57,975 nucleotides of DNA from positions 1 to 57,975 of the forward strand of contig DXFK01000181.1 of NCBI GenBank assembly GCA_019114495.1, given 5' to 3'. The stretch is from Candidatus Blautia stercoravium (GTDB taxonomy: Bacteria > Bacillota > Clostridia > Lachnospirales > Lachnospiraceae). The position numbers and the translations under genes were made by a program. Of this stretch, positions 1 through 57,975 are shown piece after piece (the first letter of the stretch is position 1; the number at the start of each line of letters is the position of its first letter). The notes under the pieces are model-generated. The model had not been told where the DNA came from. It searched no databases and worked only from the letters and a program-made list of their open reading frames with translations.

Positions 1-130
1 AATCCGAGAATCGCATATTTTAAAGTTCCCATATATATTCCTGCCTTTCTTAATATTGAATAATAAGGAATCCCACTTGTATTCTAACATATTTATATAT
101 CATTGCAACAACGGATTGAATGGTATTTTT

Positions 131-172
131 AAACATGTATGAATTGACATGTTTGAAAATAAGTGATATGAT
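131..172 (+). promoter_or_regulatory. Sigma-A type promoter TTGACA(144-149)-17-TATGAT(167-172) overlapped by inverted repeat AAACATGT-N8-ACATGTTT
   Basis: Near-consensus boxes with exact 17-bp spacing; perfect 8-bp inverted repeat (131-138 / 147-154) overlapping the -35 box. Confidence 0.65.
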
Positions 173-442
173 AAACTATGGAGGATAGTGATCGAAAAGC
201 CAAAATCAATATTTTAAAGGAAGAATTGACTTTATTGGGACACATTTTCTTTATACTTACGACAATGGATGGGAGTATGAAAGGTATGCTAAGAATGAAA
301 CAACAGCTTGGACGAATTACATATATAGGTAATGCAGGAATAGACAACCAGGATGCCATATGTGAAGCATCGTATCCAGGGATGACAGATGATATTTGTG
401 CTGGAAAATATTATATGGAAATGTATAGAGGGGGAAACAAAC

Positions 443-1732
443 ATGAGTAATAGGGAACGGCTGAATCGATATACTATATTCATATTAGGCTTGCTGGTAA
501 ATTCTCTTGGTGTGAGTCTGATTACGAAGGCAGAACTTGGGACATCACCCATTTCGTCAATTCCATATGTGCTGAGTCTGAATTTCCCATTATCGCTGGG
601 AGCATTTACTGTAATATTCAGTTTATTTTTGATATTGCTCCAATTGCTGATATTGAAAAGGGATTTCAAACTGGAACATGTGCTTCAGATACCTGTTTCG
701 CTGGCATTTGGAATATTTATTGATATGTGCATGACTCTGATTGATTTTGTGCATCCGGAAAATTATGCAGTTAAATGTATTGATTTAGTTCTCGGATGTC
801 TGATTCTGGGAGTAGGAGTCTACATGGAGGTATTAGCAAATGTCGTAATGCTTCCGGGTGAAGCCTTTGTACGCGCAATTGTTTTTCGCTGGAATCGAGA
901 ATTTGGAGTAACAAAGGTTGCGTTTGATGTTTCTATGACAATCATTGCAGGAATTCTTTCTTTCGCTTTTTCTGGCAAACTATATGGGGTCAGAGAGGGA
1001 ACAATAGTTGCGGCTGTATTGGTTGGTTTCATCGCTCGGCTAATCGGACGCAAATTATCATTCCTTCCTGCAAAACTGTTTCCGCAGAAAAATGCAGAAG
1101 ATGAGCAATGGTCCGAAAATAATCAACAGGAGCATATTTGTATTGCGATTGGCAGGCAGTATGGAAGCGGCGGGCACGATATTGGACAGCAGCTGGCCAG
1201 TGAGCTTTCATTTGAGTTCTACGACAGAGATATTATTCGATTAGCTGCTGGTTCTACTGGATATACATCTGAATTTATAGGGAAACATGAGGAGAAAATG
1301 ACGAATAGTTTACTCTATGATTTGGCAATGCAGATGTATGCATATTCGCCTGAAAAGGAAGCTCCGGAGGATGCTATTTTTGAGGCGGAACGAAAGATAG
1401 TCTTGGATGCGGCTGAACAAAAAGACTGTGTAATTGTAGGCCGATGTGCAGATGTATTATTAAGAGATAATACAAAGTGCTTACGTATCTTTTTGTATGC
1501 ACCTTTAGAATACAGAATCAAAAGGGTTATGGCAACGGAGTGCCTTGACGAGGTAGAGGCTAAGAAGAAGATTCAGAAGATAGACCGTAGAAGAGCTGAA
1601 TATTACAGGTATTATACGCATCAGATATGGGGACTTCCAGCCAATCATCATATTTGTATAGACACGTCAATTGGGACAGAACAGGTGAAAACGATGATTC
1701 TAAAAGCAATCGATTGTTATTTAAAAGGGTGA
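443..1732 (+). CDS. YczE/YitT-like integral membrane protein fused to a C-terminal cytidylate kinase-like domain
   Basis: N-terminal multi-TM region (RYTIFILGLLVNSLGVSLITKAELGTSPISSIPYVLS) and C-terminal P-loop (CIAIGRQYGSGGHDIGQQLASELSFEFYDRDII) typical of cytidylate kinase-like family; ATG at 443. Confidence 0.8.
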   Translation: MSNRERLNRYTIFILGLLVNSLGVSLITKAELGTSPISSIPYVLSLNFPLSLGAFTVIFSLFLILLQLLILKRDFKLEHVLQIPVSLAFGIFIDMCMTLIDFVHPENYAVKCIDLVLGCLILGVGVYMEVLANVVMLPGEAFVRAIVFRWNREFGVTKVAFDVSMTIIAGILSFAFSGKLYGVREGTIVAAVLVGFIARLIGRKLSFLPAKLFPQKNAEDEQWSENNQQEHICIAIGRQYGSGGHDIGQQLASELSFEFYDRDIIRLAAGSTGYTSEFIGKHEEKMTNSLLYDLAMQMYAYSPEKEAPEDAIFEAERKIVLDAAEQKDCVIVGRCADVLLRDNTKCLRIFLYAPLEYRIKRVMATECLDEVEAKKKIQKIDRRRAEYYRYYTHQIWGLPANHHICIDTSIGTEQVKTMILKAIDCYLKG

Positions 1733-1776
1733 GAAATAATAAGCATTCATTTTATAAAAAATCAGATAGAAACAAG

Positions 1777-1826
1777 AAAGACAGTCGATTTCGATTAAGA
1801 AGTTGATTGTCTTTTTCTTTTTTCAG
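1777..1826 (+). terminator. Rho-independent terminator
   Basis: AAAGACAGTCGAT...GTTGATTGTCTTT stem (with G-T wobbles) followed by T-rich tract. Confidence 0.6.
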
Positions 1827-2052
1827 ATTTCTAAGGAGATGCAGGCAGCAAGAGCCGGTTTGTTTTTGCCTGTGATAATCTTAACATGGTTAAGGGGGGA
1901 CTTTTACCGGGGAAAAAGCTGTCGTCTAATATTTTGGTAACAGGAAAAGGAAGATTTCCTTTATCCCCTTCTCTCCTTTTCACGAACACACATTTGCATT
2001 TTTGGCTTTCCTGTGATAAGATAAAACCCAGCAAACAAAACAGGAGATGTTT

Positions 2053-2424
2053 ATGAAGAAAAAAGATATACTTCTGGCAGGAGGAATTTTAATCCTTGCC
2101 TTTCTTTGCTGGTTAGTGCCAAAGGGATTGCGTCTGCTTGACGGGAACAAAGAAATGGAACTTAAAATTATCGTTGCTGGAGATGTTTATGGAACGTATT
2201 CGCTGGAAAAAGACCAGGTCATAAAGATTCAGGATACCAATGTCTGCGAAATCAAAGATGGAAAAGTAAAGATGACAGAAGCAAGCTGTCCGGATCATGT
2301 GTGTATCCGGCAAGGGGCTATTGACGCACCAGGAGAGACCGTGGTGTGCCTGCCTAATAAAGTGGTGCTGGAGATTGTGTCAAAGGATGGGAAAGAAGCC
2401 GGCCTGGACGCAGTGGTGAAATAA
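2053..2424 (+). CDS. NusG domain II-containing protein
   Basis: One TM helix followed by NusG_II-like core (ASCPDHVCIRQG...VVCLPNKVVLEI). Confidence 0.8.
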   Translation: MKKKDILLAGGILILAFLCWLVPKGLRLLDGNKEMELKIIVAGDVYGTYSLEKDQVIKIQDTNVCEIKDGKVKMTEASCPDHVCIRQGAIDAPGETVVCLPNKVVLEIVSKDGKEAGLDAVVK

Positions 2425-2440
2425 GAGCAAAGGAGAAATC

Positions 2441-2947
2441 ATTATTTATACAAGAACAGGAAAAATCGCATGGCTGGGGCTTATGGCGGCCTTGGCAATT
2501 ATTTTTGGATATGTGGAAATGCTTCTGCCTGTATTTTTCGTGGTTCCCGGTATGAAACTGGGACTGGCGAACCTGGTAACCGTGTTTGTGCTGTACAGGT
2601 ATCGTGCAAAAGAAGCGGCAGTCATATCCCTTATCCGCATTGTGGTGATTGGTTTTCTCTTTGCCAATCTGTTTTCTATTCTCTACAGTCTGGCAGGAGC
2701 GGCTTTGAGTCTTTTGTGTATGACCGTAGCCAAGCGGTTTTCGGGATTGTCTATGGTGGGTGTCAGCATTTTAGGCGGTGTGACCCACAATCTGGGTCAG
2801 CTTATAGTGGCGGCTCTTGTGGTGGAAACCGGCAATGTATTTTACTATTTCCCGGCGCTTATGATTTCCGGTCTGGTAACCGGGGCGCTTATCGGGATTG
2901 TGGCAGGAGAAATTTTAAAGAGAACGACAGGAAGGAAATCAGTATGA
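2441..2947 (+). CDS. Gx transporter family protein / heptaprenyl diphosphate synthase component I-like membrane protein
   Basis: ORF track ATG at 2483 omits the expected N-terminus (YTRTGKIAWLGLMAALA); frame is open upstream to ATT codons 2441/2444 behind AGGAG (2431-2435). Confidence 0.75.
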   Translation: MIYTRTGKIAWLGLMAALAIIFGYVEMLLPVFFVVPGMKLGLANLVTVFVLYRYRAKEAAVISLIRIVVIGFLFANLFSILYSLAGAALSLLCMTVAKRFSGLSMVGVSILGGVTHNLGQLIVAALVVETGNVFYYFPALMISGLVTGALIGIVAGEILKRTTGRKSV

Positions 2948-3555
2948 TAGCATATATAAAAGGTGTTGTGGCAGAAATTTGGGAGGACAGAATTATTCTG
3001 GAGTCCCAGAACATGGGGTATAATATTTTTATGCCTATGGCCAGTGTGGATACTGTGCTGCACACGGGGGAAGAGGTAAAGATATACACCTATCTCAATG
3101 TCCGGGAAGATGCCATGCAGCTTTTCGGATTTCTCACAAGAGATGATTTGAATACGTTTAAGCTGCTTTTGAGTGTCAATGGAATTGGCCCTAAGGCGGC
3201 CCTTGGAGTTTTGTCCGGACTTTCGGCAGACGAACTGCGGTTTGCAGTTCTGGCAGACGATGTAAAAACCATCTCGAAAGCGCCGGGGATTGGAAAGAAG
3301 ACAGCCCAGAAGCTGATTCTGGAACTAAAGGATAAGCTGGATTTGCAGGAGGCTTTCCAGCTAAAGACCCAGCATGTGCAGGAAACAGGCAGCGATACGG
3401 CGGACCTGTCCGGCATGCGGAAAGAAGCGGTAGAGGCTCTCACTGCCCTGGGATATTCCGGCGCAGACGCCCTGCGGGCTGTGAAAAAAGTGGAACTTAC
3501 GGCAGATATGAACGTGGAGGCGCTTTTAAAGGAAGCTTTGAAAAATATGTTCTAA
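2944..3555 (+). CDS. ruvA: Holliday junction branch migration protein RuvA
   Basis: MIAYIKGVVAEIWEDRIILES..., HhH motif GIGPKAALGVLSGLS, GIGKKTAQKLILELK; followed by ruvB. Confidence 0.97.
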   Translation: MIAYIKGVVAEIWEDRIILESQNMGYNIFMPMASVDTVLHTGEEVKIYTYLNVREDAMQLFGFLTRDDLNTFKLLLSVNGIGPKAALGVLSGLSADELRFAVLADDVKTISKAPGIGKKTAQKLILELKDKLDLQEAFQLKTQHVQETGSDTADLSGMRKEAVEALTALGYSGADALRAVKKVELTADMNVEALLKEALKNMF

Positions 3556-3570
3556 TAGGCGGAGAATGTC

Positions 3571-4560
3571 ATGGAAAAGAGAATTATTACTACCGACGTC
3601 ATGGAAGAAGATTTGCGGACAGAAGGCAATCTGCGCCCGCAGTTTCTTTCTGACTATATCGGTCAGGAGAAAGCAAAGAGCAATCTGAAAATCTATATTG
3701 AGGCGGCAAAGCAAAGAGGCGATGCCCTGGACCATGTGCTTTTTTACGGCCCTCCAGGTCTTGGAAAAACCACTCTTGCAGGAATTATTGCCAATGAGAT
3801 GGGCGTACATATGAAGGTCACCAGCGGTCCGGCTATTGAAAAACCGGGAGAGATGGCAGCTATTCTGAACAACCTGCAGGAAAATGACGTGTTGTTTGTA
3901 GATGAAATTCACCGTCTGAACCGACAGGTGGAAGAAGTTCTGTATCCTGCAATGGAGGATTATGCCATTGATATTATGATAGGGAAAGGGGCAACGGCCC
4001 GCTCTATCCGTCTAGATCTCCCAAAGTTTACCCTGGTAGGGGCTACCACCAGAGCAGGGCTTCTTACTGCGCCTTTAAGAGACCGTTTCGGTGTGGTACA
4101 TCATCTGGAATTTTATACGGAAGAGGAACTGCAGACCATTATCCTTCACTCTGCAAACGTGCTGGGGGTGGAGACCGACCGGGACGGGGCTTTGGAAATG
4201 GCCAAGCGTTCCAGAGGTACGCCTCGTCTGGCTAACCGGCTTTTAAAGAGGGTCCGGGATTTTGCACAGGTAAAATACAATGGCAAGATTACAAAAGAGG
4301 TGGCGGATTTTGCCCTGGATTTGCTGGAAGTGGACAAGTATGGTCTGGACCAGACAGACAGACTGCTTCTGACTACCATTATTGAGCGGTTTTCCGGCGG
4401 TCCGGTAGGTCTGGATACGCTGGCAGCAGCCGTGGGAGAGGATGGGGGAACCATTGAGGATGTGTATGAACCCTACCTGATTAAAAACGGTTTTCTTCTG
4501 CGGACGCCAAGGGGAAGAGCTGTGACAGAGTTGACCTATCATCATCTGGGAATAAAATAA
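3571..4560 (+). CDS. ruvB: Holliday junction branch migration DNA helicase RuvB
   Basis: [63 protein letters not shown]. Confidence 0.98.
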
Positions 4561-4626
4561 TGGTTGTTTTTCCCGAGAATTCGATTATAATAGACATAGG
4601 AATGTAGAAAAGGCAGGAGGAACCAG

Positions 4627-5037
4627 ATGGCAGTGAAGAATACAACCCAGGTGCTGATTGGCGGTAAAATCATCACATTGAGCGGTTATGAAAGCGAAGA
4701 ATACCTGCAGAAGGTTGCAAATTATATGAACAGCAAGATGACAGAACTGGGACAGATTCCGGGATATAACCGACAGGCTCAGGAGACCAGACATACGCTT
4801 TTAAGCCTGAATATTGCCGATGACTATTTTAAGGCAAAACGGCAGGCAGAAATGTTTGAGGAAGAACTGGAAGCCAAGGATCGGGAAATGTATGATTTGA
4901 AACATGATTTGATTAACGGTCAGGTGGAGTTGGAGCGCTCTCAGAAGGAAACCCAGGAAAGTACTCTGCAGATAAGGTCTTTAGAGGCGAAGATTGCAGA
5001 GCTGGAGCAGGAGTTGGACGAGCTTTTAAAGGAATAA
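4627..5037 (+). CDS. zapA: Cell division protein ZapA
   Basis: Small coiled-coil protein with ZapA N-terminus (TQVLIGGKIITLSGYESEEYLQKVANYMNSKM); Firmicutes context before U32 peptidase. Confidence 0.85.
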   Translation: MAVKNTTQVLIGGKIITLSGYESEEYLQKVANYMNSKMTELGQIPGYNRQAQETRHTLLSLNIADDYFKAKRQAEMFEEELEAKDREMYDLKHDLINGQVELERSQKETQESTLQIRSLEAKIAELEQELDELLKE

Positions 5038-5106
5038 AAGAAGGAAAGATGGAAGGGGTGGGCATTTTTGTTTCGCCCCCTTTGTATTTTACAGGAAAGG
5101 AATTAT

Positions 5107-7332
5107 ATGAGAGCAGAATTACTAGCGCCGGCAGGTTCTTTTGAGGGACTGCAGGCTGTGATTAAGGCAGGGGCAGACGCAGTATACATTGGCGGAAGCA
5201 TGTTTGGTGCCAGGGCCTATGCCAAAAACCCCCAGAAGGAAGAAATGCTGGAAGCCATTGATTATGCCCACATACATGGGAAACAGATATACCTTACGGT
5301 AAATACACTTTTGAAAAATCAGGAATTATACCGGCAGTTATACGAGTTTCTGGCGCCTTATTATGAGCAGGGCGTGGACGCAGTGATTGTGCAGGATTTG
5401 GGTGTGCTGTCCTTTTTGAAAAAGGAATTTCCGGAGATTGCTATTCACGCCAGTACCCAGATGGCCATTACAGGGCCAAAAAGCGCCGGGCTTTTAAAGG
5501 AAGCAGGAGCGTCCAGAATTGTGACGGCAAGGGAGCTTTCTCTGGAAGAAATTCACCGGATTTATCAGCAGACAGGGGTGGAGATAGAGAGTTTTGTCCA
5601 CGGGGCTCTTTGCTATTGCTACTCTGGTATGTGTCTTTTCAGCAGTATGCTCGGTGGAAGAAGCGGTAACCGGGGACGGTGTGCCCAGCCCTGCCGTCTG
5701 CCGTACACAGCTTTGGAAAAAGGGAAAGCCGTAAGCGGCACAGAGCCGTCCTATCTGCTCAGTCCCAAGGATATGTGTACAGTGGACATTCTGCCGGAAA
5801 TTCTGCAGGCAGGGGTTTACTCTCTGAAAATAGAGGGAAGAATGAAGAAACCGGAGTATGCAGCCGGAGTCACAGCCATATATAGGAAATATCTGGATTT
5901 GTATCTGAAAACGGGAGACCCTTATGAGGTGGAAAAGGCGGACCGGCAGGAACTTCGGGATTTGTATCAAAGAGACGGCTTTCACAAGGGCTATTATCAT
6001 ATGCACAATGGTCCGGAAATGATGGCCACGGTCAATGAAAAGGAGCAGAACCGGAAGCAGGGGGCGGTTGGAAAGAGAAACGAGGCGCTTTTTGCCAGAC
6101 TAAAAAAGCAATATTTAGACACAAAAAAACAAGAAAAAATTAATGGAAATTTAATCCTGTTTGCCGATACACCTGCTATACTGGACTTAGACTTTCAGGA
6201 TATCCATGTGCAGGTACAGGGAGACATGGTAGAAAGAGCCCAGAAAAGACCCCTTCTGGCAGAGCGTGTAAGGCAGCAGATGGAGAAGACGGGACAGACG
6301 CCTTTTTTCTTTGATTCCCTGGAAATTCTCACCGATGAAGCGGGCTTTCTCCCTATGCAGAGTCTCAATGAACTGCGGCGGCGGGGACTGGACGAACTGC
6401 AGCAGCAGTATCTGGCTCGGTATCGAAGAATGCTTCTAAAGCGTGAGACAAAACAGAAACCGTCTCTGGCAAAAGAGAAAAGGGCGCAGGCAGAAGTACT
6501 GAAATTTTATGTGTCTGTGGAAAAGAGAGAACAGTGGGAGACTGCTTTAAAGCAGAGGGAGGTCACCGGAATTTTTTGCAGTATATCCATGTTTCAACGA
6601 AAGGAATTTTTAAAAGAGGTGCTTAGGGCTGCAGAGGAAACCCACAGGGCGGGCAAAGAATTTTATTTGGCATTGCCCTATATGTTGCGAGAAGGAAGAA
6701 TGGATGGCATGGAGCGGGAAATAGCCCAAATAGCAGAAAAGACAGAGGGATTTCTGGTGAGAAATCTGGAAGAACTGGGATATCTGAAAGAATTGGGGCT
6801 GCTTTTTAAAGCAGTAACAGACTATTCCGTGTACAGCTTTAATGACCTTGCAGAAGAATTTCTGGAAAATCTGCAGGTAAAGAGAACCACGGTTCCGCTG
6901 GAATTAAACTGCAGTGAAATCCGGCACAGACGTCATGAAAACAGCGAGATGATTGTATACGGCTTTTGTCCTATGATGGTTTCTGCCCAGTGCGTGAAAA
7001 AGACCTGCGGCCGTTGCGACCATAAGTCAGGGGAAATACAGATAAAAGACCGGTATGATCAGCAGTTTACGACAAAATGTTTCTGCGATTTCTGTTATAA
7101 TGTGATTTACAACAGTGTGCCGACCGGGCTTTTGGAGGAGGCAGAACAGATAAGAGACATGGGATTTTCGGCGCTGCGTATGAATTTCACATCCGAAGGG
7201 CCGGAAAGGATGAAAGAACTGTTAAACGCATTTGCGGCAGCCTATCTGGAAGAAGGAAACAAAGGGAAAAAGAAAGACACGTTTCAAATATCCGGTGTTA
7301 CGAAAGGACATTTTAAACGTGGAGTGGAGTAG
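5107..7332 (+). CDS. U32 family peptidase
   Basis: MRAELLAPAGSFEGLQAVIKAGADAVYIGG..., E(S)FVHGALCYCYSGMCLFSSMLGGRSGNRGRCAQPCRLPY signature. Confidence 0.93.
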   Translation: MRAELLAPAGSFEGLQAVIKAGADAVYIGGSMFGARAYAKNPQKEEMLEAIDYAHIHGKQIYLTVNTLLKNQELYRQLYEFLAPYYEQGVDAVIVQDLGVLSFLKKEFPEIAIHASTQMAITGPKSAGLLKEAGASRIVTARELSLEEIHRIYQQTGVEIESFVHGALCYCYSGMCLFSSMLGGRSGNRGRCAQPCRLPYTALEKGKAVSGTEPSYLLSPKDMCTVDILPEILQAGVYSLKIEGRMKKPEYAAGVTAIYRKYLDLYLKTGDPYEVEKADRQELRDLYQRDGFHKGYYHMHNGPEMMATVNEKEQNRKQGAVGKRNEALFARLKKQYLDTKKQEKINGNLILFADTPAILDLDFQDIHVQVQGDMVERAQKRPLLAERVRQQMEKTGQTPFFFDSLEILTDEAGFLPMQSLNELRRRGLDELQQQYLARYRRMLLKRETKQKPSLAKEKRAQAEVLKFYVSVEKREQWETALKQREVTGIFCSISMFQRKEFLKEVLRAAEETHRAGKEFYLALPYMLREGRMDGMEREIAQIAEKTEGFLVRNLEELGYLKELGLLFKAVTDYSVYSFNDLAEEFLENLQVKRTTVPLELNCSEIRHRRHENSEMIVYGFCPMMVSAQCVKKTCGRCDHKSGEIQIKDRYDQQFTTKCFCDFCYNVIYNSVPTGLLEEAEQIRDMGFSALRMNFTSEGPERMKELLNAFAAAYLEEGNKGKKKDTFQISGVTKGHFKRGVE

Positions 7333-7340
7333 GTGAAAAA

Positions 7341-8669
7341 GTGCTTAATATCATTATTGAACTTTCAAAATACCTTATACTGATACTGATTGCTCTCTAT
7401 ACCTTAGAGAGTTTTACAGTCTTTAAGTACGAGGACGATTATGACAAACGGTATATTTTAAGAAAACAGCTTTTGCTGATTGTATTTATGGATTTCACGG
7501 CTTTTCTGGTAATTTTTCTGAAAGAGGAAAAGCTGGAAATTCTGTATCTGTTCGGCGCTCTTTTGCTGTATCTGGTGGTTGTGCAGGGGCTGTATCGGCT
7601 GTGTTATAAGAAGGCATCTATCCTTCTTCTGAACCATATGTGCATGCTTTTATCCATTGGCTTTATTATGCTGGCAAGGCTGTCTCCGGATTCGGCCAAG
7701 CGGCAGTTTATGATTGTGGCAGCAGCTACGGTCATTGCCATGATAGTGCCGATTCTCATTAAGAAAATGTATTTTCTGAAAATGTGGACCTGGTTCTATG
7801 CGGCCATGGGACTGGGGCTTTTGCTGGTCGTACTGATTTTCGGGGCCAATGTCAACGGCGCGAAAATCAACATCAATCTGGGGTCTTTCGTTTTTCAGCC
7901 TTCGGAGTTTGTAAAGATTATTTTTGTGTTTTTCGTAGCCAGCAGGCTGTATAAGAAAAGCGCCCAGTTTAAAGACCATGTGATTACCACCATTGTGGCT
8001 GCCGTGCATGTGTTGGTGCTGGTTCTTTCCAGTGATTTGGGAAGTGCCGTTGTATTTTTTATCACTTATGTGGTAATGCTTTATGTGGCAACAAAAAAGC
8101 CTCTTTATCTTTTGGCGGGACTGGGAAGCGGAAGTGCGGCAGCGGTTATCGCATATTTTCTTTTTGCTCATGTGCGGCAGCGAGTCGTGGCATGGAAGGC
8201 GCCTTTTTCCGTGTATGAAAATTCCGGTTATCAGATTGTTCAAGGGTTGTTTGCCATTGGGGCAGGCGGCTGGTTTGGGACGGGACTTTGCCAAGGGTCT
8301 CCTGAAATGATTCCTTTCGTGAAGCAGGATTATATGTTCGCCGCCATTTGCGAGGAACTGGGAGGATTGTTCGCCATCTGCATGATTCTCATCTGTATGA
8401 GTATGTTCCTTCTGGTTGTGAATATTTCTCTGCGCATTAAGAAACGTTTCTATAAACTCATTGCTCTGGGGCTGGGGACAGAATACGCTTTTCAGGTTTT
8501 TCTTACGATTGGAGGCGTCAGCAAATTTATTCCTATGACGGGTATTACCCTTCCCCTGGTCAGCTATGGAGGAAGTTCTGCACTGAGCACCATTATTATG
8601 CTGGCTATTATTCAGGGCTTGTATATTTTAAGAGAAGACGAGGATGAGGAACTTGAAAAGCAAAAATAA
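7341..8669 (+). CDS. FtsW/RodA/SpoVE family cell-cycle protein
   Basis: Polytopic membrane protein with SEDS features (GSFVFQPSEFVKIIFVFF, SSDLGSAVVFF, PLVSYGGSSALST); GTG start. Confidence 0.92.
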   Translation: MLNIIIELSKYLILILIALYTLESFTVFKYEDDYDKRYILRKQLLLIVFMDFTAFLVIFLKEEKLEILYLFGALLLYLVVVQGLYRLCYKKASILLLNHMCMLLSIGFIMLARLSPDSAKRQFMIVAAATVIAMIVPILIKKMYFLKMWTWFYAAMGLGLLLVVLIFGANVNGAKININLGSFVFQPSEFVKIIFVFFVASRLYKKSAQFKDHVITTIVAAVHVLVLVLSSDLGSAVVFFITYVVMLYVATKKPLYLLAGLGSGSAAAVIAYFLFAHVRQRVVAWKAPFSVYENSGYQIVQGLFAIGAGGWFGTGLCQGSPEMIPFVKQDYMFAAICEELGGLFAICMILICMSMFLLVVNISLRIKKRFYKLIALGLGTEYAFQVFLTIGGVSKFIPMTGITLPLVSYGGSSALSTIIMLAIIQGLYILREDEDEELEKQK

Positions 8670-10143
8670 AAAAAGTACAAAGCAGCGTGGCAAAGAAACT
8701 CAGAGAGTGAACCAGAAAAGAAAGAAGGTAAAACGGGCACGAAATAAGGAATATACCATTATCAGTTATTTCTTTGTGGCGATTTTTCTCTCCCTGATTG
8801 GATATATGGTCTATTTTAATGTGGCAAAGAGAGAAGAGATTCTTAGCAGTCCCTATAATACACGCCAGAACCAGATGGAAGACAGAATTTTAAGAGGCAG
8901 CATTGTTTCCGCAGACGGACAGGTGCTGGCAAGGACAGATACCGATGAGGAAGGGAATGAGACCCGCGTATATCCCTATGGCAATATGTTTGCCCATGTG
9001 GTGGGTTATGACAGCCATGGAAAGAACGGACTGGAGGCTTTGGCCAACACCTCTCTTATGACGTCACATAATGATTATATTGACCAGGTAAAAAATGAAA
9101 TTATGGAATATAAAAATCCGGGAGACAATGTGGTGACCACCTTAAATACCAAGCTGCAGGAAACAGCCTACAATGCTTTGGGCGGTTATAACGGCGCTGT
9201 GGTTGTTATGGACCCTAAAACAGGAGCTGTACTGGCCTCTGTAAGCAAGCCGGATTTTAACCCCAATACCCTAAGCGCAGACTGGGATTATCTGGTCAGC
9301 GATTCCAGCAACAGCAGTCTTTTGAACCGGGCTACCCAGGGTGCGTATCCGCCGGGTTCTGTTTTTAAGGTGGTAGATGCGCTGGCTTATCTGCGGAAAA
9401 ACGGAACCATTGATAATTTTTTCTATGACTGTACTGGAAGTATTACGGTGGATGGTCATACCATACCTTGTTTTGGCGGAGAAGTGCATGGAAATGAAGA
9501 TTTTACCACCGCTTTTGCAGAATCCTGCAATACGGCATTTACCCAGATAGGATTGGATTTGGGTGGAAGCAGTCTGCAGAAGACAGCAGAGGATCTGCTG
9601 TTTAACAAGAAGCTGCCAATTCCCATTGATTACACCAAGAGTAAGTTTGAACTGGGCAGTACGCCGGGCAAGCCGCTTTTGATGCAGACTTCTATTGGAC
9701 AGGGCAATACTTTGGTATCTCCCATGCATATGGCTTTGATTACCAGTGCGATTGCCAATGACGGGAAACTCATGCAGCCGTATTATATTGACCGTATTGA
9801 AACCGTAAGCGGCAGTAAGGTAAAAAGTACAAAGCCTTCGGTTTACAAAGAGTTGATGACGGAAAGTGAAGCGGCCACTTTGAAAAACCTTATGGCAGAG
9901 GTTGTGAACCGGGGAACCGGAACCCAGCTTTCCGGAGAGAGTTATTCTGCGGCAGGAAAGACAGGTTCTGCGGAATACTACGGTTCAGACGGAAGCATTA
10001 AGACACATTCCTGGTTTATCGGATTTTCCAATGTGGAAGACCCGGAGTTGGTGGTTGCTGTCATTGCAGAAGGCGCAGGGACCGGAAGCTCGGTAGCAGT
10101 TCCAGTGGCCCATGAAATTTTTAATGCCTTTTATTATGGCTAA
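8644..10143 (+). CDS. Penicillin-binding transpeptidase (class B-like PBP)
   Basis: YPPGSVFKVVDAL (SxxK), SCN (ESCNTAF), KTGSAE motif. Confidence 0.93.
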   Translation: MRNLKSKNKKSTKQRGKETQRVNQKRKKVKRARNKEYTIISYFFVAIFLSLIGYMVYFNVAKREEILSSPYNTRQNQMEDRILRGSIVSADGQVLARTDTDEEGNETRVYPYGNMFAHVVGYDSHGKNGLEALANTSLMTSHNDYIDQVKNEIMEYKNPGDNVVTTLNTKLQETAYNALGGYNGAVVVMDPKTGAVLASVSKPDFNPNTLSADWDYLVSDSSNSSLLNRATQGAYPPGSVFKVVDALAYLRKNGTIDNFFYDCTGSITVDGHTIPCFGGEVHGNEDFTTAFAESCNTAFTQIGLDLGGSSLQKTAEDLLFNKKLPIPIDYTKSKFELGSTPGKPLLMQTSIGQGNTLVSPMHMALITSAIANDGKLMQPYYIDRIETVSGSKVKSTKPSVYKELMTESEAATLKNLMAEVVNRGTGTQLSGESYSAAGKTGSAEYYGSDGSIKTHSWFIGFSNVEDPELVVAVIAEGAGTGSSVAVPVAHEIFNAFYYG

Positions 10144-10200
10144 AAACAGGGAAAACTTAACAAAGTCCACAAATTTTTCCGCTGCAGTTTGTTAAATTTG

Positions 10201-10229
10201 TTGCACTTGTCCGAAAAAAGAGGTATACT
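10201..10229 (+). promoter_or_regulatory. Promoter TTGCAC-17-TATACT upstream of NUDIX gene
   Basis: -35/-10 boxes with 17-bp spacer. Confidence 0.55.
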
Positions 10230-10288
10230 ACCAATAAAGAAACACAACGCAGGCACCATAGGTGCTTAAAGCAGGAGGATTGTGCAAA

Positions 10289-10741
10289 ATGATTGAAGCA
10301 ACAAGCTGTGGCGGGGTGGTAATATATCGAGGAAAAATACTGACCTTGTACAAGTCCTACAAGCATAAATACGAAGGCTGGGTATTGCCCAAGGGAACCG
10401 TAGAGGAAGGCGAAGACTATAAGGATACGGCGCTGAGGGAAGTCAGGGAAGAAGCCGGAGTAAATGCCAATATTATTAAATATGTAGGAAAAAGCCAGTA
10501 TAGTTTTTGCATACCGGAGGATACTGTAGAAAAAGATGTCTACTGGTATCTGATGTCTGCCGGAAGCTATTACAGCAGACCTCAGAGGGAAGAGTATTTT
10601 GTGGACTCTGGTTTTTACAAATTCCATGAAGCTTACCATCTTTTACGTTTTTCAAATGAAAAGCAGATATTGGAAAAGGCTTATAGTGAATACCTGGATT
10701 TGAAAAAAGCAAATCTGTGGGGAAATCGGAAGTATTTCTAA
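10289..10741 (+). CDS. NUDIX hydrolase
   Basis: Nudix box GTVEEGEDYKDTALREVREEAGV. Confidence 0.92.
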   Translation: MIEATSCGGVVIYRGKILTLYKSYKHKYEGWVLPKGTVEEGEDYKDTALREVREEAGVNANIIKYVGKSQYSFCIPEDTVEKDVYWYLMSAGSYYSRPQREEYFVDSGFYKFHEAYHLLRFSNEKQILEKAYSEYLDLKKANLWGNRKYF

Positions 10742-10745
10742 TCAG

Positions 10746-10800
10746 GGCTGTCCCATGAGCTGCACATTCGGGAGTGTATGCTTCGTGCGGCAGCCTTTTT
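10746..10800 (+). terminator. Rho-independent terminator-like hairpin
   Basis: GGCTG...CAGCC ending in TTTTT. Confidence 0.5.
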
Positions 10801-10827
10801 GGAATAGGTGTAAAAGGAGGAAGGACT

Positions 10828-12348
10828 ATGCTGGAACAAATTGACCTTACAAAGAAAATGACAAAGGAAGATTACCGGAAGTGCATAGACGGACTGGAAG
10901 AGAGGCTGGCCGGTCTGCAGAGAGAATGCAGAAGCCTGGAGATTCCGGTCATACTTGTTTTTGAAGGACTGGATGCTTCCGGAAAAGGGGTACAGATTAA
11001 TCATCTGATCCATCCTCTGGACCCCAGAGGATTTCAGGTTTTTGCTATTAAGGAGGAAAACGAAGAGGAGAGGCTGCACCCTTTTCTCTGGCGGTTCTGG
11101 ACAAAAACTCCGGAGAAGGGCAGAATTGCCATTTTTGATACCAGTTGGTATAGGCGGCTTTCCACAGAACGGTTTGAAAAGAACTTTCCGGAAAAAGAGT
11201 TTTTGCATACCTGCGAGGAAATTAATAGTTTTGAACGAACACTGACAGACGACGGCAATGTGCTTATCAAGTTTTTTCTCTATATCAGCCAGAAAGAGCA
11301 GAGGAAACGGTTTGATAAAATGCTGGCTTCAAAAGAAACCGCCTGGAAGGTCAGCAGGCAGGATGAAAAGCGAAACAGGAATTACCGCAGATATAAAAGC
11401 ATGAATGAAGAAATGTTGGAAAAGACAGAAACAGCCTGTGCGCCCTGGGTTATTGTGGAGGCAGAGAACCGGAGATTTGCTACTGTAAAGATTTACACAG
11501 AGGTTATCCGCCGTCTGGAAGAGGCGGTGCGGGTTAAGAAAGAGGAAGAGGAGAAAAACACGGAAACAGATGATGGGGTGCTAAGTGTGCTGCCGGAACG
11601 TCAGTTGGTGTCTTCGGTTTTAAGCAAGGTGGATTTATCTCTTTCTTATACAGAAAAGGAATACAAAGAAAAATTGAAAAAGCTGCAGAGCCGCATAGAA
11701 CTTCTTCACAGTGAAATTTATCGCAGAAGGATTCCGGTAGTACTGGGGTTTGAAGGTTGGGATGCGGCTGGGAAAGGCGGGGCCATTAAACGTCTGACAG
11801 AACCTATGGACCCCAGAGGGTATGTGGTGAACCCTACGGCTGCCCCCAGTGATTTAGAGAAAAGCCATCACTATCTCTGGCGATTTTGGAGAAATATGCC
11901 CAAAGCCGGACATATTGCTATTTTTGACAGAACCTGGTACGGCAGAGTTATGGTAGAGCGAATCGAAGGCTTTTGTACAAGAGAAGAATGGCAGAGGGCT
12001 TACCGGGAAATCAACGAGATGGAAGCGTCTTTGGTTCATGGGGGCGCCATTGTGCTGAAATTCTGGCTGCAGATTGACAAGGAAGAGCAGAAGCGGCGCT
12101 TTGATGCCAGAATGGAAAATCCGAAGAAGCAGTGGAAAATTACGGAGGAAGACTGGCGGAACAGGGAAAAATGGGATTCCTATGAGGAGGCCGTCAATGA
12201 AATGATTATCCGCACATCCACCTCACAGGCGCCTTGGATAATTGTGGAAGGAAATCACAAATACTATGCCAGAATCAAGGTTCTGGAAACCGTGGCAGAG
12301 GCTTTGGAGGAGCGTTTGAAAAAGGAAAAAAAGGAATCGTTATGTTGA
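10828..12348 (+). CDS. pap: Polyphosphate:AMP phosphotransferase-like protein (tandem PPK2 domains)
   Basis: Two PPK2 domains: EGLDASGKGVQINHLIHPLDPRGF and EGWDAAGKGGAIKRLTEPMDPRGY. Confidence 0.88.
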   Translation: MLEQIDLTKKMTKEDYRKCIDGLEERLAGLQRECRSLEIPVILVFEGLDASGKGVQINHLIHPLDPRGFQVFAIKEENEEERLHPFLWRFWTKTPEKGRIAIFDTSWYRRLSTERFEKNFPEKEFLHTCEEINSFERTLTDDGNVLIKFFLYISQKEQRKRFDKMLASKETAWKVSRQDEKRNRNYRRYKSMNEEMLEKTETACAPWVIVEAENRRFATVKIYTEVIRRLEEAVRVKKEEEEKNTETDDGVLSVLPERQLVSSVLSKVDLSLSYTEKEYKEKLKKLQSRIELLHSEIYRRRIPVVLGFEGWDAAGKGGAIKRLTEPMDPRGYVVNPTAAPSDLEKSHHYLWRFWRNMPKAGHIAIFDRTWYGRVMVERIEGFCTREEWQRAYREINEMEASLVHGGAIVLKFWLQIDKEEQKRRFDARMENPKKQWKITEEDWRNREKWDSYEEAVNEMIIRTSTSQAPWIIVEGNHKYYARIKVLETVAEALEERLKKEKKESLC

Positions 12349-12677
12349 ATTGGTATAAGAATCTGTATGTTGGTGATAATGCAAGAAAGAAGAAAAAACA
12401 GCTGATAAGGAAAATCAGTATAGGCGCAGGGGTGGTGGATGTTTATCTCATTACCCTGGCGTCCAATCCCAGGAATCAGCTGGATATTTTTTCGGCCAAT
12501 GAACTGAAGCAAAGAGCCAGAAGAAAGAACTGTCCCTTGATTATAGGACTCTGCAGAGGTTATGCGGAAGCCCTGGAGATGACGGAAATGCTGGTGCGAA
12601 AAACATACGAACAGACCGGCACAGCCCAGGTACGGCAGTGGCTGGAACATCAGATTGGAGAGGAGAGCAGCAGGTGA
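12342..12677 (+). CDS. Hypothetical small basic protein
   Basis: ORF from ATG 12342 overlapping the pap stop by 7 nt; tightly packed with the next gene. Confidence 0.7.
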   Translation: MLNWYKNLYVGDNARKKKKQLIRKISIGAGVVDVYLITLASNPRNQLDIFSANELKQRARRKNCPLIIGLCRGYAEALEMTEMLVRKTYEQTGTAQVRQWLEHQIGEESSR

Positions 12678-12681
12678 CATT

Positions 12682-13614
12682 ATGATTGTGCTACATATCT
12701 TACTGGGAATTTTAAAGGCAGTGGGTATCCTTCTGCTGGTTCTTCTGGGGCTGCTTCTGCTGTTCATACTATCTCTGCTGTTCTGTCCGGTAGGCTATGG
12801 GATACAAGGAGAAAAAGATGAGGCAGGCTGCAGAGGAACGGCAAAGATATCCTGGCTTTTTCACCTGATATCTGTGAAAGGAACCTATAGCGGAAGCGGC
12901 GGGGAAACGAAATGTACGGTAAGGGTATTTGGAATTCCCCTGGAAAAGGTGCTGACTTTTCTGGAAAAAAGACGGGAGCGCAGGAAAAACAGGAAAGAGT
13001 CTGTTTCTTCTCCCGCTGAAACGTCAAAAGAACAGACTCAGGAACAACCTCCAAAGACAGAAGCCAAGGTGCAGAAAACAGAACCTAAGTCGGAAACGGC
13101 AGATGGGGATAAACAAAAACAACAGAAGCATACTCCAAAAAGGGAGATTGTGTTAAAAAAAGTATGGAATTTCCTGAAAAAATTGTGGGAGCTGCCGAGC
13201 AGATTTTTCAAAGCACTGAAAAATTTCCGGTTAACATGGACGAAAATTTGTGCTAAAATAGAATCCATCAAAAGACTTTTGAAATCAGAGCAGTTTCAAA
13301 ATGGAAAGTCACTGCTCTTTACAGAAGTAAAGAAGTTTCTTCGCCGCATACGTCCAGGCAAGGTGGAGGGACATGTGAAATTGGGACTGGAGGATCCGTG
13401 TCTGGCCGGTGAACTTTTGGGCGCAACAGGCATATTTTACCCTCTTTATGGGAAACACTTTACCATAGAACCTTATTTTGACCGTAATCTTTTCCAGGGA
13501 AGAATCAGTATCAAGGGGCGGATTTACGGAATTCACTTTGTGCTTCTGGCATGGAACCTGTTTTGGAGCCGGGATATCCGGTATTTGGTGAAAAAAATAA
13601 GAACATATTTTTAA
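12682..13614 (+). CDS. DUF2953 domain-containing membrane protein
   Basis: N-terminal hydrophobic segment, charged linker, C-terminal domain; immediately upstream of gerW as in other Firmicutes. Confidence 0.75.
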   Translation: MIVLHILLGILKAVGILLLVLLGLLLLFILSLLFCPVGYGIQGEKDEAGCRGTAKISWLFHLISVKGTYSGSGGETKCTVRVFGIPLEKVLTFLEKRRERRKNRKESVSSPAETSKEQTQEQPPKTEAKVQKTEPKSETADGDKQKQQKHTPKREIVLKKVWNFLKKLWELPSRFFKALKNFRLTWTKICAKIESIKRLLKSEQFQNGKSLLFTEVKKFLRRIRPGKVEGHVKLGLEDPCLAGELLGATGIFYPLYGKHFTIEPYFDRNLFQGRISIKGRIYGIHFVLLAWNLFWSRDIRYLVKKIRTYF

Positions 13615-13627
13615 GGAGGAAGCAGAC

Positions 13628-14050
13628 ATGGCTGCAGAGAATAATTTTCGGACTACAGTAGAATCTTTGTTTAAGGGAATGGACAGCTTTATTACTACAA
13701 AAACAGTGGTAGGAGAAGCAATTACCGTGGGAGATACCATTATCCTGCCTTTGGTGGATGTTTCTTTTGGCGTAGGGGCAGGTGCTTTTGCCGAAGAGAA
13801 GAAAAACAACGGCGGCGGCGCTATGGGAGGAAAAATTTCTCCCAGTGCCGTGCTGGTCATTTCCGGCGGCGTGACAAAACTGGTGAACATAAAGAATCAG
13901 GACGGCCTTACCAAGGTTTTGGATATGGTGCCGGATTTCCTGAGTAAATTTACAGAGGGCAAGAAAGAATCTGAAGTTGTGATTCATACCGAAGAGAAAA
14001 AAGACAAAAAAACAGAAGTAAAAACCCAGGAAACCGTGAAAACAGAATAG
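13628..14050 (+). CDS. GerW family sporulation protein (YtfJ-like)
   Basis: GDTIILPLVDVSFGVGAGAFAEEKKNNGGGAMGGKISPSAVLVISGG. Confidence 0.9.
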   Translation: MAAENNFRTTVESLFKGMDSFITTKTVVGEAITVGDTIILPLVDVSFGVGAGAFAEEKKNNGGGAMGGKISPSAVLVISGGVTKLVNIKNQDGLTKVLDMVPDFLSKFTEGKKESEVVIHTEEKKDKKTEVKTQETVKTE

Positions 14051-14103
14051 AAAGGAAGCGGCTTTGCATATACTAATAGGGAAAAGGCAAAGGAGAGCAG
14101 AGC

Positions 14104-14250
14104 ATGAGCCGTGTATGTGGATTGTTTCTGTTTGCATTCGGAATGGGACTGTTTATTGCTTTGATTTTTCCCAAGACGCTCTTCATGGTGGTTGTGGCAG
14201 CTTTGTGCCTGCTGATAGGGTACAATCTGTTCTGCAGCTGCCATTTTTAA
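14104..14250 (+). CDS. Candidate 48-aa membrane microprotein (below ORF-track cutoff)
   Basis: ATG 14104 to TAA 14250: MSRVCGLFLFAFGMGLFIALIFPKTLFMVVVAALCLLIGYNLFCSCHF; AGGAGAG (14091-14097) upstream. Confidence 0.55.
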   Translation: MSRVCGLFLFAFGMGLFIALIFPKTLFMVVVAALCLLIGYNLFCSCHF

Positions 14251-14254
14251 AACG

Positions 14255-14291
14255 AATAAAAAACAGACCTTGTCGAAAAGACAAGGTCTGT
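14255..14291 (-). terminator. Rho-independent terminator of rpmB
   Basis: Perfect 12-bp stem ACAGACCTTGTC/GACAAGGTCTGT (14263-14274/14280-14291), T-tract on minus strand. Confidence 0.85.
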
Positions 14292-14308
14292 CAATGTGTC
14301 AATTAGTA

Positions 14309-14497
14309 TTAAGCTCTTTCCACTTTACCACTTCTTAAACAGGAAGTACAAACATACATTTTCTTTGCGTTTCCGTTGTCTGTTTTAACTTTTACAGATT
14401 TGATGTTGGATTTCCACATTTTGTTTGACCTTCTATGAGAATGGCTCACGCTGATTCCAAAATGAGCACCTTTTTCACAAATTGCGCACTTTGCCAT
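14309..14497 (-). CDS. rpmB: 50S ribosomal protein L28
   Basis: MAKCAICEKGAHFGISVSHSHRRSNKMWKSNIKSVKV... Confidence 0.97.
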   Translation of the reverse strand: MAKCAICEKGAHFGISVSHSHRRSNKMWKSNIKSVKVKTDNGNAKKMYVCTSCLRSGKVERA

Positions 14498-14673
14498 GGT
14501 AGCACCTCCTTAAATATATAATAAGTCCGTGTAACAAACTCACAACACTGACTATTTTAGCAGATGATATACACTTTTGCAAGTAAAATTATAAAAAATT
14601 TAAATTATTATTTCGTTTTTGGAAAAGATATGGTAGAATACATATTATAAAAAAAGTATGGAGGTATCCGTGC

Positions 14674-15030
14674 ATGAATGGATTTGTTGATACAGGATTA
14701 GGAAAAATTACGATTGATACCGATGTGATTGCAACTTATGCGGGCAGTGTAGCAGTAGAATGTTTTGGGATTGTAGGTATGGCTGCCGTGAGCATGAAAG
14801 ACGGACTTGTAAAATTATTAAAGAGAGACAGCCTGAAGCATGGAATCAATGTCACCATTGCCGACAACAAAATTACTCTGGACTTTCATGTGATTGTTGC
14901 CTATGGGGTTAGTATTTCAGCTGTTTCTGACAATTTAATCAGCAACGTGAAGTACAAAGTAGAAGAATTTACAGGCCTGACTATAGAGAAAATCAATATC
15001 CTCGTAGAAGGCGTAAGAGTAATTGATTAA
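14674..15030 (+). CDS. Asp23/Gls24 family envelope stress response protein
   Basis: GLGKITIDTDVIATYAGSVAVECFGIVGMA; classical rpmB-asp23-dak2-recG order. Confidence 0.93.
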   Translation: MNGFVDTGLGKITIDTDVIATYAGSVAVECFGIVGMAAVSMKDGLVKLLKRDSLKHGINVTIADNKITLDFHVIVAYGVSISAVSDNLISNVKYKVEEFTGLTIEKINILVEGVRVID

Positions 15031-15047
15031 TAAGGAGGAAACTTGTT

Positions 15048-16697
15048 TTGAATACCAATACCGTTGATGCGAAGATGCTTGGCAGAATGTTCCTTTCCGG
15101 GGCAAAAAATCTGGAAGCGAAAAAAGAGTGGATTAATGAATTAAACGTCTTTCCGGTTCCTGATGGAGATACCGGAACCAATATGACTCTGACGATTATG
15201 TCAGCAGCCTCTGAAGTGAGTGCGCTGTCCGATTCCAGCATGAAGTCTTTGACAAAGGCTATTTCTTCCGGCTCTTTAAGAGGTGCAAGAGGAAACTCCG
15301 GTGTTATTCTTTCTCAGCTTTTAAGAGGATTTACAAAAGTTATCGAACATTACGATACTGTAGACGCTGTTGTGTTTGCCAGAGCTTTTGAAAAGGGCGT
15401 GGAGACCGCATATAAGGCGGTTATGAAGCCAAAAGAAGGAACCATTCTGACTGTGGCAAGAGGGGCGGCAGAAAAGGCTCTGGAAATTGCCGGAGAAAGT
15501 GACAGCCTGGAAACCTTTTTTACAGATGTGATTGCAGAGGCAGAGCTGGTGCTTTCCAGAACTCCGGACATGCTTCCCGTGCTGAAGGAAGCAGGTGTAG
15601 TGGATTCCGGCGGACAGGGACTTCTGGAAGTATTAAAGGGCGCTTTTGACGGATATATGGGCAAAGAAATTGATTTGAATTTTGAAAAGCCCAAGACAGC
15701 CGTGTCAGGCAAGCCGGTTTCTGCAGAAGAAAGCAATATCAAATTCGGATACTGCACAGAGTTTATCATTATGCTGGAAAAGCAGTTTACGGAAAAAGAC
15801 GAGCACGAGTTTAAAGAATATCTGATGTCTATTGGAGATTCCCTGGTTGTGGTAGCGGACGATGAGATTGTCAAAGTCCATGTACATACCAACGACCCTG
15901 GTGAGGCAATCCAGCGGGCTCTGACGTATGGGCAGTTATCCAACATGAAGATTGACAATATGCGCCTGGAACATCACGAAAAGGTTATCAAAGAAGCAGA
16001 AAAAATGGCTGCACAGCAGGCGGCGGCAGAACCGGAAAAAGAGGTTGGTTTTATTTCCGTATCCGTGGGAGCCGGTATGGGAGAAATCTTTAAAGAACTG
16101 GGTGCAGATTACCTGATTGAAGGCGGACAGACCATGAACCCCAGCACCGAGGACGTGCTGCAGGCCATTGAACGGGTAAATGCAAAGAATATTTTCATTT
16201 TCCCAAACAATAAGAATATTATTCTGGCGGCAAACCAGGCCAGAGATTTGACAGAGGACAAAAATATCATCGTCATTCCTACCAAGACCATTCCTCAGGG
16301 AATTACAGCCCTGATTTCCTATGTACCGGATAAGACGGTAGACCAGAATACAGAGGAAATGATGGAAGCAGTGGGAAATGTAAAGACCGGTCAGATTACT
16401 TATGCTGTCCGTGATACAAAGATTGATGACAAGGAAATCCGTCAGGGAGATATTATGGGAATCGGCGACCATGGCCTTCTGGCTGTGGGAACGGGGATTG
16501 AAGACATTACTGTAGCGGCCCTACAGGAAATGACAGATGAAGATTCAGAAATTATCAGTGTATACTACGGACAGGATGTAAGCGAAGAAGATGCAGAACA
16601 TCTGGCAGAACGTCTGGAAGAACAGTATCCTGATTTTGATATTGAAATTCATAACGGCGGACAGCCAATTTACTATTATATTGTTTCTGTGGAATAA
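15048..16697 (+). CDS. DAK2 domain-containing protein (FakA/YloV-like)
   Basis: NELNVFPVPDGDTGTNMTLTI, GARGNSGVILSQLLRGF; TTG start indicated by track. Confidence 0.93.
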   Translation: MNTNTVDAKMLGRMFLSGAKNLEAKKEWINELNVFPVPDGDTGTNMTLTIMSAASEVSALSDSSMKSLTKAISSGSLRGARGNSGVILSQLLRGFTKVIEHYDTVDAVVFARAFEKGVETAYKAVMKPKEGTILTVARGAAEKALEIAGESDSLETFFTDVIAEAELVLSRTPDMLPVLKEAGVVDSGGQGLLEVLKGAFDGYMGKEIDLNFEKPKTAVSGKPVSAEESNIKFGYCTEFIIMLEKQFTEKDEHEFKEYLMSIGDSLVVVADDEIVKVHVHTNDPGEAIQRALTYGQLSNMKIDNMRLEHHEKVIKEAEKMAAQQAAAEPEKEVGFISVSVGAGMGEIFKELGADYLIEGGQTMNPSTEDVLQAIERVNAKNIFIFPNNKNIILAANQARDLTEDKNIIVIPTKTIPQGITALISYVPDKTVDQNTEEMMEAVGNVKTGQITYAVRDTKIDDKEIRQGDIMGIGDHGLLAVGTGIEDITVAALQEMTDEDSEIISVYYGQDVSEEDAEHLAERLEEQYPDFDIEIHNGGQPIYYYIVSVE

Positions 16698-16724
16698 ATT
16701 TTGGAACCCCCTGTAAGAGGACGG

Positions 16725-16774
16725 GGCTGCGGCACAAAGCGGTGTGTTTCATACCGTCCGTGCGGCAGCCTTTT
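16725..16774 (+). terminator. Rho-independent terminator-like hairpin
   Basis: GGCTGCGGCAC...GTGCGGCAGCC followed by TTTT. Confidence 0.55.
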
Positions 16775-16838
16775 CCTGTACGGAAAAACACAGCCGGACG
16801 GATTGTAGAGACAAAAAGACCAGTAGGAGCAGAGAAAT

Positions 16839-18896
16839 ATGAGAGAGCAGGACAGCATACGAAGCATAAAGGGAATCGGGGAAAAAACAGAAAAGCTTTT
16901 CGCAAAACTGGGAATTGTCACAGTGGGAGATTTTCTGCGATATTATCCCAGAGATTACGATGAATATAAAGAGCCGGTATCTGTATCAGAGGCAGAAGAG
17001 GGAAAGAAAACAGCCGTTCTGGGGCGGATTTCAGGAAGAGTAGGCATGAGTAATACCGGAAAAAGGACTGTAGTGACAGCTGCCTTGCGGGATGAGAGAA
17101 GCAGTCTGCAGCTAACCTGGTATAATATGCCGTTCCTTAGGAATACCCTGCGGTCAGGGGGACTTTATATTTTCCGTGGAACTGTTGTGAGAAAGGGTGG
17201 GCGGCTGACCATGGAACAGCCGGAAATCTTTGGCAGAGAGGATTACGAGGCTATGCTTCATACCCTGTATCCGGTATACAGTCTGACAAAGGGGCTGACG
17301 AATAAACTCATGGTCAAGACCATGCACCAGATTCTGGACAGCCGGGAAATTACAGCAGAATATCTGCCGGAGGAATACCGGAATCATTATCAGCTGGCAG
17401 AATATAATTATGCCTTGTCCCATACGCATTTTCCCAAAGATAAGAAGGATTTGGTCATAGGGCGCAAAAGACTGGTTTTTGATGAATTTCTGTTTTTTAT
17501 TCTGTCTGTCCGCATGATGAAAGAAAAAAATATGGATTCCCGGAATACCTTTGCCATGAAACCAGTGTGGGAGACTGAAAATGTGATAGAAAATCTGCCA
17601 TATCCTTTGACCAATGCACAGAAACGTGTTTGGAACGAGATTGAAACTAATATGATTGGACACACACTGATGTCCAGGCTGGTACAGGGAGACGTGGGAA
17701 GCGGAAAGACTATCATTGCATTTCTTTCTATGATACTGACGGCGGCAAACGGGTATCAGGCAGCTCTTATGGTGCCTACGGAAGTGCTGGCCAGACAGCA
17801 TTATGAGGAGTTGTGTAAACTGCTGGAAAAGCAGGGGCTGCCTTTTGAAGCCGTGCTTCTTACAGGCTCTCATACAGCCAAGGAAAAAAGGGAACGATAT
17901 GAAAAAATTGTATCCGGAGCAGCACGTCTTGTTGTAGGAACTCATGCTTTGATTCAGGAAAAGGTCATTTATAAAAATCTGGCCCTCGTAATTACAGATG
18001 AACAGCACCGCTTTGGAGTCGGACAGAGAGAAGATTTGTCGAAAAAAGGAACAAAGCCCCATGTTCTGGTGATGAGCGCTACGCCTATTCCCAGAACGTT
18101 GGCTATTATTCTCTACGGTGACCTGGACATTTCTGTTATGGATGAACTTCCCGCAAAAAGACTTCCCATTAAGAATTGTGTAGTGGATACATCCTACCGG
18201 CCAAAAGCATACAGTTTTATTCAAAAACAGGTACAGGAGGGGCGGCAGGTCTATGTTATCTGTCCTATGGTAGAAGAAAGTGAGGGGCTGGAAGCGGAAA
18301 ATGTACTGGATTACAGCCAGAAATTAAAAGAAGCGCTTCCCGGAAATATTCAGGTGACTTATCTCCACGGGAGAATGAAAGCAGCAGAAAAAAACAGAAT
18401 TATGGAACAGTTTGCCGCCAATGAAATTCAGGTGCTGGTGTCTACCACGGTTATTGAGGTAGGAGTCAATGTACCCAATGCTACCGTGATGATGGTGGAA
18501 AATGCAGAACGCTTTGGGCTTGCACAGCTTCATCAGCTTCGCGGCCGGGTAGGGCGAGGAGAACACCAGTCCTACTGTATTTTTGTACAGGGAGGCAAAG
18601 ACGCAGAGACCAAGGAACGATTGGAAATTCTGGTAAAGTCCAATGATGGCTTCTATATTGCAGGGGAAGATTTAAGGCTGAGAGGACCGGGAGATTTGTT
18701 TGGAATTCGGCAAAGCGGTCTTTTGGAATTCCGGCTTGCAGATATCTTTCAGGATGCAGAGATTTTAAAGGAAGCCAGTGAAGCTGTAGGTTCTATTCTG
18801 ACACTGGACAGGGATTTATCTCTTCCGCAGAATGCCCGTCTTAGGGAATGTCTGCAGTCCTATACGAAAAATCGAATAGAAACACCGGGCTTGTGA
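16839..18896 (+). CDS. recG: ATP-dependent DNA helicase RecG
   Basis: QGDVGSGKTIIAFLSM, DEQHRFGVGQRE, MSATPIPRTLA, QLHQLRGRVGRG. Confidence 0.98.
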   Translation: MREQDSIRSIKGIGEKTEKLFAKLGIVTVGDFLRYYPRDYDEYKEPVSVSEAEEGKKTAVLGRISGRVGMSNTGKRTVVTAALRDERSSLQLTWYNMPFLRNTLRSGGLYIFRGTVVRKGGRLTMEQPEIFGREDYEAMLHTLYPVYSLTKGLTNKLMVKTMHQILDSREITAEYLPEEYRNHYQLAEYNYALSHTHFPKDKKDLVIGRKRLVFDEFLFFILSVRMMKEKNMDSRNTFAMKPVWETENVIENLPYPLTNAQKRVWNEIETNMIGHTLMSRLVQGDVGSGKTIIAFLSMILTAANGYQAALMVPTEVLARQHYEELCKLLEKQGLPFEAVLLTGSHTAKEKRERYEKIVSGAARLVVGTHALIQEKVIYKNLALVITDEQHRFGVGQREDLSKKGTKPHVLVMSATPIPRTLAIILYGDLDISVMDELPAKRLPIKNCVVDTSYRPKAYSFIQKQVQEGRQVYVICPMVEESEGLEAENVLDYSQKLKEALPGNIQVTYLHGRMKAAEKNRIMEQFAANEIQVLVSTTVIEVGVNVPNATVMMVENAERFGLAQLHQLRGRVGRGEHQSYCIFVQGGKDAETKERLEILVKSNDGFYIAGEDLRLRGPGDLFGIRQSGLLEFRLADIFQDAEILKEASEAVGSILTLDRDLSLPQNARLRECLQSYTKNRIETPGL

Positions 18897-19017
18897 CAAA
18901 TGGGGGAAGGTGTTTTGATATAAAAAATGTTTTGCCATAAAAACTTGAAAGTTTTCAGGAAAAGAGGTATCATAAACAGGACATTTAAAGTTGCAAGTGA
19001 CAAAGGAGGAGATAGAA

Positions 19018-19425
19018 ATGTCAGTTAGAAAGACAACCACAAAGGCTGCAGCAGAGGCTGCCGCTGTAAAGACGACTCCAGCGAAGACAGAAGAAACAAA
19101 AACTGAAACAGCTGCAAAGAAAGCGCCGGTAAAAAGAGGGGCTGCAAAGAAGGAAGCAGCTGCGAAAAAAGCAACTGCCACAAAGACAACAACTGCAAAG
19201 ACAACACCGGCTGCTGCAAAGGAAATCGTATTTTTACAGTTTGCAGGAAAAGAACTGGATATGGAAACCATCAAGGCAAATGTGAGAAAAGCATGGGCGG
19301 CAGAGACGGGAAAAAAAGAAAGTGACATCAAAGACATACAGATTTATGTAAAACCGGAAGAAAACGCTGCTTACTATGTGGTAAATGGTGAATTCGTAGA
19401 AGGTGGAAGAAAAATAGACTTATAA
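19018..19425 (+). CDS. DUF6465-like protein with Lys/Ala/Thr-rich histone H1-like N-terminal tail
   Basis: Low-complexity KTTxKAAA... tail followed by folded domain (EIVFLQFAGKELDMETIKANVRKAW...). Confidence 0.75.
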   Translation: MSVRKTTTKAAAEAAAVKTTPAKTEETKTETAAKKAPVKRGAAKKEAAAKKATATKTTTAKTTPAAAKEIVFLQFAGKELDMETIKANVRKAWAAETGKKESDIKDIQIYVKPEENAAYYVVNGEFVEGGRKIDL

Positions 19426-19992
19426 GACGGACTTTTTTGAAACATGGAGAGAACTTCTTTTATGATTTGTTGTAAAAGAGGTTCTTTTTTTCTGGACTTC
19501 CTGCTGTTCTTCTTTCAGAAGCTGCTTTTCGATGGAGAGTACGTCGGGGAAAATAAGAGAAGTGTTGCCCCGGCGAAGTTGTTCTATAACTTCACGGGCG
19601 TATTTCAGAAGCTGGCGCTGGGTTTTGCGGGAAAGCTGTACAGGGTTTTGGGAGGCGGAATCTATGTATTCCATGGTGATGTAGCGTCTGGTGACCGGAC
19701 ACATATTCTGAATCAGGAAGGCTTTTTCATGTCCCAGCACCTGGCCGAATACAATGGTATTGCACCGTTGGTAACGGGCTAGTTTGCTTTTGTATACTTT
19801 TCGGAATTTGGACACTTGGGAAGAAAAAGGAATGAACCAGTAGAGCTCCGGGTGCTGTCTATCCTGAAAAGCACAGTAGCAGGGGCGGTTGTGGCTCTTT
19901 TCTTTTGTGGATTCTTTGTTTCTCATTAGGTATCGGTCGTGAAAATTTTGAAAATACTCGTCTGAAATGAAATAGAAATGATGATTTTTCAT
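19420..19992 (-). CDS. cptN: Type III toxin-antitoxin system ToxN/AbiQ/CptN-like endoribonuclease toxin (190 aa)
   Basis: MKNHHFYFISDEYFQNFHDRYLM...RPCYCAFQDRQHPELYWFIPFSSQVSKFRKVYKSK...VFGQVLGHEKAFLIQNMCPVTRRYI...LIFPDVLSIEKQLL; SD AGGAG before ATG; immediately preceded by tandem repeats. Confidence 0.82.
   Translation of the reverse strand: MKNHHFYFISDEYFQNFHDRYLMRNKESTKEKSHNRPCYCAFQDRQHPELYWFIPFSSQVSKFRKVYKSKLARYQRCNTIVFGQVLGHEKAFLIQNMCPVTRRYITMEYIDSASQNPVQLSRKTQRQLLKYAREVIEQLRRGNTSLIFPDVLSIEKQLLKEEQQEVQKKRTSFTTNHKRSSLHVSKKSVL
19450..19491 (+). terminator. Rho-independent terminator of the DUF6465-like gene, lying inside the convergent toxin ORF
   Basis: AGAACTTCTTTTA/TAAAAGAGGTTCT stem (one G-T wobble) followed by T7. 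Confidence 0.8.
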
Positions 19993-20058
19993 AGATTCTC
20001 CTAAGATTTGATTGGGTTGATATGATTTTGGATATGCTTTAAGAAGGGGCTGTATTTG

Positions 20059-20104
20059 AGCCTGGTTATCTTTTGGTTGCATACCAGGAAGCAACGGACA
20101 TTTG
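20059..20104 (-). repeat. Type III antitoxin RNA repeat 2 (46 nt)
   Basis: Minus strand CAAATGTCCGTTGCTTCCTGGTATGCAACCAAAAGATAACCAGGCT; 39/46 identical to repeat 1; H-type pseudoknot possible. Confidence 0.85.
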
Positions 20105-20150
20105 AGCCCGGGTATCTTTTCGTTGCGTACCGGGAAGCAACAAACATTTG
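20105..20150 (-). repeat. Type III antitoxin RNA repeat 1 (46 nt)
   Basis: Minus strand CAAATGTTTGTTGCTTCCCGGTACGCAACGAAAAGATACCCGGGCT; H-type pseudoknot possible. Confidence 0.85.
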
Positions 20151-20178
20151 AAAGGGAAACGTATGTTTTGTATTTCCT

Positions 20179-20207
20179 ATCATACACCCCTGAAAAAGAA
20201 ATGTCCA
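20179..20207 (-). promoter_or_regulatory. Promoter of antitoxin-toxin operon TGGACA-17-TATGAT
   Basis: Minus-strand -35 at 20207-20202 and -10 at 20184-20179, exact 17-bp spacer. Confidence 0.75.
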
Positions 20208-20233
20208 GAGGAAAATGTTGGAAAATTGTACAA

Positions 20234-20268
20234 AGAAAAGAGGACTTGTAAAAAGCCCTCTTTTCCGT
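20234..20268 (-). terminator. Terminator downstream of SASP gene
   Basis: AAAAGAGGACTTGTAAAAAGCCCTCTTTT inverted repeat just 3' of the minus-strand SASP gene. Confidence 0.65.
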
Positions 20269-20288
20269 GAAAGCAGGAATGGTTCTTT

Positions 20289-20519
20289 TTAGTACTGCTG
20301 TGTAGAGCCGCTTCCGCTCATCTGTCTTTCCTGTGCTTCAATCATTTTTTTCACCATATAACCGCCTACGGAACCGTTCTGTTTGGAAGTCAGGTTTCCG
20401 TTGTATCCGTCTGTAAGAGGTACACCTAATTCGTTGGCCACTTCATATTTAAAACGGTTTAAGGCTCCTTTTGCTTCGGGTACAACTGCTCTGTTTGAAG
20501 AAGAATTGTTGTTAGACAT
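20289..20519 (-). CDS. Alpha/beta-type small acid-soluble spore protein
   Basis: FKYEVANELGVPLTDGYNGNLTSKQNGSVGGYMVKKMIEAQERQ. Confidence 0.95.
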   Translation of the reverse strand: MSNNNSSSNRAVVPEAKGALNRFKYEVANELGVPLTDGYNGNLTSKQNGSVGGYMVKKMIEAQERQMSGSGSTQQY

Positions 20520-20607
20520 TTTTTGTTCCTCCTTTGAAATATGATTTTGTGTTACAATCCTATTATGTGAATTTGAAAAGATTTTACCCTAGAAGTTCTT
20601 TCAAGTT

Positions 20608-20636
20608 TTGACAAATTTTGTGAATTGTATTACAAT
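20608..20636 (+). promoter_or_regulatory. Promoter TTGACA-17-TACAAT
   Basis: Consensus -35 and near-consensus -10 with 17-bp spacer; -10 is part of ATTGTATTACAAT palindrome. Confidence 0.6.
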
Positions 20637-20721
20637 ATGAAATCGAGTTTCATAATCAGAGCATTTATAGAGCGGAAAAGTATCGGATTTTGTAAAAAAT
20701 GTATAAATGACTAAAAAATAA

Positions 20722-20750
20722 TTGCAAAAAGTTGGTGTTTTTGCTATAAT
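20722..20750 (+). promoter_or_regulatory. Promoter TTGCAA-17-TATAAT upstream of mgsA
   Basis: Near-consensus boxes, 17-bp spacer. Confidence 0.7.
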
Positions 20751-20826
20751 GACTCTGGACTACAATACCGGGCGGCAGAGAACCCTGTAATTGTTGTTAT
20801 TATAAAAAAAATAAGGATTGATGTAG

Positions 20827-21219
20827 ATGAACGTTGGGATTATAGCACATAACAGTAAAAAAGCCCTGATTGAAGATTTTTGTATTGCGTATAAAAACAT
20901 ATTGGCAAAACATGAAATCTATGCTACAGGAACTACAGGAAGGCGTATCGAAGAAGCTGCAAATCTTCGGGTTCACAAATTCCTTCCGGGAAGTATGGGC
21001 GGAGACAAACAGTTTACGGAAATGATTGAGCGCAGCGATATTGATATGGTAATCTTTTTCTACAATCCGGCTATGATAGATGCAAAAGAGCCGGACGTAT
21101 ATCAGATTTCCAGATGCTGCGACCAGTATAACATTCCCATTGCAACCAATATTGCAACTGCAGAGTCCCTGATTCTGGGACTGGACCAGGGCGATTTGGA
21201 TTATCGCCTGAATCGTTAA
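20827..21219 (+). CDS. mgsA: Methylglyoxal synthase
   Basis: NVGIIAHNSKKALIEDF, TGTTGRRI, LPGSMGGDKQ, IDMVIFFYNP. Confidence 0.96.
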   Translation: MNVGIIAHNSKKALIEDFCIAYKNILAKHEIYATGTTGRRIEEAANLRVHKFLPGSMGGDKQFTEMIERSDIDMVIFFYNPAMIDAKEPDVYQISRCCDQYNIPIATNIATAESLILGLDQGDLDYRLNR

Positions 21220-21248
21220 AAGTGATACGTTAAAAAAGGACAGAAGAT

Positions 21249-21806
21249 ATGAGAGTAATTGCAGGCAGTGCAAAAAGTATGCCGCTTAAAACCATTCCGG
21301 GCCTAGAAACCCGGCCCACCACAGACCGTATTAAAGAGACGCTGTTTAATATGCTGCAGCCTTATCTTTGCCAGTGCAGATTTCTGGATATTTTTGCAGG
21401 CAGTGGGGGCATTGGGATTGAGGCTTTAAGCAGGGGGGCAGACTTTTGTGCCTTTATTGAAAAAAACAGAAGAGCAGCAGCCGTTATAGAGGAAAATCTG
21501 AAATTTACCAGGCTTGCATCCAAAGCTCAGGTATACAGCCAGGACGTTTTTGGTGTCCTGGCTTCTCTGCAGGAGGCGAAGCCTTTTGACTGTATTTTTA
21601 TGGACCCTCCCTATGACAGGGGGCTGGAGAAGCAGGTGCTGGAGCAGCTGCGCGGGGCCGCCTGTGTGGACAAGAACACACGGATTATTGTGGAGGCTTC
21701 TCTTTCTACAAAATTCGATTATCTGGAAGAGTACGGATTTTTCACGGAAAAAGTGAAACAGTATAAGACAAATCAGCATGTTTTCATAAGAAAGGCACTA
21801 AAATGA
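21249..21806 (+). CDS. rsmD: 16S rRNA (guanine(966)-N(2))-methyltransferase RsmD
   Basis: [15 protein letters not shown]...[36 protein letters not shown]; upstream of coaD. Confidence 0.96.
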
Positions 21807-22312
21807 CGAGAGCAATTTATCCGGGAAGCTTTGACCCGGCGACCTATGGACATTTAGATATTATAAAAAGGGCGGCAGAGCTTTTCGACGAGGTAATTGT
21901 GGCAGTTTTGAATAATTCTGCAAAAAGTCCGTTGTTTTCTGTTGCGGAACGTGTTAATATATTAGAGTATATAACGAGAGACATACCAAATGTAAAGGTG
22001 CAGTCTTTCGACGGTTTGTCCGTGAATTTTGCACGGAGCTGCGAAGCAAAGGTTATTATCCGCGGTCTGCGGGCAATTACAGATTTTGAATATGAACTGC
22101 AGATGGCGCAGACAAACCGGGTACTGGCAATGGATATCGACACCATGTTTTTGACTACCAGTCTCCAGTATGCCTATTTAAGTTCCACCACTGTAAAGGA
22201 AGCAGCTTCTTTTGGTGCCGATATTTCCAAATTTGTGCCGGAATATGTGGCGCAGAGGGTGGAAGAAAAATACAGAAACAGACATTCGAAAAAACAGAAT
22301 GAGATACGATAA
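21803..22312 (+). CDS. coaD: Pantetheine-phosphate adenylyltransferase
   Basis: [29 protein letters not shown]-like C-terminal motif ([15 protein letters not shown]). Confidence 0.97.
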
Positions 22313-22324
22313 GGAGAATTGAGA

Positions 22325-22987
22325 ATGAGCAGCAGAATTGAACAGATTATTGAAGAAATTGAAGAATATGTAGAGAGCTGTAAATATCAGCCTTTATCCA
22401 CAACAAAAATCATTGTGAATAAAGAAGAAATCGAAGAACTTTTAAGAGAACTGCGTCTGAAAACTCCTGATGAAATTAAACGATACCAGAAAATCATCAG
22501 CAACAAGGATGCAATTCTGCAGGATGCCCAGGCAAAAGCAGATAATATCATTGAAGATACCAAGAAACAGGTGCAGGAAATGGTAAAAGAATCTGAAGTT
22601 ATGCAGCAGGCATATGCACAGGCCAATGAGACCGTAAACAGTGCAAACCAGCAGGCACAGGCTATCATTGATGCAGCAACCAATGATGCGAACAATCTGC
22701 GTCTCAGCGCAGTTTCCTATACGGATGAGATGATGGCAAATATGGGGCAGATTGCTTCTTCTATGTTAGAGGATGCAGCTGCTAAGTACAATGAATTCGT
22801 CCGTACCCTGCAGGCTTCTGTAGATGTTATCAAACAGAACCGTGCAGAGCTTTCTCCGCAGCTTACACAGGGCAGCAGCACTCCTGTACAGGAAGAGACC
22901 GCAGCGCCGTCTCCTGCACAGGCGGATTCTTATGAGCCAGATGATTACGATGATGATTTAGATGATGACTTTGACGATTTCGACTAA
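22325..22987 (+). CDS. Coiled-coil protein annotated in relatives as ATPase-like/DivIVA-like, with acidic C-terminal tail
   Basis: Long Q/A-rich coiled coil ending in EPDDYDDDLDDDFDDFD; follows coaD. Confidence 0.65.
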   Translation: MSSRIEQIIEEIEEYVESCKYQPLSTTKIIVNKEEIEELLRELRLKTPDEIKRYQKIISNKDAILQDAQAKADNIIEDTKKQVQEMVKESEVMQQAYAQANETVNSANQQAQAIIDAATNDANNLRLSAVSYTDEMMANMGQIASSMLEDAAAKYNEFVRTLQASVDVIKQNRAELSPQLTQGSSTPVQEETAAPSPAQADSYEPDDYDDDLDDDFDDFD

Positions 22988-23926
22988 GAAAAAGGTCAGA
23001 GCCAGAGTAATGGCAAGACAGCAGAGTTTTCCTTTCAGATAAGGTACAAGGGACAGGTCTGTATCTGCCAGCATGGATTTTGTCTGGGCCGCTACGCATA
23101 GACCGCCAAATGAAGCAAAGGATACGGTGAGAACGTAGAGCGGGGAAAAGGGCAGGCGGCTTTGGGAAAGGGCAGAAAGGCCGGTGGTGATTTCCATAAG
23201 TCCCAGTACCGGATAACGGATACAGGGAGCTGCCGGAAGCCATGTCTTCAGGAAACTTTGTAAAACCGAAAACAGAATCATATATCCTCCCAGTTTGGTG
23301 ATGGATAAGAATGCATTTAAAATAGAGGCATCCAGAGCTTCTCCAAGAGACAGGGAGACGGATGTCTCTTTTTTTAAGTTCCCCCGGAAAGGTACAGAAA
23401 CAGCCGGGATGTCCGATACAGACTGTTTCTTGAGGGAAGGGCGAAAAAGCAGGGAACACAGAAAAGAGGACAGGTAAATCACCAGATAAGTCCATCCGGT
23501 CACGTCTTCCCTTCCCAGAATTTCCACACAGAGATAGGCAGAGAGAAAGGAGGGCCCCGGATGACAGGAAAAGGTCAGCAGATAATCGGCCTCCTCTCTG
23601 CTAATACGCTGGCTTCGGTACAAATCAGCTGTGACTTTTGCCCCCATGGGATAACCGCAGAAAATACCCATAAAGAGGGCGTAAGCTCCCTGGGGTGACA
23701 GTCCGAATACCTTGCCCCAGAAAGAGGCTCCCCTGCCGAAGAGCTTCTCCAAAACTCCCAGGTGCACAAACAGAGAGGATAGGATAAGAAAGGGCAGCAT
23801 GGAAGGCAGGAGTGTAAAGAACCACAACATCAGCCCGGTCTTTGCCCCCAGCAGGGACTGCCGGGGAAAGAACAGGAGCAGACAGAAAAACAGGATAAAA
23901 GGAAGAAAAGAAAAGGCACGTTTCAT
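22958..23926 (-). CDS. ylbJ: Sporulation integral membrane protein YlbJ-like
   Basis: Polytopic protein with LLPSMLPFLILSSLFVHLGV, GIFCGYPMGAKVTADLY, FSCHPGPSF; adjacent to rsmD-coaD. Confidence 0.85.
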   Translation of the reverse strand: MKRAFSFLPFILFFCLLLFFPRQSLLGAKTGLMLWFFTLLPSMLPFLILSSLFVHLGVLEKLFGRGASFWGKVFGLSPQGAYALFMGIFCGYPMGAKVTADLYRSQRISREEADYLLTFSCHPGPSFLSAYLCVEILGREDVTGWTYLVIYLSSFLCSLLFRPSLKKQSVSDIPAVSVPFRGNLKKETSVSLSLGEALDASILNAFLSITKLGGYMILFSVLQSFLKTWLPAAPCIRYPVLGLMEITTGLSALSQSRLPFSPLYVLTVSFASFGGLCVAAQTKSMLADTDLSLVPYLKGKLCCLAITLALTFFLVEIVKVII

Positions 23927-24072
23927 AAAAATCCCCCGAAAAGGTTGGGATGCTTCTTTGTCTTACTATATGAAGCAGAAAATCCGGCTATGTCCGAAAT
24001 GGGAATGGGACTTGCTATTTGCACCAGAATGTGTAAAAATGAATCATAGAAAAACAGCAGGAGGTAACAGAA

Positions 24073-25524
24073 ATGGCAGTTTTAGAAAATTTAGAGCCAA
24101 AGAGAGTTTATTATTATTTTGAGGAACTGACAAAAATTCCTCATGGTTCGGGAAATACAAAGGAAATCAGTGATTATCTGGTGGAATTTGCGAAAGATCG
24201 GGGACTTCGTTGTATACAGGATGAAAGCAATAACGTGGTAATTTTCAAGGACGCGTCAGAGGGCTATGAAAAAGCGCCTGTGGTTATGCTGCAGGGACAT
24301 ATGGACATGGTGTGTGAGAAAAAACCGGAAAGCAGCCATGATTTTACCAAAGATGCACTACAGCTGGGAATTGACGGTGATTTTATCTATGCCAAAGATA
24401 CTACTTTAGGAGGGGATGACGGCATTGCCGTGGCCTATGCGCTGGCAATTTTGGAGGATGACACGCTGCAGCACCCGGCTCTGGAAGTGGTGATTACTGT
24501 GGATGAGGAAATCGGACTTTTAGGTGCGGCAGCACTGGATACCGCGCCCCTTGAGGCGAAGTATCTGCTGAATCTGGATTCGGAGGAGGAAGGGTGTCTT
24601 TGGGCCGGCTGTGCAGGCGGTATGACGGCAGTATCCAAGCTTCCTGTACGGTATCAGGAGTATACAAATGAGAGGTGGAAGGTTACCGTATCCGGTTTAA
24701 AAGGGGGCCACTCCGGTGCGGAAATTGACAAAAACCGGGCAAATGCAACCATTCTTCTGGCCAGATTTCTGCATGAGGCAAAAGGTACGGCAGAGTATGC
24801 GCTGGCGGAGCTTACAGGCGGACAGAAAGACAATGCTATTCCCCGGAAGGCAGAGGCGCTGGTACTGGCAGATACAGAAGACGGAAAAGCGCTGAGTGCT
24901 TATGCAGAAACTTTTACGGAAATACTCCGCAGAGAATACACCGGAAGTGACGAGGGCATTACGGTAACCGTGGAAGCTCTGGGTAAAGGCACAGAACCGG
25001 TTCTGCACCCGGTGAGCCAGGAAAAGGCGCTGTTCTTCCTGCTGCATTATCCAAACGGTATCCAGAAAATGTGCGGCTTTATCGAGGACTTGGTAGAAAC
25101 CTCCTGTAATCTGGGAATCACCAGTCTGACACCGGAAGCGTTGTGCGGAACTGCCAGTGTGCGCAGCTCTGTGGGAAGCGCAAAACAGGCTCTGGCAGAT
25201 AAAATCGCATATCTTACAGAATTTCTGGGCGGCAGCTTTGACATCGAAGGGGATTATCCGGCCTGGGAATACCGTCAGGATTCCAGTCTCCGTCCTGTTA
25301 TGATAGAGGTATTCAGGGAAATGTATGGAAAAGAGCCGGAGATCAAGGTTATCCATGCAGGTTTAGAGTGCGGTCTCTTTTATGAAAAAATTCCGGGCCT
25401 GGACTGCGTGTCTTTAGGGCCGGATATGCAGAATATTCACACTACAGAAGAGAAACTGTCTATTTCATCAGTAGAAAGAGTGTGGAAGTATCTTCTGGAA
25501 GTATTAAAAAGAATAAAGGCTTAA
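24073..25524 (+). CDS. pepD: Aminoacyl-histidine dipeptidase (M20 family)
   Basis: QGHMDMVCEK, TLGGDDGIAVAYALAIL, DEEIGLLGA. Confidence 0.95.
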   Translation: MAVLENLEPKRVYYYFEELTKIPHGSGNTKEISDYLVEFAKDRGLRCIQDESNNVVIFKDASEGYEKAPVVMLQGHMDMVCEKKPESSHDFTKDALQLGIDGDFIYAKDTTLGGDDGIAVAYALAILEDDTLQHPALEVVITVDEEIGLLGAAALDTAPLEAKYLLNLDSEEEGCLWAGCAGGMTAVSKLPVRYQEYTNERWKVTVSGLKGGHSGAEIDKNRANATILLARFLHEAKGTAEYALAELTGGQKDNAIPRKAEALVLADTEDGKALSAYAETFTEILRREYTGSDEGITVTVEALGKGTEPVLHPVSQEKALFFLLHYPNGIQKMCGFIEDLVETSCNLGITSLTPEALCGTASVRSSVGSAKQALADKIAYLTEFLGGSFDIEGDYPAWEYRQDSSLRPVMIEVFREMYGKEPEIKVIHAGLECGLFYEKIPGLDCVSLGPDMQNIHTTEEKLSISSVERVWKYLLEVLKRIKA

Positions 25525-25598
25525 AAAGTCATAAATTCCTCTGTAGGCACATAGAATGATATGTAAGGTAAGAACTGTGGGCAGACGGAGGAATTTTT

Positions 25599-26267
25599 GT
25601 GCGAAAATGGCTGCTGGGGCTGTGCCTGCTTTTGTTTCTGGACACGCAGATGGCAGGGCATCTGAGAGAAAAAACGTCTTTGCAGGATTTGAGAGACAGA
25701 GGGATTCCTACGAGAATGTTGGAGCGTCTGGAAATTCCGGCAGATGAAATCAGGCTCTATGGTATTTTCTGGGAAGATTTGCAGTATTTTCCTGCAGCCG
25801 GGCAAAAAGGCGTGCAGGGACAGCAGTTTTTCTTTGAAAATTCCTGGCATGCCAGGCGGACATTTCAGGGAGAGCGGCTGCACGAAGGCTGTGATATTTT
25901 CGGCAGAGAGGAAAAAAGCGGATATTATCCCATTCTCAGTATGACTGACGGAATCGTGGAAAAGGTGGGATGGCTGCCTCTAGGCGGATACAGAATCGGC
26001 ATTCGAAGTCCCGGAGGCGGTTATTTCTACTACGCTCATCTGTCTTCTTATGCGCGGGAATTTCAGACAGGGGAGCAGATAAAGGCGGGAGAAGTCCTGG
26101 GCTTTCTGGGTGATACGGGATACGGGGAAGAAGGAACTGCAGGAAAATTTGTACCGCATTTGCACTTGGGGATTTATGTGCGGACACAGACAGAGGAAGA
26201 ACATGCGTTGAATCCATATCCGGTGCTGCAGTTTTTACAGAAAAGGCAGAAAAATTTTTTCTATTAA
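25599..26267 (+). CDS. M23 family metallopeptidase
   Basis: HEGCDIFG..., GGYFYYAHLSSY, KFVPHLHLGIYV. Confidence 0.88.
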   Translation: MRKWLLGLCLLLFLDTQMAGHLREKTSLQDLRDRGIPTRMLERLEIPADEIRLYGIFWEDLQYFPAAGQKGVQGQQFFFENSWHARRTFQGERLHEGCDIFGREEKSGYYPILSMTDGIVEKVGWLPLGGYRIGIRSPGGGYFYYAHLSSYAREFQTGEQIKAGEVLGFLGDTGYGEEGTAGKFVPHLHLGIYVRTQTEEEHALNPYPVLQFLQKRQKNFFY

Positions 26268-26319
26268 AAAGAAAAAAAATATGCTATACTTTATGGATAT
26301 AGTTAAGGAGTAATGTTTT

Positions 26320-27147
26320 ATGGAAATACGTTTATGGCGCGAACTGCTGATTCCTTATGAGCTTGCAGTAAAGGAGCTGGTCATGAAATTTAATCAGCTG
26401 AAAAAAGAACACAAAGAAAAAGACTTGTATTCCCCTATTGAGCAGGTGACCGGACGGGTAAAGTCCATTAACAGCATTCTGGAGAAAATGCAGAAGAAAA
26501 GCATTTCCTGGGACGAACTGGAGGAAAAGGTAGAGGATATTGCAGGCGTGCGTATTATCTGCCAGTTTTATGAGGATATTGAGAAGGTAGTTGAATTAAT
26601 CCGCAGGCGCAGTGATATGCAGGTGCTTGAGGAAAAAGATTATGTGACCCACATGAAAGAAAGCGGCTACCGCAGCTACCATATGATTATTCTCTACGCC
26701 ACAGAAACTTTAAACGGTCGTAAGGAAATTCGAGCGGAAATCCAGATAAGAACTCTGGCCATGAATTTTTGGGCTACCATTGAGCACTCTTTGCAGTACA
26801 AATACAAGGGCAATATGCCGCCTCATCTGGCTAAGAGACTGAACCGGGCTGCAGATTCCATTCTGCAGCTGGACGCGGAAATGTCTTCAGTGCGAAACGA
26901 GGTTATGGACGCCCAGAATTCCATGCTGCATCAGTCCAATCTCGTGGCGGATATTCTGAATAACATAGAAAATCTGTACCACTATTCTAATCAGCGGGAA
27001 GTGGCGAAAATACAGGATGAATTTTACCGGATTTACAAAACCGGAGAGTTGGAGCAGCTGGAGCGATTTCACAGGGAACTGGATATTCTGGCGGAAGGGT
27101 ACCGGGCTCAGGCGCTTACATACGAGGAAATAGAGGAAATTCAATAA
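26320..27147 (+). CDS. Small alarmone synthetase / GTP pyrophosphokinase family protein (RelQ/YjbM-like)
   Basis: PIEQVTGRVKSINSILEKM, EDIAGVRIICQFYEDI, GYRSYHMII, EIQIRTLAMNFWATIEHSLQYK; no HD domain. Confidence 0.93.
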   Translation: MEIRLWRELLIPYELAVKELVMKFNQLKKEHKEKDLYSPIEQVTGRVKSINSILEKMQKKSISWDELEEKVEDIAGVRIICQFYEDIEKVVELIRRRSDMQVLEEKDYVTHMKESGYRSYHMIILYATETLNGRKEIRAEIQIRTLAMNFWATIEHSLQYKYKGNMPPHLAKRLNRAADSILQLDAEMSSVRNEVMDAQNSMLHQSNLVADILNNIENLYHYSNQREVAKIQDEFYRIYKTGELEQLERFHRELDILAEGYRAQALTYEEIEEIQ

Positions 27148-27148
27148 A

Positions 27149-28546
27149 ATGATAAAGTTGCCGAAAGATTACGAAGAAGAAATGCGAGGCCTTTTGGGGC
27201 AGGAATTTGAGGCGTATCTGAAAACTTATGAACAGCCTCTCAGGCAGGGAATGCGAGTGAACACTTATAAGCTGACAAAGGAAAAGTGGGAGAGTATGAC
27301 ACCTTTTGGAACCGAGCAGGTACCCTGGATAGAAAACGGATACTACATAGACAGGAAGAGCAATTTGCCGCCTTCCCGCCATCCTTATTACTTTGCAGGG
27401 CTTTACTATCTGCAGGAGCCCAGTGCCATGACACCGGCCAGCCGCCTCCCGGTAGAGGAAGGGGACTATGTGCTGGATTTATGTGCCGCGCCGGGGGGAA
27501 AGGCAACGGAACTGGGGGCGAAACTGAAAGGAACAGGATTTTTACTTGCCAATGATATCAGCAACAGCCGGGCCAAGGCGCTGCTTAAAAATCTGGAACT
27601 GGCAGGGCTTCCCAATATTTACGTTACCAGCGAAGACCCAGAAAAACTTACCGGGCAGTTTCCGGATTTTTTTCACAAGATTTTAATTGATGCCCCCTGT
27701 TCCGGGGAAGGAATGTTTCATAAAGAGCCTAAAATGGCAGAATACTGGGAGGAAAAACCGCCCGCTTACTATGCTGAGATTCAGAAGAAACTCCTAGAAC
27801 AGGGAGCCGAAATGCTGCGTCCCGGCGGTATGCTGCTGTATTCCACCTGTACGTTTTCCAAAAAGGAAAATGAGGAAGTGATTGCCCATCTTTTGAGCAG
27901 AAGAGAGGATATGGAGGTGGTTGCTCCGGTATGGTATGAAGGTTTTGTCCATGGATTTTCTCTGGAATGGGTTTCAGAGGAAGTGAATCGGCAGCTGGCT
28001 TCCTGTATTCGCATTTTTCCTCATAAAATGCCGGGAGAAGGACATTTTGCTGCGCTTTTGCGGAAAAAGGGGCTCAAAGAGGAAGATAAGAACGGTGCAA
28101 AGGCGGCAGGTGGGAAGAAAAAAACGGACTTGCCGGTCTGTGTGGAGGAATTTTTAAAACTGGTATCTCTGGATTTTGACAGGGGACGTTTTCAGATAGA
28201 AAAAGACCGGCTGTATTTCCTGCCGGAAGGGGTGCAGATGCCCAGACTTCGCTATCTGCGCACCGGGCTGTACCTGGGAGATATCAAGAAAAACCGTTTT
28301 GAGCCCAGCCAGGCTCTGGCTATGGCTCTCTCTCCGGAAACCTTTGCTTCCTGCATTTGGCTTTCCGGAGAAGATGTGCGTACTGTAAAGTATTTAAAGG
28401 GAGAGACCATAGAGGTATCCGAGCAGGAGCCGGCAAAAGCAAAAGGCTGGCAGTTAGTGTGTGTGGACGGCTTTCCGCTGGGCTTTGGCAAGCTGGACAG
28501 GGGCATTTTGAAGAACAAGTATTATGCAGGTTGGAGATTACAGTAA
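27149..28546 (+). CDS. RsmB/NOP family RNA cytosine-C5 methyltransferase (RsmF-like)
   Basis: DLCAAPGGKATELGAKL, DAPCSGEGMF, YSTCTF. Confidence 0.93.
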   Translation: MIKLPKDYEEEMRGLLGQEFEAYLKTYEQPLRQGMRVNTYKLTKEKWESMTPFGTEQVPWIENGYYIDRKSNLPPSRHPYYFAGLYYLQEPSAMTPASRLPVEEGDYVLDLCAAPGGKATELGAKLKGTGFLLANDISNSRAKALLKNLELAGLPNIYVTSEDPEKLTGQFPDFFHKILIDAPCSGEGMFHKEPKMAEYWEEKPPAYYAEIQKKLLEQGAEMLRPGGMLLYSTCTFSKKENEEVIAHLLSRREDMEVVAPVWYEGFVHGFSLEWVSEEVNRQLASCIRIFPHKMPGEGHFAALLRKKGLKEEDKNGAKAAGGKKKTDLPVCVEEFLKLVSLDFDRGRFQIEKDRLYFLPEGVQMPRLRYLRTGLYLGDIKKNRFEPSQALAMALSPETFASCIWLSGEDVRTVKYLKGETIEVSEQEPAKAKGWQLVCVDGFPLGFGKLDRGILKNKYYAGWRLQ

Positions 28547-29262
28547 TGGGAAAAATAAGACTGGATAAATATCTATCAGACATGGGGCTTGGCACCCGTT
28601 CCCAGGTAAAGCAGCAAATCCGCAGGGGAAGTGTGACGGTAAACGGGGAAATTGTAAAGACTCCGGACTGTAAAATTGACACCGAAGAAGACCGGGTGAC
28701 GGCCGGCGGTAAGTGTCTGGCTTATGAAACGTTTGCCTACTATATGCTGCACAAACCTCAGGGGGTGGTGTCTGCCACAGAGGATAAGCGGGACAAAACC
28801 GTGTTGGATTTGATTGTTTCCAAAAAACGGAAGGATTTGTTTCCGGTAGGGCGGCTGGATAAGGATACGGAAGGTTTGCTTTTGATTACTAACGACGGGG
28901 AACTGGCCCACAATCTGCTGGCACCGAAAAAACATGTAGATAAAACCTATTTGGTAAAGCTGCGGTATTCGGTGTCCGAAGAAGACTTAAAACAGCTGGA
29001 AAGCGGCGTGGACATTGGAGAAAAAGAGAAAACCCTGCCTGCCGCAGCTAACTGGTATCAGGGAGAAAAAAACCAGGTACTGCTGACCATCCGGGAGGGG
29101 AAATTTCATCAGGTGAAACGAATGTTTCAGGCTGTGGATAATGAAGTGGTGTATTTGAAGCGGCTGTCCATGGGCAGCCTGCAGTTAGACCAAAAGCTGC
29201 AGCCGGGAGAGTACCGGGAATTAACCCAGGAAGAAATAGAGAGGTTGAAGGAACATGCTTGA
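28546..29262 (+). CDS. RsuA-family rRNA pseudouridine synthase
   Basis: S4 domain IRLDKYLSDMGLGTRSQVKQQIRRG, PVGRLDKDTEGLLLITNDGEL; TAATG overlap with upstream gene. Confidence 0.94.
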   Translation: MGKIRLDKYLSDMGLGTRSQVKQQIRRGSVTVNGEIVKTPDCKIDTEEDRVTAGGKCLAYETFAYYMLHKPQGVVSATEDKRDKTVLDLIVSKKRKDLFPVGRLDKDTEGLLLITNDGELAHNLLAPKKHVDKTYLVKLRYSVSEEDLKQLESGVDIGEKEKTLPAAANWYQGEKNQVLLTIREGKFHQVKRMFQAVDNEVVYLKRLSMGSLQLDQKLQPGEYRELTQEEIERLKEHA

Positions 29263-29938
29263 GAACATAAAGGCCGTTATTTTTGATTTGGACGGCACAC
29301 TGGTGGATTCCATGTGGATGTGGAAGTCCATTGATATGGAATATTTGGCGGCGAAAAACGTTTCCATTCCAGAAGATTTAGAGGCTTTTCAGGATGAACT
29401 GGAGGGCATGGGATTTACGGAAACTGCAAAGTTTTTTAAAGAGCGGTTTCAGATAGAAGATACACTGGAAGAAATTAAGGAGACCTGGCTTTTAATGTCC
29501 AGGGAGAAATATTGTCATGAGGTTCCCCTAAAACCGGGGGCTCTGGAATTTTTGAAAGAATTAAAGAAGCGGAAAATTTCTGTGGGAATCAGTTCCAGCA
29601 ACAGCCGGGAACTGATTGCAGAGGTTTTAAAAGCCCATAACATAGAAGCGTATTTTGACTATATTACCACCTGCTGCGAGGTGCCAAAGAGCAAGCCTGC
29701 GCCGGATGTATATCTGAAAACTGCTCAGGGGTTGGGGGCAGAACCTAAAGCCTGTCTGGTATTTGAGGACGTTCCCATGGGAATCCTGGCCGGAAAGCGG
29801 GCGGGCATGAAGGTCTGTGCCATAGAAGACGCTTACAGCAAAAAACAGGAGAGACAGAAGCGGGAACTGGCAGACTGGTATGTGCAGGATTATCTGGAAG
29901 TTCTGGAAAATGAAGCACAAAAAGGAGCGTGTGTATGA
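29255..29938 (+). CDS. HAD family hydrolase (beta-phosphoglucomutase-like)
   Basis: AVIFDLDGTLVDSMWMW, SSSNSRELI, KSKPAPDVYLKTA, EDVPMGILAG. Confidence 0.92.
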   Translation: MLENIKAVIFDLDGTLVDSMWMWKSIDMEYLAAKNVSIPEDLEAFQDELEGMGFTETAKFFKERFQIEDTLEEIKETWLLMSREKYCHEVPLKPGALEFLKELKKRKISVGISSSNSRELIAEVLKAHNIEAYFDYITTCCEVPKSKPAPDVYLKTAQGLGAEPKACLVFEDVPMGILAGKRAGMKVCAIEDAYSKKQERQKRELADWYVQDYLEVLENEAQKGACV

Positions 29939-31848
29939 GCCGAGGATTTTTGCCTGTCACCAGAGCGGAAATGGAAGAGAGAGGTATTTGGCAGCCGGAT
30001 TTTGTCTATATCAGCGGAGACGCTTATGTAGACCATCCCTCCTTTGGGGCGGCTATTATTACCCGTCTTCTGGAGAGCCGGGGGTATTCTGTAGGTATTA
30101 TTTCCCAGCCGGACTGGCGGAAAAAAGAGAGCGTTTCCGTTTTTGGAGAGCCGAGGCTGGCTTTTCTGGTTTCTGCAGGAAATATGGATTCCATGGTGAA
30201 CCACTATACCGTGGCGAAAAAACACCGAAAGCAGGATTCCTATTCTCCGGGGGGACAGATGGGGCTGCGTCCAGACCGGGCGGTGACGGTTTACGGCAAT
30301 CTGATTCGCCAGACGTATAAGGAAACGCCAGTGATTCTGGGCGGCATTGAGGCCTCTCTTCGCAGACTGGCCCATTACGATTACTGGTCAGACAGCATGA
30401 AACGCTCTGTGCTTATGGATTCCGGAGCGGATTTGATTTCTTACGGTATGGGAGAACACAGTATTCTGGAAATTGCTGAGGCTCTGGATGAGGGAATACC
30501 CGTAAGCTCTATTACTTTTGTGCCGGGGACGGTGTATAAAGCAAAAAAAGCACCGGAGGGGATTTTACTGCCCTCTTTTGAAGCGTTATCTGCAAGAAAA
30601 GAAGCCTATGCCGAGAGTTTTCGGATTCAGTATGAGAATACAGATCCCTTTACCGGAAAGGTAATGGCAGAATCTTATGGAACGAAAGGCTTCGTGGTAC
30701 AGAATCCGCCTGCAAAACCATTGACACAGAAGGAAATGGATGAGGTCTATGATTTGCCGTATATGGGGACGTATCATCCCATGTATGAAAAGCAGGGGAA
30801 AATTCCGGCTATTGAAGAGATTCAGTTCAGTATCACCAGCAACCGGGGCTGCTTTGGCGGCTGTAATTTCTGCGCCCTGGCTTTTCATCAGGGAAGGATT
30901 GTCCAGACCAGAAGCCACGGGTCTATTTTGCGGGAGGCCGAAAGCTATAGAGAAAAACCGGATTTTAAGGGGTATATTCACGATGTAGGCGGCCCTACGG
31001 CAGATTTTCGTCACCCGTCCTGCAAAAAGCAGATGACAAAGGGGATTTGTACCAACCGGCAGTGTCTGTTTCCAAAGCCCTGCAAAAATCTGGAGGCAGA
31101 TCACAGGGATTACTTGGAACTTCTTCGGAAACTGCGTCATCTGCCGGGAATCAAAAAGGTGTTTATCCGCTCCGGTATTCGCTTCGACTATGTCAATGCA
31201 GACCCTTCGCCGGAATTTTTAAACGAACTGGCTGCTTATCATGTCAGCGGACAGTTAAGAGTAGCGCCGGAACATGTATCCGACCAGGTGCTGTACTATA
31301 TGGGAAAACCGGAACATAAGGTGTATGAAGAATTTCTGAAAAAATTTCAGCGGGCTAATGAGAAATCAGGGAAAAGGCAGTTTGCAGTGCCGTATCTCAT
31401 GTCCTCACATCCGGGCTGCACCATAAAGGAGGCTGTGAAGCTGGCCGAGTATGTGCGGGATATGGGCTTTATGCCAGAGCAGGTGCAGGATTTCTATCCC
31501 ACACCGTCTACCATGTCTACCTGTATGTATTACACCGGGCTGGACCCCAGAACCGGGGAAAAGGTCTATGTGCCGAAAAGCGCCAGGGAAAAGGCCATGC
31601 AGAGAGCCCTTCTCCAGTACAGAAATCCTGAAAACTATGAATTGGTAAAAGAAGCCCTCTTAAAGAGTGGCAGAAGCGATTTGATCGGCATTGATAAAAA
31701 ATGTCTGATTCGGCCAAGAGGCGGAAAAGCCAAACCGGAGAAAGAGTATGGCCGGGATTTTCAGAAAAAACAGGCAAACAGCAGGGAGAACGGCAGAAAG
31801 AAAAAATCTATACGAAATGTGCATAAGAAAAAATCAGGCGGAAGGTGA
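29935..31848 (+). CDS. YgiQ family radical SAM protein
   Basis: TSNRGCFGGCNFCALAFHQGR cluster motif; YgiQ-style N-terminus GFLPVTRAEMEERG. Confidence 0.96.
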   Translation: MSRGFLPVTRAEMEERGIWQPDFVYISGDAYVDHPSFGAAIITRLLESRGYSVGIISQPDWRKKESVSVFGEPRLAFLVSAGNMDSMVNHYTVAKKHRKQDSYSPGGQMGLRPDRAVTVYGNLIRQTYKETPVILGGIEASLRRLAHYDYWSDSMKRSVLMDSGADLISYGMGEHSILEIAEALDEGIPVSSITFVPGTVYKAKKAPEGILLPSFEALSARKEAYAESFRIQYENTDPFTGKVMAESYGTKGFVVQNPPAKPLTQKEMDEVYDLPYMGTYHPMYEKQGKIPAIEEIQFSITSNRGCFGGCNFCALAFHQGRIVQTRSHGSILREAESYREKPDFKGYIHDVGGPTADFRHPSCKKQMTKGICTNRQCLFPKPCKNLEADHRDYLELLRKLRHLPGIKKVFIRSGIRFDYVNADPSPEFLNELAAYHVSGQLRVAPEHVSDQVLYYMGKPEHKVYEEFLKKFQRANEKSGKRQFAVPYLMSSHPGCTIKEAVKLAEYVRDMGFMPEQVQDFYPTPSTMSTCMYYTGLDPRTGEKVYVPKSAREKAMQRALLQYRNPENYELVKEALLKSGRSDLIGIDKKCLIRPRGGKAKPEKEYGRDFQKKQANSRENGRKKKSIRNVHKKKSGGR

Positions 31849-31852
31849 GAAA

Positions 31853-32635
31853 ATGGGAACAGGAAAAACCATTGCAGTGGTGACCGGAGCGTCTTGCGGC
31901 ATGGGAAGAGAATTTGTCCGGCAGATAGGAGAACAGAAGCCTTTCATAGAAGAAGTGTGGGCAATTGCCAGAAATCGGGAAGCATTGGAGAAACTGCAAA
32001 GAGAGATTTCCAAGGTGAGGATTTTTGCACTGGATATTACCAGTCAGAAGGATTTGGATACTTTGGCAGCAGCTCTGAGACAGGAGCGTCCCAGAATAGC
32101 CTGGCTGGTGTGCAGCGCGGGAGCAGGAGTGCAGAAAACCGTGGAAGAAACCGGTTTGGTTGAGTTGCAGAACATGACTGAGTTAAACTGCACGGCTCTT
32201 ACTGCGGTGACAAAACTCTGCCTTCCCTACTGTAAAATGGGACATCTTCTTTTGCTGGCCAGCGGAGCTGCTTTTGTGCCGCAGCCGGGGTTTGCGGTTT
32301 ATGCGGCATCAAAAGCTTATGTGCTCAGCTTTGCCCGGGCTCTGAACATGGAATTAAAGGGAAGCGTCAGAGTAACGGCAGTGTGTCCCGGACCGGTGGA
32401 TACGCCGTTTCTGGATAAGATGGGCGGAAAAAAGCAGATGCCTGCATACAAGAAGCCCTTTATTGCTTCTCCGCCAAAGGTGGTAAAGAAAGCTTTAAAA
32501 GACGCCGCGAGAGGCAGAGAGCTTTCCGTGTATGGTATTTCCATGAAGGTCACCAGAATTTTCTGTAAAATAGTTCCGCACAGGATGATTATGAGGTGTA
32601 TGTATGGAGACAAAAGAGGAGCAGAGAAAACATGA
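31853..32635 (+). CDS. SDR family NAD(P)-dependent oxidoreductase
   Basis: VVTGASCGMGREFVRQ, YAASKAYVLSFARAL. Confidence 0.92.
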   Translation: MGTGKTIAVVTGASCGMGREFVRQIGEQKPFIEEVWAIARNREALEKLQREISKVRIFALDITSQKDLDTLAAALRQERPRIAWLVCSAGAGVQKTVEETGLVELQNMTELNCTALTAVTKLCLPYCKMGHLLLLASGAAFVPQPGFAVYAASKAYVLSFARALNMELKGSVRVTAVCPGPVDTPFLDKMGGKKQMPAYKKPFIASPPKVVKKALKDAARGRELSVYGISMKVTRIFCKIVPHRMIMRCMYGDKRGAEKT

Positions 32636-33249
32636 GTAAAACAAAACAGAAAATTCAGAAGGGGGATTACGGTTATATCAAAAGCCAGCAGAAAAAAAGG
32701 ACGCTGTATACCATACTGGCCTTTCTTGCCCCCATTCTGGTATTTTTTACAGGCTTATATATTCACAGGACGAGAAATACTGTCTTTACTGTTGTGGCTG
32801 TAGTTGCCTGTCTTCCTGCGTGTAAATTTGCTGTGAGCATGATTATGATGTATATGCAGAAGCCTATGAAACGGGAAGACTACGAACAGATAGAAAAGCA
32901 CAAAAAAGGACTGACCTGTTCCTATGAACTGGTGATTTCCGCCTATGAAAAACAGTCTTTCGTGGATTCCATTGCTGTATGCGGCAATACAGTTGTGGGA
33001 TACACCAGCAGAGCAAAGACGGATACGGCTTTTGCCGAAAAACATATACAGGACATTCTGCGGCAGAACGGTTTTTATGTCAGCGTGAAAATTTTCACCA
33101 GACTTGGGGATTACACGTCCAGGCTGGATTCCATGTGGGAGCACAGGGAATCGCTGGAAAAAGACATTAAATTCCGTCCGGACCCGGCAGAACCCAATCT
33201 GACGAGAAACGGGAAAATCATGCGGGTGATTCACGCAATTTCCCTGTAG
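32632..33249 (+). CDS. Hypothetical membrane protein (two TM segments)
   Basis: Continuous ORF, two hydrophobic segments, ATG overlaps upstream stop. Confidence 0.7.
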   Translation: MSKTKQKIQKGDYGYIKSQQKKRTLYTILAFLAPILVFFTGLYIHRTRNTVFTVVAVVACLPACKFAVSMIMMYMQKPMKREDYEQIEKHKKGLTCSYELVISAYEKQSFVDSIAVCGNTVVGYTSRAKTDTAFAEKHIQDILRQNGFYVSVKIFTRLGDYTSRLDSMWEHRESLEKDIKFRPDPAEPNLTRNGKIMRVIHAISL

Positions 33250-33257
33250 GAGAAAGC

Positions 33258-34238
33258 ATGAGGCAGTTAATCATAAAAGAAATGGAAAGCGGACAGCGGC
33301 TGGATAAATTCCTGAGTAAGTATTTAAAGGAAGCTCCTAAAAGTTTTATCTATAAAATGCTCCGCAAGAAAAATATTACCTTAAATGGAAAGAAGGCAGA
33401 CGGAAGCGAAAAGCTGAAAACAGAAGATGTGGTGAAGCTGTTTTTTTCCGAGGAAACTCTGGGAAAATTCTGCGGCCAGGTAAAACAGGGAGAAAAAACG
33501 GCTTTGGACATTGTTTATGAAGATGAACAGGTACTTTTTGTGAATAAGCCGGCAGGTATGCTGTCCCAGAAGGCAGAAAAAGACGATGTTTCTTTAGTGG
33601 AATATCTCACAGGATATCTGCTGGAGACGGGAAGCCTTACAGAAGAGGATCTGCGAACTTTTCGTCCCGGTGTGTGCAACCGTCTGGACCGGAATACCAG
33701 CGGTCTGGTGGCGGCCGGGAAAACCGTACAGAGACTGCAGGAATTGTCCCGGTGTTTCCAGGAGAGAAGCATGCACAAATATTATCTGACTCTGGTAAAA
33801 GGGGAAATCCGGGAAGCAGCCCATATTAAAGGATATCTTTGGAAGGATGAGAAGCGGAACAAAGTGACCTTGTGCAGTCAGAAAAGAGAGGGAAGTCTGC
33901 CCATTGAGACAAAATATGAGCCGCTGGCTGTGGGGGATAACAGGGATACGCTTTTGAAGGTGCAGCTTTTGACGGGACGTTCTCACCAAATCCGAAGCCA
34001 TCTGGCAGGTACGGGACACCCGGTTATCGGAGATTTTAAATACGGGGACGCCAAGGTGAATGAGAGATACCGCCAAAGATTTGGGGTGCAATATCAGCTT
34101 TTACATGCCTGGAAACTGGAATTTCCAAAGTCCGAAAAGAGATTGGAAAAGCTGGCAGGAAAAGAAGTGACGGCACCGGTACCAGATTTGTTTCAGAAGG
34201 TGTTAAAAGGGATAAATATAAGGGAGATGAAGCTATGA
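33258..34238 (+). CDS. RluA family pseudouridine synthase
   Basis: VCNRLDRNTSGLVAAGKT, LLTGRSHQIRSHLAGTGHPVIGD. Confidence 0.95.
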   Translation: MRQLIIKEMESGQRLDKFLSKYLKEAPKSFIYKMLRKKNITLNGKKADGSEKLKTEDVVKLFFSEETLGKFCGQVKQGEKTALDIVYEDEQVLFVNKPAGMLSQKAEKDDVSLVEYLTGYLLETGSLTEEDLRTFRPGVCNRLDRNTSGLVAAGKTVQRLQELSRCFQERSMHKYYLTLVKGEIREAAHIKGYLWKDEKRNKVTLCSQKREGSLPIETKYEPLAVGDNRDTLLKVQLLTGRSHQIRSHLAGTGHPVIGDFKYGDAKVNERYRQRFGVQYQLLHAWKLEFPKSEKRLEKLAGKEVTAPVPDLFQKVLKGINIREMKL

Positions 34239-34774
34239 GCAAACCATTTAAGAAAAAATCTTTGTGGAAGGAACTGTGGGTGTATGTGAAAATGATACTT
34301 TTTGTTGTCATTGTGGTTTTGGTGGTGGACAATTTCCTCCTGATTAATGCGGTGATTCCGTCAGAGTCCATGGAGAACACCATTATGACCGGGGACAGGA
34401 TTTTCGGAAACCGTCTGGCTTATCTATTTGAAGACCCGGAGAGATACGATATTGTAATCTTTAAGTATCCGGATGATGAAAGTCAGAGATTTATCAAAAG
34501 AGTTATCGGTCTGCCTGGGGAAACTGTGGAAATACGGGAAGGAAAGGTCTATATCAATGGCTCGGATACACCTTTGGATGACAGCTTTACCCCTGAAACT
34601 CCTGTAGGAAACTTTGGACCATACACGGTGCCGGAGGGGTGTTATTTCATGCTGGGAGATAACCGGAATAATTCCAGGGATTCCCGTATGTGGGATAACC
34701 CCTATGTGAAAAAAGAAAAGATATTGGGAAAGGCAGTGCTGCGGTATTTTCCGGGCATTGAACTTCTGAAATAG
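34235..34774 (+). CDS. lepB: Signal peptidase I
   Basis: PSESMENTIMTGDRIFGNRLAY, RFIKRVIGLPGETVEI, YFMLGDNRNNSRDSR. Confidence 0.97.
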   Translation: MSKPFKKKSLWKELWVYVKMILFVVIVVLVVDNFLLINAVIPSESMENTIMTGDRIFGNRLAYLFEDPERYDIVIFKYPDDESQRFIKRVIGLPGETVEIREGKVYINGSDTPLDDSFTPETPVGNFGPYTVPEGCYFMLGDNRNNSRDSRMWDNPYVKKEKILGKAVLRYFPGIELLK

Positions 34775-34786
34775 AAAGGCGGCATT

Positions 34787-35317
34787 ATGGCTACATGGAG
34801 TTCCAGAGGGCTTCGCGGCTCTACTTTAGAGGAATTGATTAACCGAACCTGTCAGCAGTACAGAGAGAAAAAGCTGGCGCTGATTCAGAAGGTGCCCACC
34901 CCCATTACGCCGGTGCGCATTGACCAGAACAGCCGCCACATTACCCTGGCCTATTTTGACCAGAAAAGTACGGTGGACTATATCGGTGCTGTCCAGGGGA
35001 TTCCGGTGTGCTTTGACGCAAAGGAGTGCTGCACGGATAATTTTCCCCTGCAGAATATTCATGCTCATCAAGTGGAGTTTATGAGGGATTTTGAGAATCA
35101 GCAGGGGATTGCTTTTTTGATTCTCTATTTTTCCCACAGAGATGAAATCTACTACATGCCTTTTCAAGAGATGTATGCCTTTTGGGAACGGGGGCAGAAT
35201 GGAGGAAGGAAACACTTTAAATACAGCGAGCTTTCGCCCCAGTGGTTCCTGCAGCGTACAGGCAGTATTATGGTTCCTTTTTTGGAGGGAATACAGAAAG
35301 ATTTGGAGAGGAGATAA
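34787..35317 (+). CDS. recU: Holliday junction resolvase RecU
   Basis: GSTLEELINRTCQQYR, STVDYIGAVQGIPVCFDAKEC, HQVEFMRDFENQQGIAFLI. Confidence 0.94.
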   Translation: MATWSSRGLRGSTLEELINRTCQQYREKKLALIQKVPTPITPVRIDQNSRHITLAYFDQKSTVDYIGAVQGIPVCFDAKECCTDNFPLQNIHAHQVEFMRDFENQQGIAFLILYFSHRDEIYYMPFQEMYAFWERGQNGGRKHFKYSELSPQWFLQRTGSIMVPFLEGIQKDLERR

Positions 35318-35342
35318 AGGGTAAAATAAATAAAAACAAGAA

Positions 35343-35371
35343 TTGACACTCTCAAGACTTTATGTTAGAAT
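35343..35371 (+). promoter_or_regulatory. Promoter TTGACA-17-TAGAAT
   Basis: Consensus -35, near-consensus -10, 17-bp spacer, upstream of 35445/ldh. Confidence 0.65.
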
Positions 35372-35444
35372 TTCCTAAAAAGTGAATTTTTTAACAAAGA
35401 GGAATTTGGTGGTTGTGCATAAAAGCAGAGAAGGGGGTGGACAC

Positions 35445-35831
35445 ATGAAGGGCAGAAAACAGGTACTGACATGGACATTTCTTTCTGTGTTTCTACTGGC
35501 ACAGACCACCATTTTTGGGATACAGGGCAGTGGGGTACAGCCAAAAGAGCAGGGAAGCGCAGAAGACGGATTGGAACGAGGGACAAGGCCTGCGGGACAT
35601 GCTCTGGTACACCGGGATGTAAAATATGTCCTCTACGGAGTGAAAAAAGGGAAAGATACCTTTGGACAGCAGGCTGTATGGCAGCAAGCGGGTGCACGGA
35701 AGAAAACAGAGGAAGTCTGCAGTTACGGAAAGCAGGACAGCGGATGGATGCAGGCAAGCGAAACTGGCTCTATACGGAGCACTTTAAGAGCGCCGCCTTT
35801 TTTGTATCACAGCGAAAAGGGCAGGGCATAA
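35445..35831 (+). CDS. Hypothetical secreted protein
   Basis: Signal-peptide-like N-terminus MKGRKQVLTWTFLSVFLLAQTTIFG; competing overlapping ORF in another frame. Confidence 0.4.
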   Translation: MKGRKQVLTWTFLSVFLLAQTTIFGIQGSGVQPKEQGSAEDGLERGTRPAGHALVHRDVKYVLYGVKKGKDTFGQQAVWQQAGARKKTEEVCSYGKQDSGWMQASETGSIRSTLRAPPFLYHSEKGRA

Positions 35832-35847
35832 AAAGAGAAAGGAGTAC

Positions 35848-36804
35848 ATGAGAAAAATGAAAAATACGCATAGAGACAAAATTGTAGTAGTAGGTGCAGG
35901 AAATGTAGGTGAGGCCATTGCCTATACCCTGATGGTAAGAGTACAGGCTAACGACATTGTACTGATTGATGTCAACGAAGACCGGGCAAAAGGAGCAGCG
36001 ATTGACATTGCCCATGGAACCAGTTTCCACAAGCAGGTCTGGGTCAGACAGGGCGGTTATGAAGAATGCCGGGATGCACAGATTATCATCATTACAGCAG
36101 GAATTGCCAGAAAACCGGGACAGACACGTCTGGAGCTGGCAAAGACCAACGTATCCATTGTAAAGAGCATTACAGAGAACATTATGAAATATGCGGAAAA
36201 TCCGTTGATTCTGGTGGTATCCAATCCCGCAGACATTACTACCATGGCGGTTCTGGAAACATCAGGTCTTCCGGCAAATCGGGTTATCGGAAGCGGAACC
36301 TCTTTGGATACCGCAAGACTTCGCTATAATTTAAGCGCCAGACTGCATGTAAATGTAGAGGATATACAGGCTTATATTACGGGAGAGCACGGGGACAGTC
36401 AGGTGGCTGTGTTAAGCTCTGCAACTGTAGGCGGTTTTCCTCTGGAAGAGTACGCAAACCAGGTTGGAATTACTCTTGACAAAGAGGAGCTGGCAGAACA
36501 TACCAAAAACGGCGGTGCAGAAATTATCGGCTTAAAGGGTGCAACCTTCTATGGTGTGGCTATGGCGGTTTCCACCATTGTAGAAACCATTATGAGGGAT
36601 GATAGTGCAATTCTTCCAGTTGCACATATGCTGGACGAAAGCTTTGGCAAGTGGGCAGGAGTTGCCGTATCCCTTCCATGCCGTGTGGGCTGGGAAGGCA
36701 TTGAAGCAGCTTTCAGAATTCCTATGAATGAGGAAGAAGAAACGGCTATGAACCGTTCCGTAGAGCTTTTGAAAGATTTCTGGGCACAGGTAAAAGAACA
36801 GTAA
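35848..36804 (+). CDS. ldh: L-lactate dehydrogenase
   Basis: KIVVVGAGNVGEAIAYTLM, GEHGDSQVAVLSSATVGG. Confidence 0.95.
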   Translation: MRKMKNTHRDKIVVVGAGNVGEAIAYTLMVRVQANDIVLIDVNEDRAKGAAIDIAHGTSFHKQVWVRQGGYEECRDAQIIIITAGIARKPGQTRLELAKTNVSIVKSITENIMKYAENPLILVVSNPADITTMAVLETSGLPANRVIGSGTSLDTARLRYNLSARLHVNVEDIQAYITGEHGDSQVAVLSSATVGGFPLEEYANQVGITLDKEELAEHTKNGGAEIIGLKGATFYGVAMAVSTIVETIMRDDSAILPVAHMLDESFGKWAGVAVSLPCRVGWEGIEAAFRIPMNEEEETAMNRSVELLKDFWAQVKEQ

Positions 36805-36829
36805 AACATCAGAAAAGGAGATTAAAACC

Positions 36830-38002
36830 ATGGATAAAAAAGAATTTGCATTAAAACAGCACGAAGACTGGCAGGGAAAAATTGAAGTTATCAGCAGAGC
36901 AAAAATCGAGACACCGGAAGAACTGTCTGTTGCTTATACACCGGGTGTTGCAGAGCCATGTCTGAAAATTTCAGAAGATGTGGATTTGTCTTATAAATAC
37001 ACACGCCGCGGCAACATGGTAGCCGTTGTTACAGACGGAACTGCAGTTCTGGGACTGGGTGATATCGGACCGGAGGCAGGTATGCCGGTTATGGAAGGAA
37101 AATGCGCGCTGTTTAAAACCTTTGGCGATGTAGATGCTTTCCCACTGTGTGTACGTTCTAAAGATGTAGACGACATTGTGAAAACTGTAAGCCTTCTGGC
37201 TGGCAGCTTTGGCGGCGTAAACCTGGAAGATATTTCTGCACCGAGATGTTTTGAAATTGAGAGAAAATTAAAAGAATGCTGTGATATTCCGATTTTCCAT
37301 GATGACCAGCACGGTACTGCTGTGGTAACTGCAGCAGCGCTTATTAATGCTTTAAAATTAACAGGCAAAAAATTAGATGAAATCAAAGTGGTAACCTCCG
37401 GTGCAGGCGCAGCCGGTATTGCCATTATTAAACTTTTGGTTAGCCTGGGACTGAAAAACGTAGTGATGTGCGACAGACAGGGCGCTATTTACAAAGGCCG
37501 TGAAAACCTAAATGCTGAGAAACAGGAAATGGCAGAAATCTGCAACCAGAACATGGAAAAAGGAACTCTGGAGGAAGTGTTAAAAGGCGCTGATGTCTTC
37601 ATCGGTGTATCTGCTCCGGGAACAGTAACCGAAGAAATGGTAAGAAACATGGCAGAAAAACCAATACTCTTCCCAATGGCAAATCCGATACCTGAAATCA
37701 TGCCGGAACTGGCTAAAAAGGCAGGTGCGGCTGTTGTGGGAACCGGAAGAAGTGATTTCCCCAACCAGATTAACAACGTACTGGCATTTCCAGGTATCTT
37801 CCGCGGCGCTTTAGACGTGCGTGCCAAAGACATTAATGATGAAATGAAAGTGGCTGCTGCTTATGCCATTGCAGATTTGGTAGAGGAGGATAAACTGTCT
37901 CCAGACTATATCATTCCAAACCCATTTGACAAGAGAGTGGCTCCGGCTGTAGCAAAAGCAGTAGCAGAAGCTGCAAAGAAAACAGGCGTGGCAAGAATCT
38001 GA
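36830..38002 (+). CDS. NAD(P)-dependent malic enzyme
   Basis: SVAYTPGVAEPCLKI, FHDDQHGTAVVTAAALINAL, VTSGAGAAGIAI. Confidence 0.95.
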   Translation: MDKKEFALKQHEDWQGKIEVISRAKIETPEELSVAYTPGVAEPCLKISEDVDLSYKYTRRGNMVAVVTDGTAVLGLGDIGPEAGMPVMEGKCALFKTFGDVDAFPLCVRSKDVDDIVKTVSLLAGSFGGVNLEDISAPRCFEIERKLKECCDIPIFHDDQHGTAVVTAAALINALKLTGKKLDEIKVVTSGAGAAGIAIIKLLVSLGLKNVVMCDRQGAIYKGRENLNAEKQEMAEICNQNMEKGTLEEVLKGADVFIGVSAPGTVTEEMVRNMAEKPILFPMANPIPEIMPELAKKAGAAVVGTGRSDFPNQINNVLAFPGIFRGALDVRAKDINDEMKVAAAYAIADLVEEDKLSPDYIIPNPFDKRVAPAVAKAVAEAAKKTGVARI

Positions 38003-38039
38003 TAAGACAGAAAACAGAATACAAAAAGGAATCAAAGGA

Positions 38040-38071
38040 GTGCAGCTTTTTACAGGAGCTGCACTTTTTTC
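38040..38071 (+). terminator. Rho-independent terminator after malic enzyme gene
   Basis: GTGCAGCT...AGCTGCAC followed by TTTTTT. Confidence 0.85.
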
Positions 38072-38175
38072 TGCTTTATAAAGAAAAATTTCTATGCTTT
38101 TTTGCCCTGCTATGATAGAATAAACGTATTACAGATAAGGATTCCTGTTTTCGGGAATTTATGGGGAGGAATACT

Positions 38176-39462
38176 ATGGAGAAACTGAATTACCGCCGCA
38201 CCTTTTTTATCGGGCTGGCCTTTCTTTCCATCTGCGCTTTCTGGCAGATGTACGACAATATCATTCCGCTGATATTGCAGAATACCTTTCATTTGAATGA
38301 AACTTTTACGGGAATGATTATGGCGGCCGATAATGTGCTGGCTGTGTTTCTGCTTCCTTTTTTCGGCACTCTTTCGGACAAGGCGGATACGCCTCTGGGA
38401 AAGAGAACGCCTTTTATACTGGCAGGAACGGGTATCTCGATTGTTTTTCTGATGATATTGCCTGGTGCAGACCGGACAGAAAATTTTCCTATGTTTGTGG
38501 TTTGTCTGGCCGTACTGCTGGTTTCCATGGGGCTTTACCGTTCTCCTGCAGTGGCTTTGATGCCGGATTTGACGCCTAAGCATTTGCGAAGTAAGGCCAA
38601 CGCTGTGATTAATCTCATGGGAGCGGTAGGTGGCGTGTATACACTGCTGCTTATCAGTTTTCTGGTAAAAGAGGGCAGCTGTCCGGACTATATGGGAGTT
38701 TTTGCAGGCGTAGCCTTTATTATGGCAGCGGCCGTTTTGCTCTTGCTTCTTACGGTGAAAGAGAAAAAGCTGGCAGCGCAGGTTGCAGCAGAAGAGATAC
38801 AGGAAGAAAAAGAACTGGGAGAAGCTGTGGCAGTTCATACCAGCGAACTTCCAAAACCGGTAAAGAAAAGTCTGTATATGATACTGCTGTCCATCTTTTT
38901 CTGGTTTACCGCTTATAATGCCGTGACGACTGCCTTTTCCAGATATGCGGTAAGGGTGTGGAAGCTGGAAGGCGGTGGCTTCGCAGACTGTCTGATGATA
39001 GCCACCGCAGCAGCCATTGTCAGCTATATTCCCATTGGCTTTCTGTCGGAAAAATTTGGAAGGAAAAAGTGTATCCAGGGAGGTCTGGTGCTTTTACTCC
39101 TCAGCTATCTGGGGGCAGCCTTTTTCCCGACATATCATCCTGCTATTAATATAGGCTTTGTGCTGATTGGCATGGGCTGGGCTTCTGTCAGTGTCAATTC
39201 CCTTCCTATGGTAGTGGAAATCTGCTCTCTGGGAGATGTGGGAAAATACACAGGTGTTTACTACACCTTTTCTATGGCAGCCCAGATATTTACCCCTGTT
39301 TTTTCGGGATTTTTAATGCAGCATATATCCTACCGTGTACTTTTCCCTTATGCATGTATTTTCACCTGCATGGCCATGGTGACTATGAGCATGGTACACC
39401 ACGGGGACAGCAGACCACAGGAAAAGAAAAGTATTTTAGAGCATTTTGATGTGGAGGATTAG
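38176..39462 (+). CDS. MFS transporter (SLC45-like)
   Basis: 12-TM type protein; DNVLAVFLLPFFGTLSDKADTPLGKRTPFILAG. Confidence 0.88.
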   Translation: MEKLNYRRTFFIGLAFLSICAFWQMYDNIIPLILQNTFHLNETFTGMIMAADNVLAVFLLPFFGTLSDKADTPLGKRTPFILAGTGISIVFLMILPGADRTENFPMFVVCLAVLLVSMGLYRSPAVALMPDLTPKHLRSKANAVINLMGAVGGVYTLLLISFLVKEGSCPDYMGVFAGVAFIMAAAVLLLLLTVKEKKLAAQVAAEEIQEEKELGEAVAVHTSELPKPVKKSLYMILLSIFFWFTAYNAVTTAFSRYAVRVWKLEGGGFADCLMIATAAAIVSYIPIGFLSEKFGRKKCIQGGLVLLLLSYLGAAFFPTYHPAINIGFVLIGMGWASVSVNSLPMVVEICSLGDVGKYTGVYYTFSMAAQIFTPVFSGFLMQHISYRVLFPYACIFTCMAMVTMSMVHHGDSRPQEKKSILEHFDVED

Positions 39463-39465
39463 AAT

Positions 39466-40278
39466 ATGAACAAAAAGAAAATTATGGGGTATACAGGACT
39501 GGGCTATCTGGCCCTTGTTATGCCCAGAATATTTCACAGACCGGAGAAGAGCCGGGAGATATATTATGCCCACAGAGGGCTTCACAACAATGCCGGAAAT
39601 GCGCCGGAAAATTCCCTTGCGGCTTTTGAAAAAGCGGTTAAAGCGGGGTATGGGATTGAACTGGATGTGCAGCTTACCAAAGATAACCAGGTGGTGGTGA
39701 CCCACGACTTTCATCTGCGGAGAAACTGCAATGTGCAGAAAGAAGTGGACGCTTGTACTTACGAAGAACTGCAGAAGTACCCTATCTTTTTTTCAAAAGA
39801 GCGGATACCTCTTTTGACAGAGGTGCTGAAGGTGGTAGACGGAAAAGTACCTCTGATCATTGAACTGAAATACAAAGAAAAGAGCAAAATCTGTGAGAAG
39901 ACAGATGAAATATTAAAACAGTATCATGGAGCGTATTGTATAGAATCCTTTCATCCCCAGGTGCTTTTGTGGTATCGGAAACACAGACCCCAGGTGTGCA
40001 GAGGACAGCTTTCCATGAATTACCAGAAGGCAGAAGGGTGGAGAAAGCCGCAGTATTACATCATGCGGCATCTGCTCTTAAATTTCCTTACTAAACCGGA
40101 CTTTATTGCCTATGACTGCAGAAGTCCGCATGCAGTATCCTTATGGATATGCAGACATCTCTTTCGGTGTCCGGCTTATGCCTGGACCGTAAAGAGCAAA
40201 AATCAGCTGGAACGCTACAGGGGACAGTTTGACGCCTGGATTTTTGAAGGATTCCGGCCGGAGAATGGACGGGAGTAG
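39466..40278 (+). CDS. Glycerophosphodiester phosphodiesterase
   Basis: YYAHRGLHNNAGNAPENSLAAFEKAVKAGYGIELDVQLTKDNQVVVTHDF. Confidence 0.95.
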   Translation: MNKKKIMGYTGLGYLALVMPRIFHRPEKSREIYYAHRGLHNNAGNAPENSLAAFEKAVKAGYGIELDVQLTKDNQVVVTHDFHLRRNCNVQKEVDACTYEELQKYPIFFSKERIPLLTEVLKVVDGKVPLIIELKYKEKSKICEKTDEILKQYHGAYCIESFHPQVLLWYRKHRPQVCRGQLSMNYQKAEGWRKPQYYIMRHLLLNFLTKPDFIAYDCRSPHAVSLWICRHLFRCPAYAWTVKSKNQLERYRGQFDAWIFEGFRPENGRE

Positions 40279-40283
40279 AACAC

Positions 40284-40886
40284 ATGGCAAAAAAAGTTTA
40301 TGCAGTAAAAAAAGGAAAGTCAACGGGAATTTTTCTCACCTGGGAGGAGTGCAGAAAAAATGTGAATGGATTTCCGGGAGCGCAGTATAAAAGTTTTCCC
40401 ACCTTACAGGAAGCAGAGCAGTATCTTACTCAAGGGGCGGGAAATGTTTCCCTTGCAGAGCAGGAAGAATCGGAGGGCTGTACGGCTTATGTGGACGGCA
40501 GCTTTGATGCGGTAAAGAAAGGATATTCTTATGGCTGTATTCTGCTCTGGCAGGGAAAAAAGATAGAAATGAGTAAGGCTTTTTATGGAACTGAGGATAT
40601 CAGCATGAGAAATGTAGCAGGAGAGCTGGAGGGGGCTATGGCAGCTATGGCGTATTGTGAGGAACACAAAATTCCCCTTCTGCACCTGTATTACGATTAT
40701 CAGGGCATTGAGTCCTGGGCCACGGGAGAGTGGAAACGCAATAAACCGGGAACCATCCGCTATAAAGCGTACTTTGACAGTCTGAAAACCGTGCAGGTTG
40801 TCTTTCATAAGGTAAAAGGACACAGCGGAGTGGAACTGAACGAGACAGTGGATGCCCTGGCGAAAGCAGCCCTTGGTATCAAGTAG
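40284..40886 (+). CDS. Ribonuclease H family protein with N-terminal viroplasmin (caulimovirus) domain
   Basis: KVYAVKKGKSTGIFLTWEECRKNVNGFPGAQYKSFPTLQEAEQYL; RNase H core YVDGSFD...ELEGAMAAM...YDYQGIE...VKGHSGVELNETVDALAK. Confidence 0.94.
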   Translation: MAKKVYAVKKGKSTGIFLTWEECRKNVNGFPGAQYKSFPTLQEAEQYLTQGAGNVSLAEQEESEGCTAYVDGSFDAVKKGYSYGCILLWQGKKIEMSKAFYGTEDISMRNVAGELEGAMAAMAYCEEHKIPLLHLYYDYQGIESWATGEWKRNKPGTIRYKAYFDSLKTVQVVFHKVKGHSGVELNETVDALAKAALGIK

Positions 40887-40922
40887 ACGGCTGTGAAAGA
40901 AAAAGGAAAGGAGAGGTGGAAT

Positions 40923-41210
40923 ATGGTAAGTCAGAAAGTGAAAATCCTGAATCCGTCAGGACTGCACTTAAAAACAGCTACAGTTTTGTCAAACAGTATT
41001 TTGAAATATGATGCACTTGTACAGTTTCAATATGAAAAAAATAATGTAAAGGGTACGGTGAATCTGAAAAGCCTGTTGAGTATTGTGGCTGCCGGCGTCC
41101 GGCAGGGACAGGAAATCGAAATCACCTGTGAAGGGAAGGATGAGAAAGAAGCGCTTCAGGCGGCTGTGCTGGCAGTGGCAAACGGTCTTGGAGAAAACCT
41201 GAAAAAATAG
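40923..41210 (+). CDS. Divergent HPr family phosphocarrier protein
   Basis: HPr fold with GLHLKTATVL in place of GIHARPATVL and retained VNLKSLL Ser46 region. Confidence 0.88.
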   Translation: MVSQKVKILNPSGLHLKTATVLSNSILKYDALVQFQYEKNNVKGTVNLKSLLSIVAAGVRQGQEIEITCEGKDEKEALQAAVLAVANGLGENLKK

Positions 41211-41271
41211 GCTCCGCACAAAATGGACAGGAGCAGCTGGCTTATCTGTAATTCATGCACTGTGATGTGAT

Positions 41272-41457
41272 ACAGGGCTTTTGCTTTTCCGGACCCCTGC
41301 CCTTAAAGGAGTCTGAAACCTGGGCGGATACGTTTGTCTTTCCCGATTTCGAGATAAATATGTGAGGGAGGGAATCTTTGCAGGTAAACAGGGACAAGTA
41401 TCGAAACAAGAGATGTTTATGGAGGACAGGGCTGCTGCATTTTGCGGCAAGCTCTGT
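41272..41457 (+). ncRNA. Candidate structured ncRNA, rod-like with large central bubble (6S RNA-like)
   Basis: Closing stem ACAGGGCTT/AAGCTCTGT (41272-41280/41449-41457); CCCTG+CCTT/GGAGG+CAGGG (41295-41304/41422-41431); GATAC+TTGTC/GACAA+GTATC (41327-41338/41393-41402); hairpin GCTGC-N5-GCGGC (41434-41448); followed by T-rich tract. Confidence 0.42.
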
Positions 41458-41505
41458 TTCTTTCTGAAACTGTAAATACAGAACGAACAACAAAAGGAGG
41501 AAAAA

Positions 41506-42339
41506 ATGCTGACTATTGGTTGTCATTTATCATCAGCAAAAGGCTATACCGCCATGGCAAAGGAGGCGGAGAAAATTCATGCCAATACCTTTCAGTTTTT
41601 TACCAGAAACCCAAGAGGCGCCAGAGCAAAGGAAATCAATCCCGAAGATGTAAAAACCTTCCATGAAAAAGCAAAAGAGCAGGGGATTGCTCAGATTCTG
41701 GCCCACGCGCCTTATACCTTAAATGCCTGCTCTGCAGATGAGAGTGTACGGGAATTTGCAGTAAACACCATGCGGGACGATTTGCAGAGAATGGAATACA
41801 CGCCGGGAAACTGCTACAACTTTCACCCGGGCAGCCATGTAAAACAGGGGGCGGAGACGGGTATTGCCTATATTGCCCAAATGCTCAATGAACTGCTGAA
41901 AAAAGACCAGAGCACCATGGTACTTTTGGAAACCATGGCTGGGAAGGGCAGCGAGGTGGGAAGAAATTTTGAAGAACTGCGGGAAATTCTGGACAGGGTA
42001 GAATTGCAGGAAAAAATGGGCGTGTGCCTGGACACCTGCCATGTGTATGACGCCGGTTATGATATTGTAACGGATTTGGATGGTGTTCTGACAAAATTTG
42101 ATAAGGTTATCGGACTGAACCGGTTAAGAGCTGTTCACTTAAATGACAGTATGTTTGGTCTAAACAGCCATAAGGACCGCCATGCCAGAATCGGGGAAGG
42201 GAAAATCGGATTGGAAGCCATTGTCCGTGTCATCAACCATCCGGCTCTTTCTCATCTGCCTTTTTATCTGGAAACGCCCAATGATTTAGAGGGATATGCC
42301 AGAGAAATCGCGCTTTTGCGGGAAACTTATAAAGAATAA
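41506..42339 (+). CDS. nfo: Deoxyribonuclease IV (AP endonuclease)
   Basis: [80 protein letters not shown]. Confidence 0.96.
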
Positions 42340-42430
42340 TGGGTTTTTTGAAAAGAAAAAAAGGAAATTGCCAATGAATCGGAAATAATTATTATGAAAG
42401 ATTCTTTTGAAGAAAGACAGGTGACTGCCT

Positions 42431-43450
42431 ATGAATATCCGTGAGCAAATGGAACAAAGGGAACTGCAGCTTTTAAATCCCTATGCGTCCTGCAGTATGC
42501 GTTCTAAGGGAAGGGACCGGCAGGAGACGGAATGTGATATACGAACCGTATACCAGCGGGACAGGGACCGGATTGTCCACTGCAAGTCTTTCCGCAGAAT
42601 GAAGGACAAGACTCAGGTGTTTTTAGCGCCCCAGGGGGATCATTACCGGAACCGTCTGACCCACACCCTGGAAGTTTCTCAGACAGCCAGAACCGTGGCA
42701 AAGGCGCTGTGCTTAAATGAAGATTTGGTAGAGGCTATTGCCTTGGGTCATGATTTGGGTCATACGCCTTTTGGGCATGCAGGAGAGCGGGCGCTGAACC
42801 GGGTATGCCCTCTGGGATTTGCCCACTATAAACAGAGTGTCCGGGTGGTGGAGCGCCTGGAAAAGGACGGCAGAGGGTTAAATCTGACACAGGAAGTCCG
42901 GGACGGGATGTTAAATCACAGAACCAGCGGTACGCCTCACACCCTGGAGGGACAGGTGGTGCGCTACTGTGACAAGATTTCCTATATTCACCACGATATG
43001 GACGATGCCCAGAGAGCGGGGATTATTACGGAAGATGATATCCCCATTACCCTTCGCATGCTGCTGGGATATACCACCAGGGAGCGGCTGAATACCTTTG
43101 TCCATGACATTGTGGAACACAGCCAGGGAAAAGACCGGATTTCCATGTCGCCAGAAATCGAGGAAGGGCTTCGAGACATCCGCGCCCTCATGTTTCAGGA
43201 TGTGTATCTGAACCCTGTGGCAAAGGGAGAGGAAGAAAAGGCAGAGCATGTAGTGGAAGAATTGTATCTGTACTACAGCAGATATCCCGAGAAAATGTCG
43301 GAGGAATATCGGAAACTTCTGTATGAGGAGGAACCGAAAGAGAGAGTAGTATGTGATTATATATCAGGAATGACAGACCAGTATTCTTTAGAAAAATTCC
43401 GGGATATTTTTATTCCCAGAGGCTGGAGCGTTCCTGGAAAAGGGCAGTAG
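42431..43450 (+). CDS. dgt: Deoxyguanosinetriphosphate triphosphohydrolase family protein
   Basis: NRLTHTLEVSQTARTVAKAL, ALGHDLGHTPFGHAGERAL, HHDMDDA. Confidence 0.95.
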   Translation: MNIREQMEQRELQLLNPYASCSMRSKGRDRQETECDIRTVYQRDRDRIVHCKSFRRMKDKTQVFLAPQGDHYRNRLTHTLEVSQTARTVAKALCLNEDLVEAIALGHDLGHTPFGHAGERALNRVCPLGFAHYKQSVRVVERLEKDGRGLNLTQEVRDGMLNHRTSGTPHTLEGQVVRYCDKISYIHHDMDDAQRAGIITEDDIPITLRMLLGYTTRERLNTFVHDIVEHSQGKDRISMSPEIEEGLRDIRALMFQDVYLNPVAKGEEEKAEHVVEELYLYYSRYPEKMSEEYRKLLYEEEPKERVVCDYISGMTDQYSLEKFRDIFIPRGWSVPGKGQ

Positions 43451-43465
43451 AAATGAGGGAGCAGT

Positions 43466-45253
43466 ATGTATTATTCCGATGAAATCATAGAGGAAGTCCG
43501 TATGAAAAATGACATTGTGGATGTGATTTCCGGATATGTGAAATTGCAGCGAAGGGGCAGTTCGTATTTCGGGCTGTGTCCTTTTCACAATGAGAAATCC
43601 CCTTCCTTTTCCGTCAGCCCGGACAAGCAGATGTATTATTGTTTTGGCTGCGGGGCAGGAGGAAATGTTTTCACCTTCATTATGGAATATGAAAACTACA
43701 ATTTTGTAGAGGCATTAAAATATCTGGCGGAACGGGCCGGGGTGAGGCTTCCGGAAGAAGAATATTCTAAAGAGGCCAGGGCGTCTGCGGATTTGAAGTC
43801 CCGGCTTTTGGAGGTGCAGAAGCGGGCAGCTTCTTTTTATTACTATCAGCTTTGGCAGGAGGGCGGCAGACAGGGACTGGATTACCTGAGAAACCGTCAG
43901 CTTTCCGATGAAACCATTAAAAAGTTCGGACTGGGCTATTCCCCAAAATATTCCGGTACGCTTTACAAATACTTAAAGAGCAAGGGCTATACGGACGAGC
44001 TTTTAAAGGAGTCAGGGCTGTTTCATATTGAGGAACAAAGAGGAATGCAAGATAAGTTCTGGAATCGAGTCATGTTTCCCATTATGGATGTGAACAGCCG
44101 GGTGATTGGCTTTGGGGGCCGTGTCATGGGAGATGCCAAGCCAAAGTATTTGAATTCTCCGGAGACAAAGGTTTTTGATAAAAGCCGGAATTTGTATGGG
44201 CTGAATATTGCCAGAACCTCCAGAAAGCCCTATCTCATTATCTGTGAGGGATATATGGATGTCATTGCCATGCACCAGGCCGGCTTCAACAATGCAGTGG
44301 CGTCTCTGGGAACGGCTCTGACTTCAGGGCATGCCAGTCTCATGAGCCGGTATACAAAAGAGGTGCTTCTGACTTATGACAGCGATGAGGCGGGACAGAA
44401 AGCGGCCCTTCGGGGGATTCCGATTTTAAAGGCAGCAGGAATCCGGCCGAGAGTGGTCAATCTGACCCCTTATAAAGACCCGGATGAGTTTATCAAGGCA
44501 GAGGGAAAAGCGGTCTTTGAGAAACGCCTGGAGGAAGCAGAAAATGCGTTCTTGTTTGAAATACGGGTTTTAGAAAAACAGTATGATTTATCTGACCCAG
44601 AGAGCAAAACGGCATTTTTCCGAGAGATAGCCAGAAAGCTGCTGGAATTTCCGGAGGAACTGGAGAGAAATAATTATATAGAAAGTCTTTGCGGCATTTA
44701 TCAGATAAAATTTGAAGACTTGCGAAAAATGGTGAACAATATGGCTCTTTCGGCTGTGCCGTCCCAGCCCCGTACACCCCGTATCCGGGAGACAGGCGGG
44801 AAAAAGGACAGCAGGGAGGACGGCGGACGCAAAGCCCAGCGGCTGATGCTGACCTGGCTGACTTCTTATCCTTCTATGTTTGACACCATTGCAGGTTACA
44901 TTACACCGGAGGATTTTGTTACGCCTCTGTATCACCGGGCCGCTGAACTGGTTTTTGCGCAGCATGAGGAGGGAAAAGTAAATCCTGCCAGACTGCTGAA
45001 CCAATTTTCGGATCCGGAAGAGCAGAAGGAAGTGACCGCCCTTTTTCATGCAACCCTGCATTTAGAAGGGGAGGAAGAGGCTAGAAAGGCCGTATTGGAA
45101 ACTGTGTGCCGTTTAAAGAGAGACAGCATTGCATGGAAGAATGCTCATCTGGCGCCTACAGACCTGGCAGGGCTGCAGCAAATCGTAGAGGCCAGAAAAG
45201 GACTGGAGGATTTGGAGCGGGGCAGAGTTACCCTGCATATTTCCTTTGATTGA
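43466..45253 (+). CDS. dnaG: DNA primase
   Basis: RRGSSYFGLCPFHNEKSPSFSVSPDKQMYYCFGCGAGGNVFTFIM zinc finger, EGYMDVIAMHQAG toprim. Confidence 0.98.
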   Translation: MYYSDEIIEEVRMKNDIVDVISGYVKLQRRGSSYFGLCPFHNEKSPSFSVSPDKQMYYCFGCGAGGNVFTFIMEYENYNFVEALKYLAERAGVRLPEEEYSKEARASADLKSRLLEVQKRAASFYYYQLWQEGGRQGLDYLRNRQLSDETIKKFGLGYSPKYSGTLYKYLKSKGYTDELLKESGLFHIEEQRGMQDKFWNRVMFPIMDVNSRVIGFGGRVMGDAKPKYLNSPETKVFDKSRNLYGLNIARTSRKPYLIICEGYMDVIAMHQAGFNNAVASLGTALTSGHASLMSRYTKEVLLTYDSDEAGQKAALRGIPILKAAGIRPRVVNLTPYKDPDEFIKAEGKAVFEKRLEEAENAFLFEIRVLEKQYDLSDPESKTAFFREIARKLLEFPEELERNNYIESLCGIYQIKFEDLRKMVNNMALSAVPSQPRTPRIRETGGKKDSREDGGRKAQRLMLTWLTSYPSMFDTIAGYITPEDFVTPLYHRAAELVFAQHEEGKVNPARLLNQFSDPEEQKEVTALFHATLHLEGEEEARKAVLETVCRLKRDSIAWKNAHLAPTDLAGLQQIVEARKGLEDLERGRVTLHISFD

Positions 45254-45338
45254 GGAAACCATATAGAAGAAAATCAGATAAAAGTAAGAACATATGGAAA
45301 AAACTTATAGCGTAAAGAATTGAGAGGATGGAACATTT

Positions 45339-46463
45339 ATGGAAATGAACATGGCGAAATTCAGTGAGAAACTGGGAGAACTCATGGAACTGGCTAAGAA
45401 GAAGAAAAATGTGCTGGAGTATCAGGAAATCAATGATTTCTTTAAGGATTTTCCTTTGGACCCGGAACATTTGGACAAAGTCTTTGATTTCCTGGAGGCA
45501 AACGGCATTGACGTACTGCGGATTCAGGACAACGACATGGACGATTTGATCATCGGTGATGAAGATGATTTGAATCTCAGCGAAGAAGACGAAGTGGATA
45601 TGGAAAACATTGACCTTTCCGTTCCGGAAGGCGTCAGCATTGAAGACCCGGTTCGTATGTATTTAAAGGAAATCGGGAAAGTGCCTCTTTTAAGTGCAGA
45701 GGAAGAAATCACTCTGGCCAAGAGAATGGAAAACGGAGACGAAAGTGCGAAAAAACGTCTGGCAGAAGCCAACCTTCGTCTGGTAGTCAGCATTGCAAAG
45801 CGCTATGTGGGACGCGGTATGCTGTTCCTGGATTTGATTCAGGAGGGAAATCTGGGTCTTATCAAAGCGGTGGAAAAATTTGATTACCGCAAGGGATATA
45901 AGTTCTCCACCTATGCAACCTGGTGGATTCGTCAGGCCATTACCAGAGCCATTGCAGACCAGGCCAGAACCATCCGTATTCCGGTGCATATGGTAGAGAC
46001 CATCAACAAGCTGATTCGTGTTTCCCGCCAGCTTTTGCAGGAACTGGGAAGAGAGCCTCAGCCTGAGGAAATCGCAAGGGAAATGAACATGTCCGTAGAC
46101 CGTGTACGGGAAATTCTGAAAATTTCCCAAGAACCGGTTTCTCTGGAAACTCCTATCGGTGAAGAGGAAGACAGCCATCTGGGTGACTTTATTCAGGACG
46201 ACAATGTACCGGTTCCTGCAGACGCCGCCGCCTTTACTCTTTTGAAAGAACAGCTGGTGGAAGTTCTGGGAACGCTGACAGAGAGAGAGCAGAAGGTACT
46301 GCGTCTGCGTTTCGGACTGGATGACGGAAGAGCCAGAACCCTGGAAGAAGTAGGAAAAGAATTTAACGTTACCAGAGAGCGTATCCGTCAGATTGAGGCA
46401 AAGGCTCTTAGAAAGCTTCGCCATCCGAGCCGCAGCCGCAAGCTGAAGGATTATTTGGATTAA
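45339..46463 (+). CDS. rpoD: RNA polymerase sigma factor RpoD (SigA)
   Basis: [53 protein letters not shown]; region 4 [38 protein letters not shown]. Confidence 0.99.
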
Positions 46464-46474
46464 GGAAGCGACGT

Positions 46475-47182
46475 ATGAGAGAACTACAGATTTCCAGAAG
46501 GCTGAAAGCTGTTGCCGGATTTGTGGGGAAGGACTGCGTGATGGCGGACGTAGGCTGTGACCACGGCTATATTCCCATTTATCTGCTGCAGAAGGGACAG
46601 ATACCGAAAGCCATTGCCATGGACATAAACGAAGGTCCCCTGCTGCGGGCCAAAGCCCACATTCGGGAATGGGGACTGGAGAATTACATAGAAACCCGTC
46701 TCTCCGATGGTGTACAGGCTCTGAAAAGAGGAGAAGTCCAAAGCGTGGTGATTGCCGGCATGGGCGGGCCTTTAATGGAAAAGATTCTTCTGGAGGGACA
46801 GGAGGTTCTTTTGGAGATTTCGGAACTGATTTTGCAGCCTCAGTCGGAAATTTCCCATTTCCGGAAGTTTCTGGCACAGCAGGGATACCGGATTGTGCAG
46901 GAGGACATGATAGAAGAAGAGGGAAAATATTATCCCATGATGAAAGCGGTACATGGCAAAATGTCCTGGAAGACAGAGGTGGAATATGTATACGGAGGAG
47001 AACTTTTAAGACAGAAAAACCCTGTTTTGAAGACGTATCTGAAGGAACAGCAGCAAAAGGCAGAAAAGCTTTTAAAAAACTTGCAGAAATCAGAAACAGA
47101 ATCTGCAAAAAAGCGGACTGCAGAGCTTCAGCAGGAAATTGCACAGAGAAAAGAGGCGCTGACTTATTATGAAGGCGAATGA
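46475..47182 (+). CDS. trmK: tRNA (adenine(22)-N(1))-methyltransferase family protein
   Basis: VADVGCDHGYIPIYLLQKG, VIAGMGGPLMEKIL; located after rpoD. Confidence 0.93.
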   Translation: MRELQISRRLKAVAGFVGKDCVMADVGCDHGYIPIYLLQKGQIPKAIAMDINEGPLLRAKAHIREWGLENYIETRLSDGVQALKRGEVQSVVIAGMGGPLMEKILLEGQEVLLEISELILQPQSEISHFRKFLAQQGYRIVQEDMIEEEGKYYPMMKAVHGKMSWKTEVEYVYGGELLRQKNPVLKTYLKEQQQKAEKLLKNLQKSETESAKKRTAELQQEIAQRKEALTYYEGE

Positions 47183-47951
47183 GATTATAGAGAAAATAGA
47201 AGAAAAATATCCTGTGTCCTTTGCAGAAAACTGGGATAATTCCGGCTTTCTTGTAGGGGATAGAAAGTGGGAGGTAAAGAAAATCTTCCTGGCGTTGGAT
47301 GTGACGGACGAAACCTTAAACAGAGCCATTGAGGCAGGGGCGGATATGATGATTACCCACCATCCTCTGATTTTTTCAGGAATGAAGCAGGTAACAGCCG
47401 GAGATTTTATTGGACGACGTATTTTAAAGCTTATAGAAAACCATATTTGTTACTATGCCATGCACACGAATTTTGATGTGTTGGGAATGGCAGACTTAAG
47501 CGCAGACTTGCTGAAACTCACAGACCGGCAGGTACTGGAAGTTACGTTTGAAGGAGAGAACTGCCGGGAAGGTATCGGCAGAGTAGGGATGCTCCCGGAA
47601 GAAATGACTTTGGAAGCATGCGGCAGATTTGTGAAAGAGCAGTATGACCTGCCTTTTGTAAAACTGTACGGTGATCCGGAACAAAAAGTGCACAAAGCGG
47701 CTGTCTGTACCGGTTCCGGAAAGAGCCTGATGAAAGAGGTACTCCGGCAGAAAGCGGAGGTTTATGTGACAGCGGATATGGATTATCATTCCTCCATAGA
47801 TGCGGTGGCGCAGGGAGTGGCAGTCATCGACGCAGGCCACTATGGTACAGAATATATTTTTATGGAACACATGAAACAGGAGTTTCAGAAGATGACACCG
47901 GATTTGGAGGTGGAAACCATGGAGGTTTCCCACCCCTGCAAAATACTTTAA
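47169..47951 (+). CDS. Nif3-like dinuclear metal center hexameric protein
   Basis: FAENWDNSGFLVGD, DMMITHHPLIFSGMKQ, HTNFDV, DAGHYGTEYIFMEHM. Confidence 0.95.
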   Translation: MKANEIIEKIEEKYPVSFAENWDNSGFLVGDRKWEVKKIFLALDVTDETLNRAIEAGADMMITHHPLIFSGMKQVTAGDFIGRRILKLIENHICYYAMHTNFDVLGMADLSADLLKLTDRQVLEVTFEGENCREGIGRVGMLPEEMTLEACGRFVKEQYDLPFVKLYGDPEQKVHKAAVCTGSGKSLMKEVLRQKAEVYVTADMDYHSSIDAVAQGVAVIDAGHYGTEYIFMEHMKQEFQKMTPDLEVETMEVSHPCKIL

Positions 47952-47983
47952 ACAGGGTTTTCGGAAACGAAATGGGGGTTTTT

Positions 47984-48721
47984 ATGAAGAAAAAGGGAAT
48001 GATACTGGGAGTATTGTGTATGTTTCTTTGTCTCTGCGCTATGCCTGTGTGGGCAAGAGCCGGGGGAGGAGGAAGCTCAGGCGGAGGAGGCGGAGGTTCA
48101 GGGGGCGGTTCCTATCACTCCGGCAGAAACTCAGGCGGCGGTACCTCCGATATTCTCTCTCTGGCACAGTTTGGTCTGATGACTTTCGTGGCAAGTGGAG
48201 GAGCTGGTGCAGCAGTGCTGCTTTTAAAAGCCCGCAGGGCAAGGCGCCGCACCCACCGGGCTATGGCGGTATTTTCGCAAAGTGGAAGAAACTGGGACTA
48301 CCGAGAGGTTCAGAAACAGGTGGAGGAAGCCTATTTTCAGATTCAGGAATGTTGGAGAAGAATGGATGTCACTTATGGCGCGCCTTATATGAGTGAGCGG
48401 CTGCAAAAGGATTTTAATGTAAAGCTGCAGTGGATGCATATGCGCAGGGAAGAAGTCGTGCAGAAAAAAGTGAAGCTTCTTAATGCCATCCCTGTAGGCG
48501 TGCAGGATGAAGAGGGAGAGGATAAGGATGTTATCTGGTATCTGATTCATGGAAAGATGACGGGTTTTTACATAAATAAAAATACCAGAGAAATCATCCG
48601 GGGAAAAAACCGGCCGGAGGCCTTTTTTGAATACTGGAAGTTTGTGTTCCGGAATGAACGATGGGTGTTAGATGAAATCAGACAAAAAGAGGAAATCGAT
48701 ATGGACGCCCTCAATGTCTGA
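47984..48721 (+). CDS. Secreted/membrane protein with Gly/Ser-rich linker and TIM44-like domain
   Basis: Signal peptide, ARAGGGGSSGGGGGGSGGGS linker, TM, C-terminal domain with TIM44-like features. Confidence 0.72.
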   Translation: MKKKGMILGVLCMFLCLCAMPVWARAGGGGSSGGGGGGSGGGSYHSGRNSGGGTSDILSLAQFGLMTFVASGGAGAAVLLLKARRARRRTHRAMAVFSQSGRNWDYREVQKQVEEAYFQIQECWRRMDVTYGAPYMSERLQKDFNVKLQWMHMRREEVVQKKVKLLNAIPVGVQDEEGEDKDVIWYLIHGKMTGFYINKNTREIIRGKNRPEAFFEYWKFVFRNERWVLDEIRQKEEIDMDALNV

Positions 48722-48767
48722 CGCGTATAAAAAAGTAGATCAAGGGCAGACTGTTTATTAGATACAA

Positions 48768-48802
48768 AAGACATTTCTCAAAAAGAGGAGTGTCTTTTTT
48801 TC
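48768..48802 (+). terminator. Rho-independent terminator
   Basis: AAAAGACATTTCTC...GAGGAGTGTCTTTTTTT. Confidence 0.75.
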
Positions 48803-48938
48803 TTGGAAGGAAAACGAGGAGAAAGGGTGGGTAGTATAAGTGATTGAATGTGAAAGAAAAGAGAAGGAAAAATGAATAAGTATGACGGATTGTGAAAAAT
48901 GTATAAGAAAATAGGGAGAAAATTGTAAATTAATATGA

Positions 48939-48967
48939 TTGAAATTGACGGAATATGACTATATAAT
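48939..48967 (+). promoter_or_regulatory. Promoter of fru/pts operon TTGAAA-17-TATAAT
   Basis: Near-consensus boxes with 17-bp spacer upstream of fruK. Confidence 0.7.
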
Positions 48968-49004
48968 AGGGTTATAAAACAAAGGACGCAGGAGGAAAGA
49001 AACA

Positions 49005-49916
49005 ATGGTTTACACAGTTACTTTTAATCCTTCTCTGGACTATATTGTTTCAGTAAAAGATTTTCAGATGGGAATGACCAACCGTACCCAGACAGAACAG
49101 ATGCTTCCCGGAGGAAAAGGAATTAATGTATCCACAGTTCTGGCCAATCTGAGTATAGAAAATACTGCGTTGGGATTTACCGCAGGATTTACAGGAGCAG
49201 AGATTCAGCGCAGAGTAGAGAAGTTGGGATTTTGCTGTGACTTTATTGAAGCAGAAGAAGGATTTTCGAGAATAAACGTAAAATTGAAGGATTTTGACGG
49301 AACGGAGATTAACGGGAAAGGACCGGGGATTTGCAGAGAAGATATGGAGCAGTTTTTTGAAAAACTGGAAAAGCTGAAGGCGGGAGATGTTCTGGTCTTG
49401 GCCGGCAGCATACCGGAAAGCCTGCCCAATTCCATTTACAGTGATATTATGGCAAAACTGCAGGGAAAAGGTATTCACTTTGTAGTAGACGCTACAGGGG
49501 AGCTGCTGTTAAAGGTTCTGCGATACAGACCGTTCCTCATTAAGCCCAACAATCACGAACTGGGAGAAATCTTTGAAACCGAAATTGGTACCAGAGAAGA
49601 GGCTGTGCCTTATGCCAGAAAAATGCAGGAAAAAGGCGCCAGAAACGTACTGGTATCCATGGCAGGACAAGGCGCTGTGCTGGCAGCAGAGGATGGTCAG
49701 GTTTATGCGCTGCCTGCACCCAAGGGAACACTGGTCAATGCCGTAGGAGCCGGAGATTCCATGGTAGCCGGATTTCTGGCAGGATGGCTGGAGAAAAATG
49801 ACTACGGACATGCATTTAAAATGGGCGTTTCCGCAGGAAGCGCCAGTGCTTTTTCAGAGTTTCTAGCCACAAGAGAAGAAGTAGAAGCGGTTTATAACCG
49901 TCTGGAAGAAGAATAA
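49005..49916 (+). CDS. fruK: 1-phosphofructokinase
   Basis: YTVTFNPSLDYIV, LPGGKGINVSTVLANL, VGAGDSMVAGFLAG; followed by fructose PTS. Confidence 0.95.
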   Translation: MVYTVTFNPSLDYIVSVKDFQMGMTNRTQTEQMLPGGKGINVSTVLANLSIENTALGFTAGFTGAEIQRRVEKLGFCCDFIEAEEGFSRINVKLKDFDGTEINGKGPGICREDMEQFFEKLEKLKAGDVLVLAGSIPESLPNSIYSDIMAKLQGKGIHFVVDATGELLLKVLRYRPFLIKPNNHELGEIFETEIGTREEAVPYARKMQEKGARNVLVSMAGQGAVLAAEDGQVYALPAPKGTLVNAVGAGDSMVAGFLAGWLEKNDYGHAFKMGVSAGSASAFSEFLATREEVEAVYNRLEEE

Positions 49917-49938
49917 CAGGAAAGAGGGAGAAAAAAAT

Positions 49939-51855
49939 ATGCGAATTACAGATTTGCTGGATAAAAGAAGTATTTCGTTAAACAGCTGCCCACATTCTAA
50001 GAGCGAAGCTCTGGACGAAGCGGTGGCATTAATGGTAAAAAGCGGTAAAATCCGGGACGAGGAAGCTTACCGTAAGCAGGTTTATTTAAGAGAAGAAGAG
50101 AGCACCACGGGAATCGGCGAAGGCATTGCCATTCCCCATGGAAAATGTGATGCTGTGGAGAAGCCGGGACTGGCTGCCATGGTCATCAAAGACGGGGTGG
50201 ATTTCGATTCTCTGGACGGAGAGCCGGTACACCTGCTGTTCCTCATTGCAGCACCCAATACAAAAGACAATATTCACCTGGACGTACTGAGCAAGCTGTC
50301 AGTGCTTCTGATGGATGAGGAATTTGTGGAAAAACTGAAAAATGCAAAAGATGTGGAAGAATTTCTGCAGGTAGTGGATGAGGCAGACGATGAAAAACCA
50401 GACCTGAACGAACAGCTTGCAGCTCAGAGTGAAACGGCTCAGGACGAAAAGGTGTGTAAAATACTGGCCGTTACTTCCTGCCCTACGGGAATTGCCCATA
50501 CTTATATGGCAGCGGAGGGTCTGGAGAAAGCAGCTAAAGCAGTCAACTGCTTTATCAAAGTAGAAACCAGAGGCTCCGGCGGTGCGAAAAATGTGCTGAC
50601 AGAAAAGGAAATTCAGGAGGCAGACTGTATCATTGTAGCAGCAGATGCCAAAGTACCTATGGAGCGTTTTCACGGAAAGAAACTGATTGAATGTCAGGTT
50701 TCGGATGGTATCAGCAAGGCCGACACTTTAGTGGAAAGAGCTATCAAAGGAGATGTGCCGGTTTATCAGGCAGGAACAGCAGGCAAGGCAGAGAGTGTAA
50801 AGTCTTCCGGCGGAACCGGACACAAGATTTACATGCAGCTGATGAACGGGGTTTCCCATATGCTGCCCTTCGTGGTAGGCGGTGGTATCCTCATTGCTCT
50901 GGCCTTTCTGATTGATGGTTTAAGTGTGGATATGAACACTCTTTCCGCAGAAGCAAGAGCAAATTTCGGTACCATTACTCCGGTGGCAGCCATGCTGAAA
51001 GAAATCGGCGGTATTGCATTCGGATTCATGCTTCCGGTACTGGCAGGTTTTATTGCCATGAGCATTGGAGACCGTCCGGCACTGGCTTTGGGCTTTGTAG
51101 GCGGTATGATGGCAGCAAACGGCAAATCCGGATTTTTGGGTGCGCTGGCAGCCGGATTCTTGGCAGGTTATCTGATTCTGCTTTTGAGAAAGGTGTTTGA
51201 AAAACTGCCTCAGGCCATTGAAAAAATCGCCCCTGTGCTTTTGTATCCCCTTGTGGGAATCCTGCTTATGGGACTGATTATGAACTTTATCATTGAGCCT
51301 CCGGTGGGCGCATTAAACACAGCGCTAAATACAGCATTGACCAATATGAACGGTTCCAGTAAAATATTACTTGGAATTATTGTTGCGGGTATGATGGCCA
51401 TTGATATGGGTGGTCCATTCAACAAAGCGGCCTACGTATTTGGAACAGCTTCCATTGCTGCAGGAAATTATGACATTATGGCAGCAGTTATGATTGGCGG
51501 TATGGTTCCGCCTTGTGCCATTGCGCTTTCTACCTTGTTGTTTAAGAATAAATTTACAAAAGAAGAAAGAGAATCCGGTCCGGTAAACTTTATTATGGGA
51601 CTGGCATTCATTACGGAGGGAGCCATTCCTTTTGCAGCCTCTGACCCGGTTCGTGTACTGCCTTCCTGTATGATAGGCTCTGCACTGGCGGGAGCGCTGT
51701 CCATGGCTTTTGGCTGTACCCTTATGGCGCCTCACGGTGGAATTTTCGTATTCCCGGTTGTAGACCATGCTTTATTCTACCTGGCAGCTTTGGTAGCAGG
51801 TACGGTAGCAGGAGCATTGCTTCTGGGCATTTTGAAAAAGAAAGTAACAGAATAA
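49939..51855 (+). CDS. fruA: PTS fructose transporter subunit IIABC
   Basis: IIA STTGIGEGIAIPHGK, IIB AVTSCPTGIAHTYMAAEGLEKAA, IIC multi-TM. Confidence 0.96.
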   Translation: MRITDLLDKRSISLNSCPHSKSEALDEAVALMVKSGKIRDEEAYRKQVYLREEESTTGIGEGIAIPHGKCDAVEKPGLAAMVIKDGVDFDSLDGEPVHLLFLIAAPNTKDNIHLDVLSKLSVLLMDEEFVEKLKNAKDVEEFLQVVDEADDEKPDLNEQLAAQSETAQDEKVCKILAVTSCPTGIAHTYMAAEGLEKAAKAVNCFIKVETRGSGGAKNVLTEKEIQEADCIIVAADAKVPMERFHGKKLIECQVSDGISKADTLVERAIKGDVPVYQAGTAGKAESVKSSGGTGHKIYMQLMNGVSHMLPFVVGGGILIALAFLIDGLSVDMNTLSAEARANFGTITPVAAMLKEIGGIAFGFMLPVLAGFIAMSIGDRPALALGFVGGMMAANGKSGFLGALAAGFLAGYLILLLRKVFEKLPQAIEKIAPVLLYPLVGILLMGLIMNFIIEPPVGALNTALNTALTNMNGSSKILLGIIVAGMMAIDMGGPFNKAAYVFGTASIAAGNYDIMAAVMIGGMVPPCAIALSTLLFKNKFTKEERESGPVNFIMGLAFITEGAIPFAASDPVRVLPSCMIGSALAGALSMAFGCTLMAPHGGIFVFPVVDHALFYLAALVAGTVAGALLLGILKKKVTE

Positions 51856-51890
51856 AACAAATATAAAAGTACATTCAGGAGGAAAAAATT

Positions 51891-52148
51891 ATGAAATCAT
51901 TTCAGTATGTAATCACAGACGCAGAAGGAATCCACGCACGTCCGGCAGGAGATTTTGTAAAAGCAGCAAAAGGTTTTGCTTCTTCTGTAAAAATCACAAA
52001 GGGCGGCAAAACCGTAGACGCTAAGAAGATTTTCGGCCTTATGGGACTTGGCGTAAAACAGGGTGAAGAAGTGACTATTGACGTGGAAGGTGAAGACGAA
52101 GAAGAAGCAGCAGCAGCATTGGAAACTTTTCTGAAAGAGAATTTATAA
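51891..52148 (+). CDS. ptsH: HPr family phosphocarrier protein (Ser46 position is Lys)
   Basis: GIHARPAGDFV active-site; VDAKKIFGLMGLGVKQGE. Confidence 0.95.
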   Translation: MKSFQYVITDAEGIHARPAGDFVKAAKGFASSVKITKGGKTVDAKKIFGLMGLGVKQGEEVTIDVEGEDEEEAAAALETFLKENL

Positions 52149-52171
52149 GAGCAGAGGGCGGCTGAAAAATC

Positions 52172-53830
52172 ATGAAAACATACAAGGGAAAAAGTGTATT
52201 TAACGGCATTGCCATAGGAAAAATCTGTGTTTACAAAAAAGATGAGCAGCAGGTAAAGCGCAGCAAAATCATGGATGTAGAGGGAGAAATCCAACGTTTT
52301 CACAAAGCCCGCGAAACGGCCATAGAGCAGCTTCAGGGACTCTACAAGAAGGCACTCACCGAAGTAGGGGAAGCCAATGCGGCAATCTTTGAAATTCATC
52401 AGATGATGCTGGAGGATGAGGACTATCTGGAATCCATTGAGAATATTATCCGTACCCAGGAAGTCAATGCCGAGTATGCAGTGGCGGCTACCAGCGATAA
52501 CTTTTCTGCTATGTTTGCCGCTATGGATGACGATTATATGCGGGAAAGAGCTGCAGACGTAAAAGACATTTCCGAGCGTGTGCTGGCTGCCTTAAAGGGA
52601 GAGGACAAGAGTAAGATCTTGGCGGAGGAGCCGGTTATTATTGTGGCAGACGACCTGGCTCCCAGCCAGACTGTACAGCTGGATAAGGACAAGGTGCTGT
52701 CCTTTGTTACCGTACATGGCTCTGTAAATTCCCATACCGCTATTCTGGCCAGAACCATGAGTATTCCGGCCCTTATCGGTACAGATTTGCCCCTGGATGA
52801 CACTATAGACGGAAAAATGGCGGTGGTAGATGGCAATCAGGGCTGTATCTATGTGGAGCCTGATAAAGAGACCATGAAAATCATGGAAGGCAAACTGGCA
52901 GAGGAAAAAGAAAAAAGAGAACTTCTTCTGACTCTGAAGGGAAAGGAAAGCGTAACTCTGGATAACCAGAAAGTGCTGACTTACGCAAATATCGGAAACA
53001 GCCGGGATTTGGCTATGGTGCTGCAAAATGACGCGGAGGGAATTGGACTTTTCAGAAGTGAGTTTATCTATCTGGAAAGCGATACCTACCCTACAGAGGA
53101 AGAGCAGTTTAAGATTTATAAGGCGGTTGCCGAGACCATGGCAGGCAAGAGAGTGATTATTCGTACCCTGGATATCGGTGCAGACAAACAGGCGGATTAC
53201 TTCCAGCTTGCCAAAGAAGAAAATCCAGCCATGGGACTGAGGGCTATCCGTATCTGCCTGACCAGACCGGAGATTTTCAAAACCCAGCTGCGGGCCATTT
53301 TCCGGGCAAGCGCATACGGCAGACTGGCTGTGATGTATCCCATGATTATCTCTGTGACGGAAGTCCGCAGAATCAAAGAAATCGTGGAAGAAGTCAAAAG
53401 AGAGCTGCAGCAGGAAAATCTGGCCTTTGGAGAAATCGAGCAGGGAATTATGATAGAAACTCCTGCAGCTGCCATTATCAGCGATTTGCTGGCAAAGGAA
53501 GTGGACTTCTTTAGTATCGGAACCAATGATTTGACCCAGTATCTGCTGGCCATTGACCGTCAGAATGAAGAACTGGACAGCTTTTATGACCCGCACCATA
53601 CAGCTGTGCTTCGCATGATTTACCAGACTGTGCAGAATGCGCACAAGGAAAACATCTGGTGCGGTATCTGCGGTGAACTGGGCGGCGATACAGAGCTTAC
53701 CCGTCTGTTTCTGGCTATGGGCGTAGATGAACTGTCCGTATCTCCGGGCAAGGTTCTGCCACTTCGGAAGATTATCAGAGAAACCAGAGTGGAAGAAGAC
53801 AGAGAAGAACTTTTAAAAACATTTTTATAA
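52172..53830 (+). CDS. ptsI: Phosphoenolpyruvate-protein phosphotransferase (Enzyme I)
   Basis: VHGSVNSHTAILARTMSIPALIGTD, GIGLFRSEFIYL, FFSIGTNDLTQYLLAIDRQN. Confidence 0.97.
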   Translation: MKTYKGKSVFNGIAIGKICVYKKDEQQVKRSKIMDVEGEIQRFHKARETAIEQLQGLYKKALTEVGEANAAIFEIHQMMLEDEDYLESIENIIRTQEVNAEYAVAATSDNFSAMFAAMDDDYMRERAADVKDISERVLAALKGEDKSKILAEEPVIIVADDLAPSQTVQLDKDKVLSFVTVHGSVNSHTAILARTMSIPALIGTDLPLDDTIDGKMAVVDGNQGCIYVEPDKETMKIMEGKLAEEKEKRELLLTLKGKESVTLDNQKVLTYANIGNSRDLAMVLQNDAEGIGLFRSEFIYLESDTYPTEEEQFKIYKAVAETMAGKRVIIRTLDIGADKQADYFQLAKEENPAMGLRAIRICLTRPEIFKTQLRAIFRASAYGRLAVMYPMIISVTEVRRIKEIVEEVKRELQQENLAFGEIEQGIMIETPAAAIISDLLAKEVDFFSIGTNDLTQYLLAIDRQNEELDSFYDPHHTAVLRMIYQTVQNAHKENIWCGICGELGGDTELTRLFLAMGVDELSVSPGKVLPLRKIIRETRVEEDREELLKTFL

Positions 53831-53840
53831 GGTATATCGG

Positions 53841-53883
53841 TTGCCCCTGTCCCTGTTTCGGTGTAGAATATAGAGACAGGGGC
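53841..53883 (+). promoter_or_regulatory. Promoter TTGCCC-17-TAGAAT with flanking inverted repeat GCCCCTGTC-N23-GACAGGGGC
   Basis: Boxes at 53841-53846 and 53864-53869; perfect 9-bp inverted repeat 53843-53851/53875-53883. Confidence 0.5.
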
Positions 53884-53942
53884 AGCAATGCTGTCATCAG
53901 GATGGGGAAAGGAAGGAATGAAAATTCCAGAGGATAAAGAGA

Positions 53943-54686
53943 ATGCTGACAGAAACAAGACAGGAAGAAATACTGCGGATGTTGGAGCAGAAGGGCAGTG
54001 TGACCGTACAGGAATTAAAAGATGCCTTTGGGGCATCGGAATCCACCATTCGCAGAGATTTGAATGTACTTCATAAAAAGGGTGCGTTGATTAAGGTTTT
54101 CGGCGGTGCGGTGCAGACAGAATCCAGAATCAATACCAGGGAAGAGGAAGTGGCTCTCCGAAAAGAGCAGAGCAGAGAGGAAAAGCTGCGGATTGCCCGT
54201 TATGCGGCGTCTCTGATTGAGCCGGATGATTTTATCTATCTGGATGCGGGAACCACCACAGGCTACATGATTCCCTACCTGACCGAACACACGGCCATGT
54301 TTGTTACAAATGCGGTTTCCCATGCGCTGATGTTGGCAGAGAATGGCTTCCGGGTGATATTAATCGGCGGCGAATTAAAAGCAGCCACGGAAGCGATTGT
54401 GGGAAATGAAGCTTATGTTAATCTGAAGAAATATAATTTTACAAAAGGCTTTTGGGGCACAAATGGAGTCAATCCCACAGCCGGATTTACTACCCCGGAT
54501 ATCAATGAGGCCATGATAAAGGAGTGTGCCATGAAGCACACCCAGCGGCCTTATGTGCTGTGCGACAGCAGGAAATTCCACCAGGTCAGCCCGGTGAGTT
54601 TCGGTGAGTTCCATACAGCCCAGATTATTACAGATTGTATGCCGGACGAAACGTATGCAAATTATCAGAATCTCATTCTTGTATAG
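53943..54686 (+). CDS. DeoR/GlpR family transcriptional regulator
   Basis: RQEEILRMLEQKGSVTVQELKDAFGASESTIRRDLNVLHKKG; sensor domain IYLDAGTTTGYMIPYL. Confidence 0.95.
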   Translation: MLTETRQEEILRMLEQKGSVTVQELKDAFGASESTIRRDLNVLHKKGALIKVFGGAVQTESRINTREEEVALRKEQSREEKLRIARYAASLIEPDDFIYLDAGTTTGYMIPYLTEHTAMFVTNAVSHALMLAENGFRVILIGGELKAATEAIVGNEAYVNLKKYNFTKGFWGTNGVNPTAGFTTPDINEAMIKECAMKHTQRPYVLCDSRKFHQVSPVSFGEFHTAQIITDCMPDETYANYQNLILV

Positions 54687-54711
54687 GCAGTTCTTCCAAT
54701 AAGAAAATACA

Positions 54712-54755
54712 AAAAACCCGAAAACATGGAAAATGAACATGTTTCCGGGTTTTTT
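54712..54755 (+). terminator. Rho-independent terminator after deoR-family gene
   Basis: CCCGAAAACATG...CATGTTTCCGGG followed by TTTTTT. Confidence 0.9.
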
Positions 54756-54832
54756 ATCATATTTTTTGGAAAGAGGAATAGATATAATATAGACAAACAA
54801 AAGAGAGCTGTACAATAAGGGAGGTAAAACAT

Positions 54833-56215
54833 ATGAAATTTAAAAAAGTATTTGCAATGCTGCTGACAGCTACCATGATGACGTCCATGCTAGCCGGCTG
54901 CGGAGGAAGCGGCACAGACCAGAGCTCCGAGAGTAAAAGCGAGGACAAGTCTTCGGACAAAGACAGTGATACAGCAAAAAAGGGCGGAGACGGCAAGGTG
55001 TATTATCTGAACTTTAAACCGGAACAGGCAGACCAGTGGGCAGAACTGGCAGAGCAGTATACAGATGAGACAGGGGTGGATGTGGAGGTCCAGACAGCTG
55101 CTTCCGGAACGTACGAGTCTACCTTGAAATCCGAAATGGCAAAGGACGAGCCCCCGACTCTGTTTCAGGTAAACGGTCCGGTGGGGCTGGCTTCCTGGAA
55201 AGACTACTGTTATGACTTATCTGATTCCCAGATTTACAAAGACGTCAGCAGTGATGACTATGTATTGAAGGACGGAGATGCGGTACAGGGCATTGCTTAT
55301 GTCATTGAAACGTACGGCATTATTTACAACAAGGCTCTGTTAAATAAATATTTTGAACTGCCGGATGCAGAAATCAAATCCATAGAGGAGCTGAACAGTT
55401 TCGACGCACTGAAAAAAGTGGCAGACGGTATTCAGAAGCATAAAGAGGATTTGGGTGTTATGGGTGCCTTTACCTCCGCAGGTATGGATTCTTCTTCTGA
55501 CTGGAGATTCAAAACTCATCTGGCAAACCTGCCGATATACTATGAATACAAGGATGAAGGCGTGACCTCATCAGAAGCAATAAAGGGAACGTATCTGGAC
55601 AATTTCAAAAATGTCTGGGATATGTATCTGAAAGATTCCACCTGTGAACCGTCTATGATTTCTTCGAAAACAGGTGAGGATGCCTCTTCTGAATTTGCTC
55701 TTGGAGAAGCTGTATTCTATCAGAACGGAACCTGGGCTTACAACGATATCAAAGATATGGAGGTGGCAGACGAAGATATGGGTATGCTGCCCATCTACAT
55801 CGGTGCAGAAGGTGAGGAAAATCAGGGACTTTGCACCGGTTCTGAAAACTACTGGTGTGTAAATAAAAAAGCGTCCGAAGAGGATATTCAGGCTACTCTG
55901 GACTTCCTGACCTGGGTTGTGGAAAGCGATGAAGGAAGAGATATGCTGGCAAACGAAATGGGATTCATCACACCGTTTACTACCTTTGATGAATATCTGC
56001 CGGAAAATCCTCTGGTAAAAGCCAACGATGAATACACGAAAGCAGGCAAAACTCCGGTAAGCTGGAACTTCACCACCATGCCTTCTGAAGAATGGAAAAA
56101 CAAACTCGGCTCCGCTATGCTGGAATATGCACAGGGAACCGGTGACTGGGACGCAGTTCAGACAGCCTTTGTAGACGGCTGGGCTTCCGAATATGCTGCA
56201 GCCCATGCAGAATAA
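54833..56215 (+). CDS. Sugar ABC transporter substrate-binding lipoprotein
   Basis: Lipobox LAGCGGSG; extracellular solute-binding family 1-like sequence. Confidence 0.93.
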   Translation: MKFKKVFAMLLTATMMTSMLAGCGGSGTDQSSESKSEDKSSDKDSDTAKKGGDGKVYYLNFKPEQADQWAELAEQYTDETGVDVEVQTAASGTYESTLKSEMAKDEPPTLFQVNGPVGLASWKDYCYDLSDSQIYKDVSSDDYVLKDGDAVQGIAYVIETYGIIYNKALLNKYFELPDAEIKSIEELNSFDALKKVADGIQKHKEDLGVMGAFTSAGMDSSSDWRFKTHLANLPIYYEYKDEGVTSSEAIKGTYLDNFKNVWDMYLKDSTCEPSMISSKTGEDASSEFALGEAVFYQNGTWAYNDIKDMEVADEDMGMLPIYIGAEGEENQGLCTGSENYWCVNKKASEEDIQATLDFLTWVVESDEGRDMLANEMGFITPFTTFDEYLPENPLVKANDEYTKAGKTPVSWNFTTMPSEEWKNKLGSAMLEYAQGTGDWDAVQTAFVDGWASEYAAAHAE

Positions 56216-56244
56216 GCCCTTCTTAGAAAAAGGGGGAAGAAACC

Positions 56245-57087
56245 GTGGAAAAAACCATTAAAAGATATTTTCCGGTTTTTGTACTGCCTACCATGCTGGC
56301 CTTTATTCTGGGATTTGTGGCACCCTTTGCGCTGGGAATTTATCTCTCCTTCTGCAAGTTTACCACAGTCACAGACGCCAGATGGGTGGGTATCAGCAAT
56401 TACCTGAAAATATTCAATGATAAAGAATTTGTACATGCACTGTGGTACACGGTACTGTTTACCGTTGTATCCGTGATTCTCATTAATGTACTGGCCTTTA
56501 CCGTGGCCATGCTGCTTACGAAGGGGATTCGGGGAACCAATCTATTCCGTACCGTATTTTTCATGCCAAACCTTATTGGCGGCATTATCCTGGGTTATAT
56601 CTGGCAGCTTTTGCTAAACGGTATTCTGGCACAGTACGGAAAGACCCTGACCTATTCTTCCGTGTATGGCTTCTGGGGTCTGGTGATTCTGGTGTGCTGG
56701 CAGCAGGTGGGCTATATGATGATTATTTATATTTCGGGAATTCAGAATATACCCGGAGAACTCATAGAAGCAGCAAAAATCGACGGGGCAAACAAGAGAC
56801 AGCTTCTGCGCCATGTAACCATTCCCATGGTCATGCCTTCTGTGACGATTTGTACCTTTTTGACGCTGACCAATGGCTTTAAGCTTTTTGACCAGAACCT
56901 GGCGCTGACGAACGGTGCGCCTTCTAATATGTCTGAACTGCTGGCTCTGAATATTTACAGAACCTTTTATGGCAGAACAGGCTATGAAGGCGTGGGACAG
57001 GCCAAGGCCGTTGTATTCTTTGTACTGGTTGCCGTCATTGCTCTGGTACAGAATAGAATCAGCCGAAAAAAGGAGGTGCAGCAGTAA
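56245..57087 (+). CDS. Carbohydrate ABC transporter permease (MalF-like)
   Basis: Six TM, EAA motif ELIEAAKIDGANKRQLLRHVTIPMV. Confidence 0.94.
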   Translation: MEKTIKRYFPVFVLPTMLAFILGFVAPFALGIYLSFCKFTTVTDARWVGISNYLKIFNDKEFVHALWYTVLFTVVSVILINVLAFTVAMLLTKGIRGTNLFRTVFFMPNLIGGIILGYIWQLLLNGILAQYGKTLTYSSVYGFWGLVILVCWQQVGYMMIIYISGIQNIPGELIEAAKIDGANKRQLLRHVTIPMVMPSVTICTFLTLTNGFKLFDQNLALTNGAPSNMSELLALNIYRTFYGRTGYEGVGQAKAVVFFVLVAVIALVQNRISRKKEVQQ

Positions 57088-57929
57088 TGAATCATGCAAG
57101 AAAAGCGAAACATGGATGGATTCTTACCCTGTTTTTCTCCATTGTCAGTGTTTTGTATCTGTATCCCATTGTGCTGGTTGTGATAAACTCCTTTAAGAAA
57201 AAAGCCTATATCAGCCGGTATCCTTTTCAGATTCCCAGGGATAAGATGTTTGTGGGAATGGAAAACTATGTAAGAGGACTGGAGAAAACAGGATTTCTGC
57301 CTGCCTTTGGCTGGACCGTGCTCATTACCGTGTGTTCTGTGGCGCTGATTATTCTGTGCTGCTCCATGTGCGCCTGGTACATCAGTCGGGTGAAGACACG
57401 GGGAACAAAAATCATTTATACGCTGTGCCTTTTTGCCATGGTTGTGCCTTTTCAGATGGAAATGTATACGCTGTCCAAAATCGCCAATATGCTGAAGCTG
57501 GACAATCCCTGGGGGCTGGTGATTATTTATCTGGGTTTTGGAGCCGGGCTGGCGGTCTTTATGTTTACGGGATTTGTAAAGTCCATTCCTCTGGAAATTG
57601 AAGAAGCCAGTATGATTGATGGCTGTACGCCTCTGCAGTGCTTTTTCAGGGTCGTGCTTCCAGTGATGAAGCCTACCTGCATTACCGTAGCTATTCTGGA
57701 TGCCATGTGGATTTGGAACGATTATCTGCTGCCTGTGTTGGTGCTGGATACGAAGAAATATAAGACCATTTCCATTGCCATTCAGTACCTAAAAGGCGGA
57801 TACGGTTCTATTGATATGGGGGCTATGATGGGTGTGCTGGTGCTCTCTATTATTCCGATTATTGTATTTTATCTGTTCTGTCAGAGATACATTATTGAGG
57901 GTGTGGTGGCAGGAGCGGTAAAAGGCTGA
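57087..57929 (+). CDS. Carbohydrate ABC transporter permease (MalG-like)
   Basis: Six TM, EAA motif EIEEASMIDGCTPLQCFFRVVLPVM. Confidence 0.95.
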   Translation: MNHARKAKHGWILTLFFSIVSVLYLYPIVLVVINSFKKKAYISRYPFQIPRDKMFVGMENYVRGLEKTGFLPAFGWTVLITVCSVALIILCCSMCAWYISRVKTRGTKIIYTLCLFAMVVPFQMEMYTLSKIANMLKLDNPWGLVIIYLGFGAGLAVFMFTGFVKSIPLEIEEASMIDGCTPLQCFFRVVLPVMKPTCITVAILDAMWIWNDYLLPVLVLDTKKYKTISIAIQYLKGGYGSIDMGAMMGVLVLSIIPIIVFYLFCQRYIIEGVVAGAVKG

Positions 57930-57975
57930 CGCATTGACAGAAATGGAAATCATGTTACAATAAAACAGACAGGAC

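What the first reader, a model, noticed from the sequence alone, without database searches (positions are those of the whole stretch)
19420..20210. Complete type III (protein-RNA) toxin-antitoxin locus of the CptIN/ToxIN class
The sequence shows, in order on the minus strand: a TGGACA-17-TATGAT promoter (20207-20179), two 46-nt tandem repeats (20150-20059) plus a partial CAAAT start of a third, a Shine-Dalgarno, and a 190-aa ORF. The ORF resembles ToxN/AbiQ/CptN endoribonucleases (YWFIPFSSQVSKFRK..., VLGHEKAFLIQNMCP, LIFPDVLSIEKQLL). From established knowledge, type III antitoxins are RNAs made of tandem pseudoknot repeats upstream of the toxin gene, and several families give abortive phage infection. 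Assignment to the CptN branch is from memory of the family. The ORF track hides the repeats because it extends the toxin frame through them (20187).
Basis: partly seen in the sequence, partly recalled or inferred. Interest (0 to 1): 0.9.

Follow-up and report, generated by a model that had tools for sequence, protein, structure and literature searches.

The report
Terminator-less CptIN toxin-antitoxin locus in Blautia
A gut bacterium (Blautia) carries a known kind of self-poisoning switch, an RNA-cutting toxin held in check by a repeated knotted RNA, but three related species lack the stop signal between antidote and toxin that almost every other examined copy has, and keep a conserved unstructured stretch in its place.

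Summary
The CptN assignment is now tested rather than recalled: NCBIfam CptIN equivalog 204 bits against a cut-off of 90, closest PDB chain E. rectale CptN (3.4e-22), and an AlphaFold model (pLDDT 92.6) whose best fold match is that structure. The repeats form H-type pseudoknots supported by compensatory changes in both stems. The locus is a chromosomal insertion; other genus members have the empty site. Of 89 CptIN loci compared, only this locus and two sister-species copies combine intact repeats with no strong hairpin there. Their 66-nt spacer is C-rich, unstructured, and conserved (62/66) where fourfold sites are not (25/50). So: a CptIN system by toxin and repeats, with one locus-architecture criterion unmet. 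How the antitoxin:toxin ratio is kept is open; Rho-dependent attenuation or toxin self-cleavage at a fourth TCAAAT are candidates.

The parts
20179..20207 (-). sigma-70-type promoter TGGACA-17-TATGAT
   Evidence: same hexamers and spacing in L002 and L033
20105..20150 (-). CptI antitoxin repeat 1 (46 nt): S1 GUUGC 20141-20137 / GCAAC 20126-20122; S2 CCCGG 20134-20130 / CCGGG 20111-20107 (H-type pseudoknot)
20059..20104 (-). CptI antitoxin repeat 2 (46 nt): S1 GUUGC 20095-20091 / GCAAC 20080-20076; S2 CCUGG 20088-20084 / CCAGG 20065-20061; S2 differs from repeat 1 by a compensatory C-G to U-A change
19993..20058 (-). 66-nt spacer in the place of the intergenic terminator: begins with partial third repeat CAAAT, C-rich (16 C, 2 G in its first 53 nt), MFE -1.4 kcal/mol, no strong hairpin with U-tract; 62/66 identical in L033
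20006..20011 (-). fourth TCAAAT, just upstream of the SD; same hexamer as at each repeat boundary (first bases 20151, 20105, 20059), the inferred CptN processing site
   Evidence: cleavage position inferred by alignment with CptI of E. rectale (PMC4627078)
19998..20002 (-). Shine-Dalgarno AGGAG
19420..19992 (-). CptN-family toxin, 190 aa (core about residues 1-158, then a C-terminal extension)
19420..19518 (-). 3' part of the toxin ORF coding the C-terminal extension (residues 159-190); runs through the neighbour's terminator and overlaps the end of the convergent gene by 6 bases
19450..19491 (+). intrinsic terminator of the convergent gene (AGAACTTCTTTTA..TAAAAGAGGTTCT then TTTTTTC), lying inside the toxin ORF
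   Evidence: read from the sequence

Best explanation
It is a chromosomal type III toxin-antitoxin module of the CptIN family, in a variant architecture. One promoter transcribes two CptI repeats and the toxin. Each repeat folds into an H-type pseudoknot; CptN, an RNase of the ToxN/MazF-like fold, cuts the transcript at the repeat boundaries (inferred site UCA^AAU) and is held inactive by the excised repeats. Loss of the antitoxin frees the toxin to cut mRNA and arrest growth. Unlike the other repeat-bearing CptIN loci examined, the transcript has no strong intrinsic terminator before the toxin; a conserved unstructured C-rich spacer sits there instead, so the antitoxin:toxin ratio must be set in another way. 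Shown here: family membership of toxin and repeats, pseudoknot covariation, predicted fold, purifying selection on toxin and spacer, absence of a terminator hairpin. Inferred: RNase activity, processing, neutralisation, growth arrest, and that the spacer regulates toxin expression.
For: NCBIfam NF047359 204 bits, cut-off 90. PDB 4rmo CptN E = 3.4e-22. AlphaFold pLDDT 92.6, pTM 0.85; best Foldseek match 4rmo, TM 0.84 by target length, E 6.1e-12, with AbiQ 4glk in fourth place. R36, P37, W52, P55, P99 invariant and S57, K62 at least 90% conserved over 58 homologues. Pseudoknot: 99.6% of cells paired, 5 pairs and 26 cells with changes on both sides, 0 of 500 shuffles reach the cell count; slid controls 20-33% paired. 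Toxin dN/dS about 0.08 between window and L033. Terminator hairpin of at least 11.5 kcal/mol in 83 of 86 other loci; shuffled spacers reach 10 kcal/mol in 1%. Trio spacer 62/66 identical against 25/50 fourfold sites, Fisher p 5.6e-8. Trio monophyletic 100/100, nested among terminator-bearing loci.
Against: No toxicity, RNase or rescue data for this locus. Two of the adenine-contact residues reported for E. rectale CptN (D81, S85) are not conserved here, though its Y104 is (Y109). A weak 4-5 bp hairpin (GGCU..AGCC, -2.9 to -3.9 kcal/mol) followed by a pyrimidine tract remains and might act as a feeble terminator.
Confidence: 0.92

Rival explanations
1. Terminator replaced by Rho: the C-rich, G-poor, unstructured spacer is a rut-like site, and Rho ends most transcripts before or early in the toxin gene, keeping antitoxin in excess.
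For: C minus G is +14 with 2 G in 53 nt; only 0.1% of same-length windows in the 58 kb match both. Other loci, except the repeat-less L087, range from -11 to +3. 10-13 YC dimers, and the trio's spacer is more unpaired than in any other locus. A Rho gene is present, cut by a contig end.
Against: Only 66 nt, shorter than typical rut regions (own knowledge). Composition alone is weakly specific, and a hairpin-free leader is bound to be less balanced in G and C. One paper search found nothing on Rho in type III TA loci.
Confidence: 0.3
2. Feedback by self-cleavage: free CptN cuts its own mRNA at the fourth TCAAAT, just upstream of the SD, lowering toxin output when antitoxin is short.
For: TCAAAT at 20151, 20105, 20059 and 20011, i.e. 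at each repeat boundary and once before the SD; CAAAT at -18 in all three sister loci and not at that place in terminator-bearing members of the same repeat type. CptI of E. rectale is cut at the homologous boundary (PMC4627078).
Against: The cut site of this CptN is inferred, not measured; the whole spacer is conserved, so conservation of this hexamer is not separate evidence. TCAAAT is not avoided in coding sequence (5 seen, 5.6 expected).
Confidence: 0.25
3. Decaying locus: the terminator was lost and the system is dead or tolerated because the toxin is weak.
For: Promoter hexamers each carry one mismatch to consensus; the toxin has an unusual C-terminal extension into a neighbour's terminator.
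Against: Toxin dN/dS about 0.08 with dS about 1.5; repeats and spacer conserved over the same divergence; pseudoknot pairs kept by compensatory change.
Confidence: 0.05
4. The spacer is a decayed third repeat bounded by two processing sites.
For: CAAAT spacing 46, 46, 48 nt; visual similarity to repeat 2.
Against: Core alignment to the repeats no better than shuffles (p 0.07 to 0.52); no structure.
Confidence: 0.08

Closest known systems
CptIN of Eubacterium rectale (PDB 4RMO, PMC4627078)
   Same: toxin family and fold; two tandem repeats of about 45 nt; H-type pseudoknot with A-rich L2 loop; processing site at the repeat boundary (inferred here)
   Different: 29% identity in the structural alignment; different S1/S2 sequences; window has a C-terminal helical extension; window lacks the intergenic terminator
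CptIN loci with CAAAT-type repeats (L003-L007, L010, L037, L057, L058)
   Same: near-identical repeat frame CAAAUGUUUGUYGC; 44-55% toxin identity; promoter directly upstream
   Different: all have a strong terminator hairpin between repeats and toxin; S2 stem mostly CUCGA/UCGAG instead of CCYGG/CCRGG
ToxIN / AbiQ
   Same: locus logic and toxin fold
   Different: no PF13958 match in this genome; ToxI repeats 34-36 nt (PMC5086642); a hairpin upstream of the toxin in about 23 of 25 ToxN loci looked at here
MazF/Kid type II toxins
   Same: related fold
   Different: protein antitoxin; no RNA repeats

Membership tests
CptIN (type III TA) | toxin homologous to CptN (families are classified by toxin sequence, PMC5086642) | tested here: met
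   NF047359 204 bits, cut-off 90; 4rmo 3.4e-22
CptIN (type III TA) | CptN fold | tested here: met
   model pLDDT 92.6; Foldseek best hit 4rmo
CptIN (type III TA) | tandem repeats of about 40-50 nt directly upstream | tested here: met
   two 46-nt copies plus CAAAT
CptIN (type III TA) | repeats form H-type pseudoknots | tested here: met
   covariation in both stems
CptIN (type III TA) | single promoter upstream of the repeats | tested here: inconclusive
   consensus match conserved in three loci; transcription not measured
Type III TA locus as defined in surveys | Rho-independent terminator between antitoxin and toxin (PMC5086642, PMC8860590) | tested here: not met
   no hairpin beyond 3.9 kcal/mol; 83 of 86 other loci pass. 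Hence filed as a variant, not as a canonical locus
CptIN (type III TA) | conserved catalytic residues | tested here: met
   S57, S58, K62, R36, Y109 present; whether the triad Arg of PMC4627078 corresponds to R36 or to Q59 is not resolved here
CptIN (type III TA) | toxin is an endoRNase, toxic, neutralised by its repeats, which it processes | not testable with these tools
   needs bench work
CptIN (type III TA) | 2:2 heterotetramer | not testable with these tools
   needs purification
ToxIN | Pfam ToxN_toxin match | tested here: not met
   no match in own genome; none for the protein

The most novel reading that the evidence does not exclude
Probability: 0.4. Interest if true: 0.6.

Novelty: new variant of a known kind. 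Interest (0 to 1): 0.45.

Why it matters
The intergenic terminator is presented as a hallmark of type III loci that keeps antitoxin in excess (PMC5086642), and published searches required it, so loci without it would have been screened out. A conserved, terminator-free CptIN suggests that the hallmark is dispensable and gives a direct way to ask how the ratio is really kept. It also adds a naturally diverged set of CptI pseudoknots with compensatory changes; no Rfam 15 model matched these repeats.

Tried and rejected
Pfam, PADLOC and Rfam give no useful match to toxin or repeats. Spacer as decayed third repeat: not above shuffles. Spacer as N-terminal coding extension: in frame and open, but L033 has a stop in repeat 2 and no start after it, and three of the four changes against L033 alter the would-be codons. 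Spacer pairing with the repeats: a 7-nt complement noticed by eye, about five such expected by my rough estimate; not pursued. Avoidance of TCAAAT in coding sequence: none. Other copies of repeats or spacer in the own genome: none beyond chance; viral contigs: none for exact spacer or repeat patterns. Near copy on plasmids or phages: best plasmid hit 41.6%, no phage hit. SD occlusion as a substitute control: SD-AUG accessibility is ordinary. The original survey paper of the three families (doi 10.1093/nar/gks231) is not held, so its treatment of terminator-less loci is known only through the review.

Full report
Observation. The repeats are 46 nt, 20150-20105 and 20104-20059, followed by CAAAT; 66 nt separate the end of repeat 2 from the ATG at 19992. 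The promoter match by itself would be unremarkable, but it recurs in sister loci.

Identity. The protein matches the NCBIfam CptIN equivalog at 204 bits (cut-off 90) and the solved CptN of E. rectale. An AlphaFold model from 58 homologues (pLDDT 92.6) finds that same structure first and AbiQ fourth. Pfam and PADLOC have nothing; ToxN (PF13958) does not match this genome. Residues invariant in 58 homologues are present. The host is a Blautia: the closest locus outside the own genome is in B. hansenii MSK.15.26 (95% toxin identity), of the same genus.

Antitoxin. Twenty-three repeats from 12 loci of the same repeat type align without trouble. The H-type pseudoknot (S1 GUUGC/GCAAC, S2 CCYGG/CCRGG in the window) is paired in 99.6% of cells, with compensatory changes at two S1 and three S2 pairs; sliding the partners drops pairing to 20-33%. 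Repeats 1 and 2 of the window themselves differ by a compensatory S2 change. The layout matches CptI of E. rectale, whose repeat I read from primers in PMC4627078.

The missing terminator. In the comparison of upstream regions, a hairpin with U-tract lies upstream of the toxin in 83 of 86 loci outside the window's group. Of the three others, two (L040, L087) have no recognisable repeats and one (L059) has a strong hairpin that only fails the U-tail rule. L084 passes the scan but also has no recognisable repeats. Most of 14 viral-contig relatives also have a terminator, as do about 23 of 25 ToxN loci. The window, B. hansenii MSK.15.26 (L002; L032 is the same locus) and G392 (L033) have only a hairpin of -2.9 to -3.9 kcal/mol; the spacer folds no better than shuffles. 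With a tighter 66-nt scan more loci fall below 10 kcal/mol, mostly because the hairpin lies further upstream or the start was misplaced; the 110-nt scan is the fairer count. The three form one clade (100/100) inside terminator-bearing loci, so one loss is the simplest reading. Surveys treat the terminator as a criterion (PMC5086642; PMC8860590).

Spacer. Window and L033 share 62 of 66 spacer positions but only 25 of 50 fourfold sites in the toxin (Fisher p 5.6e-8), so the spacer is under constraint. It has 16 C and 2 G in 53 nt, is mostly unpaired, and holds a fourth TCAAAT just before the SD. These suit Rho-dependent attenuation or toxin self-cleavage; neither is shown.

Toxin. dN/dS about 0.08 against L033 argues for a working protein. 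The C-terminal extension (190 aa against mostly 155-165 in relatives) reads through the terminator of the convergent gene and is largely modelled as a helix. The names DUF6465 and SASP for the two neighbours are from memory of the families, not from a family search.

Setting. Between the same two neighbours other genus members have 138-362 bp, the window group 850-869 bp: an insertion in a convergent intergenic region, with no mobile-element sign seen in the stretch read. CptIN over cut-off occurs in 6 of 20 genus genomes, and in 56 of 397 family, 44 of 392 order and 12 of 391 class samples.

Limits. All functional steps are inferred. The three terminator-less loci are close relatives, so they count as one evolutionary event. 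The spacer constraint rests on three sequences. The E. rectale system stabilised a plasmid but made no difference to over 200 coliphages in E. coli, so a phage-defence role should not be assumed.

Noticed in passing
L087 (G568:C63:2701-3156), upstream of the toxin: CptN-family toxin (164 aa) with no recognisable antitoxin repeats and no terminator, preceded by a C-rich, G-poor leader (C minus G +14, 2 G in 53 nt), the same composition as the window's spacer; may be an orphan toxin or a second case.
   Followed up: partly
L084 and L040: CptN-family toxins without recognisable repeats upstream; the L040 toxin falls on L014 in the tree but its upstream region has lost the repeats.
   Followed up: partly
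window 19450-19491: The convergent neighbour's intrinsic terminator lies wholly inside the toxin coding sequence, so the two genes overlap at their ends.
   Followed up: partly
window 20151-20178 and leaders of L004, L005, L037: Short inverted repeat just before the first CptI repeat in several loci (AGATAGGAAACTATCT; AAACATACGTTT in the window), possibly a 5' protective hairpin.
   Followed up: no
L170-L183: CptN-family genes occur on contigs classed as viral, mostly with a terminator hairpin upstream, so the module may travel on phages or prophages elsewhere.
   Followed up: partly
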